A model generated the notes under the pieces. That model was not told where the DNA came from. It saw only the letters and a program-made list of their open reading frames with translations, and made no database searches. Made by a program: the position numbers and the translations under genes. Shown here piece after piece: positions 1-50,696 of a DNA stretch of 50,696 bases. The stretch spans positions 1 through 50,696 of IMG/VR virus record IMGVR_UViG_3300029915_000038; one strand, 5' to 3'. This stretch comes from a virus. Every line of letters starts with the position of its first letter. The first letter of the stretch is position 1.

Positions 1-412
1 GTTGAACAGCAGCCATTTGCACAGCTTCGCTTGGCTTGCTGATGTATTCAATTGCACGACCATATTGTTGAACAGCAGCCAGTTGCACAGCTTCGCTTGG
101 CTTGCTGATGTGGTAAATTGCCCAACCATTTTGTTGAACAGCAGCCATTTGCATAGCTTCGCTTGGCTTGCTGATGTATTCAATTGCACGACCATATTGT
201 TGAACAGCAGCCATTTGCACAGCTTCGCTTGGCTTGCTGATGTATTCAATTGCACGACCATATTGTTGAACAGCAGCCAGTTGCACAGCTTCGCTTGGCT
301 TGCTGATGTGGTAAATTGCACGACCATTTTGTTGAACAGCAGCCATTTGCATAGCTTCGCTTGGCTTGCTGATGTATTCAATTGCACGACCATATTGTTG
401 AACAGCAGCCAG
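1..412 (-). repeat. 66-bp tandem direct repeats (22-codon units)
   Basis: The segment AACAGCAGCC recurs every 66 nt (positions 5, 71, 137 and so on). Units differ at only a few bases, mainly swaps of tat/aat and ttg/atg codons. Very similar units recur at 5420-5840, so recombination or misassembly between the two loci is possible. Confidence 0.9.
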
Positions 413-430
413 TTGTGCTTTTTCATTCAT
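1..430 (-). CDS. DUF4116-like repeat protein (3' end beyond window)
   Basis: The frame opens at ATG 430 (MNEKAQLAAV) and runs off the window edge with no stop, so the protein is truncated here. It consists of about 6.5 tandem 22-residue units of the type QLAAVQQYGRAIEYISKPSE, resembling the alpha-solenoid-type DUF4116 repeat; the function is unknown. The units are 66 nt long and almost identical in DNA, which points to recent expansion. A sigma70-like promoter ends 4 nt before the ATG and there is no Shine-Dalgarno, so the message looks leaderless. Close relatives lie at 5354-5857 and 8145-9017, with a two-unit relative at 44515-44748. The open plus-strand frame here is only a shadow of the repeats. 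Confidence 0.8.
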   Translation of the reverse strand, partial: MNEKAQLAAVQQYGRAIEYISKPSEAMQMAAVQQNGRAIYHISKPSEAVQLAAVQQYGRAIEYISKPSEAVQMAAVQQYGRAIEYISKPSEAMQMAAVQQNGWAIYHISKPSEAVQLAAVQQYGRAIEYISKPSEAVQMAAVQ

Positions 431-434
431 ATAA

Positions 435-463
435 AGAATATCCTAAATAAATTTATTTGTCAA
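435..463 (-). promoter_or_regulatory. sigma70-like promoter, leaderless type
   Basis: On the minus strand there is TTGACA (458-463), a 17-nt spacer and TATTCT (435-440). The ATG of the repeat-protein gene starts only 4 nt after the -10 box. The upstream 20 nt closely match the sequence upstream of the promoter at 5295-5323. Confidence 0.7.
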
Positions 464-486
464 TAAGAAAATAAGTTCTTTGTTTC

Positions 487-930
487 TTATTCATACAGTT
501 CTAAATGGCCAATAATACTGTCCAACTCTTCCTTAAAAACTGGCCCAATAACTGTCGCAGTTTGAACGCTATCAGTCGTACCATAAAAATCAAGATTTGT
601 GTCGTAAAATTCATCGTAAAAAGCAGGTTCACGAAGCTTGAAACTCATCAATTCCTTGCTAACTTTTTGCAATTCACGAGTATTACGGACGCTGAGAGAA
701 ATTGCTGTAATATCTTCATATTGAATTCCCAAGGATCGCCGCCACGACTCGATCTTTCTACCAATATGAAAAGTCTGCGCCAGCAAACGACCAGGAACCA
801 TTCTAAAAGACGTTATTGTTTCAACTGGATATGTCTCGATTGTACTTGATACCATATGCTGCGTATTTACTACAGTCTTCACTTGAACTGTTTTAGGAAC
901 CAAAATATAAAATCTCTTCTCATTTTCCAT
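487..930 (-). CDS. PTH2-like (peptidyl-tRNA hydrolase II family) protein
   Basis: 147 aa. The arrangement GRLLAQTFH near residues 48-56, a beta strand ITAISLSVRN, a middle helix, and a C-terminal TATVIGPVFKEELDSIIGHL resembles the small alpha/beta PTH2 fold (K/R-xx-AQ-xxH, then xxIGP-xxxxxx-L). Family members act on peptidyl-tRNA or are uncharacterised relatives; activity here is not established. The ATG overlaps the stop of the 24-aa gene upstream as TAATG, implying translational coupling. The assignment rests on motif recognition only; it could be an unrelated small alpha/beta protein. Confidence 0.55.
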   Translation of the reverse strand: MENEKRFYILVPKTVQVKTVVNTQHMVSSTIETYPVETITSFRMVPGRLLAQTFHIGRKIESWRRSLGIQYEDITAISLSVRNTRELQKVSKELMSFKLREPAFYDEFYDTNLDFYGTTDSVQTATVIGPVFKEELDSIIGHLELYE

Positions 931-1004
931 TATTTATCCCCTTTTTCAACTTCACCAAAAATTGCGATGCAAATAAAAAATATAACAAGAAACACAAATA
1001 TCAT
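930..1004 (-). CDS. 24-aa hydrophobic micropeptide
   Basis: ATG at 1004 follows a strong Shine-Dalgarno (GGAGGAG, about 5 nt upstream) and encodes a 24-aa peptide. The first 16 residues are almost entirely hydrophobic (MIFVFLVIFFICIAIF), followed by a short charged tail, so it is a probable single-span inner-membrane peptide. Its TAA overlaps the next ATG (TAATG). It is too short for ordinary gene callers, but the excellent ribosome site and coupling argue that it is real. Function unknown. Confidence 0.65.
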   Translation of the reverse strand: MIFVFLVIFFICIAIFGEVEKGDK

Positions 1005-1074
1005 TTTATTCTCCTCCTTCTTATTTTTGTTGATTTTCAAATAAAAACTTTTAACTCTGTTCCATTTTTATCTG

Positions 1075-1290
1075 TCATTGTCCCAGCTTATAAATCAATG
1101 CTTCCTCTTTAGAAAGCAATTTGATTCTTTCTGGAATCGATACTGTATATCGTCCTCCTTCCATATTTTTCACTTTAGTCACAAAATTATTTGTTGAAGT
1201 AACGCAGAAAAAATAATTATTATCATTGAAAATAGCATTATATAAAATATAATCTCCTGCTTTTAGCTGTTCACCAGTGCAATCTCTCAT
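1075..1290 (-). CDS. Small protein of a GDYV-type beta family
   Basis: 71 aa starting at MRDCTGEQLKAGDYILY. This start is chosen because AGGTG sits just upstream; a longer frame would need an upstream ATG inside the promoter. The N-terminal pattern D-x-x-G-x-x-L-x-x-GDY-V/I recurs in 6038-6349 and 6496-6804, so these three form a small paralogous family, probably a beta-barrel. Function unknown. It is the first gene after the promoter at 1308-1336 and ends with TGA. Confidence 0.7.
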   Translation of the reverse strand: MRDCTGEQLKAGDYILYNAIFNDNNYFFCVTSTNNFVTKVKNMEGGRYTVSIPERIKLLSKEEALIYKLGQ

Positions 1291-1307
1291 ATGCTCACCT
1301 AAATACA

Positions 1308-1336
1308 AGTATATCAAATTAAAAAGCCAATGTCAA
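1308..1336 (-). promoter_or_regulatory. sigma70-like promoter
   Basis: TTGACA (1331-1336), 17 nt, TATACT (1308-1313) on the minus strand. It drives 1075-1290 with a short leader carrying AGGTG. The -35 box lies inside the loop of the upstream terminator hairpin (1322-1353). Confidence 0.85.
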
Positions 1337-1353
1337 TAAAAATATTGGCTTTT
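1322..1353 (-). terminator. Rho-independent terminator of the lemA-like gene
   Basis: A 10-bp perfect stem, AAAAGCCAAT with ATTGGCTTTT, has a 12-nt loop and a T-rich 3' side, about 21 nt after the stop of the LemA-like gene. The 3' arm doubles as spacer of the next promoter. Confidence 0.75.
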
Positions 1354-1374
1354 AAGTTATTTAGTTTCAACAAG

Positions 1375-1965
1375 TTACTTCTTTGGTCTAAGCTGCAATA
1401 CCTCAGCAGAGTGATTTTTGAAGTCTTGTGTAGTCTTTCCAGAGGTCAAAATTGCAAAATCATCAACAGAACCATATGGGATACCAACACGAAGATGAGG
1501 ATAATGCCCAACCATATTATAAAATCGACCAGAAGTTGTGGCTGTCAAATATTGATTGTATGATTGCTTCAAACTAATAATACGAGTCTGCGAAGTTGAA
1601 AATGTACTATGGAACTCTTCGATCTTCTCCTGGACTTGCTTATATAAACTTGCATCCATGTTGGGATTGCTTTCTTTGATAAATTGAAGTACTGCTTGAC
1701 TTCCGTTCGCCCCATATCGACCAGTTAAAGAAGCTTGCCAAACATTCTTCATATCCTCAGTATAATTTTCAGGAACTTGCGATGTTTCCATCACTTCCTT
1801 CCATCCATTATCATATACATTCTGCATTTGAACATACTGCGCAGGAATGTCAGCTTCAAAACGATTCGCATCATTACTGAATCCAACATAACCAATTCCC
1901 AATGATCCAAAAACTAGAACAGCCAAAACTACTACTAAACCAACTGCAATCAAAGCATACTTCAT
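1375..1965 (-). CDS. LemA family membrane protein
   Basis: 196 aa with an N-terminal transmembrane segment (about residues 3-28), then a helical ectodomain containing FSNDANRFEADI, WKEVMETSQVPENY and QYLTATTSGRFYNMVGHYP, matching the LemA layout of one anchor plus a coiled helical bundle. LemA proteins are found in bacteria and many large phages; their biochemical role is unclear. A strong AAGGAG site precedes the ATG. It sits in the order membrane protein (2111-3196), 32-aa membrane peptide, LemA, an arrangement I recall from other large phage genomes. Confidence 0.85.
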   Translation of the reverse strand: MKYALIAVGLVVVLAVLVFGSLGIGYVGFSNDANRFEADIPAQYVQMQNVYDNGWKEVMETSQVPENYTEDMKNVWQASLTGRYGANGSQAVLQFIKESNPNMDASLYKQVQEKIEEFHSTFSTSQTRIISLKQSYNQYLTATTSGRFYNMVGHYPHLRVGIPYGSVDDFAILTSGKTTQDFKNHSAEVLQLRPKK

Positions 1966-1996
1966 ATTCTTCTCCTTTTCAAAGTTAAAAGTTAAA

Positions 1997-2095
1997 TTAC
2001 TTTACAGAACCTTGTCCAATTCTAATTCCGCCAATAAGAATCAAAAATATTACAATAACATGAATTTCTACAGCTTCATAAAATGTCAAAATCAT
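1997..2095 (-). CDS. 32-aa single-span membrane peptide
   Basis: ATG at 2095 encodes 32 aa with a central hydrophobic helix (HVIVIFLILIGGIRIG). It fits neatly between the stop of the 361-aa membrane protein and the ribosome site of the LemA-like gene. Only a weak GGAT lies upstream, so translation may depend on coupling. Function unknown; it could help the neighbouring membrane proteins. Confidence 0.5.
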   Translation of the reverse strand: MILTFYEAVEIHVIVIFLILIGGIRIGQGSVK

Positions 2096-2110
2096 TCATG
2101 ATTTATCCAA

Positions 2111-3196
2111 TTAATAGTCATTTGGATCACTGTTGTTGAGCGCGAACCATTTCACTACTGGATACGCAATACTAAAAATCAAACTAATCACAAAAATAAT
2201 AATCATTGACTTTCGTGACGGTTGATATGAACGCATTAAATATTTCATATCTTTCATATGCAAACGAACGAATTTATCTTTAGTCGTATTAAAAATTGCT
2301 GAGTTAATTTGATCTCGTTGATCCAGTGTGCCAATCGTTGATATTTCATTCTTCAATTGAACTTTAAATGCTGGATTAGTTGTCCAACTCATTACATCCA
2401 CAAAATCAATAGTATGCCCATTTTTAGAGCCAATGATAATATCAATGTCATTCTTTTTTCCACCAAACCATGCATCTTTTAATGCAGCAACATAGTCACG
2501 ATTTGACAATGGGACAAAAATCAAAATGATATTTGCTTGTTTTAATGGTCCCACAATTTTATTGTCATTTTGAATCAACCAATTCCAAACATTTAAATCA
2601 AGATTTGGAACTCCCATATTAATTACTGAATCATGACGGTAATAATCATAAATAGTGTCAGGATATTTTGGAATCCATTGCTTGTACTTTTCTACATCAC
2701 CAGTTGATCCAAACAAAACAGAATCAGGATTAGCCTTAATATAATTTTGAAAACTATGAGAACTTGAAAATGGTTCGCCAATATATGCTTTGGCCCATCG
2801 ATCAGGCATATTAAGTCCTTGACGATCAATTCGATCAATTAAAACTTTTTCTCCAGTATTAGAATCCAATTCCCAATCCACGTCATAATTATGTTCATAA
2901 CAAGTCGAGCAATGCTCAGTAGTATTTCCTTTACTATCACTTGTTATATAGCAATTACACCTATAACTGTGAGAACAACTCACATGATATGTTGATCTAG
3001 CAGTGATCTGTCCATTCCAAATTTCTGTGTCTGTAATAGTAGAATAATAGCAAACAGTCAAAGAAATTCCTATGAATGCAGCAACAATTCCAGATTGAAT
3101 AGCAACATCAATCCACGACACATTTTTGTGCAACAGCAAATGAATAATAATTGCCACAGTCAATGGAACAAAAAACAAAATCAAAAAATTAATCAT
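2111..3196 (-). CDS. Phage membrane protein with cysteine-rich metal-binding-like segment
   Basis: 361 aa. Two N-terminal hydrophobic segments (about 2-23 and 34-52) and one near the C-terminus (about 331-352) flank a large soluble region. Residues about 60-100 contain TEIWNGQI, then CSHSYRCNCY, HCSTCYEHNYDVDW and later IDRIDRQGL, a signature shared by a membrane protein family seen in many large phages. Cys/His spacing suggests metal binding. AGAGGGAAA precedes the ATG. Function not established. Confidence 0.75.
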   Translation of the reverse strand: MINFLILFFVPLTVAIIIHLLLHKNVSWIDVAIQSGIVAAFIGISLTVCYYSTITDTEIWNGQITARSTYHVSCSHSYRCNCYITSDSKGNTTEHCSTCYEHNYDVDWELDSNTGEKVLIDRIDRQGLNMPDRWAKAYIGEPFSSSHSFQNYIKANPDSVLFGSTGDVEKYKQWIPKYPDTIYDYYRHDSVINMGVPNLDLNVWNWLIQNDNKIVGPLKQANIILIFVPLSNRDYVAALKDAWFGGKKNDIDIIIGSKNGHTIDFVDVMSWTTNPAFKVQLKNEISTIGTLDQRDQINSAIFNTTKDKFVRLHMKDMKYLMRSYQPSRKSMIIIFVISLIFSIAYPVVKWFALNNSDPNDY

Positions 3197-3236
3197 TTAA
3201 AATTTCCCTCTATTCTGATAATTTGTAAATAAATGC

Positions 3237-3305
3237 TTATTCTGGAGTAATCTGTTCAATTCTATCTGAATAAAAAATTAAATAGATATGTCGATTACCT
3301 TTCAT
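3237..3305 (-). CDS. Possible 22-aa peptide
   Basis: ATG 3305 to TAA 3237 encodes MKGNRHIYLIFYSDRIEQIT plus PE. It overlaps a 7-codon minimal frame as ATGA. There is no clear Shine-Dalgarno. Listed only because it fills the gap between two genes; it may be leader sequence. Confidence 0.25.
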   Translation of the reverse strand: MKGNRHIYLIFYSDRIEQITPE

Positions 3306-3329
3306 GACCAAATTTTATTTGTCATGGTT

Positions 3330-3467
3330 TTAACTCAAAATGATGAAAAGATAAGCAATAATTCCAAGTGTCGCCATTCCACAAATACAGAAAACTGTTT
3401 TAAGAAGAGTGGTAAGAGTGGGAGATTGTCTAATCTTTATAACTCTAAAACCTTTTGGCGGTAACAT
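3330..3467 (-). CDS. 45-aa membrane peptide
   Basis: The start MLPPKGFRVI at 3467 is preferred over a longer frame because AAAGGAG lies 5 nt upstream. After a basic N-terminus, a hydrophobic helix (about residues 22-44, LKTVFCICGMATLGIIAYLF) reaches the C-terminus. Probable single-span inner-membrane peptide of unknown role, in a run of small genes read from the promoter at 5295-5323. Confidence 0.65.
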   Translation of the reverse strand: MLPPKGFRVIKIRQSPTLTTLLKTVFCICGMATLGIIAYLFIILS

Positions 3468-3478
3468 AAATTCTCCTT

Positions 3479-3676
3479 TCAAGAGACTTTCTTTATTAAA
3501 CCATTTTCCATAGTCACTTCTGCATACCACTTGCGCTCATATGGACTTGGGCCAACGCCACAAAACTTTCCGTTTGATTTATATTCTTCGCCAAACATCG
3601 AAGTCTCTTCATAACGCAGAGGCTTACCAACTGATTCTTTCAATAACTTTTTGGACTTATAGAGTAATCCCATCAT
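3479..3676 (-). CDS. Hypothetical 65-aa protein
   Basis: 65 aa, basic N-terminal half (MMGLLYKSKKLLKESVGK) and an aromatic C-terminal half (YERKWYAEVTMENGLIKKVS). AAGGAAAA lies upstream of the ATG. No family recognised. It lies between two small membrane-protein genes in the same operon. Confidence 0.6.
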   Translation of the reverse strand: MMGLLYKSKKLLKESVGKPLRYEETSMFGEEYKSNGKFCGVGPSPYERKWYAEVTMENGLIKKVS

Positions 3677-3691
3677 AATGATTTTCCTTTC

Positions 3692-3913
3692 TTATCGTGT
3701 TAATTCTTTAAATAAAATTTCTGGCCATTTGAGAACAACTGTTAGAATCACCATAAATTTTGCAAATGATTGCTTTATCTTATTATCTGATTCAGAATAT
3801 TCGCGTAACTTTTCACTTTGAGAATTAGTTGACATTAAGTGAAAAGTAGAGCCAGAAGCATAACTAAATCCATAGTAAATGCAACCACACAAGACATAAA
3901 TTAGTAATATCAT
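3692..3913 (-). CDS. Small two-helix membrane protein
   Basis: 73 aa. A hydrophobic segment at 1-20 (MILLIYVLCGCIYYGFSYA) and another near 50-68 (AKFMVILTVVLKWPEILF) flank a polar loop, a hairpin-like topology. GAGGAG precedes the ATG, which overlaps the end of the upstream gene. A holin-like role is possible by size and topology, but nothing specific supports it. Confidence 0.6.
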   Translation of the reverse strand: MILLIYVLCGCIYYGFSYASGSTFHLMSTNSQSEKLREYSESDNKIKQSFAKFMVILTVVLKWPEILFKELTR

Positions 3914-3916
3914 TCA

Positions 3917-4237
3917 TTATTCTCCTCTTTTAATTCTTTTTCTGAAATCTTCTACTGCCAGTGGTTCAATCGCTTGCCATATTTTCATAAAATCTTTTCT
4001 AAGTTGGCTATCTGGATCACGCTGCATGGCAATACCAAGTACTAACCAATCCAATAATTGAATTAAAGATATATTTTCTTTTTCAGCAAAATCAAAAATC
4101 ATAGCGGCTGCGTCTTGCGCAATTCCAGTTGCTATGATTCCTTTATACTCCATTCGATCAGCATTTTCTTTTGATTTTAACCAATTCAAATCTGCAAACA
4201 GTTTGGAAATAAATTTACGGCGTTCTGATCTTTTCAT
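3917..4237 (-). CDS. Hypothetical 106-aa helical protein
   Basis: 106 aa, charged and probably all-helical (SERRKFISKLFADLNWL, IAQDAAAMIFDFAEKENISL). Its ATG overlaps the previous stop as TAATG. No family recognised. Confidence 0.65.
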   Translation of the reverse strand: MKRSERRKFISKLFADLNWLKSKENADRMEYKGIIATGIAQDAAAMIFDFAEKENISLIQLLDWLVLGIAMQRDPDSQLRKDFMKIWQAIEPLAVEDFRKRIKRGE

Positions 4238-4947
4238 TATTTCTCCAACTTTGATTGAAGTGCATAATTCTTAAAACAAGAAATGGATGACGCTACATTT
4301 TGTTTTGCTTGATAAGAAGCGATAGCAAATTTACAAGCTTCCCAACCATTTCTAATTTCATGAACTTTGGTATCATCAGAAGTCCAATTCAAAAATTCAG
4401 CCGGTGGCTGCATATAAGAACTCTTGCGCTTTGTGCGTTTGTTTCCATTGTTAAATAACCAGTCACGAATTTCAGCGGCAAGACCGTATTTATATAAATT
4501 AGACCAGCCATTATTGCCAGTTATTAATTCAAAAATTGATCTTGGGGAGCCATCCATATCACTGTTTATTTGTTCAAATCTGCGATCATATTTCTTTGAT
4601 TGAACTGAAGAAATTTTTCTCAATTCCATTGAATAATAGCGCGTCTTGCTTCCACTTTTATAAGTTATAGACGATGCAAATTCAATTTCATTTTTGTTAA
4701 CTTCGGAAGGAAGTTTCCAAGAAATTTCTCGACTCAAATCATCATTTGATAGCATGGCGAGAGATAATGATGCCAAATAATCTCCCAACAAATCAACTGT
4801 TACTGAATGGTCGAGGGACCATTTTTCGTCATTTATTTTCTTATATAAAAAATCAGAACAAATTGCTGAAGAATTGTTATAGCTATAACTGTCAAACGTA
4901 TAAACATACGAGTTTTCATTGGCGATTGACGGAAAACTAATTTTCAT
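4237..4947 (-). CDS. Hypothetical 236-aa protein
   Basis: 236 aa, soluble, rich in Ser, Asn and aromatic residues. No known motif seen. The ATG overlaps the previous gene's stop (TAATG) and its own stop overlaps the next ATG, so it is the middle of a tightly coupled trio (4947-5276, this gene, 3917-4237). Confidence 0.65.
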   Translation of the reverse strand: MKISFPSIANENSYVYTFDSYSYNNSSAICSDFLYKKINDEKWSLDHSVTVDLLGDYLASLSLAMLSNDDLSREISWKLPSEVNKNEIEFASSITYKSGSKTRYYSMELRKISSVQSKKYDRRFEQINSDMDGSPRSIFELITGNNGWSNLYKYGLAAEIRDWLFNNGNKRTKRKSSYMQPPAEFLNWTSDDTKVHEIRNGWEACKFAIASYQAKQNVASSISCFKNYALQSKLEK

Positions 4948-5276
4948 TAAACAGCCACCTTTTTCTTGGCATTTGCAGCGTCAACTAGTTGCCGCCAATA
5001 TTTGCCAATGCGAATGTTTCCATTCTTGTCAAGTTTGCGCCAATACGCCAACTGCCTAGGCGAAAGATAGCAATACTTTACATAGAAATTAGCCATTGAA
5101 GTTCCCATTTTCGCGTCAAAACTGGTAAATCCAGTTCCATTGTGATGCGTGGTTTGCTCACACGCTTGCTCATCAAAAGTCTGATTGTTGTTGATTACAA
5201 TGAGAGCACGAGCAACTGCTCTATCATTCGTTCTGAGCTGTTCATTGATCCCTTCACGAGTCAATTCAATGGTCAT
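4947..5276 (-). CDS. Conserved phage protein (QTxDEQ / NGxGFxxxDA type)
   Basis: 109 aa from MTIELTREG; this start follows AGGGG and the promoter at 5295-5323. Internal signatures NNNQTFDEQACEQTT, HNGTGFTSFDAK and LSPRQLAYWRKL match a small protein I recall from many phages and mobile elements, whose function is unknown. The RALIVINNNQT segment loosely resembles RALILINNQI in 6815-7255. Confidence 0.65.
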   Translation of the reverse strand: MTIELTREGINEQLRTNDRAVARALIVINNNQTFDEQACEQTTHHNGTGFTSFDAKMGTSMANFYVKYCYLSPRQLAYWRKLDKNGNIRIGKYWRQLVDAANAKKKVAV

Positions 5277-5294
5277 ATTTCCCCTCACTATTAA

Positions 5295-5323
5295 ATAGTA
5301 CCAAAGTTTGGGTTGTTTGTCAA
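5295..5323 (-). promoter_or_regulatory. sigma70-like promoter
   Basis: TTGACA (5318-5323), 17 nt, TACTAT (5295-5300) on the minus strand, followed by a short leader with AGGGG before ATG 5276. The upstream 20 nt (ACAAAGCACTTATTTTATTG) almost match those of the promoter at 435-463. Confidence 0.8.
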
Positions 5324-5353
5324 CAATAAAATAAGTGCTTTGTTTTGAATATT

Positions 5354-5857
5354 TTAAGACACCAATTTAGCCACTAATTTGACATTAATTGTTGGCTTCT
5401 TGATATATTCAATTGCCTTACCATTTTGTTGAATAGCAGCCATTTGCATGGCTTCAGTTGGATTGTCGATGAATACAATTGCACGACCATCTTGTCGAAC
5501 AGCAGCCATTTGCACAGCTTCGCTTGGATTCCTGATGTATTGAATTGCACGACCATATTGTTGAACAGCAGCCAGTTGCACAGCTTCGCTTGGCTTGCTG
5601 ATGTGGTAAATTGCACAACCATTTTGTTGAATAGCAGCCAGTTGCACAGCTTCGCTTGGCTTGTCGATGTAGCAAATTGCCCGACTAGTTTCTTGAACAG
5701 CAGCCATTTGCACAGCTTCGCTTGGCTTGTCGATGTATTGAATTGCACGATAATTTTGTTGAACAGCAGCCAGTTGCACAGCTTCGCTTGGATTGTCGAT
5801 GTATTCAATTGCACGACCATCTTGTCGAACAGCAGCCATTTGTTCTTTTTCATTCAT
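5354..5857 (-). CDS. DUF4116-like 22-residue repeat protein
   Basis: 167 aa, seven tandem 22-residue units (for example VQLAAVQQNYRAIQYIDKPSE) and a short C-terminal cap ending VKLVAKLVS. The pattern LAA-V/I-xQ-x-G-xAI-xxI-xxP-S/T-E is typical of a helical-hairpin solenoid, likely a protein-binding scaffold. The start MNEKEQ matches that of the paralogue at 430. Upstream is the TTG-initiated 5860-6027 gene, 2 nt away. Function unknown. Confidence 0.8.
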   Translation of the reverse strand: MNEKEQMAAVRQDGRAIEYIDNPSEAVQLAAVQQNYRAIQYIDKPSEAVQMAAVQETSRAICYIDKPSEAVQLAAIQQNGCAIYHISKPSEAVQLAAVQQYGRAIQYIRNPSEAVQMAAVRQDGRAIVFIDNPTEAMQMAAIQQNGKAIEYIKKPTINVKLVAKLVS

Positions 5858-5859
5858 AA

Positions 5860-6027
5860 TTATTTTTCCAAAAATTTATCACGGAAAAAATCTCTTTCCC
5901 ATATAAGGGTAAACCAACTCAATGTAGTTTGCACGTCCCCTAATAACTCTATATTTTTATTGCAACGAGCATATCTCATTTGCAAATATTCTGCTAATTC
6001 AGCTAATGTTTTATCATTTAGTTCCAA
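5860..6027 (-). CDS. TTG-initiated 55-aa hypothetical protein
   Basis: A strong AAAGGAG lies just upstream of TTG 6027, opening a 55-aa frame (start ELNDKTLAELAEYLQMRY) that ends with TAA 2 nt before the next ATG. The sequence is helical and charged with a tryptophan-rich end (LSWFTLIWERDFFRDKF). Use of TTG hides it from ATG-only callers. No family recognised. Confidence 0.6.
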   Translation of the reverse strand: MELNDKTLAELAEYLQMRYARCNKNIELLGDVQTTLSWFTLIWERDFFRDKFLEK

Positions 6028-6037
6028 ATTTTCTCCT

Positions 6038-6349
6038 TTACTTACTAAGCAAATACGGCATCACTTGGCTCGGAAGCAATTTTACAACTTGCTTATAGAC
6101 ACGAACAGTGGTAAATTTGGTGTTTCTTCGCTGCCATTCAGACAAATATTTTGATTCTCTGTTATGAATAGATAGTAATATTCCTCCACCAGAGCCATAT
6201 TTTCCTTTCCAATTAGGAAGTATGCGATCAACTACAAATAAAGTAGCATCGCTATTGTCTCCAAAAGGAGCAGAAACATAATCTCCAGCGACAACTGATT
6301 GACCGAAAGCATCATATCCTGTGAATTTTGAAAAATCTTTTTCTGTCAT
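6038..6349 (-). CDS. Small protein of the GDYV-type family
   Basis: 103 aa. N-terminal FTGYDAFGQSVVAGDYVSAP carries the D-xx-G-xx-V-xx-GDYV pattern shared with 1075-1290 and 6496-6804, followed by beta-rich sequence (LFVVDRIL, GGGILLSIHN). It may be a small SH3/KOW-like barrel; function unknown. GAGG lies before the ATG, which overlaps the end of a stop-interrupted frame (ATGA). Confidence 0.65.
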   Translation of the reverse strand: MTEKDFSKFTGYDAFGQSVVAGDYVSAPFGDNSDATLFVVDRILPNWKGKYGSGGGILLSIHNRESKYLSEWQRRNTKFTTVRVYKQVVKLLPSQVMPYLLSK

Positions 6350-6492
6350 AATTGCCTCATCAATTTTTCTTCAATATCTTTTTGAATTGATTCTCATGCT
6401 TTCATCTAAAGAAATTCATCACTGTCATTTTTTATAAAAAGCAGTATATTGTCTTTTTCTTCTAGTAATATATCTCAATATTATATTTCCAT
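6346..6492 (-). pseudogene. Stop-interrupted relic of a small operon gene
   Basis: Frame from ATG 6492 spans 49 codons to a TGA that overlaps the next ATG (ATGA), as expected for a coupled gene, but it has four internal stops (TAA, TGA, TAG, TGA). The open stretches read like protein (DILLEEKDNILLFIKNDSDE, ESIQKDIEEKLMRQL). Each stop is one C-to-T or G-to-A change from a Gln or Trp codon. It could also be chance reading of AT-rich spacer. Confidence 0.35.
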
Positions 6493-6495
6493 GTT

Positions 6496-6804
6496 TTACT
6501 GGCTCAAAAAGTGAATTAAAACATAGTTTGGATCAACCCAAGTCACTTGCTCTCCTCTTTTGAGCACAGGCTTCCTTTTTACATTTTCATATCTGGTCCA
6601 AGCAGCAGTATTTTTTACACGATCTAGCTTAATATAAGTTTCCCCAGATAACAGCCAGCGTTTTCTTTTTGCGAATCCCATTACTTTGAATAAGCAAAGA
6701 TTGCCACTATCCCAAACAGCAGTCACAAAATCTCCAACTACAAGAGGATGATCAATTGCATCATTGATTGGGAGAATTTCTTTTGTAATTTTTGATTTGT
6801 TCAT
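6496..6804 (-). CDS. Small protein of the GDYV-type family
   Basis: 102 aa starting MNKSKITKE; chosen over a longer frame because GAGGAG lies upstream. It contains INDAIDHPLVVGDFVTAVW, the same D-xx-(G)-xx-V-xx-GD-F/Y-V pattern as 1075-1290 and 6038-6349, then beta-rich sequence ending NYVLIHFLSQ. Probably a small beta-barrel; function unknown. Confidence 0.65.
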   Translation of the reverse strand: MNKSKITKEILPINDAIDHPLVVGDFVTAVWDSGNLCLFKVMGFAKRKRWLLSGETYIKLDRVKNTAAWTRYENVKRKPVLKRGEQVTWVDPNYVLIHFLSQ

Positions 6805-6814
6805 AATTAACTCC

Positions 6815-7255
6815 TCAAGTAACAATGATATGCTGCGGTAGTTGGTTTCCATTGTCTTTTGCGATTTGATCAATAACCAAATCAAGTGTACTGTGAAGAA
6901 TAGTATCAGTAGACTTCAATACAGTTTCATCATACTGAATCTTTGCATAATCGACTGTTGCATATTCTGTCAAAACAGTGAGAATATCATTACAAGCCAT
7001 GCTAAGAGGATGAACTGGCAACTTGTCTTTGTTAATTTGATTATTGATCAATATTAATGCTCTCTGCAAGCAATATTCAGACCGAGCCATCCCATTTCCT
7101 TCATTTTGCCTCTTTCCATAATCTGTAACAGGAAGATCATTGATAGCTTGTATAACGTCAACAGCAGCTTGCTCAAGAGGATGAACAGAAACATTTCTCT
7201 TACGCCAATTCGAGTTAATTATCACCATTCCTGTTGTTGGAAATACGCTTGTCAT
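6815..7255 (-). CDS. Hypothetical protein with internal duplication
   Basis: 146 aa made of two similar halves: VHPLEQAAVDVIQAINDLP, VTDYGKRQ and SEYCLQRALILINNQINKD, then VHPLSMACNDILTVLTEY, VDYAKIQ and SEQ-like ILHSTLDLVIDQIAKD. The repeated VHPL...A..D-I and S...L...L-I-QI-KD motifs indicate duplication of a roughly 60-residue helical unit. No family recognised. ATG overlaps the upstream stop. Confidence 0.65.
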   Translation of the reverse strand: MTSVFPTTGMVIINSNWRKRNVSVHPLEQAAVDVIQAINDLPVTDYGKRQNEGNGMARSEYCLQRALILINNQINKDKLPVHPLSMACNDILTVLTEYATVDYAKIQYDETVLKSTDTILHSTLDLVIDQIAKDNGNQLPQHIIVT

Positions 7256-7446
7256 TAATTTCTCCTTCCACTTCTAAAGGAACTATAAAGCATATATTCA
7301 GCTCCTGGATATTCACGCGAATACACCGCAGCATATTGGTGTTCATCAGAATGATCTCTCGCAAGCTTTTCAGCTTTTGTAGCACTCGACAAAACAGCGA
7401 TGGTATTCACATTTCCTTCGACTTTATACTTCTGTGTATCTTTCAT
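7255..7446 (-). CDS. Hypothetical 63-aa protein
   Basis: 63 aa. Contains VNTIAVLSSATKAEKLARDH and YAAVYSREYPGAEYMLY, reminiscent of small two-strand, one-helix domains in which a helix follows ATKAEKLA. No named family. AGAAAGGAAT precedes the ATG; the stop is coupled to the next gene. Confidence 0.6.
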   Translation of the reverse strand: MKDTQKYKVEGNVNTIAVLSSATKAEKLARDHSDEHQYAAVYSREYPGAEYMLYSSFRSGRRN

Positions 7447-7461
7447 TGATTCCTTTCTGGT

Positions 7462-7806
7462 TTACAGAACTTCAGAAACAGTTGGAAGAATATCAGTAGT
7501 TGACTCTTCAGAAAGAATGGAAATTATATTTCCAGAAACGCGCCAATACGGCGTGTATCCATTCATAGCGTAAACTTTCATATTGCAAATATTTTGCGTA
7601 TGTGGATTGGGAGGCAAATTTTTCAGCATACCCTCTTCGTTTGCGTACATCTGTCTACAATTCTTGATGCCGCTGACCAATGATTCAATGTATCCGCCGA
7701 CTGCCAGATTCAATTCTTTGTAGTCAAATTTCTTGCCATTTGCAGGACGGACTTTTACAATTGTCCCGTCAGTCTTAAAAATGTAACCACGATGAACTTT
7801 TGCCAT
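7462..7806 (-). CDS. DUF3846-like protein
   Basis: 114 aa. DGTIVKVRPANGKKFDYKEL, then VGGYIESLVSG and MYANEEGMLKNLPPNPHTQN follow the DUF3846 signature (G-xIE-x-V, NEEG-xxK-LP-N), ending in a short beta strand region (YWRVSGNIISIL). The family occurs in phages and plasmids and its role is unknown. First gene after the promoter at 7837-7865, with an AAGAAGAG-containing leader. Confidence 0.7.
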   Translation of the reverse strand: MAKVHRGYIFKTDGTIVKVRPANGKKFDYKELNLAVGGYIESLVSGIKNCRQMYANEEGMLKNLPPNPHTQNICNMKVYAMNGYTPYWRVSGNIISILSEESTTDILPTVSEVL

Positions 7807-7836
7807 TTTGTTCTCTTCTTTCTCACTAACAAATAT

Positions 7837-7865
7837 AGTATATCAAAGTTTGGGATGGAAGTCAA
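7837..7865 (-). promoter_or_regulatory. sigma70-like promoter
   Basis: TTGACT (7860-7865), 17 nt, TATACT (7837-7842) on the minus strand. Leader of about 25 nt before ATG 7806. It likely drives the run of small genes from 7806 down to about 5354. Confidence 0.85.
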
Positions 7866-7873
7866 CAAAAAAG

Positions 7874-7972
7874 AAATCCTTTAAAATCAACAACTTAGAG
7901 TTTTTCAACAGAAAGAACACGATAATTTCCGCTCTTTTTGTTCTTAACCAACTTGTTGATTTTAAAGGATTT
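7874..7972. repeat. 20-bp perfect inverted repeat around the stop codon of 7895-8101
   Basis: Arms at 7874-7893 and 7953-7972 are exact reverse complements, separated by 59 nt that contain the last codons and stop of the minus-strand gene. In the minus direction the second arm is followed by CTTTTTT, so the RNA could fold into a long terminator-like or stabilising hairpin. Confidence 0.8.
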
Positions 7973-8101
7973 AGTAGTAATCTCAGTGGTTATCATCCCG
8001 CGCGATGGGCCAGAGCAATATTCGCGCTTGACTTTAAATTTTGGAGCGTTCTCTGTATCGCTGAAGAAATCCGTCAGTGGTAGACTCTTTTTCTTGAACA
8101 T
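7895..8101 (-). CDS. Hypothetical 68-aa basic protein
   Basis: 68 aa, strongly basic (MFKKKSLPLTDFF, KFKVKREYC, KSFKINKLVKNKKSGNYRVL), possibly nucleic-acid binding. The ATG is exactly 6 nt after the -10 box at 8108-8113, with no Shine-Dalgarno, so the mRNA should be leaderless. The 3' end lies within a 20-bp inverted repeat. No family recognised. Confidence 0.65.
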   Translation of the reverse strand: MFKKKSLPLTDFFSDTENAPKFKVKREYCSGPSRGMITTEITTKSFKINKLVKNKKSGNYRVLSVEKL

Positions 8102-8107
8102 ATTAAG

Positions 8108-8136
8108 AGTATATCAAATAAATTTGCAATTGTCAA
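8108..8136 (-). promoter_or_regulatory. sigma70-like promoter, leaderless type
   Basis: TTGACA (8131-8136), 17 nt, TATACT (8108-8113) on the minus strand; six nucleotides later comes ATG 8101, at the expected transcription start. Confidence 0.85.
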
Positions 8137-8144
8137 CCCAAATA

Positions 8145-9017
8145 TTAGTAGCCTATTTTTGCCATCATTCTCACAGCAGCAGTTGGATGTTTAATGAAAT
8201 TCAATGCACTTTTCTTTTTTTGCACAGCAGTCATTTGTAATTCTTCATCTGGAAATTTAACATATTTAATGGCTGTTGCAGCTTTGTTGATCGCTGCCAT
8301 TTGAACTTCTTTACTTGCATTTGGAAATAATGAAAGCGAACTTCCACATTTTTTAACCATAATAATTTGTATATTTTCGCTGGGATTATTTATTAATTTT
8401 AATACATTTTTGTTTTTTGCCAGCGCAGCTAATTGAATTTCTTCTGGTGGATTTTTAATATATCTAATACCATATGGATTTTTATTAACCAAAGCTAGTT
8501 GAACTGCCATAGACGGATTGCTTATATATTCAACTAGCTTTGATTCTTTCTCAACACAATAAATTTGAACCAATTCTGTTGGGTTCCCAATCAACTTAAA
8601 TGCCGATTTGCTCTTTTTAACAGCAATTAATTGAATTTCTTCACTTGGATTTTTTTGTGTTTTAATTAGAATATAATCCTTTTTTATTGCTTCTTTTATA
8701 ATTTTATCATTTGGAATATCAATAAATTTTAAAACATAACCATTTTGTTTAACTGCTACAATTTTTAAATCATCATCTGGATTGTCAATTAATCTAATCG
8801 CCATTCCATTTTGTCGTACAGCTTCTGTCATTATTTCATATGAAGGATTTTCAATAAATTCGAGCAGCAAACCATTTTGTTTAACAGCCTCTAACTTTTC
8901 CTGTTCTGTGGGATTTTCATTAAAAATGAACTCCCACAGATTTTTTGTAGATTTCTTTCTTGGTTTTCTCATAGTATTCCACACAAAGTCCCCATCCATA
9001 GTTTGAGTCCAACCCAT
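8145..9017 (-). CDS. Large DUF4116-like repeat protein
   Basis: 290 aa from MGWTQTMDGDFVW; this start follows AAGGGGG and lies 11 nt after the nrdJ stop, while the longer frame would overlap nrdJ. After a basic N-terminus (RKPRKKSTKNLWEF) come about 11 diverged 22-residue units (for example EKLEAVKQNGLLLEFIENPS, VQLALVNKNPYGIRYIKNPP). It is the most diverged of the repeat proteins, so an older copy, and probably a solenoid scaffold. Co-transcription with nrdJ is likely. Function unknown. Confidence 0.8.
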   Translation of the reverse strand: MGWTQTMDGDFVWNTMRKPRKKSTKNLWEFIFNENPTEQEKLEAVKQNGLLLEFIENPSYEIMTEAVRQNGMAIRLIDNPDDDLKIVAVKQNGYVLKFIDIPNDKIIKEAIKKDYILIKTQKNPSEEIQLIAVKKSKSAFKLIGNPTELVQIYCVEKESKLVEYISNPSMAVQLALVNKNPYGIRYIKNPPEEIQLAALAKNKNVLKLINNPSENIQIIMVKKCGSSLSLFPNASKEVQMAAINKAATAIKYVKFPDEELQMTAVQKKKSALNFIKHPTAAVRMMAKIGY

Positions 9018-9027
9018 AATTCCCCCT

Positions 9028-12000
9028 TCATCCGCATTTTGAATTTCCACATTGCAGGCATTTCTGGCACCCTGATTCATAAACAAGTTGACCATTACAT
9101 TCTGTGCATTTGGCCCCATCAATTTTTTCGCCATCTTTCACAAAACTTCCCAGCATCTTTTTAATATGAAATAGAAAACTTGAAAAAGTAACGCCATCAA
9201 CTTTATCTATTTCAGCAACAATATATTTGATTCTTACTCCATGACGTAATAATAATCCGATTGCTCTAGCAATTTTAACACTATTAGAATCATTATTGCA
9301 TTTTTTAAATGTTGATTCTATATATTGTTCTGGAATACCTTTTACTTTAGCCAACGCAAATAATTTTTCAATAGCATCATTCGTTGTTACTGATTTTTCC
9401 ATTGCATTGGTTTGAACAAATATTGCCACTGGTGCTTTATTTTCATTCAAACTAATCGTTACATACCATTTACGACTACTATCACCTTCATGATCATGCA
9501 GAACTTTCATTTCAGCAGACATATTATCAGGCAATTTTACATCTTCTAAAATAACTTCTTCATCTATATCATCATTTTTTTGATCAACTGCTGAAAGAAC
9601 AGAAGTCATTGATCCAGAACGATATGTGGTACATCCTTTGATATACCCAGTATTGTATGCATCTAAATATATATTTTGAAAATCTTCAAATAGATAATCA
9701 TTGGGAATATTAATCGTTTTTGATACACTGCTATCTAAATATTTTGCAAATCCCTCTAATTCAACCAAATGATCTTTGACTGATAAAGAAGTAGTTGTTG
9801 CTGCCCAATCAGCAGAAGGATTCCACTCTCCAAATTTAGTTAAATATCTAACTCCATAATCCTGACATAGAACTTCTTTTGTTAATCCTCTATTTTTATC
9901 GATTTTATATACAACTCCATTACTATCCACACCGCGTAAAATTTGCTCATCTCCTTCTTGGGAGAATTTAAACATATTAGTCTCAGCCCATTCTCCTTGA
10001 TTCCAATTTGGAGTTACATCTTTAATATGATCCGGCGTTGAAGATACGATAACTGTTCTAATATATTCAGACATAAATACGGGCTCAATTCCACCCGATA
10101 CAATCTGAGCTGTTACACCAGCATTTCCTGTTGGTTGGCAACTAAATAGTGAAGAATTTCTAATACCATTCTTGAGAATTCTTTTACGAAGATTTTCTGG
10201 CAAATCAATATTATCCCAATATGGACTAAAGGCATGTTTTTCTGGCTCACATAAATTAAACATTCCTTTTTCATCAGCTAAATCCAATGACGCTTCAACA
10301 CCAGCCAATGTATAAGTTTTTAAAATTTCAGTTCTTAGCTTTGTTGATTCTTTGGAACCATATTTGACTTTGAGAATAAATAATGCGCTTCCCCATCCCA
10401 TTAATCCTGCGCCAATTCTTCGTTTATTTCTCATTGAATTAATGTATTCTGGAAGAGGAGCATCTGAATAATCATTTACATTATCCAAAAATCTTATTAA
10501 ATATTTTGTATATTTCGCTAATTTATGTAAATCAAATCCAGTTCTATTTTTATTAATAAATTGAGTTAGATTTAAAGATCCCAAACAACAAATATTTTCA
10601 TTTGAAAGTAATTGCTCTCCGCAATTTGAAATTACCAATCCATTACAATCAAATGCATTAATTCCAGGGATTTCGCAATCCGCTACAATTTCATTTGGAA
10701 AATTTTCAATTGAGGATATTTCTGCTAAATATGTTTCTTTATGTAATCCATAAACATATTCAGTTAAAAGTCTTTCACATTTTTCTTTTTTATCTGAATC
10801 ATAAAATCCAATAATATTTAAATATTTTTCTATATTACTTTTAGATAATACCAATTCATGATTTGCTTTACATAGATATTCTTTTTTTCCACCTTTTCCA
10901 TCAGGCATATCCTTCAAACATTCATCTCTCTTGTTTTCATATATGGTAGAAACAATTCCCCATCTAACTAACATTCGTTGAATTGCTTGCAAATCTTCTA
11001 AATTGCTTTGACTTAGACGAATACTCAAACCTGTATCTCTATTTCCTTGAACAGACCCATAAGCATCAAACATCCCACGAATAAATCCTTTGCTGATATA
11101 AATATCTTCTTCAATTGTTTTATTTACATGTTTATTTGATGAAGTAAGTCCATATGATATTGCATAAGAATGCAAATCCTTAAATTGAATTCGATATTCA
11201 TTTCTTCCTTTTACTTCATGCCATCCTTTAAAAGTTTTTGCTGGAGAAGCATATTGAAGCAATTCTTGCATAACTTTATTACGAACATTTTTAACTCCTT
11301 CTGTATTTCCCCAAGAACATAAATGAGCATTTTTTCCACTAATATTTCCGTCCCCAACCAGCAATCCTAACGCATATCCAATAGCATCATTTTTTTCAGA
11401 TATTTTAACATCTACTGACGAATGATTATTAATAAAAATTTGATCACCAATAGATAATTTTCCAGCAGCAATCCAATCAATTTTATTATTTCTTAAAATT
11501 TTTATTTTATGATTTTCTGTAACTTTTAAGGTATAGCCATTTATTGTACTTATTTTTAAAATAGGCTTATTTCCTGATACAAAAAATCCCTTTTCAGAAC
11601 TATTCCAACAAATACCATCAACAATAGCAGTAAATGGAATTCCCAATAATTCTTTAACTTGTTTTGCTCCGCGACTTGTTGTTACCCATGAATCCAAAGT
11701 AACACATGGGTTACTTGCAAATATTTTTTCAGCATAATTTAATTCATTAAATTTATTTGCACGATCTAAAAATAAAATTCCAGGTTCATTTCTTGAATAA
11801 GTTGATTGAGTAATAAGGTTCCATAACCAATCTACTTTTACTGTTTGATAAACAATTACTGGATAATTTTTTTCTTGCCAATCTTGAATATCGCCGCACC
11901 ATTCTTCTTTATATTTTTCATAAGTTGTATCTGGAAAAATTAGATCCCATGTTATTTCATCGATTTGTTCCTGGCTACCACTTTCTTTTTTTAATTTACT

Positions 12001-12699
12001 AACTAACAATACTTTATCCATAAATTTATCAGAGCAGTTTATACTAAGATTAAATTTAGATAATCTATTGGAAGTTTGCTTTATAGTAATAAATTCAATA
12101 ATGTCAGGATGGGAAATATCCAAAATTCCCATCATCGCCCCTTTTCTTATTTTTCCTTTTGCTTTTTTATTTGAAGCTTTCTTTCCAGAACCTGCTGTAA
12201 TAATTTCAGAACTCTTGTCAAATAGTTCCATAAACTTTACTGCTCCAGGAGTTTCAACACCAATTCCTTTAATAAAAGTTCCTCTTGGTCGGATAAAAGA
12301 AAAATTCTTTCCCCACCCACCTTCGCTCTTTAAAGTAATTGATTGGCTTCTTAAAACTTCTAAAATTCCAGATAAACTATCGCAATCATATTTTGGAGTT
12401 GGACCAACAAAACAATTAATTAAACTTGTTCCACGAAATTCTGTACCTGCATTTGCTAAAATTCTTCCACCAGGAACGACAGAAAAATTACACATCATAT
12501 CATAAAATTTTTCTGCCCATTCTTTTCTTAAATCTTCTGTTTTTTCTACGCTTGCAATTGCTTGTGCAACACGATTAAAAGTATCATTAATATCTTTGTC
12601 TTTATAATTTTTATATGTATTTGACCATACTTCTTCAGAAAAGCTGTCTTCAAATACTGTAACTTGGGATGGGTGTGGGTTAACTAAAAAATCGTTCAA
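9028..12699 (-). CDS. nrdJ: Class II (B12-dependent) ribonucleotide reductase containing an intein
   Basis: Reduces ribonucleotides to deoxyribonucleotides using adenosylcobalamin, feeding phage DNA synthesis. The 1223-aa precursor holds a 361-aa intein (residues 332-692), leaving about 862 aa. Seen: SLINCFVG (first redox Cys, residue 96), the NP/CGEQL active-site loop split by the intein, SGGIEPV, IKGCTTYR near the C-terminus, and a final zinc-ribbon-like tail (CTECNGQ...CQKCLQCGNSKC) typical of NrdJ. The start is TTG at 12699, preceded by AGAGGAAAT; an ATG start is not available nearby. A weak promoter lies at 12750-12778. The DUF4116-like gene follows immediately. Confidence 0.9.
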   Translation of the reverse strand: MNDFLVNPHPSQVTVFEDSFSEEVWSNTYKNYKDKDINDTFNRVAQAIASVEKTEDLRKEWAEKFYDMMCNFSVVPGGRILANAGTEFRGTSLINCFVGPTPKYDCDSLSGILEVLRSQSITLKSEGGWGKNFSFIRPRGTFIKGIGVETPGAVKFMELFDKSSEIITAGSGKKASNKKAKGKIRKGAMMGILDISHPDIIEFITIKQTSNRLSKFNLSINCSDKFMDKVLLVSKLKKESGSQEQIDEITWDLIFPDTTYEKYKEEWCGDIQDWQEKNYPVIVYQTVKVDWLWNLITQSTYSRNEPGILFLDRANKFNELNYAEKIFASNPCVTLDSWVTTSRGAKQVKELLGIPFTAIVDGICWNSSEKGFFVSGNKPILKISTINGYTLKVTENHKIKILRNNKIDWIAAGKLSIGDQIFINNHSSVDVKISEKNDAIGYALGLLVGDGNISGKNAHLCSWGNTEGVKNVRNKVMQELLQYASPAKTFKGWHEVKGRNEYRIQFKDLHSYAISYGLTSSNKHVNKTIEEDIYISKGFIRGMFDAYGSVQGNRDTGLSIRLSQSNLEDLQAIQRMLVRWGIVSTIYENKRDECLKDMPDGKGGKKEYLCKANHELVLSKSNIEKYLNIIGFYDSDKKEKCERLLTEYVYGLHKETYLAEISSIENFPNEIVADCEIPGINAFDCNGLVISNCGEQLLSNENICCLGSLNLTQFINKNRTGFDLHKLAKYTKYLIRFLDNVNDYSDAPLPEYINSMRNKRRIGAGLMGWGSALFILKVKYGSKESTKLRTEILKTYTLAGVEASLDLADEKGMFNLCEPEKHAFSPYWDNIDLPENLRKRILKNGIRNSSLFSCQPTGNAGVTAQIVSGGIEPVFMSEYIRTVIVSSTPDHIKDVTPNWNQGEWAETNMFKFSQEGDEQILRGVDSNGVVYKIDKNRGLTKEVLCQDYGVRYLTKFGEWNPSADWAATTTSLSVKDHLVELEGFAKYLDSSVSKTINIPNDYLFEDFQNIYLDAYNTGYIKGCTTYRSGSMTSVLSAVDQKNDDIDEEVILEDVKLPDNMSAEMKVLHDHEGDSSRKWYVTISLNENKAPVAIFVQTNAMEKSVTTNDAIEKLFALAKVKGIPEQYIESTFKKCNNDSNSVKIARAIGLLLRHGVRIKYIVAEIDKVDGVTFSSFLFHIKKMLGSFVKDGEKIDGAKCTECNGQLVYESGCQKCLQCGNSKCG
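10624..11706 (-). mobile_element. Intein with LAGLIDADG endonuclease in nrdJ
   Basis: The intein covers residues Cys332 to Asn692. Splicing motifs: N-terminal CVTLDSWVTT (block A), VTENHKIKI (block B, TxxH-like), IPGINAFDCNGLVISN (blocks F/G), then extein +1 Cys of CGEQ, which is the thiyl-radical cysteine of the reductase. The penultimate residue is Ser instead of the usual His. The endonuclease domain has a first motif YALGLLVGDGNI with an intact Asp and a second motif IRGMFDAYGSV in which the catalytic Asp position is Tyr (codon TAT, one base from GAT), so cleavage is probably lost or reduced to nicking. Splicing must work for the enzyme to be active. Confidence 0.9.
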
Positions 12700-12749
12700 T
12701 TTATATTTCCTCTATATTTTAATTTTTATTATGGTGCAGGTATGTATTT

Positions 12750-12778
12750 AGTATATTACAACAGTTTCAAACGAACAA
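12750..12778 (-). promoter_or_regulatory. Possible nrdJ promoter
   Basis: TATACT (12750-12755) with a weak TTGTTC 17 nt upstream (12773-12778). It lies over the last codons of the upstream gene and gives a leader of about 45 nt with AGAGGAAAT before the TTG start. Confidence 0.45.
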
Positions 12779-13241
12779 CATATTTCTGAAAATATGGATG
12801 GTTTTTATATTCAATATTACCATCACCATTTTCATAATAGAAAAATGGAAAATCACTATTGCTGCAACCAACACGAGTTATAATTGCTTCTTTAGATGGA
12901 ATTTCTGAAGATTCAATGATTTTAATATCTAAATTTTTTCTAAAATTATTAATATTTACATTATTGATTGCTTCTTTAAATTCTTTCCCACATAAAATAA
13001 TATTACCAAAACCACGATGCGTATTAGTAAAAATTTGATTTATGGCTTTGAACAAAATTCGTTCTATTTGGTAAACAGTTATAAAATTTCCAGATTTTTC
13101 TAATTCATCTGAATTTGGTATAATAGTTTCAATGTTAATTAAATTTAAATAATCCCAAATATTATTAGTTGTATCAGTAAATGGATATTTTAATAATCGA
13201 ATCTCTATCCTATTTAAATCCAAATTTTCCTTAACATACAA
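12756..13241 (-). CDS. Hypothetical protein, 3' part of a frame broken at a T6 run
   Basis: About 161 aa, beginning SLYVKENLDLNRIEIR if read from the break; no family recognised, although it reads as a soluble conserved-looking protein (GFGNIILCGKEFKEAI, EAIITRVGCSNSDFPFFYY). No ATG opens this frame: the options are TTG 13241 without a ribosome site, or TTG 13223 with AAGGA upstream. The better reading joins it to the 27-aa frame at 13214-13297, since one extra T in the run at 13244-13249 would give one continuous protein with a good AGGAG start. Confidence 0.55.
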   Translation of the reverse strand: MYVKENLDLNRIEIRLLKYPFTDTTNNIWDYLNLINIETIIPNSDELEKSGNFITVYQIERILFKAINQIFTNTHRGFGNIILCGKEFKEAINNVNINNFRKNLDIKIIESSEIPSKEAIITRVGCSNSDFPFFYYENGDGNIEYKNHPYFQKYVVRLKLL

Positions 13242-13297
13242 CGAAAAAATTGTTCATTAGATTCTAATTTAGCACTTATATTTTTAAAAACACTCAT
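13214..13297 (-). CDS. 5' part of the frameshifted 12756-13297 gene
   Basis: ATG 13297 follows AGGAGAAGC and encodes MSVFKNISAKLESNEQFF before the frame leaves the downstream protein at a six-T run and stops at 13214. It may be the true N-terminus of the downstream protein, separated by a single-base indel (natural, programmed slippage, or sequencing), or an independent 27-aa peptide overlapping a TTG-started gene. Confidence 0.45.
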   Translation of the reverse strand: MSVFKNISAKLESNEQFFRCMLRKIWI

Positions 13298-13313
13298 TTG
13301 CTTCTCCTAAAAC

Positions 13314-13880
13314 TTATTTAAGTAATTCTTGAATTCTTGCAGTTACTTCATTCCAATATTTTTCAAATCTATGGCCGCCGTCATTCTTTAATTCGACATA
13401 TGATGTGTTTGGCAAATTTTTTAATGTTTCTTCTGGCGAAATTATACTATCATCATTGGCAATGAACATACTAATATTATTTTCGTTTGTATTTTCTGAC
13501 AAATATTTTTCTATTTTTGCATATTCCAATAAATCTTCTTCAGTTACAATAATTTCTTTTTTGGTATATTTGCTAATAGTTTTTCCTAAATATTTTTTTA
13601 AAGATTTGCTTGGTCTGGTTGCTGGATTCACAATTACACATAGAGTGTCCCATTTTTGAGAAAAGTAATTTGCCCAAAATCCACCCAGACTTGTTCCGAC
13701 AAAAATTAATGGATAATCTTCATTTTTTCTAACTATATTATTAATAATTTTTTCAACTTCAATGGGATTAACTGGCAAATCTGGAGAAGAAACATGCTCT
13801 TTTCCAAAAGCATTTACAAATGCTTGACTTTTATCTCCCATTCCAATTCCAGCGAAACCATGCAAATATATCACAAACAT
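13314..13880 (-). CDS. Alpha/beta-hydrolase, YqiA/UPF0227-type esterase
   Basis: 188 aa. N-terminal strand and oxyanion region MFVIYLHGFAG, nucleophile elbow GTSLGG (Ser64), acid region FIANDDSIIS (about residues 139-148) and catalytic His in GGHRFEKYW near the C-terminus match the compact YqiA-like esterase fold. Substrate unknown; it could act on host metabolites or surface esters. AGAGGAAA precedes the ATG; the promoter at 13899-13927 lies upstream. Confidence 0.75.
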   Translation of the reverse strand: MFVIYLHGFAGIGMGDKSQAFVNAFGKEHVSSPDLPVNPIEVEKIINNIVRKNEDYPLIFVGTSLGGFWANYFSQKWDTLCVIVNPATRPSKSLKKYLGKTISKYTKKEIIVTEEDLLEYAKIEKYLSENTNENNISMFIANDDSIISPEETLKNLPNTSYVELKNDGGHRFEKYWNEVTARIQELLK

Positions 13881-13898
13881 TATTTTTCCTCTACTCTT

Positions 13899-13927
13899 AT
13901 TTTATAACACCAATATAGAAAAGTCAA
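13899..13927 (-). promoter_or_regulatory. sigma70-like promoter
   Basis: TTGACT (13922-13927), 17 nt, TAAAAT (13899-13904) on the minus strand. The -35 box overlaps the stop codon of the upstream gene. A short leader with AGAGGAAA follows. Confidence 0.65.
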
Positions 13928-14493
13928 ATTAATTTGAAATCTATATCCAATTTTTCAGCTTCTTTCTTTTCAGAATCAGTCAATGAAGCAGTTCCGTAAA
14001 TAATTTTTTCAAATGGCTCACCTTTTATTAATCTAATATAATGAAAGCCATCATCACTAATTTTTAATATTAGCTTCTTTGTTAAAAATTCTGCAAATTT
14101 GGCTGGAATTGGAATTGCTCCAGATCGTTTCATTATATGTTCTGGTGCTCCACTAACTTCTGCCCATGCTCTTCCTAATGATATATCTTCTTTATTGATA
14201 AACATGTAATCTATTTTGCCTTGAGTAGTTCCATTTGTTCCAGCCGCAATTGCTTTTTTTCCAAATTGATTTTTATATATTCTAAGAGCAGTTATATTTC
14301 CATTACGAGTAACTAATTTCCATAAGCCTGATTTTTTAATAAGTTCTTCTGGGGATGAAGCTGATTTGAATCCTCCTGATTTTTCGTAACTTGATTGTAG
14401 CATATCCCAAACTTTAGACACATATTTATTTTTATCTTCGCTTGAATATAAATTTACTACATGCTCGTTTAAAATTATTTCATTTAGTTTCAT
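13924..14493 (-). CDS. Conserved large-phage protein, possibly GNAT-like or virion-associated
   Basis: 189 aa. Starts MKLNEIIL, a lead common in T4-like phage proteins. Contains VWDMLQSSYEKSGGFKSA, LWKLVTRNGNITALRIYK, GKKAIAAGTNGTTQGK and RAWAEVSGAPEHIM, the last a recognisable block of a conserved phage family. The order helix, strand, strand, G-rich loop resembles acetyltransferase-like folds, but catalysis is not shown. The ATG is exactly 5 nt after a late-type box (14499-14506), so a late leaderless transcript is predicted. Confidence 0.65.
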   Translation of the reverse strand: MKLNEIILNEHVVNLYSSEDKNKYVSKVWDMLQSSYEKSGGFKSASSPEELIKKSGLWKLVTRNGNITALRIYKNQFGKKAIAAGTNGTTQGKIDYMFINKEDISLGRAWAEVSGAPEHIMKRSGAIPIPAKFAEFLTKKLILKISDDGFHYIRLIKGEPFEKIIYGTASLTDSEKKEAEKLDIDFKLI

Positions 14494-14498
14494 ATTAC

Positions 14499-14506
14499 TA
14501 TTTATG
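14499..14506 (-). promoter_or_regulatory. T4-late-type promoter box, 5 nt from ATG
   Basis: CATAAATA on the minus strand, followed by GTAAT and ATG 14493. Matches T4 late consensus TATAAATA in 7 of 8 positions. Confidence 0.65.
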
Positions 14507-14514
14507 ATGATAAT

Positions 14515-14697
14515 TCAAATATCATTACTTCTTTTAGATAAGTTTATGCTTGTTTCCAAGATTATTCTATCACAAAGATTTGACAGTAATATTCGTTCAT
14601 AAAAATACTGTCTCTATGAGAGAGAGATATAACACCAATCCTCCATATATTTCACAACAGTCTAGATAAATTGATTTACAAATTTTTCATTTGTCAT
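14515..14697 (-). pseudogene. TAG-interrupted relic frame in the 14494-14719 gap
   Basis: A 61-codon frame from ATG 14697 is broken by two in-frame TAG codons but otherwise reads as protein (TVVKYMEDWCYISLS, RQYFYERILLSNLCDRI). Both TAGs could be CAG (Gln) with one C-to-T change. Otherwise this 226-nt gap shows only a short GACAGTA hairpin and the late promoter. Chance in AT-rich DNA cannot be excluded. Confidence 0.35.
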
Positions 14698-14719
14698 TTT
14701 AATAATTTTCGCCTGATCG

Positions 14720-14980
14720 TCATTCGTGTTCCTGCTGATCCCAATGCTGAGAGAACAAGGTGCAAGCAGTGTCTACAGCCATGTCTCGCGGGTCGATAGA
14801 CACTTGAAATGGGCAGTATTCCCGTTTTGCTCTTTGTCTATCTTCAGCAATAGTAACAATCATTCCAGTGCATCTATAAGTCACATTGCTGTCGGTGTTA
14901 ACTGTTCTATCTGCGTGCATCGAATAGCCGAATGGAGCCACCGATTTACTGATTCTCAGTGGGAACTTCTCATCGTTCAT
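14720..14980 (-). CDS. Hypothetical 86-aa protein
   Basis: 86 aa from MNDEKFPLRISKSVAPFG, chosen because AAGGAAG lies upstream; a GTG-started longer frame has no ribosome site. Contains YRCTGMIVTIAEDRQRAKRE and CPFQVSIDPRDMAVDT. GC content is visibly higher than in its neighbours, possibly a recent acquisition. No family recognised. Confidence 0.6.
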   Translation of the reverse strand: MNDEKFPLRISKSVAPFGYSMHADRTVNTDSNVTYRCTGMIVTIAEDRQRAKREYCPFQVSIDPRDMAVDTACTLFSQHWDQQEHE

Positions 14981-15042
14981 TTGCTGCTTCCTTTCAAGCA
15001 CTGTAGTCACTGCATCGACATTACGGGAGTAATTCCCATTTA

Positions 15043-16002
15043 TTACTTAGAATGATATTTCTGAAATTTATTATTGAAGCTAACACAAACATCCAAACAA
15101 TTCTTAGAACAAATTGGATCAGTCTTGGTGTTATGATTCTTATACCATTCCAATCTTTCTTTACGAATGTTTGGACTCACAAAGCCAACAGCTTGCCCGC
15201 CTTCTCGCAAATAAATTATGCAAGGATAATGTTTGTTTTCACAAACAGCCATATCATCCAATACTAACCCGCACTTGTCTGTGTCATCATTTCCCAACCC
15301 ACGAACTGGTTTCCCTTCTTGAAGATTTTCAATTCTGTATTTTAGAATTGGATACTTATCAAGTAATTCTGTTGCCACAAAAACATTCTTCAACCTGTCT
15401 CCATCTTGGGCAGCGGGAATTATACGAATATCTGACACTCCAAGAGAATCAGCAAAAGTAATAATATCGTTAACTTTATCTGCATTAGCATCTGTTAATA
15501 CACATCCAACAGTCACATATGTCTTGGACGAAAGATACTTAATATTGCTAACAATTTTATCCCATTGCCCTTTTGTGCCTGACATAACATCGCCGTCAGC
15601 AGCACAGCAAGCATCAAGACTTACGCTGAAATCATTGCATCCTGCTTGCAACAAAGAATCGTACATATCTTTCGATGCAGAACCATTGGTTGAAATTGCA
15701 ACGTGCTCACATCCAAGTTCTTTTGCCAGCAATACAAGCTTTACAATGCCAGGATACAGCGTGGGTTCTCCGCCACTAAATCTTATATTTTTTAATCTTT
15801 GCGAGGCCCATAAACGTACAACATTTTCTGCCTGCGAATAAGGCATATCTGGCCCACCGATATTTCTGCAATAACTACATTTGAAATTGCATCTTGAAGA
15901 GACTAATAATTCACATCTCTGCAAATCTGAAGTTGAAGATGAGTTTAAGCAGCGATTATCTGAAAGTGTATAGAATCCTATATTTATTAAATCATCAATC
16001 AT
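15043..16002 (-). CDS. Radical SAM enzyme with C-terminal Cys-rich (SPASM-like) region
   Basis: 319 aa from MIDDLINIG (ATG 16002, with CAGGAAGAG upstream). The radical SAM cluster motif is C38-x3-C42-x2-C45 (CNFKCSYC), followed by FSGGEPTLYPG and AISTNG, typical of SAM binding. The last 70 residues carry Cys residues including KCGLVL, YPCIIY and CSKNCLDVC, suggesting a second iron-sulfur cluster as in SPASM/twitch proteins. These enzymes modify peptides, nucleic acids or small molecules; the substrate is not evident. It is nearly coupled to the upstream gene (1 nt gap). A partner peptide, if any, is not obvious nearby. Confidence 0.85.
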   Translation of the reverse strand: MIDDLINIGFYTLSDNRCLNSSSTSDLQRCELLVSSRCNFKCSYCRNIGGPDMPYSQAENVVRLWASQRLKNIRFSGGEPTLYPGIVKLVLLAKELGCEHVAISTNGSASKDMYDSLLQAGCNDFSVSLDACCAADGDVMSGTKGQWDKIVSNIKYLSSKTYVTVGCVLTDANADKVNDIITFADSLGVSDIRIIPAAQDGDRLKNVFVATELLDKYPILKYRIENLQEGKPVRGLGNDDTDKCGLVLDDMAVCENKHYPCIIYLREGGQAVGFVSPNIRKERLEWYKNHNTKTDPICSKNCLDVCVSFNNKFQKYHSK

Positions 16003-16003
16003 T

Positions 16004-16276
16004 TTATTTCTCTTCCTGAAATATTTTTTCAAATTCATTTAGTCTCAAATGAAACCAAAATTGCTTTTCATTTTTGCAAAACATTATTGCGACATGATTT
16101 TCTTTTGGGCGGCAAATTAAATTTTCTCCGTAGCACCATCCAATTGCATATGTTCTTAGTATATCACGATTTGCAATTAACGCAAGCGTTCTACAAGGAA
16201 TATGAAAATCATCCCAAACGTTACCATTTCTCCAAATAATCCAATCGAATTGTGTGGCATCCATTTTTTGTATCAT
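16004..16276 (-). CDS. Hypothetical protein, possibly 3' part of a longer gene
   Basis: 90 aa, tryptophan-rich (FDWIIWRNGNVWDDFH, KQFWFHLRLNEFEKIF). The ATG at 16276 has no Shine-Dalgarno. The upstream 44-aa frame (16289-16423) ends in TAG only four codons away in the same frame, so readthrough would fuse both; alternatively one less A in a run at 16309-16314 would make an ATGA-coupled pair. Located directly before the radical SAM gene. Function unknown. Confidence 0.55.
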   Translation of the reverse strand: MIQKMDATQFDWIIWRNGNVWDDFHIPCRTLALIANRDILRTYAIGWCYGENLICRPKENHVAIMFCKNEKQFWFHLRLNEFEKIFQEEK

Positions 16277-16288
16277 AATAAAACATAT

Positions 16289-16423
16289 CTAAATTCTGCA
16301 AATTCTGATTTTTTCAACCTTATAATAATTATATTCAATCATATCATATAATTCAAAAGTTCCAATACTTTCTGGCATTTCCATTAACCAGGATTCATTA
16401 AAATCGGTTCGATCTGTTCTCAT
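16289..16423 (-). CDS. 44-aa frame with phage ESWLMEMP motif
   Basis: ATG 16423 after TAGGAT encodes MRTDRTDFNESWLMEMPESI and then GTFELYDMIEYNYY. The ESW-M/L-EMP and F-xx-YD-x-I/L-xY pattern is the N-terminus of a larger conserved phage protein I recall, so this is likely a truncated or frame-broken copy. It ends at TAG 16289. Confidence 0.5.
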   Translation of the reverse strand: MRTDRTDFNESWLMEMPESIGTFELYDMIEYNYYKVEKIRICRI

Positions 16424-16440
16424 ATTTTATCCTATATTTA

Positions 16441-16525
16441 TTATTTGCTATATGTCCACTCAAATTTAAAAGCGTCATCAGCCAATACATCATTTAAAAT
16501 AATAGTACTTGTTGTTTTTCACCAT
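16441..16525 (-). pseudogene. Short frame broken at an A5 run
   Basis: ATG 16525 lies after AGGAAAAG, 3 nt past the HD-protein stop. As read it stops after 11 codons, but dropping one A from the AAAAA run gives MVKTTSTIILNDVLADDAFK and then FEWTYSK and a stop at 16441. The second part has no start of its own, supporting a one-base indel. Confidence 0.4.
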
Positions 16526-16527
16526 TG

Positions 16528-17091
16528 TTATTCTTTTCCTAAATGTCTTTTAGCAGTCCAAGTATCCTCTACCCCATCTCGGTGTTCATTAACCCATTTT
16601 ATAAAATAAGATTTTAATTGAGAATGCCACACTTTCGCATCATCTCCTGTTGGCTTCCAATGATCATTATCAGCAGATTTTCCATTTTCCAAATATTCAT
16701 AAATTTCTCCTGTTAAAGTAACCATAAGTAAATAAAGCCATCTTGGAGTGTAAACAAATGAAAGTTTATCTGCAAAACATAATTTTGAAACTGGCTTACC
16801 ATTCTTTTTGGCATAATAACGAGAATGATATCTCGTAAAATCTCCCCATTCTTCTCCAAATAAAAATGTCATTATATTTGCACCAAATTCAGGATGAGTC
16901 TCGCCTTCTGGACCATCCATATTGGTTTTTCCAAAATATCCGAAATCATGAAAGAAAAATGCAACCCACAATCTGGGATCAAATGGAAAACCATAAAGTT
17001 TATACCAAGAAAATGCTACAAACCACGGGTGTAAAAAGAAGCAGTGTGCCCCAAAAAGCATACTGCGAGTACCAATAGAAAATATTTTCAT
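16528..17091 (-). CDS. HD-type metal-dependent hydrolase-like protein
   Basis: 187 aa. The order H16 (GAHCFFLHPW), HD at 48-49 (FFFHDFGYFG), H66 (ETHPEFGANIM), H89 (YHSRYY) and D108 (CFADKLSF) fits the H...HD...H...H...D metal ligands of HD-domain phosphohydrolases. Members cleave nucleotides or related phosphates; the substrate here is unknown, but a nucleotide role would suit the phage. Its ATG overlaps the previous stop region (17091). Confidence 0.7.
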   Translation of the reverse strand: MKIFSIGTRSMLFGAHCFFLHPWFVAFSWYKLYGFPFDPRLWVAFFFHDFGYFGKTNMDGPEGETHPEFGANIMTFLFGEEWGDFTRYHSRYYAKKNGKPVSKLCFADKLSFVYTPRWLYLLMVTLTGEIYEYLENGKSADNDHWKPTGDDAKVWHSQLKSYFIKWVNEHRDGVEDTWTAKRHLGKE

Positions 17092-17453
17092 TATTTTTCC
17101 TTATCTTCTGTAAACATTGAATTAATCAATGCAATATCTTTTTCTGAAGGATCACCAAAATAATGCAAATCAATCATAGTGAAATCTTCGTCATCTTCAC
17201 AAAATTCGATTGCAATTGGCCTCCAACCTTTTTCATTTATTGATTCTTCCAATTCAGATAGAACGCAAGCAATATAATTATCAGTAGTAATTAATTCAAA
17301 TGTATTATTTTGATCGTCAGCCATAATAATGAATGTTTCTGGAATATCTCGTTCAATTTGCCCGAAAACCATTCCTTTAAAAAAGAATGCAGCAGATAAA
17401 ATATCCAATGCAGTAACACTGCACTCATCACCATTTGTTTGTAAAAAATTCAT
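17091..17453 (-). CDS. Hypothetical 120-aa acidic protein
   Basis: 120 aa, acidic (EFCEDDEDFTMIDLHYFGDP). Starts after AAAAGGATT and overlaps the next start by one base (17091). No family recognised; coupled to the HD-type gene. Confidence 0.6.
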   Translation of the reverse strand: MNFLQTNGDECSVTALDILSAAFFFKGMVFGQIERDIPETFIIMADDQNNTFELITTDNYIACVLSELEESINEKGWRPIAIEFCEDDEDFTMIDLHYFGDPSEKDIALINSMFTEDKEK

Positions 17454-17462
17454 ATAATCCTT

Positions 17463-17978
17463 TTAACTATTATTTTTAATGGATGATTTGCTACTTATTA
17501 TAAGTTCTTCAACTGCAACATATTTTAAAGTCAGTTGTAATAAATCAACTGAGGAGTCAAGTAATAGTTTTTGATCTTTTAAAATTAAATTGGCAGCTTC
17601 AATACATTCTGATACTTTATTTTTATCTTTCCCCAAATATCCTATTCCATTGGTAATAATGTCTGATCGAGTTATTGAAGATGATAATGTTAAATCATCT
17701 ATAGAAGATAGTAATGAAACTAATAAAATTGCACTATCACCATGGGTTTTATAATATGAAATTTCATAACGAATAGCTTTTATTTCTTTTTTATTTTCAT
17801 CTATTACATTGGCATCAATTAATAAAGAATGTGTATTTAAAAAAGTTTCATAATTATTAATACTTGTTTCTTCATTTGAAATTACATTTAATATTTCTTC
17901 ATCAGTTGGAAAAGATAAATTTTGGCTCAATCCAATTATTGGATTGAGCAAGGCAATGGCAATAAATAATTTTTTCAT
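17463..17978 (-). CDS. Exported helical protein
   Basis: 171 aa. N-terminus MKKLFIAIALLNPIIGLSQN is a Sec signal peptide with likely cleavage after LSQ. The mature part is helical and Asn/Ser/Leu-rich without recognised domain. AGAGGATT lies upstream. It is next to another signal-peptide protein (17995-18687) and a lipoprotein, suggesting an envelope or lysis module. Confidence 0.65.
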   Translation of the reverse strand: MKKLFIAIALLNPIIGLSQNLSFPTDEEILNVISNEETSINNYETFLNTHSLLIDANVIDENKKEIKAIRYEISYYKTHGDSAILLVSLLSSIDDLTLSSSITRSDIITNGIGYLGKDKNKVSECIEAANLILKDQKLLLDSSVDLLQLTLKYVAVEELIISSKSSIKNNS

Positions 17979-17994
17979 TGAATCCTCTAAATAT

Positions 17995-18687
17995 TTAGTT
18001 TAAATTATAAAAATTTTCATTTGATTCTGAAAAATCTCCATACCGGCCTGATACCATAATATGAAAACATAATTCACGATGTTCTTCTTCAATTTCAATA
18101 AGTCCTTGATTTTGCAATGGCAATAATTTAACTTCAATAAATCTAACTTGCTCTATAGTTAAATTCTTACGCTCCAAATCTACAGTGAGTCCTGCCAAAT
18201 GAGAAGATGCTGAATCTCCAGAAATTGGGGCAGCATTTGGGTTATATTTTAAAAGCTTCTTTTGTACTTCTACTGTTCTGACAGCAGAATTTACTCTAAT
18301 TGGAGAACCAAATTTGGCATAAAAATCATCACTTAAATTAGTAAGAAATTCTGCTGTCCATGGTCTGCAATATCGTCTATTTACTGGAAGACGAGGATCT
18401 ACAGTCAAATGTGAATTAAGAGGAAGAGGAACCAACGCGCCAGAATTGACAAGTTCTGTAAGTTCTTTATCATTCTTGATACGATGAAGGCCAATCCTGT
18501 CTATTTCTTTGTTCTGTCGAATCAATGATGCATGACTTGGAGGAAACATTGGGTTCCAGAATGAATGAATGAATGAACGCAATAATAAATGATTTATAGA
18601 ATGACCACGCGAATGATGCACAGGTCTTCCGTAAGCATAGTGAGTAGAAAAAATTAGAATAAAAATAATATAAAAATATCTCTTCAT
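17995..18687 (-). CDS. Secreted M15-like (DUF5715-type) peptidase, probable lysis enzyme
   Basis: 230 aa with a signal peptide (MKRYFYIIFILIFSTHYAYG). The domain WTAEFLTNLSDDFYAKFGSP, RVNSAVRTVEVQKKLLKYNP, SSHLAGLTVDLE (H163, D170) and CFHIMVSGRYGDF (H209) follows the H-x6-D ... H zinc site of D-Ala-D-Ala peptidase-type enzymes that cut peptidoglycan. GAATGGAG precedes the ATG. A late-type box GATAAATA at 18725-18732 lies upstream but overlaps a stop codon, so it may be chance. Confidence 0.7.
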   Translation of the reverse strand: MKRYFYIIFILIFSTHYAYGRPVHHSRGHSINHLLLRSFIHSFWNPMFPPSHASLIRQNKEIDRIGLHRIKNDKELTELVNSGALVPLPLNSHLTVDPRLPVNRRYCRPWTAEFLTNLSDDFYAKFGSPIRVNSAVRTVEVQKKLLKYNPNAAPISGDSASSHLAGLTVDLERKNLTIEQVRFIEVKLLPLQNQGLIEIEEEHRELCFHIMVSGRYGDFSESNENFYNLN

Positions 18688-18723
18688 AAATTTTCTCCAT
18701 TCATATTAACTCTTGTAACGATG

Positions 18724-18987
18724 TTATTTATCTTTATATTTAAGGCCAACATTTATATTCTGAGACAAGTCTTTATTTAAATTATTGCATACATTTGTTG
18801 CTTCTTCAAAAGAAAGATTTTTGGTTACAGTAACATCTCCATCACTATCATATCCATCACTAGTTGATAACATTACAACATAAGTCCCATAATTCGGTTG
18901 AATATAAAAATATCCATACATCTTCATTAATTTGTTATGGCCGCAACCTGTAAATAAAAGTAATCCTAAAAAAATATATTTCTTCAT
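18724..18987 (-). CDS. Small lipoprotein
   Basis: 87 aa. MKKYIFLGLLLFTGCGHN is a lipoprotein signal with lipobox FTGC (Cys15). The mature part is about 70 aa with Gly/Asp/Tyr. The pairing of a small lipoprotein with an exported lysis enzyme could suggest an outer-membrane spanin role, but no proline-rich or coiled-coil spanin partner is seen. AGAGG lies upstream of the ATG. Confidence 0.6.
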   Translation of the reverse strand: MKKYIFLGLLLFTGCGHNKLMKMYGYFYIQPNYGTYVVMLSTSDGYDSDGDVTVTKNLSFEEATNVCNNLNKDLSQNINVGLKYKDK

Positions 18988-18993
18988 ATTATA

Positions 18994-19252
18994 TTACCTC
19001 TGAATATTTCTTATCCATATAATCACAATACCATTTTTCATTCCCTTATCAATCGCTTTTTGCAGTTGTTTGGCCAGCTTTCTAGCGATCAATAAAGTAC
19101 ATTTATCTGTAACGACACTTACATAAAATTGCTCCCTCATCTTCTATTCAACATTTAATATCTTCAGCACACAATCAGTTTTCAAAAGTTCCAGTTGCAC
19201 AAACTACTGTGCCAGCAATAGGACCAGTTTTTGAAGCTTTTTAATACGCCAT
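18994..19252 (-). pseudogene. Degenerate BRCT-domain gene
   Basis: From ATG 19252 a frame with one TAA and two TGA stops reads KASKTGPIAGTVVCATGTFE and later AEDIK, IEDEGAI; after a one-base shift a 48-aa frame (18994-19140) continues YVSVVTDKCTLLIARKLAK and QKAIDKGMKNGIVIIW. Together they follow the BRCT order (V-V-x-TGTF ... E-I ... I-xx-GA ... VT-xx-T-LI ... K-xx-KA-xx-G-I-I). A BRCT domain also ends the adjacent ligA. No intact frame covers the domain; the 48-aa part has only a weak ribosome site. Confidence 0.55.
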
Positions 19253-19268
19253 TATATTTCCTTTCAAA

Positions 19269-21278
19269 TTAAAGTCCCAAAACTTCCTTGACCCATTTTT
19301 CATCAACAATTTTAATTCCTTTCTTTTGTGCTTTTTCTAATTTACTTCCTGCATCTTCTCCTACTACAAGCAAATTACAAGACGAAGATACTGCGCTCAA
19401 TTCTTCAGCACCCAATGCAACCAACTGAGCAGAAATTTCTTTTCTAGTTCCAATTGAAAGAGTGCCTGTTACTACAAATTTGATACCAGACAACTTAGCG
19501 CCAGAAGCAACTACAGGAACATTTTTTACACTTGGGCGAACTCCAGCATTATACAGACGATTGCAAAGAGTGATATTGCTTGCATTCTTGGCCCAATCAA
19601 TAATAGCGCCAGTCTTAACTGGCCCCAACTTATTTAAATTTAATGCAGGCAAGTTGAGAAGCAATTTTGGCAATGACTTCATATCTTCTGAAGTAAGATT
19701 TAATGCAATTGCAATATCTTTTCCAAGAGAATGACCAATATTTTCGATTCCAAGAGAAGCAAACCAGCGATCCCAAGTTGCTTTTTTGGCTGTTTCCAAA
19801 CTCTTTACCATCTTGAGAATGTTTACACCAGAGCGAAAACCATATGTATTTGCCAAATCATTTGTTGTAGGATAGCCGTGGTTTCTATTTTGACTAGAAA
19901 TAATATCATTACCAAATTCAAATAAATTTGCAATATCAACAATTTTATGCTCAACAAGTTCAATTGCCATACTGTCGCCAAGACAATCGATTTCTAAAGT
20001 ATCACGATGAGAAATGTATGCAAACTGCTCCGCAGCTTTTCCAGGACAAGCACTATTTTCACAAAAACGCTGAACAATCTTCGCAGTCAAATCAGTCTTC
20101 AACTTTGTTCCACAAGACAAGCAAGTGGTTGGGAAAACATATGGCTTTGCATTCTTTGAATTCACAACACCACAAATAAATGGAATCACATCTCCAGAGC
20201 GCAATACTTTTACAGTCGCTCCAATCATAATTCCCAAATTTTCCATATATGTTTCGTTGCAAAGAGTAGCGCGGGAAATCATTGCTCCGCCAAGATTTAC
20301 AGGAGCGAGAATTGCAACTGGCGTAATCTTTCCAGTGCGACCAAGACCATATTCGATTGAAAGCAATGTTGTTTCAGCAGCAAGATTCTGCGGCTTAAAG
20401 CAATGCTGATACTTTGTATACTTGTTTCCAACACCAAGCTTATTGCGAAGCTTGTGACTATCAACTTTAATCACAACTCCATCAGCAGTAATATCTGAAT
20501 TCTTTAGTGTAGCCAGCAAAGATACTAGTGTTGAATGAATCTCTGCGCTGGGAATGCGAACACCTTCATACTTTGGGAATCCAAAAGATTCAGTCAACTT
20601 CATGCGATCATATGCACTATCAGGAAGTTTTGCATCTTCAGTGGGAGAATACAAATCCCATGGAACCAAAATAATTTCACGAGAATCAACAACACTCAAA
20701 TCTTTTTGTTTCATCGTACCGGCTGTCAAATTCCTTGTGTTGGAATGAATTTTTCCACCAAGAGAATTAATTCGCGCTAATTCTGAATTACGCATAACCA
20801 ATTCTCCGCGAACACGAACATTATATTTTACTGAAATTGTTTGAGGAATTGCTTTGCAATGCTTAACTTGAGCAGTCATATCTTCGCCCGCTTCGCCATC
20901 GCCGCGAGTGACAGCTTGATAAAGCTTGCCATTTTCATACTTCAATTCACAAGAAATTCCATCTCGCTTTGGCTCTTCCAAAAGAAAATAACCATAGTTT
21001 TTGGCAGCTTCACAAAAACTTTCTGAAGTATAATAATTTTCGATTGAAAGCATTGGTCGGTCGTGAAGGATTCGAGTTTCTGAGTTTTTTGAATCGCCAA
21101 CAGAATTTAACACGGTTGCAATCGAAGCAAACTGAGGATTCGTTTCAACGAGAGCAATCAACTGCACTTCCAATGCATCATATTCAGCATCAGAAATTGA
21201 TGGAGTGCCAACATAATAATCTTTCTGCGCAGTCTGAAGTTGCTCATTCAATTGGCTCACAAGTCCTTGAATATTCAT
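19269..21278 (-). CDS. ligA: NAD+-dependent DNA ligase
   Basis: Seals nicks in DNA using NAD+. The 669 aa show the full LigA layout: N-terminal Ia domain (YYVGTPSISDAEYDAL), adenylated Lys104 in EPKRDG, nucleotidyltransferase motifs (GELVMR, DGVVIKVD), OB-fold region, four-Cys zinc finger (C386, C389, C406, C411), helix-hairpin-helix region and a C-terminal BRCT domain (about 596-669, VTGTL...). Most T4-like phages use an ATP-dependent ligase, so this is a replacement. It is the first gene after a consensus promoter (21305-21333), with AGAGGAT before the ATG. Confidence 0.95.
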   Translation of the reverse strand: MNIQGLVSQLNEQLQTAQKDYYVGTPSISDAEYDALEVQLIALVETNPQFASIATVLNSVGDSKNSETRILHDRPMLSIENYYTSESFCEAAKNYGYFLLEEPKRDGISCELKYENGKLYQAVTRGDGEAGEDMTAQVKHCKAIPQTISVKYNVRVRGELVMRNSELARINSLGGKIHSNTRNLTAGTMKQKDLSVVDSREIILVPWDLYSPTEDAKLPDSAYDRMKLTESFGFPKYEGVRIPSAEIHSTLVSLLATLKNSDITADGVVIKVDSHKLRNKLGVGNKYTKYQHCFKPQNLAAETTLLSIEYGLGRTGKITPVAILAPVNLGGAMISRATLCNETYMENLGIMIGATVKVLRSGDVIPFICGVVNSKNAKPYVFPTTCLSCGTKLKTDLTAKIVQRFCENSACPGKAAEQFAYISHRDTLEIDCLGDSMAIELVEHKIVDIANLFEFGNDIISSQNRNHGYPTTNDLANTYGFRSGVNILKMVKSLETAKKATWDRWFASLGIENIGHSLGKDIAIALNLTSEDMKSLPKLLLNLPALNLNKLGPVKTGAIIDWAKNASNITLCNRLYNAGVRPSVKNVPVVASGAKLSGIKFVVTGTLSIGTRKEISAQLVALGAEELSAVSSSCNLLVVGEDAGSKLEKAQKKGIKIVDEKWVKEVLGL

Positions 21279-21304
21279 CGTTTATATCCTCTTTCACTAT
21301 ATAA

Positions 21305-21333
21305 AGTATATCAAATCTTGCACTAAATGTCAA
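21305..21333 (-). promoter_or_regulatory. sigma70-like promoter of ligA
   Basis: TTGACA (21328-21333), 17 nt, TATACT (21305-21310) on the minus strand; about 26 nt leader with AGAGGAT. Confidence 0.9.
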
Positions 21334-21372
21334 TAGTAAACAAATCGTTTGTTTTCAGCATCTTGCCTGCCA

Positions 21373-21597
21373 TTATTCAGACAATTTCTGTATTAAATCC
21401 TCTTGAATCTTATCCCAAGCCATTTCCCAAGCTTTTTTGGTGTCATCTGCCAATGATAATTCTCCGAGAATTGGCTGTCGTTTTACTGTTGCAAAACGTC
21501 CCTTTCCACATCCACTCCATATGGACACTTCCCATTCGTGAATGGAAATATAAGCAGTACGAAACATTTTTATAACGCGATCTTCAGCAGTTTTCAT
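21373..21597 (-). CDS. Tandem small-protein family, member 5
   Basis: 74 aa, MKTAEDRVIKMFRTAYISIH, ending KKAWEMAWDKIQEDLIQKL. The C-terminal W-x3-W-x2-I/V-xx-xL-xx-KL pattern is shared by the four upstream genes. ATG overlaps the previous TGA (ATGA). Last gene of the coupled chain; function unknown. Confidence 0.65.
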   Translation of the reverse strand: MKTAEDRVIKMFRTAYISIHEWEVSIWSGCGKGRFATVKRQPILGELSLADDTKKAWEMAWDKIQEDLIQKLSE

Positions 21598-21773
21598 TTT
21601 TCCAATTTTTTCACCAATCTTTTTTTAACTTCTTCCCAAGCAAAATCCCAAGCTTTAGTCTTTTCATATGGATAACATTTTGCCAACATTCCAGTACCAT
21701 TTCCATCCCAAATGGTTATCCAGCCAGATAATTCTGCACGAATAGCAGTTGGATAAACTGACAAAACTTTCAT
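21594..21773 (-). CDS. Tandem small-protein family, member 4
   Basis: 59 aa from MKVLSVYPTAIRAELSGW. This internal ATG is chosen because it overlaps the upstream TGA as ATGA, as in its neighbours, and because MKVLSVYP aligns with ARILQIYPGA and LVLSVYSDA in members 3 and 2. A longer frame would overlap member 3 by 58 nt. Ends AWDFAWEEVKKRLVKKLEK. Confidence 0.65.
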   Translation of the reverse strand: MKVLSVYPTAIRAELSGWITIWDGNGTGMLAKCYPYEKTKAWDFAWEEVKKRLVKKLEK

Positions 21774-22003
21774 TCTGCTAGTTTGTTTTCCAACTCTTCT
21801 TGAAGTCTTAACCATAAACTCTTCCATATTGATGTTTTATATTCTTCAAATAGCTTCTGATCATAAAAAGCATTCCGAAATATTAAAATAGAAAAAGCGC
21901 CTTTATAAGTATCAACAATATAAACAAGTCCTTCGCCGTCCATAGAAGCCATTAATAAAGCACCTGGATAAATTTGTAAAATTCTTGCTTTATAAGATTT
22001 CAT
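21770..22003 (-). CDS. Tandem small-protein family, member 3
   Basis: 77 aa. MKSYKARILQIYPGALLMAS with a beta-rich middle and end SIWKSLWLRLQEELENKLAE. Coupled at both ends by ATGA overlaps. The four-strand, one-helix layout suggests a small alpha/beta domain; function unknown. Confidence 0.65.
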   Translation of the reverse strand: MKSYKARILQIYPGALLMASMDGEGLVYIVDTYKGAFSILIFRNAFYDQKLFEEYKTSIWKSLWLRLQEELENKLAE

Positions 22004-22233
22004 TTTGAAAGCTTTCTTTCCAATTCTTGCTGTATTCTAATCCATACTCGATGCCAAAGTTCATTTTCGCTTCCGCAGGCGTATCCATAAGCAAGATATT
22101 TTCTTGCGGTCTTTATTCCAACAAAATTGCTATTTTCTTGAGTTACATCTCGTAAATCATGGCGATGCTGTCCTGTAATGTTTACTATTTTAGCATCAGA
22201 ATATACAGATAATACTAATTCTTTATATTCCAT
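22000..22233 (-). CDS. Tandem small-protein family, member 2
   Basis: 77 aa. MEYKELVLSVYSDAKIVNIT, a YLAYGYACG segment, and end ELWHRVWIRIQQELERKLSK. ATG overlaps the previous stop (TAATG), TGA overlaps the next ATG. Confidence 0.65.
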   Translation of the reverse strand: MEYKELVLSVYSDAKIVNITGQHRHDLRDVTQENSNFVGIKTARKYLAYGYACGSENELWHRVWIRIQQELERKLSK

Positions 22234-22358
22234 TATTTTGCCAATCTTTCTTCAAGAAACTTTTCAATATTTTCCAAAGACAGTTCCCAAAGTTTATCTT
22301 CATTCTTAAATTGACGCCATTTTGATGCCAACACAATATAGGTTAGCGTTTTGGTCAT
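22233..22358 (-). CDS. Tandem small-protein family, member 1 (short)
   Basis: 41 aa from ATG 22358: TYIVLASKWRQFKNEDKLWE then LSLENIEKFLEERLAK. It keeps only the strand and the C-terminal LW-xx-S/xx-I-xx-xL-xx-RL helix of the family. Its TAA overlaps the next ATG. Missed by length-limited callers; the conserved ending and coupling support it. Confidence 0.55.
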   Translation of the reverse strand: MTKTLTYIVLASKWRQFKNEDKLWELSLENIEKFLEERLAK

Positions 22359-22366
22359 ATTATCTT

Positions 22367-22576
22367 TTACTGAAATGAATATCTACCATGAGTATCCATT
22401 TCAATTTTAGCATCACGCCAGCGCCATTGAAGACTAGCCAAGATTCGAGTCCAAGTGGAAATTGCTTCAACATTTCCAGAGGCTTTCGCTCGTTCGAGTA
22501 CAATATTGGCTTTTTCGATTGCTTCGACAATCTGATTGACATTCACGATTTTCTTATTTGAGTCAGTATCATTCAT
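22367..22576 (-). CDS. Hypothetical 69-aa helical protein, leaderless
   Basis: 69 aa (NVNQIVEAIEKANIVLERAK, TWTRILASLQWRWRDAKIEM), helical, Trp-rich. ATG lies exactly 6 nt after the TAATAT -10 box with no Shine-Dalgarno. Head of the operon leading into the tandem family. No family recognised. Confidence 0.65.
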   Translation of the reverse strand: MNDTDSNKKIVNVNQIVEAIEKANIVLERAKASGNVEAISTWTRILASLQWRWRDAKIEMDTHGRYSFQ

Positions 22577-22582
22577 ATCTAA

Positions 22583-22611
22583 ATATTACAACAAAAAATT
22601 AAAAATGTCAA
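22583..22611 (-). promoter_or_regulatory. sigma70-like promoter, leaderless type
   Basis: TTGACA (22606-22611), 17 nt, TAATAT (22583-22588), then 6 nt to ATG 22576. Confidence 0.8.
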
Positions 22612-22633
22612 CTATTTTTTAAAGTTATTGTTT

Positions 22634-23083
22634 TCAATGCTTTACGAAAAATAATTGGTGTCCTATTTTGCAGTATAAATGATATTTTTTAGAGTGAAAT
22701 GGAAGATTATTGAAATATAGAACATATTTGGGCAAAATCAAATTGTCTGACCCATCTATTACATGCTGAGCAATCATTAAAAAATAATCAAGATGATTAT
22801 TTGGAATTCTTTTATTTTTTTGAGAGTTGAATCCAAATTGCCAATGCTTGCCAACATGCTGATTAACAATTCCACAAATTGAGTTTGAGATTCTTGCGTG
22901 AAGTCGATTCATAATAACTTCACCAATTGCATATTGCCCTTTTAATGGTTCTCCATTGCTTTCATAATAAATGGCAGAGGCTAGACACGTTACGTCTTTA
23001 GAGGTATAAGTTTCTGCTTTAACAGTCATCCCAAAAAGCAAAAAACTTCCCAATATTGCGAGATTTATGTATTTTCTAGTCAT
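22634..23083 (-). CDS. Exported cell-wall hydrolase, SleB/CwlJ type
   Basis: 149 aa. Signal peptide MTRKYINLAILGSFLLFGMT then KAE. The mature domain CLASAIYYESNGEPLKGQYA, IGEVIMNRLHARISNSICG and VVNQ-like IVNQHVGKHWQFGF matches the Hydrolase_2 (SleB) family, whose Glu in AIYYES-NGE is catalytic and which cleaves peptidoglycan glycan strands. Probably a phage lysis enzyme delivered by Sec. ATG is 6 nt after the -10 box, predicting a leaderless transcript. Confidence 0.8.
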   Translation of the reverse strand: MTRKYINLAILGSFLLFGMTVKAETYTSKDVTCLASAIYYESNGEPLKGQYAIGEVIMNRLHARISNSICGIVNQHVGKHWQFGFNSQKNKRIPNNHLDYFLMIAQHVIDGSDNLILPKYVLYFNNLPFHSKKYHLYCKIGHQLFFVKH

Positions 23084-23089
23084 TTAATG

Positions 23090-23118
23090 ATTTTAACACA
23101 AATAGTTAAGCAAGTCAA
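23090..23118 (-). promoter_or_regulatory. sigma70-like promoter, leaderless type
   Basis: TTGACT (23113-23118), 17 nt, TAAAAT (23090-23095), then CATTAA and ATG 23083. No ribosome site between. Confidence 0.8.
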
Positions 23119-23121
23119 GAA

Positions 23122-24909
23122 TTATTTTATTCTGCCGCCACCTATAGTATTTGTGCCGGTTGGAGAAGTTGCCAAAGTTGTTGGATTTGCATCGAAACTA
23201 CTTCCCATTAATCCAGCATTAGATAATGCTCTATTATTAATAGCTTCAATAACAATTGCATTTAATGCTTGCCCAACAACAGTTGAGTCAAATAAAGGAA
23301 TAATGACATCTAATCCAGATATTTCTACATTTTCTATTGCCATGGAAGCTAATTGCTGAGGAAATCCAGATAATGAAATATTATCTGGTGTTAAATCCCA
23401 AGTATCAACGCCATCAATTGGGGATAGTAAAATACTATTATTATGAGTTTCTGCTATTCCATTATAGTCTGAAAATAAATTTGGATTCGACACTTCGTTA
23501 GTTAATGTTAAAGATTCTTGATTTATTAATATTACAGCATTTGAACTCAGTGAGTTTATATCAGTATAAGAATTTCCATTACTTAAAAACACTGGAGAAG
23601 ATATTCCATGCAATAATGCATTTGCTATATTTCCAGTGTCTGAACTTATATTAGCCCATAAAGAAGTAATAAGTAATGGAGAAAAGCCAATCATTGTATT
23701 AACTAATGCATCATTTAGATTCGTAGATCCCAATATATCAGCAACAGTTGGATTGCCATTGGCCCCTGAACCTTTTCCCATAGTCGCTTGCAAATTACTA
23801 TAATCTGTATTTGATAATGGAGAAATCATTGCTGATAAATTTGAGTTTGGCAATAAAGAAATATGACTCATTATTGTTCCCAGATCAGCCAATGATATTA
23901 AATTACTTAGACCTTTAATATTAGAAATTAGTAATTTTATAAAATCATATGCATCAAAAATATCAGTGGAATTTAAATTTAAAGATGTTCTAATTTCTGT
24001 AGCTGCTTGTGTTCCAAGCATGAACGGAATATTTAAGCAATCAGTCCACTGATTTATTAATGATGCAGCAGAACCATTAATTTTAAAAAATGTTACAACA
24101 GCATCCAAGTCACCAGTTGCAGTTAAAGCAGAATTTGCCATAGTTCCCAGCAATAAATCCAATGGATTAAGAGCAACAACTTGAAATGAATCATCATCGT
24201 TTCTTCCCATTGGATTATCAATTATTAAATTTAGTAAATCAGCATTAATAATATATGAATTTCCTGTTATTGGATCAATGAAAGTTTTTCCAAAAAAATT
24301 TAAATGCAAGTTTCCTATACTATCATTACCTGAATCCAAAATTTGTTTAAAACATCCAGCATTACTAAATCCATTTAATGGAACAGACATATCCATCAAT
24401 GTACCCAATTGTTGAAAAGCTAATGATACAGCAGTTATATTATTTCCTGCAATTGATGAAAATCCTCCAGAAGCAGTTGAAGAAGGACCATTTGGCCATT
24501 GAGTAGATGCTGCACTATTAATTAAATCAGAAGATTGCTGTGAATAAACTTGTGCTTGATTTAAAACTTGTATTAAAATACTATTGGATGCAACATTACC
24601 GAACCAATAAGAAATTCTAGGTGGTATTTTATTAAATAAAAGTCCTGGAGTCAAAGCAGAACTAAAATCAAACGGTACTTGCCCAAAAATATGAGGAAAT
24701 GTATTAGCTCCAATACTTTGCAATAATAATGTATTTGGCAAAGTTACATTGGCTGCATTTGCATTATTATAAATTGTAATAAAATTATTTACAGGAGCAA
24801 ACGAATTATATAACGCAAGGTTTGCTGAAATATTTGGAGGAGCCAATCCATTACCATTTAATAAACCTTGCGCGGCCATAATTTGAAAACCTGACAATGA
24901 ATTACTCAT
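23122..24909 (-). CDS. Large virion structural protein (putative)
   Basis: 595 aa, low-charge, rich in Asn, Ser, Leu, Ile and Ala, with no enzyme motif, and ending in a Thr/Gly tail (TGTNTIGGGRIK). Composition and position immediately after the PAAR gene suggest a baseplate or tail-associated structural protein of the T4-like type. GGGGAAT precedes the ATG. Exact role unknown. Confidence 0.6.
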   Translation of the reverse strand: MSNSLSGFQIMAAQGLLNGNGLAPPNISANLALYNSFAPVNNFITIYNNANAANVTLPNTLLLQSIGANTFPHIFGQVPFDFSSALTPGLLFNKIPPRISYWFGNVASNSILIQVLNQAQVYSQQSSDLINSAASTQWPNGPSSTASGGFSSIAGNNITAVSLAFQQLGTLMDMSVPLNGFSNAGCFKQILDSGNDSIGNLHLNFFGKTFIDPITGNSYIINADLLNLIIDNPMGRNDDDSFQVVALNPLDLLLGTMANSALTATGDLDAVVTFFKINGSAASLINQWTDCLNIPFMLGTQAATEIRTSLNLNSTDIFDAYDFIKLLISNIKGLSNLISLADLGTIMSHISLLPNSNLSAMISPLSNTDYSNLQATMGKGSGANGNPTVADILGSTNLNDALVNTMIGFSPLLITSLWANISSDTGNIANALLHGISSPVFLSNGNSYTDINSLSSNAVILINQESLTLTNEVSNPNLFSDYNGIAETHNNSILLSPIDGVDTWDLTPDNISLSGFPQQLASMAIENVEISGLDVIIPLFDSTVVGQALNAIVIEAINNRALSNAGLMGSSFDANPTTLATSPTGTNTIGGGRIK

Positions 24910-25158
24910 TTAATTCCCCACAAATACTGTTTGACTTCCTTTAATTATAGTATAACCTTTTTTAGTTTTCGATCCAACAATAGCTGCTGGTTGATTTTCT
25001 ATATTAACTGATGAACTCCCACTTAATATAGAATCTCCACCAGACAATATGCTTCCTTTTCTGGCTGCATAAAGATTATCGCATATAACAGACAGCGATG
25101 CGTTAGTAATAGCATCCCCATTACTATCTTTATCAGTTATTCTAGCCAAAGAAGGCAT
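24910..25158 (-). CDS. PAAR-repeat tail-spike tip protein
   Basis: 82 aa. MPSLARITDKDSNGDAI, CDNLYAARKGSILSGGDSIL, NIENQPAAIVGSKTKKG and IIKGSQTVFVGN follow the PAAR pattern of short beta repeats with P/V-xx-G and a terminal G-S-x-x-V-xx-G-N. PAAR proteins form a metal-stabilised cone on the membrane-piercing spike (gp5.4 in T4). Stop and next ATG are adjacent; TGGGG lies before its start. Confidence 0.8.
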   Translation of the reverse strand: MPSLARITDKDSNGDAITNASLSVICDNLYAARKGSILSGGDSILSGSSSVNIENQPAAIVGSKTKKGYTIIKGSQTVFVGN

Positions 25159-25159
25159 A

Positions 25160-25462
25160 TTACCCCATTATAATATTTTTATTTGGAATTACCAATTTTG
25201 ATACTGAACTCAAGTATCCAGTTTTTAATTCTTCTCTAATGTATTTAGACCAGCAAGCAATAGCAGATTTAGATAAAAATATATGATGCGTGGGGTCAGC
25301 CGAAAATAATACTGGAGCTAAACTCAAATTTCCATTTTGTCCCATCATTAATGTTCTGGGTTCATCCAAAATGAGATAATCATTGTTCCAATGTTCTCCT
25401 ATTAATTTTGAAATAATTTCTTCTCCAGTTGTAAGTTTAAAACTATAAATTTCATCTTCCAT
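25160..25462 (-). CDS. Lsm/SH3-like small phage protein
   Basis: 100 aa. YSFKLTTGEEIISKLIGE at the start followed by ILDEPRTLMM, LAPVLFS and a final YLSSVSKLVIPNKNII resembles a small phage family with an Sm-like beta fold (L-xTGEEII-x-K, xxP-x-x-L). Role unknown. AGGAGAA precedes the ATG. Lies between the PAAR gene and 25465-25893. Confidence 0.55.
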   Translation of the reverse strand: MEDEIYSFKLTTGEEIISKLIGEHWNNDYLILDEPRTLMMGQNGNLSLAPVLFSADPTHHIFLSKSAIACWSKYIREELKTGYLSSVSKLVIPNKNIIMG

Positions 25463-25464
25463 AT

Positions 25465-25893
25465 TTATTCTCCTAATTTGTTTGTTAAGTCAGATATTGA
25501 TATTGTTTTTAATGGTGTTCCTTGAATCAATTTCAATGGGCTTTTATCTAAAACAATTGCTCCTTTGACACCATTAATAATATCATCAACAATGATCAAT
25601 TCAATTGTATGAACGTCAATGTGTTTACTTAAAATTAATGTATAAAATGCTCCTAGCACTTGAGAATTTTGGCAAAATACTGAGTTGCCAAATAATTCCC
25701 AAGGAGTTGGCCATTGGTCCACTTCAGTAATATCAAACTGTAAATTATTTATTCTTGGGCAATTGATCCAATTTTCTTGCGTAAATTTAACTGCTTGATG
25801 GAATGGTATTGTATCGATATATTTTCTAAATTTCCTAATGCTTAAAATTCTTTCTTCAGGTTTTCCCAGCCATTTAATTTTATCATTCGCCAT
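25465..25893 (-). CDS. Conserved T4-like phage protein (DQWPTPWEL)
   Basis: 142 aa from MANDKIKWLGK; this start has AGGAGATT upstream and overlaps the exonuclease end. Contains NWINCPRINNLQFD and VDQWPTPWELFGN, a block I recall from T4-like phages of aquatic bacteria, then LGAFYTLILSKH. Function unknown. Confidence 0.6.
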   Translation of the reverse strand: MANDKIKWLGKPEERILSIRKFRKYIDTIPFHQAVKFTQENWINCPRINNLQFDITEVDQWPTPWELFGNSVFCQNSQVLGAFYTLILSKHIDVHTIELIIVDDIINGVKGAIVLDKSPLKLIQGTPLKTISISDLTNKLGE

Positions 25894-26578
25894 TGAGAAT
25901 CTCCTGTTCATAATATTGTTCTAATTTTTCCCACCACAAGTCGGCATACTTATTATAATTATGTTTATTAATTTCAAATTGTTGATATTGTAAATCTGGG
26001 GTGCAAATCATATTAATTCCACGAGTTATTTTTGTTCCATATAGTTCATCATGCGCCAACATATATGCACAAAGTTGTGCGCGATACTCATCTAAATAAC
26101 TTTCTTTTTTTAATTTATTACTTTGCTTAAAATCCAAGATTACTATTTCTCCCTCATATAATGCAATACAATCAGTTGATCCTGCATATATAGTTGGATA
26201 AAATAATCCAATTTCGCAGCCATAAAATTCTGTTGCATTACATAAACTATTTTTAATTATATGATTTGCCATACTATGACTTTGAATCGAATAAGGATTC
26301 GTTCCAGGGATTCCAGTATTTCCAGTTAAAATATATTTTTCCAAAAAAGAGTGAAGGCGTGTTCCTCTTCCAGATGATTCTACCAATACTTCAGCAGCTT
26401 TGACTTTACCAATCCTATTTTTCCAATTATTTAATGCTTCTTGTGTTTCTGAGGTTTTTGTTGCAGATAAAATAGTTGTTACGCTGGGCAATTTTCTACC
26501 ATCAGGACAAGAATAAAATCTCTTACCATTGATAGTATCACGAGATAATTGTTTATATGGGAATTTTTCTACTAACAT
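25883..26578 (-). CDS. PD-(D/E)XK exonuclease
   Basis: 231 aa. After LPSVTTILSAT, the nuclease core has GRGTRLHSFLEKY (His-containing helix), GSTDCIALYEGEIVILDFKQ with D...(E/D)-x-K catalytic residues (TDCI, DFK) and EYRAQLCAYMLAH (Q-x-xxY motif). This is the RecB/MGME1-like exonuclease family used in phage recombination and replication. A sigma70 promoter ends 6 nt before the ATG, so a leaderless early transcript is predicted, in contrast to the structural genes behind it. Confidence 0.8.
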   Translation of the reverse strand: MLVEKFPYKQLSRDTINGKRFYSCPDGRKLPSVTTILSATKTSETQEALNNWKNRIGKVKAAEVLVESSGRGTRLHSFLEKYILTGNTGIPGTNPYSIQSHSMANHIIKNSLCNATEFYGCEIGLFYPTIYAGSTDCIALYEGEIVILDFKQSNKLKKESYLDEYRAQLCAYMLAHDELYGTKITRGINMICTPDLQYQQFEINKHNYNKYADLWWEKLEQYYEQEILNGE

Positions 26579-26584
26579 AAATTA

Positions 26585-26612
26585 ATTATAACAAGTTATA
26601 CATAAAAGTCAA
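26585..26612 (-). promoter_or_regulatory. sigma70-like promoter, leaderless type
   Basis: TTGACT (26607-26612), 16 nt, perfect TATAAT (26585-26590), then TAATTT and ATG 26578. Confidence 0.8.
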
Positions 26613-26623
26613 GAGTTATTTAA

Positions 26624-27094
26624 TTAATCTGGTCGAGACATAGCTCTATGAGCCATTGAGCCAACTATGCTCTTTTGTCTTCCATATTGATTCGGTTCAG
26701 CTTCATTTTCAACAGGAGCAGCTTCTGGATTTTCTCCCTCTTCATCTTCTTCAGGAGCTTGAAAATCATCTGGATTAAATTCATCTTCGCTGCTTTCTGG
26801 CTCTCCACCAAAATCTTGCAATGGTTGCTCCTCATTTTCCTCTCCTCCCAAAGAAATTGTTACTTGATTTTTATTGATGGATTTAATAGATTTAGAAATA
26901 GATTGATCATGAGTCATATCCAATAATTGTTGATAAGTAATTGTCATTCCAGAAGATTTAAGCAAATCAACTAGTTTGGTTACACTAATAACTGGAGATA
27001 ATCCTTTATCCTCTGCTTTGTGTTTTAAAAAAGCAAGAACTGAAATTAAAGTATTTTTCAAAATTGGATCAATTTTTTTATTATTTTGAGGCAT
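26624..27094 (-). CDS. Virion-type protein with acidic tail
   Basis: 156 aa from MPQNNKKIDPILKNTLIS, preceded by CGGAG. N-terminal helical part with VISVTKLVDLLKSSGMTITY and SIKSINKNQVTISLGG, followed by a very acidic Glu/Pro-rich stretch (about residues 85-140) and a basic end. It resembles conserved structural or assembly proteins of T4-like phages; function unproven. Confidence 0.55.
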   Translation of the reverse strand: MPQNNKKIDPILKNTLISVLAFLKHKAEDKGLSPVISVTKLVDLLKSSGMTITYQQLLDMTHDQSISKSIKSINKNQVTISLGGEENEEQPLQDFGGEPESSEDEFNPDDFQAPEEDEEGENPEAAPVENEAEPNQYGRQKSIVGSMAHRAMSRPD

Positions 27095-27108
27095 TGAATA
27101 ACTCCGAT

Positions 27109-28104
27109 TTAATTTGTTTTCCACGCATATGAACTTCCATCATAACTACATATCACTTCTGCTGTAATTGCTCCACCGCTTGCATAAGTTCCCATATATG
27201 TAGGAATCGTTGCATCACTGACCACTGCTCGTGATCCAACCAAAGAAGAAGAACATGCTGGCAATGGAGTTAATGCAGCACTATAAATTATAGAAGATTG
27301 AAATAACGATGCTTTAACAACACTTCCACCATAGGTTCCAGTAGTCCACACATCTTCAATTGTATTGGTTGTATTATGAGACGACAAAGTACCATTAGCT
27401 TCAGCGCAAATAGATACTTGAAGATTAGAAAGTGTAGCCCCAGTAATGATAAACGATCTAGTTGTTAATGTTGGAAATAAAGCGCCTCCATTTATATGAT
27501 CATAATTCCAAGTAACCCCACCATCAGTACTATATGCTAACCATGATCCTGTTCCAAACCCACCTGATGTTTCTGCAACAACATTCAGTACTAATCCGTT
27601 GTAAGTATTGGTTGTTGGTTGCCAATTTGAAAATATTATAGAAGTGTAAGATCCTCCATATGTAGGCAATGTACTTAATCCTGTTATGGTTTGAGTTGCT
27701 GATGGTCCAACTGGCCCGTTGCCAGATTTTCCAGTATATACAGCATCTAATGGACCTATTGCTACTTCATTAAATCCAATACCACTACAAGTACCGGTTA
27801 TATTTCCAACTAATGTTGGGTTATTAGTATCGACTGTTGGGCGCAAATACTCTATTCCTGATTGGGTGATATTAAATTCCAATTCCCATCCATCAGTTGA
27901 GCAATGATAACGAACATTTGGAGTCTCAGATATATCTTGATATGATTGAGCATAATTAGAAGAGTTACATATGGCCCCAACAACACTGGGAGAACCACTA
28001 CCGGTAATAAGAGGCCATTTAATTTGCTTTGGTGAAATATTTTGAGCAGATAACATAGAAATCGAAAATAATAAGCCAACAATACTCAAATAAATAAATT
28101 TCAT
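27109..28104 (-). CDS. Exported Gly/Ser/Thr-rich beta protein
   Basis: 331 aa. Signal peptide MKFIYLSIVGLLFSISMLSA then Q. The mature protein has repeated beta patterns such as TYGGSYTSIIFSNWQ, YGGSVVKASLFQSSIIY and YMGTYASGGAITAEVI, suggesting a beta-sandwich or adhesin fold. A signal peptide is unusual inside a virion gene block; it may be an envelope protein made during infection. AGAGGAAA precedes ATG; downstream of 28117-28953. Confidence 0.6.
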   Translation of the reverse strand: MKFIYLSIVGLLFSISMLSAQNISPKQIKWPLITGSGSPSVVGAICNSSNYAQSYQDISETPNVRYHCSTDGWELEFNITQSGIEYLRPTVDTNNPTLVGNITGTCSGIGFNEVAIGPLDAVYTGKSGNGPVGPSATQTITGLSTLPTYGGSYTSIIFSNWQPTTNTYNGLVLNVVAETSGGFGTGSWLAYSTDGGVTWNYDHINGGALFPTLTTRSFIITGATLSNLQVSICAEANGTLSSHNTTNTIEDVWTTGTYGGSVVKASLFQSSIIYSAALTPLPACSSSLVGSRAVVSDATIPTYMGTYASGGAITAEVICSYDGSSYAWKTN

Positions 28105-28116
28105 TTTTCCTCTATA

Positions 28117-28953
28117 TTATTTCTTTTCTGTTTGTTTATGTTTTGGACAATAATCTGCATCAGTTCTATATAAACAGGTCTTATTTTTGCAATATTTTTC
28201 TGGTTGTTCTTTCTTTTTTGCTGCAACTGTGGCTGCAACTCGTGTTTCTGTTACTTTTTTCTTCTTATCTAATTTTTTTACTTTTTTTATATCTTTAGCT
28301 TCTTTCTTAATCGCTTCAGTTACAAGACTTCTCAATGCTTCAGCCAGTCTTTTTGCAACAATTGGCTTTTTCTTTTTATCTGTCTTCTTCAAAGCTTCAG
28401 AAATTGCAATAATCTTTGCATTCAGCATTTTCTTTGATTCCGCCAACCCTTCATTTAATTTTTTATTAAATTTTCTACGAAGACTTTCTTTTGCTGGCAT
28501 TCTTTGTTCACGACCAAGTGGATTTTTTGTCTTAGATGGTTCAGCGAAATCATTATCTAATGCATCTGAATCCATTTCTGGAACATCTTCCCCAGATTCA
28601 TCATCAGGTAATGTTAAATCAGAAGAAGTATCAGCAGTTGCATCACCTGATAGAACAAGCGTTGCATTTTCTAATTCAGTCTTCTTTTCTTTAACAGAAT
28701 CAAGCAAAGAATTTATTACAGAACTAGCGGATTGCTGATAAGCTGTAGCTTTGTCAGTTCCTAAACTGCTTCTGATGGCGTCAACAAGATGGGGCAATTC
28801 ATCATTAGACATTTTTCCAAGTTCTTCAATAGTATCTTGAAGGCGATCAACCAAATCTTTAGCAGCCAATACAGACTCAGCATTCTCTACTTCGCCTTCT
28901 CGTAACATCTGTCTTGCTCTACTTTTAATTACATTTTCAACCAATTTTTTCAT
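28117..28953 (-). CDS. Virion or prohead-core-type protein with C-terminal Cys motif
   Basis: 278 aa. N-terminal block MKKLVENVIKSRARQMLREG, SVLAAKDLVDRLQDTIEELG and KMSNDELPHLVDAIRSSLG, then ATLVLSGDA, is a conserved signature of T4-like phage internal or prohead proteins as I recall them. An acidic linker (100-150), a lysine-rich helix region (160-250) and a terminal CKNKTCLYRTDADYCPKHK (three Cys and one His, possible metal site) follow. A late box (28994-29001) lies about 40 nt upstream, with CAGGAAA before ATG. Confidence 0.6.
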   Translation of the reverse strand: MKKLVENVIKSRARQMLREGEVENAESVLAAKDLVDRLQDTIEELGKMSNDELPHLVDAIRSSLGTDKATAYQQSASSVINSLLDSVKEKKTELENATLVLSGDATADTSSDLTLPDDESGEDVPEMDSDALDNDFAEPSKTKNPLGREQRMPAKESLRRKFNKKLNEGLAESKKMLNAKIIAISEALKKTDKKKKPIVAKRLAEALRSLVTEAIKKEAKDIKKVKKLDKKKKVTETRVAATVAAKKKEQPEKYCKNKTCLYRTDADYCPKHKQTEKK

Positions 28954-28993
28954 ATATTTTTCCTGAATCTGTTAAATATTTAATTCCATAATG

Positions 28994-29001
28994 TATTTAT
29001 C
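28994..29001 (-). promoter_or_regulatory. T4-late-type promoter box (leadered)
   Basis: GATAAATA followed by ACATT on the minus strand, about 40 nt before ATG 28953, with a CAGGAAA ribosome site in the leader. Confidence 0.6.
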
Positions 29002-29064
29002 TAAAATTGTTATGAACAATAATTGATCGCTTTATAAAATTTTTGTGTTACAAATTATCATATA

Positions 29065-30228
29065 TTATTCTCTAATATAATCAATAACTGATCTAGCAGT
29101 TTTAATCATTTTTTCTAATGAATTATTATATTGCTTATTTTCATGAAGTTCTTCAATAATATCAAATACATCTTCTAAAATTAATTTGGCCTGCTGTTTT
29201 GAAAAAGAATTATAAGAAATATTAGAATTAAAATTCTCATACAACATATTTATTGCTTTGTCTTTTATGATGCTTTCATTAGTTTTTTGTGCAAATTTGT
29301 TTAACACTGAAGAAATAGCAGCAATTTGTGCTTTTACATCAGGTGGAATATTGGAGAATAACTTATTTTTCTTGATTGTATTTATCACATCATCATGTGA
29401 TATTATTTTTCCAGGAGTATACATTGATGCGAAAAATTTTTCAAGTGTACTTTTTTGTGGTGCTTTTAATTTTGAAAATGTGTTTTGATTTAAAAAATCC
29501 TTATCAATAATACCTTTCAATTCCTTCATATTTTTTGGATTAACGGACGGTAGCATTTTCCCCCAATCTTTATGAATTCCTTCTCCCTTCAAACCAGCTT
29601 TAAATGCTCCAACTGTTGCACCTAGAAAATTTGCAACGTGAGAAGCAGCAGGAGTAATATTATTTGTTGCATGATCTTTCCAATCTTGATTATTTTCTGT
29701 TGGAACTGAATCTACTTGTTTTGGCACAACATTATTTACTTGTGTTTGCTCTGGTTCTTGTTCTGATTGATCTCCAACTTCAGGTTTTGATTCTGGTTTT
29801 AGTTCATCTTTATCTTCTTTAGCATTATTTAAATCAGAAATTATATCACCGCTAGTAACTATTTTAGAAACTATTTTTCCATCACTTGTTTTATTAACTC
29901 TATACCAATCGCCGCCATCGCCGCCACTAAAATAATAGCTCTTTCCTCGTAATTTAATAATATCTTCTGTGTGTATTTGAGATGCATCAATCCAAGCTTC
30001 CAACAATTTTTCGGTAGTTAGTAATCCAAGATAAGAGGGACTATTTTCACTCGTATGAAATAATTCACTATTTTTAACTTCATTAATTTTTTTTCGAGAA
30101 GATTCTAATAAATTTATAGCTATTGATATATTCAGTTTTTCTAACGGAATATCATAGTTAAAATATTCCTGCAATAATGAATTCAAATCATTTATCGTAA
30201 CGTTATTTTTAAAATCAGTTAATAACAT
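29065..30228 (-). CDS. Large-phage virion or scaffold-type protein
   Basis: 387 aa. N-terminal helix region, a segment KSYYFSGGDGGDWYRVNKTS, a Glu/Pro/Gln-rich linker (about 140-190), then helical C-terminal regions (ANFLGATVGAFKAGLKGE, QAKLILEDVFDIIEELHEN). No enzyme motif. AGGAC lies before the ATG; follows the 90-aa membrane protein by 8 nt. Confidence 0.5.
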   Translation of the reverse strand: MLLTDFKNNVTINDLNSLLQEYFNYDIPLEKLNISIAINLLESSRKKINEVKNSELFHTSENSPSYLGLLTTEKLLEAWIDASQIHTEDIIKLRGKSYYFSGGDGGDWYRVNKTSDGKIVSKIVTSGDIISDLNNAKEDKDELKPESKPEVGDQSEQEPEQTQVNNVVPKQVDSVPTENNQDWKDHATNNITPAASHVANFLGATVGAFKAGLKGEGIHKDWGKMLPSVNPKNMKELKGIIDKDFLNQNTFSKLKAPQKSTLEKFFASMYTPGKIISHDDVINTIKKNKLFSNIPPDVKAQIAAISSVLNKFAQKTNESIIKDKAINMLYENFNSNISYNSFSKQQAKLILEDVFDIIEELHENKQYNNSLEKMIKTARSVIDYIRE

Positions 30229-30236
30229 ATTTTGTC

Positions 30237-30509
30237 CTATTTCCCCAAAAACAAAGGAATTAATACTTTTATTAGTAATGCTCCTAACATACCCAACAAT
30301 AGTGTAATAATTGCTGCTCCAACATGAATAATTTGTGAATTTCTCTTTTCATTTAGTATATTTATATCTTTTTTTAAATTTATAATTTCTCCAAGAATAT
30401 TTGTTATTTTATCATTGATATCTTCAATAGCTTTTGATGTTGCTTGATCCCGAATTTTTGTTAGTTCTATGTGGACTTCTAAGTTTGTTTTTTCTAATTC
30501 TGGTGACAT
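30237..30509 (-). CDS. Coiled-coil membrane protein, holin-like
   Basis: 90 aa. Long amphipathic helix (residues 1-60, heptad-like ITNILGEIINLKKDINILNE) followed by a C-terminal transmembrane helix (about 62-86, IHVGAAIITLLLGMLGALLI). Topology resembles some holins or membrane-anchored virion proteins; not decisive. AGGACGAGG precedes ATG. It ends in TAG, one of few TAG stops in the window. Confidence 0.55.
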   Translation of the reverse strand: MSPELEKTNLEVHIELTKIRDQATSKAIEDINDKITNILGEIINLKKDINILNEKRNSQIIHVGAAIITLLLGMLGALLIKVLIPLFLGK

Positions 30510-30540
30510 TATAGCCCTCGTCCTACATCTATATATATAT

Positions 30541-30960
30541 TTATACTTTTACTAACAAATTTGTTTTTTCATTGATTGTAGTGAAACATGAATTATTTAA
30601 AGTAATCGTCTCATCCAATCCACTTATAATTGGAATATCATTGAAATCAGATATTAAAAAATCTATAGATGTTTCTATGTCATAGTTACAATAAAATTTC
30701 CATATAGATAAATTTTTTACTTCAGAAAAAGCATTACCAAAAGAATAATCATTATAATTTTGATTTATTAATTTTATTGGATCAGAAATTTTCATTGGCT
30801 GAAATCTTAATCCTAACAATTGTATAACTACTTCCCAATTTCGTTGCTTATTGCGCAAAAAATCCCATTCTCGCTGAGACAATAATGATCCCTGCGATTT
30901 AAAATTTCTTGTTACATTTGTTTTAGTTATATCAATTAACGTATAAAATTTCACAATCAT
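30541..30960 (-). CDS. Conserved virion-region protein, late leaderless
   Basis: 139 aa (NFKSQGSLLSQREWDFLRNK, WEVVIQLLGLRFQPM). No domain recognised; reads like conserved T4-like structural-region proteins. ATG is exactly 5 nt after a late-type box (30966-30973) with no Shine-Dalgarno. Divergent from 31037-31795. Confidence 0.55.
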   Translation of the reverse strand: MIVKFYTLIDITKTNVTRNFKSQGSLLSQREWDFLRNKQRNWEVVIQLLGLRFQPMKISDPIKLINQNYNDYSFGNAFSEVKNLSIWKFYCNYDIETSIDFLISDFNDIPIISGLDETITLNNSCFTTINEKTNLLVKV

Positions 30961-30965
30961 GCATA

Positions 30966-30973
30966 TATTTATG
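30966..30973 (-). promoter_or_regulatory. T4-late-type promoter box, 5 nt from ATG
   Basis: CATAAATA, then TATGC and ATG 30960 on the minus strand. Confidence 0.65.
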
Positions 30974-30994
30974 AAGTTAAAATCTGATTATTCA

Positions 30995-31002
30995 CATAAA
31001 TA
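30995..31002 (+). promoter_or_regulatory. T4-late-type promoter box (leadered, divergent)
   Basis: CATAAATA on the plus strand, 34 nt before ATG 31037; the leader carries GGGAGA. It lies back-to-back with the minus-strand box at 30966-30973. Confidence 0.5.
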
Positions 31003-31036
31003 ATCATATAATGATTAAATATTGTTGGGAGATTTG

Positions 31037-31795
31037 ATGAGAAATCACAAAAAAACAAAAGTATATTGGTGGAAGAAAGTAGAAAATTTTGGAGATGGGC
31101 TAACTCCTTTGCTGTTGACTAGATTTGCTTATTTAGAAAACATTCAATGGGTTCCCATTATGAATGCTGATATTATTTCTGTTGGGTCTATACTTGAACA
31201 TGTTCCAGAAAATTGGAAAGGTATCATATTGGGATCTGGATTATTGAGAGAATCTTCAAAACTAAAATTTAATCCTTGTTCTAATGACATAAAAATTCTG
31301 GCCCTGCGCGGGCCATTGTCATCTAAAAATATACCAGGAAATTTTGCTTTGGGTGATCCAGCAATTTTATCAAATGAACTTATTCAGTACCAAGAAAAAA
31401 AATGGGATTTGGGTATAGTACCTCATTGGCAAGATACTGAATTGGCTGAAAAATTTCTTAATATTATTCCAAAGAAATTTACTTGTAAAGTGATACACCC
31501 AATGAATGATCCTTTAACTGTAATTGAAGAAATTGCATCATGCAGAAGAATTGTAACTTCATCGTTGCATGGAATGATTGTTGCTGATTCTATAGGAATT
31601 CCTCGTCGCGTCGAAGAATGTAATGCTTTAAAAAATGACGGAGGTATTTTTAAATTTCTTGATTATAATGCTGCTATACATTGTCCTTTTGAAATCGGAA
31701 AAATGATTGAAGCTGATCGCAATCGAGTAGATGATGTTAAATTTGAAATATATGATGCATTTATAGAATTGAGGAATATTTATGAAAAATATTAA
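31037..31795 (+). CDS. Polysaccharide pyruvyl transferase-like protein
   Basis: 252 aa from MRNHKKTKVYWWKKVENFGD (ATG with GGGAGA 5 nt upstream; an earlier TTG has no site). WKKVENFGDGLTPLLL, IISVGSILEHVP, LGSGLL, LALRGPLS, ALGDPAILSN and SSLHGMIVADSIGIPR match the pyruvyl transferase family, which adds pyruvate ketals to sugars of exopolysaccharides or lipopolysaccharide. Probably alters a surface or virion glycan together with the next gene, whose ATG overlaps its 3' end by 14 nt. Confidence 0.8.
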   Translation: MRNHKKTKVYWWKKVENFGDGLTPLLLTRFAYLENIQWVPIMNADIISVGSILEHVPENWKGIILGSGLLRESSKLKFNPCSNDIKILALRGPLSSKNIPGNFALGDPAILSNELIQYQEKKWDLGIVPHWQDTELAEKFLNIIPKKFTCKVIHPMNDPLTVIEEIASCRRIVTSSLHGMIVADSIGIPRRVEECNALKNDGGIFKFLDYNAAIHCPFEIGKMIEADRNRVDDVKFEIYDAFIELRNIYEKY

Positions 31796-32690
31796 ATTTT
31801 TTATTTCAAAATTATTACGAAGAAAAGGGAATGGTATTAGTATTTTAGTTCCTTTTCATTCTGCTGACAAAAATGACCAAAGATCAAAAAACTGGAATTG
31901 GTTAAATCAATATTGGAAGAAGTGTTTGCCAGGTGCAGAAATTATTATTGGGGAAGATAAAGAAGCAGAGTTAAATTCTTTGCCATTTTCAAAATCAGTG
32001 GCAGTAAATAATGCTGCTAGTAAAGCACATGGAGATATTTTTGTAATTATAGATGCTGATGCATATATATCAGCCGATTCAATAATTACGTGTGCTAAAG
32101 AAATTAGATTAGCAAAAAAGAAAGGATTTAAGTTATGGTTTGTTCCTTATAGAAAACTATTTCGTTTAACTGAAGAAGCATCAGAAAAATTATTAAATTC
32201 TAACCCAAAGAGTCAATTTTATTTGAATTCCACTTTGCAAGATTATGAATATTTAAATAAAACAGCATTTAAAGGTACTCCTTCTTCACAAATAGGTCAT
32301 TGGTATGGAGCAATGATTCAACTTATGTCAAAAGAAGCATTTGAAATAGTTGGCGGCTGGGATATTAGATTCCGTGGTTGGGGAGGAGAAGATCATGCAG
32401 CAATGACGGCTATGGATACTTTATATAGTCCTCATAAAACTTTGGCTGGCCAAATTTTGCATATATGGCACCCAACTGTAGTTGCTGAAGGAAAAAATGA
32501 TACTAAAGGAAAGCATCGTTTGTGGTATAATCAAAAACAAGAAAGCAATAATGATTCTCTTTCTGGAAGATATTATTGGTCAGATCGCAATCCAAATAAA
32601 ATGAGAAAGTTAGTTTCAGAATGGAAAGAGCAATTATCAAACAAAACCGAAAAATTTGTTGAAAAAGTAGATGATATATTATCACACTAA
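31782..32690 (+). CDS. Glycosyltransferase (GT2/GT7-like)
   Basis: 302 aa. ISILVPFHSADKNDQR at the start, DxD-like VIIDADAYI (sugar-nucleotide binding) and FRGWGGEDHAAMTA (the GWGGED motif of galactosyltransferase C-terminal domains), then a His in LHIWHP. Likely transfers a sugar to a surface or virion acceptor. Overlaps the pyruvyl transferase gene by 14 nt. Confidence 0.8.
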   Translation: MKNIKFFISKLLRRKGNGISILVPFHSADKNDQRSKNWNWLNQYWKKCLPGAEIIIGEDKEAELNSLPFSKSVAVNNAASKAHGDIFVIIDADAYISADSIITCAKEIRLAKKKGFKLWFVPYRKLFRLTEEASEKLLNSNPKSQFYLNSTLQDYEYLNKTAFKGTPSSQIGHWYGAMIQLMSKEAFEIVGGWDIRFRGWGGEDHAAMTAMDTLYSPHKTLAGQILHIWHPTVVAEGKNDTKGKHRLWYNQKQESNNDSLSGRYYWSDRNPNKMRKLVSEWKEQLSNKTEKFVEKVDDILSH

Positions 32691-32725
32691 GTTTTTGAGT
32701 TAAATAGCAAATTTTTAATGCTTTG

Positions 32726-32733
32726 TATAAATA
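32726..32733 (+). promoter_or_regulatory. T4-late consensus promoter box
   Basis: Exact TATAAATA on the plus strand. The following ~55-nt leader has a small hairpin (GAATC/GATTC, 32742-32755) and a GGAGATAT ribosome site before ATG 32789. Confidence 0.75.
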
Positions 32734-32788
32734 CTATTAATGAATCGAGAGATTCAAAACTTATAATGTAGTATGGAGATATAATATT

Positions 32789-33190
32789 ATGGCACAATTC
32801 CCTAAAGTAAATCCAACCCCAGATGGTAATGCTGGTGCGTTTTTTGGAAAAGCAGTTGATGGTATTGAACTAAACTTCGGAGCCAACGGCGGTGGTATTC
32901 TAACTAGCACTGGTCCTCTTGGCGCATGGCCAGCAGTTATTCAAACAATTGAACAGACTGCCACCATCGAAGTTCTCGGAAATTTAACAGCCAATCTTGC
33001 ACTTATTAGTGCAAATGGCGCAAACTCTAACGTTGGTGTCAGAATGTTTACTTCTGGTGTCAATGCTGCAAACGTAACAAATCTAACAACTGCAATTCAG
33101 GGACTCGGAGTTTATGTAGTTGGTAATGCAACAGTTGGATTTGCTAATGTTAATCTTTCAGCAGTAACCGCAGCCAATTTCACTTTCTAA
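32789..33190 (+). CDS. Abundant virion protein (putative)
   Basis: 133 aa, Gly/Ala/Asn/Val/Thr-rich, few charges, beta-rich (FFGKAVDGIELNFGANGGG, TIEVLGNLTANLALISANGA). Its codons favour C-ending choices (aac, ctc) compared with neighbours, as in highly expressed phage genes. Strong late promoter, good ribosome site and its own terminator (33206-33238) suggest a decoration or major structural protein. No family named. Confidence 0.65.
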   Translation: MAQFPKVNPTPDGNAGAFFGKAVDGIELNFGANGGGILTSTGPLGAWPAVIQTIEQTATIEVLGNLTANLALISANGANSNVGVRMFTSGVNAANVTNLTTAIQGLGVYVVGNATVGFANVNLSAVTAANFTF

Positions 33191-33205
33191 TTCAACCAAA
33201 TAACC

Positions 33206-33238
33206 AAAAATGGAGCCAATTAAATTGGCTCCATTTTT
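33206..33238. terminator. Bidirectional rho-independent terminator
   Basis: 16-bp perfect stem AAAAATGGAGCCAATT with AATTGGCTCCATTTTT around a single central base, located between convergent genes. The gap 33239-33355 shows nothing convincing; short open frames there are unsupported. Confidence 0.9.
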
Positions 33239-33355
33239 ATTTCAGTAATTTAAGTAATTTTTCTTTATTATCTTCTCTATAGCAAATTCATATGTACAAA
33301 TCTATAGCTGGCGTACTCTGAATTGGTGAGTGCTGATAACACTGCAACTAATATA

Positions 33356-34066
33356 TTATTTGTTCTTGAAATATTCTACTTCTGATTCATGTTTTTCAGC
33401 AGCGCCTCTACTATCAAAAGTTCCAAGATTTCTTGTCTTGCCTTTCTTGTTTTTCTTAACTGACCTGAGTTGATATTTTCCAGAAGGTAATTTTATTATA
33501 TGCTCTTTCAGTTCATCTCTGCTATCCATCAATTTCTGTAATAAAACCAAAATATCGCACTTATATTGATATTTTCTCAGTATTTGATAAAGTTTTTCTC
33601 CAAAACGTTTTTTCTGACTCCATGATAAATCATATGAATCAAGAATATCTCTTCTCAAAGAAGTTAATGCGCTATCTTTTATCTTTAATTTATTTTGAAG
33701 TTTGACAAATAACATTCTTTTCAAAGTATCATCCATTGTTTTATAATGCATATCTCGCAACCAACGTTTTAATTCCATTACAGGAATATCAACGTTTTTA
33801 TCTCCAAGAATTTCTTTCGCGTTTCTTAAAGTTGCAATAATATTGGCCATGTCTGAACCTGAAAGATACACTCTATCAAACATTGGATATTTCAAAGTTT
33901 CTGTCGCATATCTATCTATATCCTTATTGAAGTGAGCAATATGCAACAGTTGCAGAGTCAATAACATCGTAAACAATATATCACTCAATTCTTGTGAAGT
34001 ATATTTTTGCAATGTTTCTTCGTTTCTGAAGGCTTTTGACTCATTAATTAAAAATTCAAATAACAT
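33356..34066 (-). CDS. Hypothetical protein with C-terminal Arm-type DNA-binding-like segment
   Basis: 236 aa. Mostly helical, then KLPSGKYQLRSVKKNKKGKT followed by RNLGTFDSRGAAEKHESEVE, resembling the AP2/Arm small beta domain (SGK-Y-x-RS...LG-x-F-x-x-xxA-xxxE) that binds DNA in phage integrases. No integrase catalytic domain. It may tether a virion or assembly protein to DNA. Last gene of the late operon begun at 34573. Confidence 0.55.
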   Translation of the reverse strand: MLFEFLINESKAFRNEETLQKYTSQELSDILFTMLLTLQLLHIAHFNKDIDRYATETLKYPMFDRVYLSGSDMANIIATLRNAKEILGDKNVDIPVMELKRWLRDMHYKTMDDTLKRMLFVKLQNKLKIKDSALTSLRRDILDSYDLSWSQKKRFGEKLYQILRKYQYKCDILVLLQKLMDSRDELKEHIIKLPSGKYQLRSVKKNKKGKTRNLGTFDSRGAAEKHESEVEYFKNK

Positions 34067-34076
34067 AGTTGCTCTC

Positions 34077-34322
34077 TTATTGTTTTAATTTGGCTATCGT
34101 GGATAGTAGTACTCTTTCTTTATTCTTAGCTTCTGATACTTTATGTTTTGTATTTTTAATATTGGCCAAAATTTCTTTTAATTTTCTTTCACTAATCATC
34201 ACATCTTCCAATTGGTCAGTTTCCCATCTATCAACAACATTTTTTAATTCTGTAACTATAGGATTTGGTACTTGAACTGATTTATTGGATTTTCCATATT
34301 GTAATTGAATTTCATTTATCAT
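34077..34322 (-). CDS. Hypothetical 81-aa coiled-coil protein
   Basis: 81 aa, charged helix (LEDVMISERKLKEILANIKN, KHKVSEAKNKERVLLSTIAK). ATG overlaps the upstream stop (ATGA). No family recognised. Confidence 0.55.
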   Translation of the reverse strand: MINEIQLQYGKSNKSVQVPNPIVTELKNVVDRWETDQLEDVMISERKLKEILANIKNTKHKVSEAKNKERVLLSTIAKLKQ

Positions 34323-34573
34323 ATTGTTTTTCCTTCTGATATTTGGCGAATTCCTCGTGAAAATTTTCCAGTATTTTTATAACGAATAGAACTCAATAAT
34401 CTCTTCTCCATCTCCAGTGCTTTTTCTTCACCATAACACTCATTTATTGTTTCCAATAATGAAATTGCACTTGCTATAATATGTGATCCGCGACTTTCAA
34501 TAATTAATGAATTGTCTTTGGAAGGAGAAATATCTATAAGAGATTCAAGTAAAGATTTGGTATCAGTTTTCAT
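34319..34573 (-). CDS. Hypothetical 84-aa protein, late leaderless
   Basis: 84 aa (SLLESLIDISPSKDNSLIIE, IASAISLLETINECYGEEKA). ATG is 5 nt after the late box at 34579-34586, with no Shine-Dalgarno. Head of the late operon 33356-34573. Confidence 0.6.
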   Translation of the reverse strand: MKTDTKSLLESLIDISPSKDNSLIIESRGSHIIASAISLLETINECYGEEKALEMEKRLLSSIRYKNTGKFSRGIRQISEGKTI

Positions 34574-34578
34574 ATTAG

Positions 34579-34586
34579 TATTTATC
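34579..34586 (-). promoter_or_regulatory. T4-late-type promoter box, 5 nt from ATG
   Basis: GATAAATA, then CTAAT and ATG 34573. Its first three bases are part of the 54-bp palindromic terminator. Confidence 0.7.
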
Positions 34587-34637
34587 TACAAAGCAAAAAG
34601 GCAACCAATTAATTGGTTGCCTTTTTGCTTTGTAGAT
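34584..34637. terminator. 54-bp perfect palindrome, bidirectional terminator
   Basis: Positions 34584-34610 and 34611-34637 are exact reverse complements with no loop (core GGCAACCAATTAATTGGTTGCC flanked by A5/T5 tracts). It begins immediately after the stop of 34638-34964 and ends in the next late promoter. Confidence 0.9.
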
Positions 34638-34964
34638 TTATTTTAACGATCCAACTTCTAATTTTTTCTTTCTTTTAGCAAGTAAACTAATAATATATAA
34701 ACTAGTTGCTATATCAGTATGAGAACTAAATTTATTATTCATTCCTTCGACTAAATTAGTTGCATAATTTAATGTTTCTAACTCTTCTTCAGTATCCTTT
34801 GTAAACTCAGCAGCTTTCTTCCAAACTTTGTTAGGATCTTTATCATAAAAATGACCATCTCCTATATTAACTATGAATAAATCAGGAGCATAACTATCAT
34901 TATCTTTCCAATGTTCATTGATTTCTTTCCAATGATCTTTTACATATTTTTCATCTCTTGTCAT
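34638..34964 (-). CDS. Hypothetical 108-aa protein
   Basis: 108 aa from MTRDEKYVKDHWKEINEHWK, the ATG one base after the AAA+ gene stop. Contains YAPDLFIVNIGDGHFYDKDP and a helical rest. No family recognised; co-transcribed with the ATPase. Confidence 0.6.
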   Translation of the reverse strand: MTRDEKYVKDHWKEINEHWKDNDSYAPDLFIVNIGDGHFYDKDPNKVWKKAAEFTKDTEEELETLNYATNLVEGMNNKFSSHTDIATSLYIISLLAKRKKKLEVGSLK

Positions 34965-34965
34965 A

Positions 34966-35925
34966 TTAGAATCCAACCTTTTCAGGAACATCTACATCTT
35001 TTAGTTTGTGCTTCATCAATTTTAATCTACTGAGAACAACATCATAATCTTGATCAAGACATTTGACAGCAGCAGAAAGTTCACGGAGATGAGCAATACT
35101 TAATTGATCAGTATCATTTACCCATTGATCAAGTTCTGGAATTTCTCCGACCACCTTGCGAAGATAAATTTTTCTTGCAGCAGCAGAAGGCATTCCAACA
35201 AAAATTCTTTCATCAAATCTAGAAGGTCGATTAACTATTCTTGCTCCCAATCTATCAGGATAATTAGTAGTTGCCAACATTACTATATTTTCCACTTGAT
35301 TTTCTCCGTCCAGCAATGCCAATAAATCATGCTCTCCATATTTTTGAATATTCTCATCGATATCTTCTATGATACAAATAATTCTTCTATTTGGTTCAAT
35401 TCTTCTGATTGCTGCCAATCCTTTGGCTGTTATAAATGGGTCTTCACACATAACCACAATGCCACCAGCATCCAATAAATCTTTACTCAATAATGTAATA
35501 GTTGCAGTTTTGCCAGATCCTGGAGGTCCAAATAATAAAATTCCTCTTTTATAGAGCAAACCATGTTTTCTATATTTGCTTTCCATTTCCCAAAACTTTT
35601 TCATTCCCATTAATACTTTTTCACTGGCGTTGTCTGGCAAAATAATCAATGAATCTGTTATAACTTTTATAATTTTTACGACTAATCCCATATCATCTCT
35701 TTCAAATGAATAAACACCAGGAGGTAAAGCTTCCCGTGTTAATCCTGCTGGACGATAAGTATCATTTGATCCAATTTGCCATTGTCTATATTCAATAGAT
35801 TCATTGGAGATTGCTGTTTGTCTACAAGAGTCATAGTAATCTTTTGGTTGTGTTTCTGATTGTGTTTGAGAATCATCGCCTAAGGCATCTGCCAAAATAT
35901 CATTTAAAATTTGATCGTCAGTCAT
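34966..35925 (-). CDS. AAA+ ATPase
   Basis: 319 aa. Walker A GPPGSGKT (K139), Walker B IIEDID (185-190), sensor-1 TTNYPD, and arginine finger region NRPSRFDER match classical AAA+ ATPases (CDC48/proteasomal type). The N-terminal 100 residues are acidic and may bind substrate. Could remodel or unfold phage or host proteins; a similar ATPase is found in several T4-like phages. Target unknown. Confidence 0.85.
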   Translation of the reverse strand: MTDDQILNDILADALGDDSQTQSETQPKDYYDSCRQTAISNESIEYRQWQIGSNDTYRPAGLTREALPPGVYSFERDDMGLVVKIIKVITDSLIILPDNASEKVLMGMKKFWEMESKYRKHGLLYKRGILLFGPPGSGKTATITLLSKDLLDAGGIVVMCEDPFITAKGLAAIRRIEPNRRIICIIEDIDENIQKYGEHDLLALLDGENQVENIVMLATTNYPDRLGARIVNRPSRFDERIFVGMPSAAARKIYLRKVVGEIPELDQWVNDTDQLSIAHLRELSAAVKCLDQDYDVVLSRLKLMKHKLKDVDVPEKVGF

Positions 35926-35953
35926 TTTATCCTTAAATTTTTTATTTCTGTTC

Positions 35954-36322
35954 TTATAATATTTTTGGTTTTGAATTTTTGCCCCTACCAGAACCGAATA
36001 TTTTTGTTCCGGTTGTTCTTATAATATCAACGATCATTTGTGGGTTGTTTTCAAAATAAAATTCTAATGTTTTTTGATTAATATCTTCAGATGTATCTAA
36101 AATATAAATTTCATAATTTCTTTGACTATTGACGTTAGCCCGCATTGTTAGCATTTCCATAGTAAGGCTAAAATTTTCAAGATATGAATTTTTTGGAGCA
36201 GTGTCATCAGCCAATTTAGCTATCAATAAATCATTTCTATACTTATTCACTTGTTCTATATCAACAGGAATAATACATTCCAACCCAATTTCGTCCCACA
36301 TTACAATAAATTTATTTTCCAT
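35954..36322 (-). CDS. Hypothetical 122-aa protein
   Basis: 122 aa from MENKFIVMWDEIGLECIIPV, chosen for TAGGAAA upstream. Soluble, with a basic Gly-rich end (FGSGRGKNSKPKIL). A poor promoter (TTGACA at 36379-36384 without a good -10) lies upstream. No family recognised. Confidence 0.55.
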   Translation of the reverse strand: MENKFIVMWDEIGLECIIPVDIEQVNKYRNDLLIAKLADDTAPKNSYLENFSLTMEMLTMRANVNSQRNYEIYILDTSEDINQKTLEFYFENNPQMIVDIIRTTGTKIFGSGRGKNSKPKIL

Positions 36323-36398
36323 TATTTTCCTATCATAAATCACGCCAAAGGTAAGTAATTAGCAGGACAATAATCAATTGTCAACAATTTATAAGCAA

Positions 36399-36569
36399 TT
36401 AGCAATTATCTGCATATTCCCTACCAGCAACAATCAAAAAATTAGTTTTGGTAAGATCACGCTGATTAATCGATCATCCATATGTTCCATTTCTGAAACA
36501 AGGAAGTGAAGCTAACCCTCATCTCCTTTGGAGTGATATATAGTCATTCAAAGTGACATGACTATAATC
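36399..36569 (-). pseudogene. Stop-interrupted relic frame in the 36323-36571 gap
   Basis: A 57-codon frame with two TGA codons reads DYISLQRR, GLASLPCFRNGTYG and SINQRDLTKTNFLIVAGREY before a TAA at 36399. No start codon opens it. Both TGAs would be TGG with a G-to-A change. Low support; part of the region also forms a hairpin. Confidence 0.3.
36539..36566 (-). terminator. 9-bp hairpin after 36572-37135
   Basis: TATAGTCAT and ATGACTATA form a perfect 9-bp stem with a 10-nt loop, about 5 nt after the stop of the upstream gene. No U-tract follows, so it may stop exonucleases or be a weak terminator. Confidence 0.5.
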
Positions 36570-36571
36570 TT

Positions 36572-37135
36572 TTATAAAATTCCAAGATTAACCAATACTT
36601 CATTGGTTTTATCAGTCAATACTATTTTAGTTTTAATATTTAATTCCAATAATTTATCATTTAAATCTTGCTTCTTTTTAGATAATAAATTTACCTTGGC
36701 CGTTAAATCATCTAGAGAAGCTAATACTCCTGAATTAACAGTTTCTGAATATCCATATCGTGATTCATTTGATGATGCGGCTGAAATCTTTTTTAGTTTT
36801 CCAGTGATAACATCTAAACTTTCTTGTAATGAAGACTTTGCTGTAATGCTTGTATAAAGTTGAATTAATTTTTCTGATTTCGCAAGATCAGCCAATAAAG
36901 AATTAACTCCAGCATCAGCATTTGCTTTTCCCAAAGATGTTCTGATTTCATAGAAAGCATCCCACAACTTAACTTTATTAGCCAGAGATGTCAATAAATC
37001 ATTTTGAGCTACTAAAATAACAGAAGTGGGATCTTGAAATTCATTTAATGATATTATTGGTTTCAATTCAATATTATTAATTTTGCTTAAAATAACTTCT
37101 TGAATAGCAGATGCTTTTCTTAATGTTAATTCCAT
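36572..37135 (-). CDS. Conserved phage coiled-coil protein
   Basis: 187 aa. MELTLRKASAIQEVILSKIN, then LWDAFYEIRTSLGKANADAG and a long helix (LDDLTAKVNLLSKKKQDLND). The EIR-xx-xG-xAN-xxxG pattern resembles a helical family I recall from phages and bacteria (DIP1984-like). Function unknown. AAGGAGAA precedes the ATG. Confidence 0.55.
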   Translation of the reverse strand: MELTLRKASAIQEVILSKINNIELKPIISLNEFQDPTSVILVAQNDLLTSLANKVKLWDAFYEIRTSLGKANADAGVNSLLADLAKSEKLIQLYTSITAKSSLQESLDVITGKLKKISAASSNESRYGYSETVNSGVLASLDDLTAKVNLLSKKKQDLNDKLLELNIKTKIVLTDKTNEVLVNLGIL

Positions 37136-37146
37136 TTTAATTCTCC

Positions 37147-37323
37147 TTAATTATGATTATGTCCACAATTTGGGTAATTGCAACACGGGCATTGATATAA
37201 ATATGCGCTTAATAAAAATGTTTTACTAAACCCACAATATGGGCATTTGATACTGACACTATCACTAAATTGATTGAACAAGCATTCGAGTTGTTCATTA
37301 GAACTACAATTTTTACATTTCAT
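37147..37323 (-). CDS. 58-aa zinc-ribbon protein
   Basis: ATG 37323 overlaps the NADAR gene by 11 nt. CKNC (3-6), CPYCG (27-31), CPCC (45-48) and C53 with terminal HNH give several Cys pairs of the zinc-ribbon type; may bind nucleic acid or protein. Absent from length-filtered gene lists but clearly coding by its Cys pattern. Confidence 0.65.
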   Translation of the reverse strand: MKCKNCSSNEQLECLFNQFSDSVSIKCPYCGFSKTFLLSAYLYQCPCCNYPNCGHNHN

Positions 37324-37792
37324 TTATAAATTTCTCTCTGATTGCCATTAATAATTTTCCAAGATTGTTTTGTCCTATTCCATTACATACACCATAAAAA
37401 GTGTCATTCCAAGTATTTCCTTCAATCAGAACTTTGGGATATGTTGATAGCAATAATTCTTTAAAATAAGGATAAGAAAATTTTTGTATTAAACAATCAT
37501 ACATAACTTGTAGTTTGATACTTTCCCAATCTTTTCTAATAGATACTTCTTGCCCTAATTTTTTTGCTTTTCCTGGAGTCGGCGCGTCCTGAATTAATTT
37601 TCTTTTTAATTTATCAAATGTTTTCGCAGCTTGATATGCAGCTTCTACAGTTTTATAAATTTCGCCATCCAAGTTAATTTCATAATCTTTGGGGCCAATA
37701 TCAAAATTGCTTAAAAATCTATATTCTCCGCGAAAATTATCAATTACATTTTCAGTATCTTCAAAAATTAAATTAATATTATTTGTTTCCAT
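37313..37792 (-). CDS. NADAR-family N-glycosidase
   Basis: 159 aa. FRGEYRFLSNFDIGPK, YKTVEAAYQAAKTFDK, GKAKKLGQ, RKDWESIKLQVMYDCLIQKF and LIEGNTWNDTFYGVCNGIGQ cover the whole NADAR (YbiA-like) domain. Family members hydrolyse N-glycosidic bonds; some remove ADP-ribose from guanine in DNA and so reverse DarT1-type toxins. An anti-defence role is therefore plausible but not shown here. ATG is 6 nt after a sigma70 -10 box, so the mRNA is predicted to be leaderless and early. Confidence 0.85.
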   Translation of the reverse strand: METNNINLIFEDTENVIDNFRGEYRFLSNFDIGPKDYEINLDGEIYKTVEAAYQAAKTFDKLKRKLIQDAPTPGKAKKLGQEVSIRKDWESIKLQVMYDCLIQKFSYPYFKELLLSTYPKVLIEGNTWNDTFYGVCNGIGQNNLGKLLMAIREKFINEM

Positions 37793-37798
37793 ATTTAG

Positions 37799-37827
37799 AT
37801 GTTACTACAACTGCTTCAGAAAGTCAA
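37799..37827 (-). promoter_or_regulatory. sigma70-like promoter, leaderless type
   Basis: TTGACT (37822-37827), 17 nt, TAACAT (37799-37804), then CTAAAT and ATG 37792. The promoter starts within the 3' end of the endonuclease gene. Confidence 0.7.
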
Positions 37828-39259
37828 GAACTTTCAATTTAATTTTTTCTTTATTTAAGTTCCAATCAGACTCCCAAATATAAAATATATCAATATGTTT
37901 AGCTTTGCTCAATTCAAATTTATTTAAATCATATTTCCAAATTTCAAATGCTGTTTTATTTTTTATTTCATTAAAATCATCAGCTTCAAAAATAGTTGGA
38001 TTCATATGCCAATAGTCACCTTGAAATTCTATGGCTTTATTATATTTAAAGAAATAAAAATCAAGTTCATATGGTTTAATTTGGGTTCTATTATTTGATT
38101 CAAATAAAATATTATTTTCTGTAAGCCAATTGTCTATTTCTAATTCTGTTATACTTCTCATTCCTCTGCAAACAAAAGAATCCAATTTGCGTAATCTCTT
38201 ATATAAAGTGCTTTCGGAAATACCTAATTTAACACAAGAATTTTGAATTCCATTAGATATAACAACTTCTTCTAATTTAGAAAGATCATTTAATATATTC
38301 AATGATTCTTTACTTATATGCAATTGAGAATAATTTTCGCAATCATATTTTCTTAAAAAATAATTTTTAACTTGAAGTTTTATTTCTGGAGACTGACTTG
38401 CGAATTCATATCCGTAATTTCTTTGATTTGTTATTCTCAATTTATCCATAAATTTTGGCAGTTCTAAAGCACGGTGAACTCCATACAATTTTACCATAGA
38501 ATCTTCCATACGTTTTATTAATTCAGGATAATATTCCATATCTTCATCGTAACAAAATCGCTCGGATATTGTATGTTGTTGTTTTTTCTGAAATTCTTCG
38601 CTTTGGAGAGCATATTCCACTCCATAATTGCTCACCATTGAATCTTTAATTTTATTTTGGATTTTAGTATTCAAAAATGGAGTTTTTGCTCCATATTTTT
38701 CTATACAAGTTTTCTCTGTTTTATTTCTAACATTTTTTGTTTGTTGAGGGTGACATCCATAATTCATTTTCCAAGTATGTTGGATTTTTTCTTTTATTGT
38801 GTCGTTGCTTGCTGGATTAGCACAACCATATTTTTCCAAATTAGTGTTTTTGATTTTATTTTGAATTTCTTTGTTACTAAATGGATTTTTGAAACCATAT
38901 TTTTCTAAATTAGTGTTTGACAATTTATTTTTAACTTCTTCAACTTGCATTGGGTTTGCCACTCCATATCTTTCCATGCAAGTTTTTCCTCGATTCATGA
39001 CAATTTCTTGATATTTATCTTTATGACATTGACATTTTTTGCCCAATATACATTCAGTAAATTTTTGTAATTCTCTTGAATATTTTCTAATTAATCCAGA
39101 ATATTTACAAATTGGAGAATCTTCTGGATGCAAAGCAGAATACATTAAAATATGTTTTGATTTTTTATTTTCCAATAAAATTGGATTACAATTCTCCTTA
39201 ACCCATTTCATTGGATTTTCATATTTTTGTAATTCAATTGGTATTTTTAATTTTGGCAT
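37805..39259 (-). CDS. Homing-endonuclease-like protein with KYG-NP repeats
   Basis: 484 aa. About nine repeats of 20-25 residues such as TNLEKYGFKNPFSNKEIQNK (residues ~95-320) are the DNA-reading modules seen in phage endonucleases (DUF7487-like). A helix-turn-helix (KLGISESTLYKRLRKL) and a C-terminal nuclease domain with ELEIDNWL, YELDFYFFKYNKAIEFQGDYWH and FYIWESDW (Vsr/restriction-like D...E-x-Q) follow. It sits immediately after the helicase gene, likely a mobile insertion into the replication block. No ribosome site is seen. Confidence 0.75.
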   Translation of the reverse strand: MPKLKIPIELQKYENPMKWVKENCNPILLENKKSKHILMYSALHPEDSPICKYSGLIRKYSRELQKFTECILGKKCQCHKDKYQEIVMNRGKTCMERYGVANPMQVEEVKNKLSNTNLEKYGFKNPFSNKEIQNKIKNTNLEKYGCANPASNDTIKEKIQHTWKMNYGCHPQQTKNVRNKTEKTCIEKYGAKTPFLNTKIQNKIKDSMVSNYGVEYALQSEEFQKKQQHTISERFCYDEDMEYYPELIKRMEDSMVKLYGVHRALELPKFMDKLRITNQRNYGYEFASQSPEIKLQVKNYFLRKYDCENYSQLHISKESLNILNDLSKLEEVVISNGIQNSCVKLGISESTLYKRLRKLDSFVCRGMRSITELEIDNWLTENNILFESNNRTQIKPYELDFYFFKYNKAIEFQGDYWHMNPTIFEADDFNEIKNKTAFEIWKYDLNKFELSKAKHIDIFYIWESDWNLNKEKIKLKVLDFLKQL

Positions 39260-39260
39260 T

Positions 39261-40628
39261 TTATTTTTTATTAATACTTGATAACAAATTTTTTAACATA
39301 TCTTGTTTATTTTCAGTTGAACTTACATTTGCTGTTTTTGGTGCATTTTTAATTTGAGATAAAATATTATTTCCAGCCATCGAAGAATCTTCTCCTGAAC
39401 TTGTAGAATCAGTAATTCTTAGTGAATCTACATTAAAATCAAGATCAACTTTTTGTCCGACTCCTGAACTATTTCTGGTTTTCAAAAACTGGAGTTGAAT
39501 GGCTCCTCGTTCTTTCATAATTCTGCTTGTAAAAATGCCAAATAAATTATCAGCAGAATTAGCTTTTGAAATACCGCCAGCAATATTACCCAAATTAAAT
39601 TCTATTTCTTCAAATGAACTCCTATTTAATTGTGACGCAGTGGCAAACAAAGATCGTAATTCAATTGAAAAATTTCGTAACTCTTCGCTAACCAACTTAT
39701 CTTTTGTAAAGATGTCAGATTGATCAACTTTAAAAGAACCAGGATTTACCAAATCCAAATAATCGACGCAGATAAAATCAGCTTTAAAATTTTCTTGAAT
39801 TGACAATTCTTTGACATATGCTCTGATATCATTTACTGTGCTCCCAGATGGCAAAAATTTAATTCTTAATCTTCCAGATTTTTTGCCAGCCATAGAAACT
39901 TGTAATTCTACATCGTCCAATCTCTTGAAAATTTCTTTACTGCTGATTCCAGTAATCATACTATCCAAACGCATTGCGACTAATTCAGCACTCAATTCCA
40001 ACGTAACATATATTCCATTCATTCCTGATAGAATCCAATTACATGCTAGATTTTGAAGGAAAACGCTTTTCCCTGCCCCAGGGCCGCCACAAAATACATT
40101 TAATTCTCCGCGATTGAATCCTCCGAAAAGAGCTTTATCGATATCTTTCCAACCAGTGCTTACTTGACCATTTGAATCTTTTAATCTCAGTAGTCTTCTC
40201 CTCGGATCATCAAAATAATTGATCCCCAAATCTCTTGTTAAACTAATTTGGACTGCATCTTTAATAAGCTTTTCAATTGGACCAAAATCTCCTTTATCCA
40301 ATAAATCAGCAGATTTAAGAATTGCCCGTTCTAATTCAGCAATTCTTGTAAATTGCTCAAATTCCTCAAGAAACCAATGTTCGTGACCATCATTTATTCC
40401 ATCAATCAATTCCAAATCAGTGCTTGCAACTGCATTTATTTGTTGAGTTGTTGGGATGGAAGAATGTTCTGTGACATGCTCTTGCAAAAATTTCGCAGCA
40501 GATTTTAAACTTCTATCAAAATTTTCTACATTATAAATATTTTGAACCCTTGTGTATAAAGTAGGATTACTCAACATAAAATTCAAAAATATTTTTTGAA
40601 CTTCTACACTACTTTTTGTCATTGCCAT
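39261..40628 (-). CDS. Replicative DNA helicase, T4 gp41 / DnaB type
   Basis: 455 aa. Walker A GGPGAGKS (181-188), Walker B FICVDYLDL (about 285-293), ISKANSADNLFGIF and KTRNSSGVGQKVDLDF near the end are typical of hexameric gp41/DnaB-family helicases that unwind the lagging strand template with the primase. N-terminal helical domain about 1-150. AAAGGATA precedes ATG; downstream of deaminase and primase in one early operon. Confidence 0.9.
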   Translation of the reverse strand: MAMTKSSVEVQKIFLNFMLSNPTLYTRVQNIYNVENFDRSLKSAAKFLQEHVTEHSSIPTTQQINAVASTDLELIDGINDGHEHWFLEEFEQFTRIAELERAILKSADLLDKGDFGPIEKLIKDAVQISLTRDLGINYFDDPRRRLLRLKDSNGQVSTGWKDIDKALFGGFNRGELNVFCGGPGAGKSVFLQNLACNWILSGMNGIYVTLELSAELVAMRLDSMITGISSKEIFKRLDDVELQVSMAGKKSGRLRIKFLPSGSTVNDIRAYVKELSIQENFKADFICVDYLDLVNPGSFKVDQSDIFTKDKLVSEELRNFSIELRSLFATASQLNRSSFEEIEFNLGNIAGGISKANSADNLFGIFTSRIMKERGAIQLQFLKTRNSSGVGQKVDLDFNVDSLRITDSTSSGEDSSMAGNNILSQIKNAPKTANVSSTENKQDMLKNLLSSINKK

Positions 40629-40631
40629 AAT

Positions 40632-41111
40632 TTATCCTTTTATTGTTCTCCAAGTTACACCAGCTTCCTCAAACATCATCTTAGAAACAGACATAGAATC
40701 TGCCCATCGTTGAACTATGGGATCTAACCAATTGGGTTCAAATCCAACTATTGATTTAATTCCACTCTGGATTGCTAATTTGGCACATTCATTGCAAATT
40801 GGCGGAGCTGAAAAACTAGGATATACATATAAAGTTGATCCTCTAGCAATAAAACCAGCTTTCAGAATTGCATTTACCTCAGCATGAACTATCATTTTAT
40901 ATTTTAACTCTCTATCATCGTATCTATCTTCGCTGTCTACAACTCCTCTGGGAAATCCATTATAACCAATAAACTCTTGATTATATTCATAATTAACTAA
41001 AACTGCTCCTACTTTTGTTGAAGGATCTTTACTCCATTCATTTGCAATATATTTTGCCAATCCTAAATATTTTCTGTCCCACTTCTCAGTGGGTAAATTT
41101 ATTTTACTCAT
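40632..41111 (-). CDS. Deoxycytidylate (dCMP) deaminase-family enzyme
   Basis: 159 aa from MSKINLPTEKWD (AAGGAT upstream; an alternative Met lies two codons earlier). The zinc site HAEVNAIL with PPICNECAK defines the cytidine/deoxycytidylate deaminase family; it would convert dCMP to dUMP, raising dTMP supply. KVGAVLVN and GYNGFPRGV also fit. Start overlaps the primase end. Confidence 0.85.
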   Translation of the reverse strand: MSKINLPTEKWDRKYLGLAKYIANEWSKDPSTKVGAVLVNYEYNQEFIGYNGFPRGVVDSEDRYDDRELKYKMIVHAEVNAILKAGFIARGSTLYVYPSFSAPPICNECAKLAIQSGIKSIVGFEPNWLDPIVQRWADSMSVSKMMFEEAGVTWRTIKG

Positions 41112-42108
41112 TTTCATCCTTGCTTTTTAATTCATTATTTAACATTTTTTGTTTTAATTTTATTGTTGTATAATTTGTTGTTGCCATATTTAAAATATGT
41201 TTAACAACAAACAACGGTCCATATTTTATATATGCTTCATTGATATCTTTGCAATTCCATTCAGGATAAGAAACGTCCCAATCATTATCCAATGCAACAT
41301 TAATTAAACTATTATCTGAATTTACCAATCCTGCTTTATCTAAATGCGGGACAACAATTATTCGTTTTCGTAAATCATTTATTAAATTTACTTGCTCTTC
41401 ATTGATTTCATTATGCATTACTGCCAATCCTTTTACACTCAAAGCATCAAACAGACCTTCAGTAAGAATAACCCATTCATATTCTGGTTTTACAAAATCT
41501 AATCCAAATACAAAAGGGACAGTCATTTTCATTATATATCTCATTGGTTCATTATCTATAATTGAACGAGCAGAATAACCAATTATAGTATCTTGACTAA
41601 TAAATGGAATTATAACTCTGTTTCTATATACTACAGAATTAGATATTAAAGAAGGAAAATCATCTGGAATAAATCCTCTTTTCTTTAAAAATTCAACATG
41701 TTTTGGATATTTATCTTGATTGTCACATAGCATTGATGATTCTGGTAGATCAACAGATTTTAGTTCTCTTTTTATTTTTGGCGCTGTTATATTTTCTGGT
41801 TCTGTTATTCTCAGACTTTCTAATTTTAATGAAGAAATTGTTCGATCATCAACCCCGATCCATTCCAATGTTTTAATGAATTTGGGATATAATGGTTTTC
41901 CTGGCGTGTAAGAAGTTTTCCATGAACAATTAAAGCAATTAATAGAAACTTCTTCTCCATTAAGAATTAAGCCACCGCGACCTCTTTTATCAGGATTATG
42001 CCCACGATTTACGCAGCACGGGGCATTACGACTAATCCACCCAGAAGATGCTTTTTTAGTTTTTGCTCGATTCCAATAATCTAGCGCAGTTTGAGTAATC
42101 AAATTCAT
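41104..42108 (-). CDS. DNA primase, T4 gp61 type
   Basis: 334 aa from MNLITQTALDYWNRAKTKKA; the ATG is 5 nt after a TATACT box. Zinc ligands C31/C32, H37, C58 and C61 (PCCVNRGHN, INCFNCSW) form the primase zinc finger, and WVILTEGLFDALSV plus VVPHLDKAG form the TOPRIM catalytic site. Synthesises RNA primers with the gp41-type helicase encoded downstream. Confidence 0.85.
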   Translation of the reverse strand: MNLITQTALDYWNRAKTKKASSGWISRNAPCCVNRGHNPDKRGRGGLILNGEEVSINCFNCSWKTSYTPGKPLYPKFIKTLEWIGVDDRTISSLKLESLRITEPENITAPKIKRELKSVDLPESSMLCDNQDKYPKHVEFLKKRGFIPDDFPSLISNSVVYRNRVIIPFISQDTIIGYSARSIIDNEPMRYIMKMTVPFVFGLDFVKPEYEWVILTEGLFDALSVKGLAVMHNEINEEQVNLINDLRKRIIVVPHLDKAGLVNSDNSLINVALDNDWDVSYPEWNCKDINEAYIKYGPLFVVKHILNMATTNYTTIKLKQKMLNNELKSKDENE

Positions 42109-42113
42109 AATTA

Positions 42114-42143
42114 AGTATAACACAATCTACTTAACTATTACAA
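42114..42143 (-). promoter_or_regulatory. Sigma70-like promoter, leaderless type
   Basis: TATACT (42114-42119) with a weaker TTGTAA 18 nt upstream (42138-42143); the primase ATG is 5 nt after the -10 box with no ribosome site. Confidence 0.6.
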
Positions 42144-42150
42144 GAAAAAA

Positions 42151-42945
42151 TTAAATCCTAATATTGCCATTTGTTATAAATGAATTTGCCGAGAGATTTC
42201 CCCAACCGTGAGGATCAGCACTATCCAACAAAAATCGCAACCATGCAAAACTTCCATTAACTGATTGAAAAAATGGTCCAGAAACATTAGAATAGTATGT
42301 TTGAGATATATTTCCCCAGTCAGAATTGGTTGGTAATGAAACAAGTGATCCTTGCGAAATTATATTTCCAGTATATGAAATTAGGTTTGCTGATATAGTA
42401 GCAAGAGTACTATTTTGTGGTCTATTAGTTAAATTAATTGCATTGGATATAAGACCATCTACTGTGTCAAGAAAAGTTAGTGATAGAGGATCGCCATAAG
42501 CAAGAACTGGTCCCTTCTTTAAAGTAGCAGTTAAACGAGATCCGTAATTATCATCGATGTAAATTGGATAAACATTACCATTGTTATCAGTGCTGATTAA
42601 AGCAATATCATAAAATCCAAAATCCAAAGGAGAAAGATCCGAAGCAGTTAAAGTAGCTTCAACTACTCCATTTGCTGCATCAAATTGTGAAGCTGTAATA
42701 GTTATTAATTCATTTTCAGTATTTGTTTCAAAAACACCAAGTTGAATAGAAATATTAGAAATATTAATTCTCTTTTGATCACTATTTAAACATTGAATCT
42801 TAATTGGATTGTTACATCCAGAGTAAATTGTAATTGGTGTACTATACACAAATACCTCCGCGTTATGGTGTATATAACTACTGTCAACCACTTGCGCCTT
42901 AATTCTAATTTCTTCGTTCTCTAGATAACCTTTTATTGTTAACAT
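42151..42945 (-). CDS. Virion structural protein (putative), late leaderless
   Basis: 264 aa from MLTIKGYLENEEIRIKAQVV. Beta-rich with immunoglobulin-like patterns (SPLDFGFYDIALISTDNNGN, YGDPLSLTFLDTVD) and a C-terminal Trp/Asn-rich part (WGNISQTYYSNVSGPFFQ). No named family; fits T4-like tail or fibre-associated proteins. The true ATG is 5 nt after a late box; the longer frame upstream overlaps another gene. Confidence 0.65.
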   Translation of the reverse strand: MLTIKGYLENEEIRIKAQVVDSSYIHHNAEVFVYSTPITIYSGCNNPIKIQCLNSDQKRINISNISIQLGVFETNTENELITITASQFDAANGVVEATLTASDLSPLDFGFYDIALISTDNNGNVYPIYIDDNYGSRLTATLKKGPVLAYGDPLSLTFLDTVDGLISNAINLTNRPQNSTLATISANLISYTGNIISQGSLVSLPTNSDWGNISQTYYSNVSGPFFQSVNGSFAWLRFLLDSADPHGWGNLSANSFITNGNIRI

Positions 42946-42950
42946 ACAAG

Positions 42951-42958
42951 TATTTATG
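42951..42958 (-). promoter_or_regulatory. T4-late-type promoter box, 5 nt from ATG
   Basis: CATAAATA, then CTTGT and ATG 42945. The box contains the TAA stop of the upstream gene. Confidence 0.7.
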
Positions 42959-43151
42959 ATATATCCATAAGTTCTATAACTTCTAATTCTAGTTCGTCTA
43001 ATTCCCCTCCCCAGCCACAAAAAGTAAATTCAGCATCATGACCTGTTAATTCTCTAAATGCTTTTTCTACTGCATTCCGTAATGGTTTAGACGAGCCTTC
43101 AGGCAAATCAGATAACCAACTTGCTCCTATTTTACAGTTCCAACATTTCAT
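42954..43151 (-). CDS. Small Cys-containing protein
   Basis: 65 aa from MKCWNCKIGASWLSDLPEGS; this start has CAGGAG upstream. CWNC and a later FCGWGGELDELELEVIEL give possible metal ligands and an acidic end. No family recognised. Divergent from 43195-43572. Confidence 0.6.
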   Translation of the reverse strand: MKCWNCKIGASWLSDLPEGSSKPLRNAVEKAFRELTGHDAEFTFCGWGGELDELELEVIELMDIS

Positions 43152-43194
43152 ACTAAATACTCCTGATGTTAATTTTATAATAAACAGGATCAAA

Positions 43195-43572
43195 ATGCCA
43201 TCATCTTTATATGAAACATTAACTATTAAATTTCCTTTTTTGTCCGTCATAATTTATGGAAATGAAAAATCTGAATTGGTAGGAATAATCCAGAACGCTG
43301 ATATCATTACCACTAGTTTTTATGATATAAATCTTCTTAAAACTGATGAAGAGAAACGTTTATTTTTATCTCTTGGAGAAAAATGGTATTTTGAATCTAA
43401 TAGATTGCTACCAATTAACATTTATTTGAAAAATGAATGGAATCAATTTCAGCCAACATTTAAAACATTTATTACTAAAGAGTTAACAATTATATATGGT
43501 CCAGTGACTTCACTTGCTGCATTATCTCAAAAGAAAAAAAGAAAAAGTATTACTGTAATAAAAAAGATGTAA
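43195..43572 (+). CDS. Conserved T4-like phage protein, plus strand
   Basis: 125 aa. FLSLGEKWYFESNRLLPINI (W-xFESN-R-xPI-I) and GPVTSLAALSQKKKRKSITV match a small conserved protein I recall from T4-like phages of aquatic bacteria; function unknown. ACAGGAT precedes the ATG. Its 3' end overlaps the convergent gene 43550-43936 by 23 nt. Confidence 0.65.
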   Translation: MPSSLYETLTIKFPFLSVIIYGNEKSELVGIIQNADIITTSFYDINLLKTDEEKRLFLSLGEKWYFESNRLLPINIYLKNEWNQFQPTFKTFITKELTIIYGPVTSLAALSQKKKRKSITVIKKM

Positions 43573-43936
43573 TTGCATTATTCGCAGTATAGGATGATAT
43601 GAATATTTCTACAGCCAACCACGAGTTTGATCTACTTCTAGGCTTTGCTTCCACTGACCTACATTGAACTGGTATAAATACATACTTTCCTTTTGTTAGC
43701 TTATTAAAAGCTTCAATAGAGTTATTATCTCTTAAAAAATGAAATCCTGATCTATATTTTTTACCATTAGATTCTGATACCCATTTTGTTTTTAGCCACG
43801 TATCTAACTCAACTGTGCTGCTTCCATTATGAGTTTTAAATAAATAACAAAGTTTATTATCTTTATTTAAACGAAATGCTTTATATCCAGTAATTATTTC
43901 TTTCATAAAATTATTTTTTATTTCTCCATTTTTCAT
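43550..43936 (-). CDS. Hypothetical 128-aa protein
   Basis: 128 aa. KEIITGYKAFRLNKDNKLCY, SGFHFLRDNNSIEAFNKLTK and KYVFIPVQCRSVEAKP; aromatic-rich, possibly a small binding domain. Start ambiguous between MKNGEIKNN and the internal MKEII. No family recognised. Confidence 0.55.
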   Translation of the reverse strand: MKNGEIKNNFMKEIITGYKAFRLNKDNKLCYLFKTHNGSSTVELDTWLKTKWVSESNGKKYRSGFHFLRDNNSIEAFNKLTKGKYVFIPVQCRSVEAKPRSRSNSWLAVEIFISSYTANNAITSFLLQ

Positions 43937-43943
43937 AACTTCA

Positions 43944-44510
43944 CTAGCGCGCTTTTTCTTCTAAAAGTTGAATATTAATAATTATTGTCAAGGAATAAGC
44001 AAGAGCATGGGATCGTTTATAACTATAACCATCTGCATTATCTCTTTCCCAAACTGATTGTTCAATAATATTCCATGGAAGTCCTTGTAAATGTTTTTTT
44101 CCTGGGCGAATAATTGCAAGAAACATCGCAAGTTTTTCAATCGAATCAATAGGATCTTTTAATCTCAAAATCATTTCAGAGTAATTTCCAATATGAACTA
44201 ATTTTTTCACAAATTCTGGTTCTTTTAACTTATTCCAATTGATGGGTCTTGCTAATAGTTCTTCAAGATGTTCTGGAGATTTTACTTGTTTATATAAATT
44301 GTTATTTAATATGTCTAACTTGAAATATCCAAGTTCTTCTGCTTTTTTATAATCTAAACTGGAATTTCCAGTTAATATATTTTTTGGTGCTTCAGTTATG
44401 TAAATTCCTGATGAATGTTTTTCGCCAGTTTCAAGAACAGCAGATGTATATTCTATCAATGATAGAATTTCATTTCTATTTCCAAAATCAATATCGATGT
44501 CAGATTTCAT
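43944..44510 (-). CDS. DnaE-like mini-protein (Pol III alpha-derived motifs)
   Basis: 188 aa, far shorter than a polymerase. KSDIDIDFGNR resembles the metal-binding PDxDxDF motif of bacterial DNA polymerase III alpha, and YKRSHALAYSLTII resembles its KSHAxxYA motif; HSSGIYITEAP and LPWNIIEQSVW complete the pattern, with FLAIIRPGKKHL between. I recall similar small proteins in T4-like phages. It lacks PHP and most palm sequences, so polymerase activity is unlikely; it may be a derived replication factor. Ends in TAG followed at once by TGA. Confidence 0.6.
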   Translation of the reverse strand: MKSDIDIDFGNRNEILSLIEYTSAVLETGEKHSSGIYITEAPKNILTGNSSLDYKKAEELGYFKLDILNNNLYKQVKSPEHLEELLARPINWNKLKEPEFVKKLVHIGNYSEMILRLKDPIDSIEKLAMFLAIIRPGKKHLQGLPWNIIEQSVWERDNADGYSYKRSHALAYSLTIIINIQLLEEKAR

Positions 44511-44514
44511 ATAT

Positions 44515-44748
44515 CTACTTTGACAATATCATTTCTAACGCTAATAATTTAACTTTTTCAGTGGGATTTTCAATTAACTTAATATTAATAGGATTACTTT
44601 TAATTGCTGCTAATTGCATTTCTTCAGTAGGATTATTAAAATATGATATCATCCATCCATACAATTCATTATGTAAAAGTAATTCCATTCTACTAATATA
44701 CACTTCTTTTTCGCTGTTCATTTTAACTGATGGAATCATAATTTTCAT
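44515..44748 (-). CDS. Short DUF4116-like repeat protein
   Basis: 77 aa. Two units, SYFNNPTEEMQLAAIKSNPI and NIKLIENPTEKVKLLALEM, match the N-P-T/S-E-xxQLAA-x-xN repeat of 5354-5857 and 8145-9017. Its ATG overlaps the upstream TGA (ATGA). Probably a minimal solenoid; function unknown. Ends with TAG. Confidence 0.65.
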   Translation of the reverse strand: MKIMIPSVKMNSEKEVYISRMELLLHNELYGWMISYFNNPTEEMQLAAIKSNPINIKLIENPTEKVKLLALEMILSK

Positions 44749-45509
44749 AACCCAGCCTCATTACAAACTTTGCAAACTTCTTCAAAGATATTTGTGTCTT
44801 TTTGAAATTTTACTGACCACCTATTTGAATTAACTACTGGCCATACAATTTCCAAATCAGAAGCAGATAAATTATTTAACCATTCTTTGCCACTATCACT
44901 ACAATATAAAATTATACCTGATATTTTTGCTCGTTGAGTGTCAAATAAAATTCGTGCTCCACCTGCTTCTTTGAAATAATTATTAAATTCTAATTTATTC
45001 TCTTCAGCCCATTCCATCATTGTGCTTATACTTCTATCTACAGCATCCCAAATATTTTCTGTAAAAACTAAATCTTGAAGCCAAGCAGAATAAACAATAT
45101 CATTATTCCAATTATCAATTGGGACTTTTAATTTTTGCAGCCATTCTAAGTATTCAGTTGGATTTAAACAATTAATATCCAAAACAAATCTTCCGAAACG
45201 AAGACACGCCAAATAAAAATCGCTACGTCGAAATTCTTCTTCAGTTTTTTTAGTATTACCAAAACAATTTTTTTGAATTGATAAAAACGCTTGCAATCCA
45301 TATCTTGCATATAATGTATCTTTTTGTTGAAATCTTCTTCGTTGTTCGCACAAATGAACTAACTGAGTTTTTTCAGATGAAAAAATCCTATTGCACCAAG
45401 GGCATTCATATTTTTCTCGTTTATTTAAAATAACTGGCGGTTTAATAGGTTTTTCTTTTTTAACATATCTGGGTTTTATTTTAGTTCCTTCAGCTTTTGT
45501 TCTTCCCAT
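44745..45509 (-). CDS. Conserved T4-like protein with zinc-finger-like start
   Basis: 254 aa. Basic N-terminus, then YECPWCNRIFSSEKTQLVHL with C-xx-C ... H-x-C (C2H2-like). Large helical remainder (RFGRFVLDINCLNPTEYLEW, WAEENKLEFNNYFKEAGGAR). Nucleic-acid binding is likely; it is conserved in T4-like phages of aquatic bacteria as I recall. TTAGGAG precedes ATG; overlaps 45476-45958 by 34 nt. Confidence 0.65.
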   Translation of the reverse strand: MGRTKAEGTKIKPRYVKKEKPIKPPVILNKREKYECPWCNRIFSSEKTQLVHLCEQRRRFQQKDTLYARYGLQAFLSIQKNCFGNTKKTEEEFRRSDFYLACLRFGRFVLDINCLNPTEYLEWLQKLKVPIDNWNNDIVYSAWLQDLVFTENIWDAVDRSISTMMEWAEENKLEFNNYFKEAGGARILFDTQRAKISGIILYCSDSGKEWLNNLSASDLEIVWPVVNSNRWSVKFQKDTNIFEEVCKVCNEAGL

Positions 45510-45958
45510 CCCAAACTCCTAAGCCATTCAAATATTTCTTCTTTGGTGTTGACTTTTAATATTAGATCAATTTCGCTTGATTTTTTATTTGGCATTAATT
45601 CCAATAAAGCTTTTTTCAATTTACTTTCATTTTTTCCTTTCGCAGCGCCCAACCAATAATGTTTTTGTTTTCCAATTCCAGGAGATGCTGAGCATAATAA
45701 CAGCCATGAAAATTTTTTATTATTGCTATAGTCCCAAAAATTTTCATTTACAAAACTGTTAGTAGACAATGCATAATATTTTGAAATATCATTATTGCCA
45801 TGAACAGTTGATCCCCACCTCATTAGTAGATAAGGAGAAATCTGTTTTTGTTCTTCTTCGCTTAAATTATCAAAATAATTATAATCTTTTTTGTCAATTG
45901 CTGATAAAAGATTAAAAATATTTATGGAAGAAGAATAATCTGTTGTTTTCTTTTTCAT
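45476..45958 (-). CDS. Hypothetical 160-aa protein
   Basis: 160 aa from MKKKTTDYSSSINIFNLLSA. Contains YFDNLSEEEQKQISPYLLMR, WGSTVHGN and KKFSWLLLCSASPGIGKQKH; the PGIGK-xKxW segment recurs in conserved phage proteins of unknown role. Start lies 2 nt after the upstream stop, suggesting reinitiation. Confidence 0.6.
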   Translation of the reverse strand: MKKKTTDYSSSINIFNLLSAIDKKDYNYFDNLSEEEQKQISPYLLMRWGSTVHGNNDISKYYALSTNSFVNENFWDYSNNKKFSWLLLCSASPGIGKQKHYWLGAAKGKNESKLKKALLELMPNKKSSEIDLILKVNTKEEIFEWLRSLGWEEQKLKELK

Positions 45959-45960
45959 AT

Positions 45961-46482
45961 TTACCACGAATTATAACTATTTACAGTTTCCATACTTTTA
46001 GGAATATCACGAACCATATATATACACGGTGGCTTATATCCTTCATACAATGGCAAACATAATAAATGTCCAGTTGATAGCTTAGGAAGATACCATTTAA
46101 TATTTGGCAATGCATCTTCTACATCGATTTCTAGATAACTAGCCATAAAACTTGACAATGGATTCAATGAAAATGCTTTAAAATTTCTTGAACTTAAACT
46201 AGATACTGGATTTACTTCTAAATTTCCATGAGTTGGTTCGCCAATTAATATTTGATGATCTGCTGGCACATTTAAAAAATGAGTTTTGGTGTGTTTTCCA
46301 TATCCTAAAGTTAACTTTAATTTAATTACTGGAGCATAAAAACTTTCCAACATAATTAAAGGGTTGCATTGATAGTCTACTGCGGAAGGTATGGAATTAT
46401 TTAAGCTCCAATAATACATATCTATTTGATCTGGAATCAAATTTAAATCCACTGTTTTATTTTCTTCATTAAGTATTAACAT
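45961..46482 (-). CDS. Conserved large-phage protein, leaderless
   Basis: 173 aa. HFLNVPADHQILIGEPTHG, FKAFSLNPLSSFMASYLEI and WYLPKLSTGHLLCLPLYEG form a conserved pattern seen in T4-like and jumbo phages; function unknown. ATG is 6 nt after a perfect TATAAT with no ribosome site. Confidence 0.7.
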   Translation of the reverse strand: MLILNEENKTVDLNLIPDQIDMYYWSLNNSIPSAVDYQCNPLIMLESFYAPVIKLKLTLGYGKHTKTHFLNVPADHQILIGEPTHGNLEVNPVSSLSSRNFKAFSLNPLSSFMASYLEIDVEDALPNIKWYLPKLSTGHLLCLPLYEGYKPPCIYMVRDIPKSMETVNSYNSW

Positions 46483-46488
46483 AGTTTA

Positions 46489-46518
46489 ATTATATATCCT
46501 TGAATGTATTTTTGTCAA
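46489..46518 (-). promoter_or_regulatory. sigma70-like promoter, leaderless type
   Basis: TTGACA (46513-46518), 18 nt, TATAAT (46489-46494), then TAAACT and ATG 46482. The -35 box overlaps the stop codon of uvsW. Confidence 0.8.
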
Positions 46519-47978
46519 TAAATTATTTTTTCAATAGAAAATGGAAATTTTTGTTCACTATAATACTTTTTCCTGCGAGTTAAGTGGCCCTTGCTCCATT
46601 TACACGTTGAACAAATATCCCAAATTATAGCACTATTTTTATCTGAAGCAGTTCTTAAACTTCTTCCTATACTTTGAATTACTTTAATCCAACTTTTTCC
46701 AGTTTCAACTAAAAACAAATGATTAATTCTTGGTAAGTCTAAACCAACTGCTGCTATACCTGAAGTCGCAATAATTACTTTGCTATTACTAATAGCAACT
46801 TCGTCATAATGTTCTTTTCTTGTTTTTGATTTCGTGGCTCCTGATAAAAATATAGAATTTTGTATAAGAATTTCCAACTTTTTGCCAGTTTCTTTTCTTC
46901 CTACTAACACTAATACATTCCCAGTTTTTGCAGTTTCTTTAATTAAATCTGCCATGAAATCTAATCTTTTTGGATCAGTAACCAAAAAATCCAATTCACT
47001 ATGATATGAAGTAAAAGATTTTGTATCTATCATTTGAATTATTTTTACTTCACAATTACTAAGAATTCCCAAAGTTTGCAATGATTCTGTTGTTAATTTA
47101 TGAACTAATTCCCCAATTCCAATAGTTAAATTAACAATTTCATGAGATTCTTTAGGAATTGTGCCTGTAAATCCCCATCTAATGGGTATTTTAGATAATG
47201 GCCCACACATTAAATCTTTTAATATAGTTCCTCTTAAACCATGAACCTCGTCGCATATAACTGCAACAACATTTTGAATAAAATCATCAAATGTAATAGG
47301 TTTTGATAATCCAATATCAATTGGAGTTTGATGTAATTTTTCAAGGCTTTGCCATGTACAAATAATATGTTTCTTTCCAAAAAAATCCTTTCTATCACCA
47401 TAGTAAACACCAACATCCAAACCTAAAATATTATAATATTGTTCAGTTTGAGTAATTAAATCTTTATTAGGAACTATTACAATACTTCTTCCATATTTTT
47501 CCACTTTTTTAGATAAAATAGCTGCCAATAAACTTTTTCCACTTCCTGTTGGAAGTGATGCAATCCCTTGAATATTATTCAATAATATGTTTGCTGCAAA
47601 AGTTTGATGATCTCTGATAATAATTGGTTTTCCTGATAATGAATGATTCTCTGGCCATAGAATGTTAGAAATATAATTATTATCAATATTATCAAATTCA
47701 AATGCTCGATTGTAAGTACGCAAATCCTCTAATTCGATTTCAAATTTTTGTTCTGTTAAATAATCAATTATTGGTTCCAACAAATTAATATATGTTTTTC
47801 CACTCAATGAAAAATAATATTCGCATCCATCCCATCTTCCAAGTCTTACAGAAGGTATAAATCTATTTGCTGGGTTAAATACTTTACTTTTAATATGAAG
47901 GGCATTACGAATATTTGCTGGTAAATTTTTAAACGTACAATTAACTTCATCATGTATTTGTAAAATTGTTTTTTGCAT
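46515..47978 (-). CDS. uvsW: UvsW-type SF2 helicase
   Basis: 487 aa. Motif I LPTGSGKSLL, motif II VICDEVHG (DEVH), motif III-like WGFTGTIPK, and C-terminal motifs ATSGIAAVGLDLP and QSIGRSLRTA fit T4 UvsW, a helicase that resolves recombination and R-loop structures. The N-terminal region (VRLGRWDGCEYYFSL) is typical of UvsW. ATG overlaps the stop of the upstream endonuclease gene (TAATG). Confidence 0.85.
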   Translation of the reverse strand: MQKTILQIHDEVNCTFKNLPANIRNALHIKSKVFNPANRFIPSVRLGRWDGCEYYFSLSGKTYINLLEPIIDYLTEQKFEIELEDLRTYNRAFEFDNIDNNYISNILWPENHSLSGKPIIIRDHQTFAANILLNNIQGIASLPTGSGKSLLAAILSKKVEKYGRSIVIVPNKDLITQTEQYYNILGLDVGVYYGDRKDFFGKKHIICTWQSLEKLHQTPIDIGLSKPITFDDFIQNVVAVICDEVHGLRGTILKDLMCGPLSKIPIRWGFTGTIPKESHEIVNLTIGIGELVHKLTTESLQTLGILSNCEVKIIQMIDTKSFTSYHSELDFLVTDPKRLDFMADLIKETAKTGNVLVLVGRKETGKKLEILIQNSIFLSGATKSKTRKEHYDEVAISNSKVIIATSGIAAVGLDLPRINHLFLVETGKSWIKVIQSIGRSLRTASDKNSAIIWDICSTCKWSKGHLTRRKKYYSEQKFPFSIEKIIY

Positions 47979-48901
47979 TATATAATATCCAAAAAATCGT
48001 TAATTAATAAAGTAATATTTTTTCTTTCCCAATAAGGGATAATTAATAAAGGAATTTTATTCTTAAAACAATATTCATATTTAATTTTATCATGTTTTTT
48101 AACCAAAGAAAATAATTTTTCTCCAGATATAGTTTTACTTCCAAAAGAATGTGCTCGATAATGTTGTTTTCCTTGATACTCAATTAAACCCATTAATTGA
48201 GTATTTTTAACAATTGCAAAATCAAATGGTAATGGTCGAATATCTCTGCAATTCGCTATTCTATGTTGTGCTTTGAAATCAATATTCTGATTTTTTAAAT
48301 AAAAACTAATATCTTTCTCTCCCAGAGATTCTGAACATTTGAAACACCCACTCCCTCTTAAATGCTCAGATGGTCTTTGCTCAAAAATCCCATGAATAGG
48401 GCAAATAATTTTAATTTTTAATATTGCCCTTTCATAAATTACTTGGTCATAGATGTATTTAAAATTATGAATTATATTAGCCTTGGCAATAAATTTTTGA
48501 GTAGTAGATGTAACTAAAATTCTCCCACACATTTTACATCCTCTCCCAGATAAATGACTACTAATAGATTGTTTAAATTCTCCATGAACTGGACAACATA
48601 TAATTATTTTATCTTTTGTAGAATTAAATTCAAAATCAGAATATTTATATTTATAATTATATATTTTATTTGCTTTGCATAAAAATTCTTTTTTAGTAAT
48701 CTTCATATTAAAACTTTTACATTTAGGACAACCTTGCCCTTGAAGATGATTGTTTGGTCTTTGAATAAAATCACCATGAATTTTACATGTTATAAAAACA
48801 CCAATTTTACCATGTGTATAATTTACTCGATCATAACTATATACATTATTGTGAATTTTTAAAGCTTTTTCAATAAATTTTTGAGTAGTCCATGTTTTCA
48901 T
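47978..48901 (-). CDS. Homing-endonuclease-like protein with zinc repeats
   Basis: 307 aa from MKTWTTQKFIEKALKIHNNV (5 nt after a late box). Three repeats of about 70 residues: helix F-I/L-xKA-x-xIH, then I-xC-xxHG-x-F-xQ ... HL-x-G-x-GC-xxC (DUF723-like zinc modules that read DNA). C-terminal nuclease-like region PFDFAIVKN, GLIEYQGKQHYRA and KHDKIKYEYCFKNKIPLLII follows the PD-(D/E)XK type. Inserted directly before uvsW. Probably a homing or HEG-like mobile gene. Confidence 0.75.
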   Translation of the reverse strand: MKTWTTQKFIEKALKIHNNVYSYDRVNYTHGKIGVFITCKIHGDFIQRPNNHLQGQGCPKCKSFNMKITKKEFLCKANKIYNYKYKYSDFEFNSTKDKIIICCPVHGEFKQSISSHLSGRGCKMCGRILVTSTTQKFIAKANIIHNFKYIYDQVIYERAILKIKIICPIHGIFEQRPSEHLRGSGCFKCSESLGEKDISFYLKNQNIDFKAQHRIANCRDIRPLPFDFAIVKNTQLMGLIEYQGKQHYRAHSFGSKTISGEKLFSLVKKHDKIKYEYCFKNKIPLLIIPYWERKNITLLINDFLDII

Positions 48902-48906
48902 AATAG

Positions 48907-48914
48907 TATTTATC
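48907..48914 (-). promoter_or_regulatory. T4-late-type promoter box, 5 nt from ATG
   Basis: GATAAATA, then CTATT and ATG 48901 on the minus strand. Confidence 0.7.
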
Positions 48915-49001
48915 AAAAAACAGATAATTTGTAACTTTAATACAAATTCTTTTATTTAGTGTAACATGCACTAATACTCATTGTCAATAAATATTATTTA
49001 A

Positions 49002-49009
49002 GATAAATA
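49002..49009 (+). promoter_or_regulatory. T4-late-type promoter box (leadered)
   Basis: GATAAATA on the plus strand, 18 nt before ATG 49028; AAAGAGGAG lies in the leader. The 48915-49001 spacer between divergent late boxes holds nothing else recognised. Confidence 0.6.
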
Positions 49010-49027
49010 ATTATAAAGAGGAGTAAT

Positions 49028-49327
49028 ATGCGAGCATCTGAATTTTTAATAAAATTGACTGATTTGGTAGATTGTATAGAAAAAATGACTATTGATCCTC
49101 CTGAAAAATCTACTGATGAAACTACTCCTGAACAATCTACAATGATTCCTCCGTTACAGCAAAAAATTGAAATTCTTAAAAAAGTAGCAAACATAGATTC
49201 TTTTTATGATAATCCTGAAGAAGATAAACCAAGTGATGAATTAAAAAGAATGCAAGCTAATGCTGGAATACTTCCCACCATGATAGATGATGAGGTAACT
49301 GAATGTCTGAGTATACCCAAAAAATAA
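49028..49327 (+). CDS. Small conserved protein preceding tail-fibre gene
   Basis: 99 aa. Helical start MRASEFLIKLTDLVDCIEKM, a Pro/Thr/Glu linker, then IPPLQQKIEILKKVANIDSF and YDNP. The PPLQQKIE-xLKK pattern is shared with small proteins that precede fibre genes in T4-like phages as I recall. Strong AGAGGAG site. Overlaps the fibre gene by 25 nt. Confidence 0.65.
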   Translation: MRASEFLIKLTDLVDCIEKMTIDPPEKSTDETTPEQSTMIPPLQQKIEILKKVANIDSFYDNPEEDKPSDELKRMQANAGILPTMIDDEVTECLSIPKK

Positions 49328-50696
49328 AGGCCAGTAGAATAATAACAAATGCTAATGTTTTTGTGGGTGAAATTGGCAGGATGTTCTATGATCAAGCTGA
49401 TGGCATTCTACGTCTTTCTGATGGACATACTCCTGGCGGAATAATCGTTGGTGGAGGTGGTGCTGGCACTCAAGGACCGCAAGGAATAACTGGAAGTCAG
49501 GGGCCACAAGGAAATCAAGGAAGCAATACTGGAAGCCAAGGACCGCAAGGAATAGCAGGCTTGCAGGGAAATCAAGGCGCATCTATAACTGGGCCACAAG
49601 GAAATCAAGGAAATCAGGGCAATCAATCTTCAATTCAAGGACCACAAGGAAATCAAGGAGCTAGTGTAACTGGCTCTCAGGGAAATCAAGGAACACAAGG
49701 AAGCACTGGAACAACTGGTTCTCAGGGAAATCAAGGGAATCAAGGTGCTAGTGTAACTGGTGCGCAAGGAAATCAGGGAAATCAAGGGAATCAAGGTGCT
49801 AGTGTAACTGGTGCGCAAGGAAATCAGGGAAATCAAGGGAATCAAGGTGCTAGTGTAACTGGTGCGCAAGGAAATCAAGGAAATCAGGGCAATCAATCTT
49901 CAATTCAAGGACCACAAGGAAATCAAGGAGCTAGTGTAACTGGCTCTCAGGGAAATCAGGGCAATCAAGGAAATACTGGACCAACTGGAGTAAATATTTA
50001 CGGAGAAATGACTATCAGCAGCGCATCTGATTTTTCTTTATTAGTTGCTAATACATGGTATCAAATGTCTGGAATTGGATGGAATTTGGGAGATGACATT
50101 AATCAAATGTCTGGTAATACTTCCACTGGAGCATTAACAAATAATGCTACTGGCTCTGCACAAGCAATAGAAACACTAGCGTCTATTTCTTTATCTACCA
50201 CTGATCCAGGAGCTATTTATCAAGTTGCTGTATTTAAAAATGGAAACTTAATTACTGAGCATATGGCTGAATTTTTAACTTCTACCAGTTATCAAATTGC
50301 TGTAACTATATCAGGGATTGATACTATGACAACTGGGGATGTTTTTGATTTACGAGCTAGATCAACCAATACATCTGACACTGGACTTAACATAATTAGA
50401 GCAAATTTTTCAGTATTTGGAATTACTGGTCCGACTGGAAATCAAGGCAATCAAGGTCACCAAGGAAATCAGGGAGCTAGTGTAACTGGTGCGCAGGGCA
50501 ATCAAGGCAATCAAGGTGCTAGTGTAACTGGTGCGCAGGGCAATCAAGGAAATCAAGGTGCTAGTGTAACTGGTGCGCAGGGCAATCAAGGAACACAAGG
50601 AAGCACTGGAACAACTGGTTCTCAGGGCAATCAAGGAAATCAAGGTGCTAGTGTAACTGGTGCGCAGGGCAATCAAGGCAATCAAGGTGCTAGTGT
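49303..50696 (+). CDS. Collagen-like tail fibre protein (runs past the window)
   Basis: Starts at ATG 49303 with GAGG upstream; MSEYTQKIKASRIITNANVF, then FVGEIGRMFYDQADGILRLS and a DGHTPGG block form the N-terminal attachment motif of T4-like fibre proteins. It continues into Gly-x-y collagen-like triplets (GNQ, GPQ, GAS), a globular beta domain of about 135 residues (roughly 49985-50420; MTISSASDFSLLVANTWYQM and on), then more collagen-like triplets to the window edge. No stop is reached. Probably a receptor-binding or long fibre. Minus-strand open frames over it are shadows of the repeats. Confidence 0.85.
   Translation, partial: MSEYTQKIKASRIITNANVFVGEIGRMFYDQADGILRLSDGHTPGGIIVGGGGAGTQGPQGITGSQGPQGNQGSNTGSQGPQGIAGLQGNQGASITGPQGNQGNQGNQSSIQGPQGNQGASVTGSQGNQGTQGSTGTTGSQGNQGNQGASVTGAQGNQGNQGNQGASVTGAQGNQGNQGNQGASVTGAQGNQGNQGNQSSIQGPQGNQGASVTGSQGNQGNQGNTGPTGVNIYGEMTISSASDFSLLVANTWYQMSGIGWNLGDDINQMSGNTSTGALTNNATGSAQAIETLASISLSTTDPGAIYQVAVFKNGNLITEHMAEFLTSTSYQIAVTISGIDTMTTGDVFDLRARSTNTSDTGLNIIRANFSVFGITGPTGNQGNQGHQGNQGASVTGAQGNQGNQGASVTGAQGNQGNQGASVTGAQGNQGTQGSTGTTGSQGNQGNQGASVTGAQGNQGNQGAS
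49741..49893. repeat. Three exact 51-bp tandem repeats in the fibre gene
   Basis: Units start at 49741, 49792 and 49843 (CAAGGTGCTAGTGTAACTGG...), encoding 17 residues QGASVTGAQGNQGNQGN. A related 42-bp unit repeats near 50509-50696, and a block beginning AATCAATCTTCAATTCAAGG recurs at about 49621 and 49891. Confidence 0.9.

Follow-up and report, generated by a model that had tools for sequence, protein, structure and literature searches.

A phage class II ribonucleotide reductase gene interrupted at its catalytic cysteine by an intein with a probably inactivated endonuclease

Results and discussion

An intein splits the active site of a phage class II ribonucleotide reductase

The window, i.e. 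the whole stretch of 50,696 nucleotides that was analysed (IMG/VR virus record IMGVR_UViG_3300029915_000038), carries on its minus strand an nrdJ gene whose coding sequence is interrupted by an intein:

9028-12699, minus strand: nrdJ, adenosylcobalamin-dependent class II ribonucleotide reductase (RNR), intein-interrupted (TIGR02504, PF02867, PF00317, PDB 1xje)
11707-12699, minus strand: N-extein, last residues IFASNP (tblastn against intein-free relatives stops at exactly this boundary)
10624-11706, minus strand: intein of 361 amino acids, class 1 type with C1, T63xxH66, D343, N361 and C+1 (PF14528, PF14890, TIGR01445, intein-free relatives, splicing residues, AlphaFold)
9028-10623, minus strand: C-extein, first residues CGEQLL (intein-free relatives)
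10621-10623, minus strand: Cys+1 of the C-extein, splicing nucleophile and, once spliced, thiyl-radical cysteine (aligned with Cys322 of T. maritima NrdJ, 1xje)

The open reading frame comprises 1223 codons from a TTG start and remains open through the intein. In profile searches, its product matches PF02867 and PF00317, and it reaches 400.3 bits against NCBIfam TIGR02504 (NrdJ_Z), barely over the cut-off of 399.95. Its best solved relative is the NrdJ of T. maritima (1xje). The NP-CGE residues, which would form the NxCxE active site after splicing, align with the region of Cys322 of this enzyme, the thiyl-radical cysteine of class II reductases. In keeping with a class II enzyme, no NrdB-like small subunit (PF00268) was found in the 127-kb record of this phage described below, a record that is possibly incomplete.

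The intein is inserted in frame between NP and CGEQ and runs from C1 to N361. It matches PF14528 with 68.9 bits, and PF14890 and TIGR01445 slightly below their cut-offs. Its boundaries are exact, because seven NrdJ relatives from viral contigs (L004-L010) run unbroken across this point as TNP-CGEQ or SNP-CGEQ; against such intein-free relatives, the end of the N-extein alignment and the start of the C-extein alignment fall on adjacent bases. These relatives and the alignment to Cys322 bear out the preliminary description, according to which the intein splits NP/CGEQ so that its +1 residue is the thiyl-radical cysteine. Furthermore, since the N-extein contributes the Asn of NxCxE and the C-extein contributes its Cys and Glu, splicing has to be exact, as that description had also held. 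From the known NxCxE mechanism, the unspliced protein would be incapable of reductase activity.

A separately assembled record of 127 kb (IMGVR_UViG_3300028854_000008) spans the window except for its first few tens of bases. About 50.65 kb of it could be matched to the window, with four mismatches, none of them in the intein. Hence, a simple assembly error is unlikely to have altered the intein sequence, and a base-calling error would need to be shared by both records, which may have reads in common.

Splicing residues

A protein search of viral contigs with the intein only recovered the same phage alone, whereas an alignment-based search recovered a family. Relatives from phage records, viral contigs and bacterial and archaeal genomes were aligned with MAFFT (67 rows). 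Three positions near the C-terminus of the intein are considered here:

10657-10659, minus strand: Asn350, block-F position (His in 49 of 67 rows)
10627-10629, minus strand: Ser360, penultimate residue (His in 51 of 67 rows, Ser or Gly in the other 16)
10624-10626, minus strand: Asn361, C-terminal Asn of the intein (Asn in 67 of 67 rows)

The window intein retains D343 as well as C1, T63, H66 and N361, and the latter four are invariant in the alignment. It thus has what defines a class 1 intein, i.e. an N-terminal Cys or Ser (C1), a block B TxxH (T63xxH66), a C-terminal Asn (N361) and a Cys, Ser or Thr at +1 (C+1). From these residues, we infer that it likely splices. Splicing would start with an attack by C1, after which Cys+1 would take over the N-extein by transesterification; Asn361 would then cyclise and the ligated NP-CGEQ would restore the active site.

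The penultimate His, a common but not obligatory feature of class 1 inteins, is replaced by Ser360, as the preliminary description had noted. That description had listed this serine beside the altered motif, as though both belonged to one decay, a reading that does not hold up. Penultimate Ser is also found in L107, L108, L047 and L126, each of which has an intact motif-2 Asp (see below), and the SPbeta group has a penultimate Gly throughout. Npu DnaE is a fast splicer. Its C-terminus is IASN, i.e. with a penultimate Ser (sequence in PDB 4lx3). Variation of the penultimate His has been described for phage inteins, where its effects go either way, and a block-F His can substitute for that histidine (PMC5050341; PMC4031507). 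The window intein has neither histidine, a minor oddity that leaves a splicing domain without either of the side chains that normally promote the final step. Since both usually aid Asn cyclisation, the efficiency of splicing is uncertain. A penultimate Gly together with a block-F Ser occurs in three near-identical SPbeta-type rows; the combination of penultimate Ser with no block-F His is found, among the 67 rows, only in the window and in the intein at L047:1954-3051 (GAFDANGIYVSN), whose motif-2 Asp is intact.

This rare pair (N350 and S360) could be viewed as the mark of an intein that is failing as a whole, with poor splicing and an nrdJ gene heading towards a pseudogene. However, nothing disrupts the open reading frame, the extein shows good conservation (73% to L004, branch of 0.20), every nucleophile is present and Npu DnaE splices despite its penultimate Ser. 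Overall failure of the intein is therefore quite improbable.

The second catalytic acid of the endonuclease is replaced by tyrosine

The intein contains a LAGLIDADG domain with two motifs, ALGLLVGDG (motif 1) and IRGMFDAYG (motif 2), whose catalytic-acid positions are as follows:

11350-11352, minus strand: Asp119 (GAC), catalytic acid of motif 1, kept (Asp in 66 of 67 rows; I-DmoI Asp21; end of helix 104-119)
11059-11061, minus strand: Tyr216 (TAT), catalytic-acid position of motif 2 (Asp in 63, Glu in 1, Asn in 2 and Tyr in 1 of 67 rows; I-DmoI Glu117; end of helix 202-216)

Motif 1 is thus intact, and the exception at its position 8 is L101, which has a deletion there. In motif 2, the window alone has Tyr at position 8, and its codon is present in both records of the phage. 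A profile of the endonuclease region of the family aligns the positions 8 of the two motifs with Asp21 and Glu117 of I-DmoI, the known metal ligands of this enzyme, for which an E117A structure exists (PDB 5a0w). An active LAGLIDADG enzyme is expected to have an acid at position 8 of both motifs; here, Asp119 provides the first and Tyr216 replaces the second. In 64 of the 67 rows, motif-2 position 8 holds Asp or Glu, which marks it as the catalytic-acid site, and the endonuclease of the window intein is therefore probably inactive.

The AlphaFold model of the intein, built from 49 aligned sequences, has a mean pLDDT of 94.2 and an intact fold. It displays the two helices and the alpha-beta-beta-alpha arrangement of LAGLIDADG domains, in agreement with the PF14528 match and with structural matches to I-DmoI and PI-PfuI. 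The closest solved structures according to Foldseek are the inteins TliVMA, PI-PfuI, PI-SceI and PhoVMA, followed by I-DmoI. Helices 104-119 and 202-216 terminate at Asp119 and Tyr216, respectively, so that the model predicts Tyr216 at the helix end matching Asp119. Comparison and model thus agree with the preliminary proposal of an intact first motif, a Tyr in place of the expected Asp in the second and a probably dead endonuclease; double-strand cleavage has probably been lost, and with it the break needed for homing.

Asp214, at position 6 of motif 2, might in principle act as a substitute metal ligand and keep the endonuclease fully active. However, only 37 of the 67 rows have Asp at position 6, the others having Thr, Gln, Ser or Tyr, and this variability indicates that it is not the catalytic-acid position of the family; moreover, the helix that corresponds to the one ending in Asp119 ends, in the model, at Tyr216 and not at Asp214. 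We consider a fully active enzyme very improbable.

Some change at the motif-2 acid position appears to be tolerated, since Asn is found there in two inteins and Glu in one. The two with Asn, L060:3001-4140 (viral) and L119:3001-4089 (archaeal MAG), lie at the same RNR site, as does L101:3001-4074 (Archaeoglobaceae MAG), in which the GD of motif 1 is deleted. Two other candidates were discarded. In a BLAST-based table, Tyr seemed to occupy the motif-2 acid position of L047 as well (EAYFS), but the full MAFFT alignment revealed a shift: L047 reads FSADG and keeps its Asp. Likewise, the replacement of Lys225 by Thr in the window might have meant that another catalytic residue is lost, but this lysine also varies in relatives with intact acids.

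Apart from Tyr216, the endonuclease domain shows no sign of general decay. Compared by identity, it is no more diverged than the splicing domain (rank 28 of 40 for the difference between the two). A count of changes at conserved positions revealed no excess either, with an even split (4 and 4). This suggests either a recent loss or some continued use of the domain. The domain, which is not decayed and is well folded in the model, could indeed have residual functions such as DNA binding, nicking or support of splicing. That it is kept for another role, as a nickase with low-rate homing, as a DNA-binding regulator of nrdJ or as a support for splicing without the assisting His, is in our view unlikely.

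A nickase would cut one strand with its remaining acid, and nick-induced recombination would allow homing at a low rate. Point-mutant LAGLIDADG nickases can stimulate gene conversion (I-AniI, cited in PMC3943268). In the window intein, Asp119 and the invariant Lys275 are retained, the fold is intact and the domain is not decayed. However, the change in the engineered I-AniI nickase reportedly affects a basic residue, not an acid, and PI-SceI with Ala or Asn at either acid was reported to be inactive with Mg2+; Tyr is larger than both. Such nicking activity therefore has a low probability.

A probably horizontally acquired intein

In the intein tree, the window and L019 form a group (89) within a set of nine rows (96) that includes inteins from Thermoanaerobacterium, Nitrosomonadales, Burkholderiales and Archaeoglobaceae as well as other viral inteins. 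All other rows of this set have the penultimate His and the motif-2 Asp; therefore, both changes probably arose in the lineage of the window. In the extein tree, the window groups with L004 and L005 (99) within a seven-member clade (100), whose other six members are intein-free. As the two trees disagree, the intein was most likely acquired horizontally. On these sequence comparisons, the phage lineage probably gained it with an endonuclease that was presumably working at that time. Alternatively, the intein could have been lost several times independently in the empty relatives.

The preliminary description had suggested that the intein may be past its homing phase. This is plausible, but the domain is not extra diverged and empty alleles are common. 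In the homing cycle, the classical reason for endonuclease decay is target exhaustion after fixation of the element (PMC3229294). Since empty nrdJ alleles are common among relatives, target exhaustion is not established for this phage. From the condition of the domain, we infer that the loss of the endonuclease looks recent.

Taken together, these data make it likely that a class 1 intein with an inactivated endonuclease was acquired horizontally at the catalytic cysteine and still splices. The intein, a standard class 1 element whose LAGLIDADG domain has two motifs, occupies a common site of a phage class II reductase, and the change from Asp to Tyr216 in motif 2 would prevent the double-strand break required for homing.

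Comparison with known inteins

Most of the relatives found interrupt RNRs at the same catalytic cysteine as the window intein. These include the inteins of SPbeta bnrdE, of Staphylococcus SPbeta-like nrdE and of many NrdJ and NrdA from IMG/VR and GTDB. They share with the window the insertion point before the thiyl-radical Cys and the architecture of an intein with a LAGLIDADG_3 domain, at 22-43% identity with the window intein. Unlike the window, which has Tyr, they keep Asp or Glu in motif 2, except for the Asn of L060 and L119.

PI-PfuI (1dq3), an archaeal intein endonuclease from an RNR intein, has the same fold as the window intein (TM 0.68 over the query), with 13% identity. It is an active enzyme in which both acids are present. 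By contrast, PhoVMA, the VMA intein of Pyrococcus horikoshii (PDB 7qst), a structural match found with Foldseek, resembles the window intein in having a folded LAGLIDADG domain with a loss of catalytic acid. It differs from the window intein by its host protein and insertion site, and by the loss of both acids and part of a helix instead of one substitution. As a precedent, PhoVMA, which lacks the block C and E acids, was described as degenerated and inactive, and it cleaved its site after the acids were restored (PMC8966425).

Therefore, both the common insertion at the catalytic cysteine and the existence of inteins with a dead LAGLIDADG domain, such as PhoVMA, are already known, and the window intein is a good but essentially ordinary case of a selfish element of a known kind that is in the course of losing its mobility. 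It was apparently caught soon after the loss of its endonuclease by a single amino-acid change. As near relatives have empty sites, a single lineage would allow a test of the order in which an intein invades, loses its nuclease and retains splicing during the homing cycle.

Other features of the window

Two proteins encoded elsewhere in the window, at 37805-39259 and 47978-48916 (both minus strand), match phage homing or HNH endonuclease families; they lie directly next to two helicase genes, one of them DnaB-like. A radical SAM domain protein, weakly similar to phage QueE-like proteins, is encoded at 15043-16038 (minus strand). Repeat-rich DNA is found at positions 1-485, 5391-5842 and 8145-9134, the last of these containing DUF4116-like repeats in an open reading frame that shares 107 bases with the 3' end of nrdJ. 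Many copies of the repeats, 80-91% identical, are scattered across the phage genome, and in IMGVR_UViG_3300028854_000008 they occur at about 44.9, 86, 101, 111, 116 and 126 kb. The repeat with which the window starts is not the same in the two assemblies.
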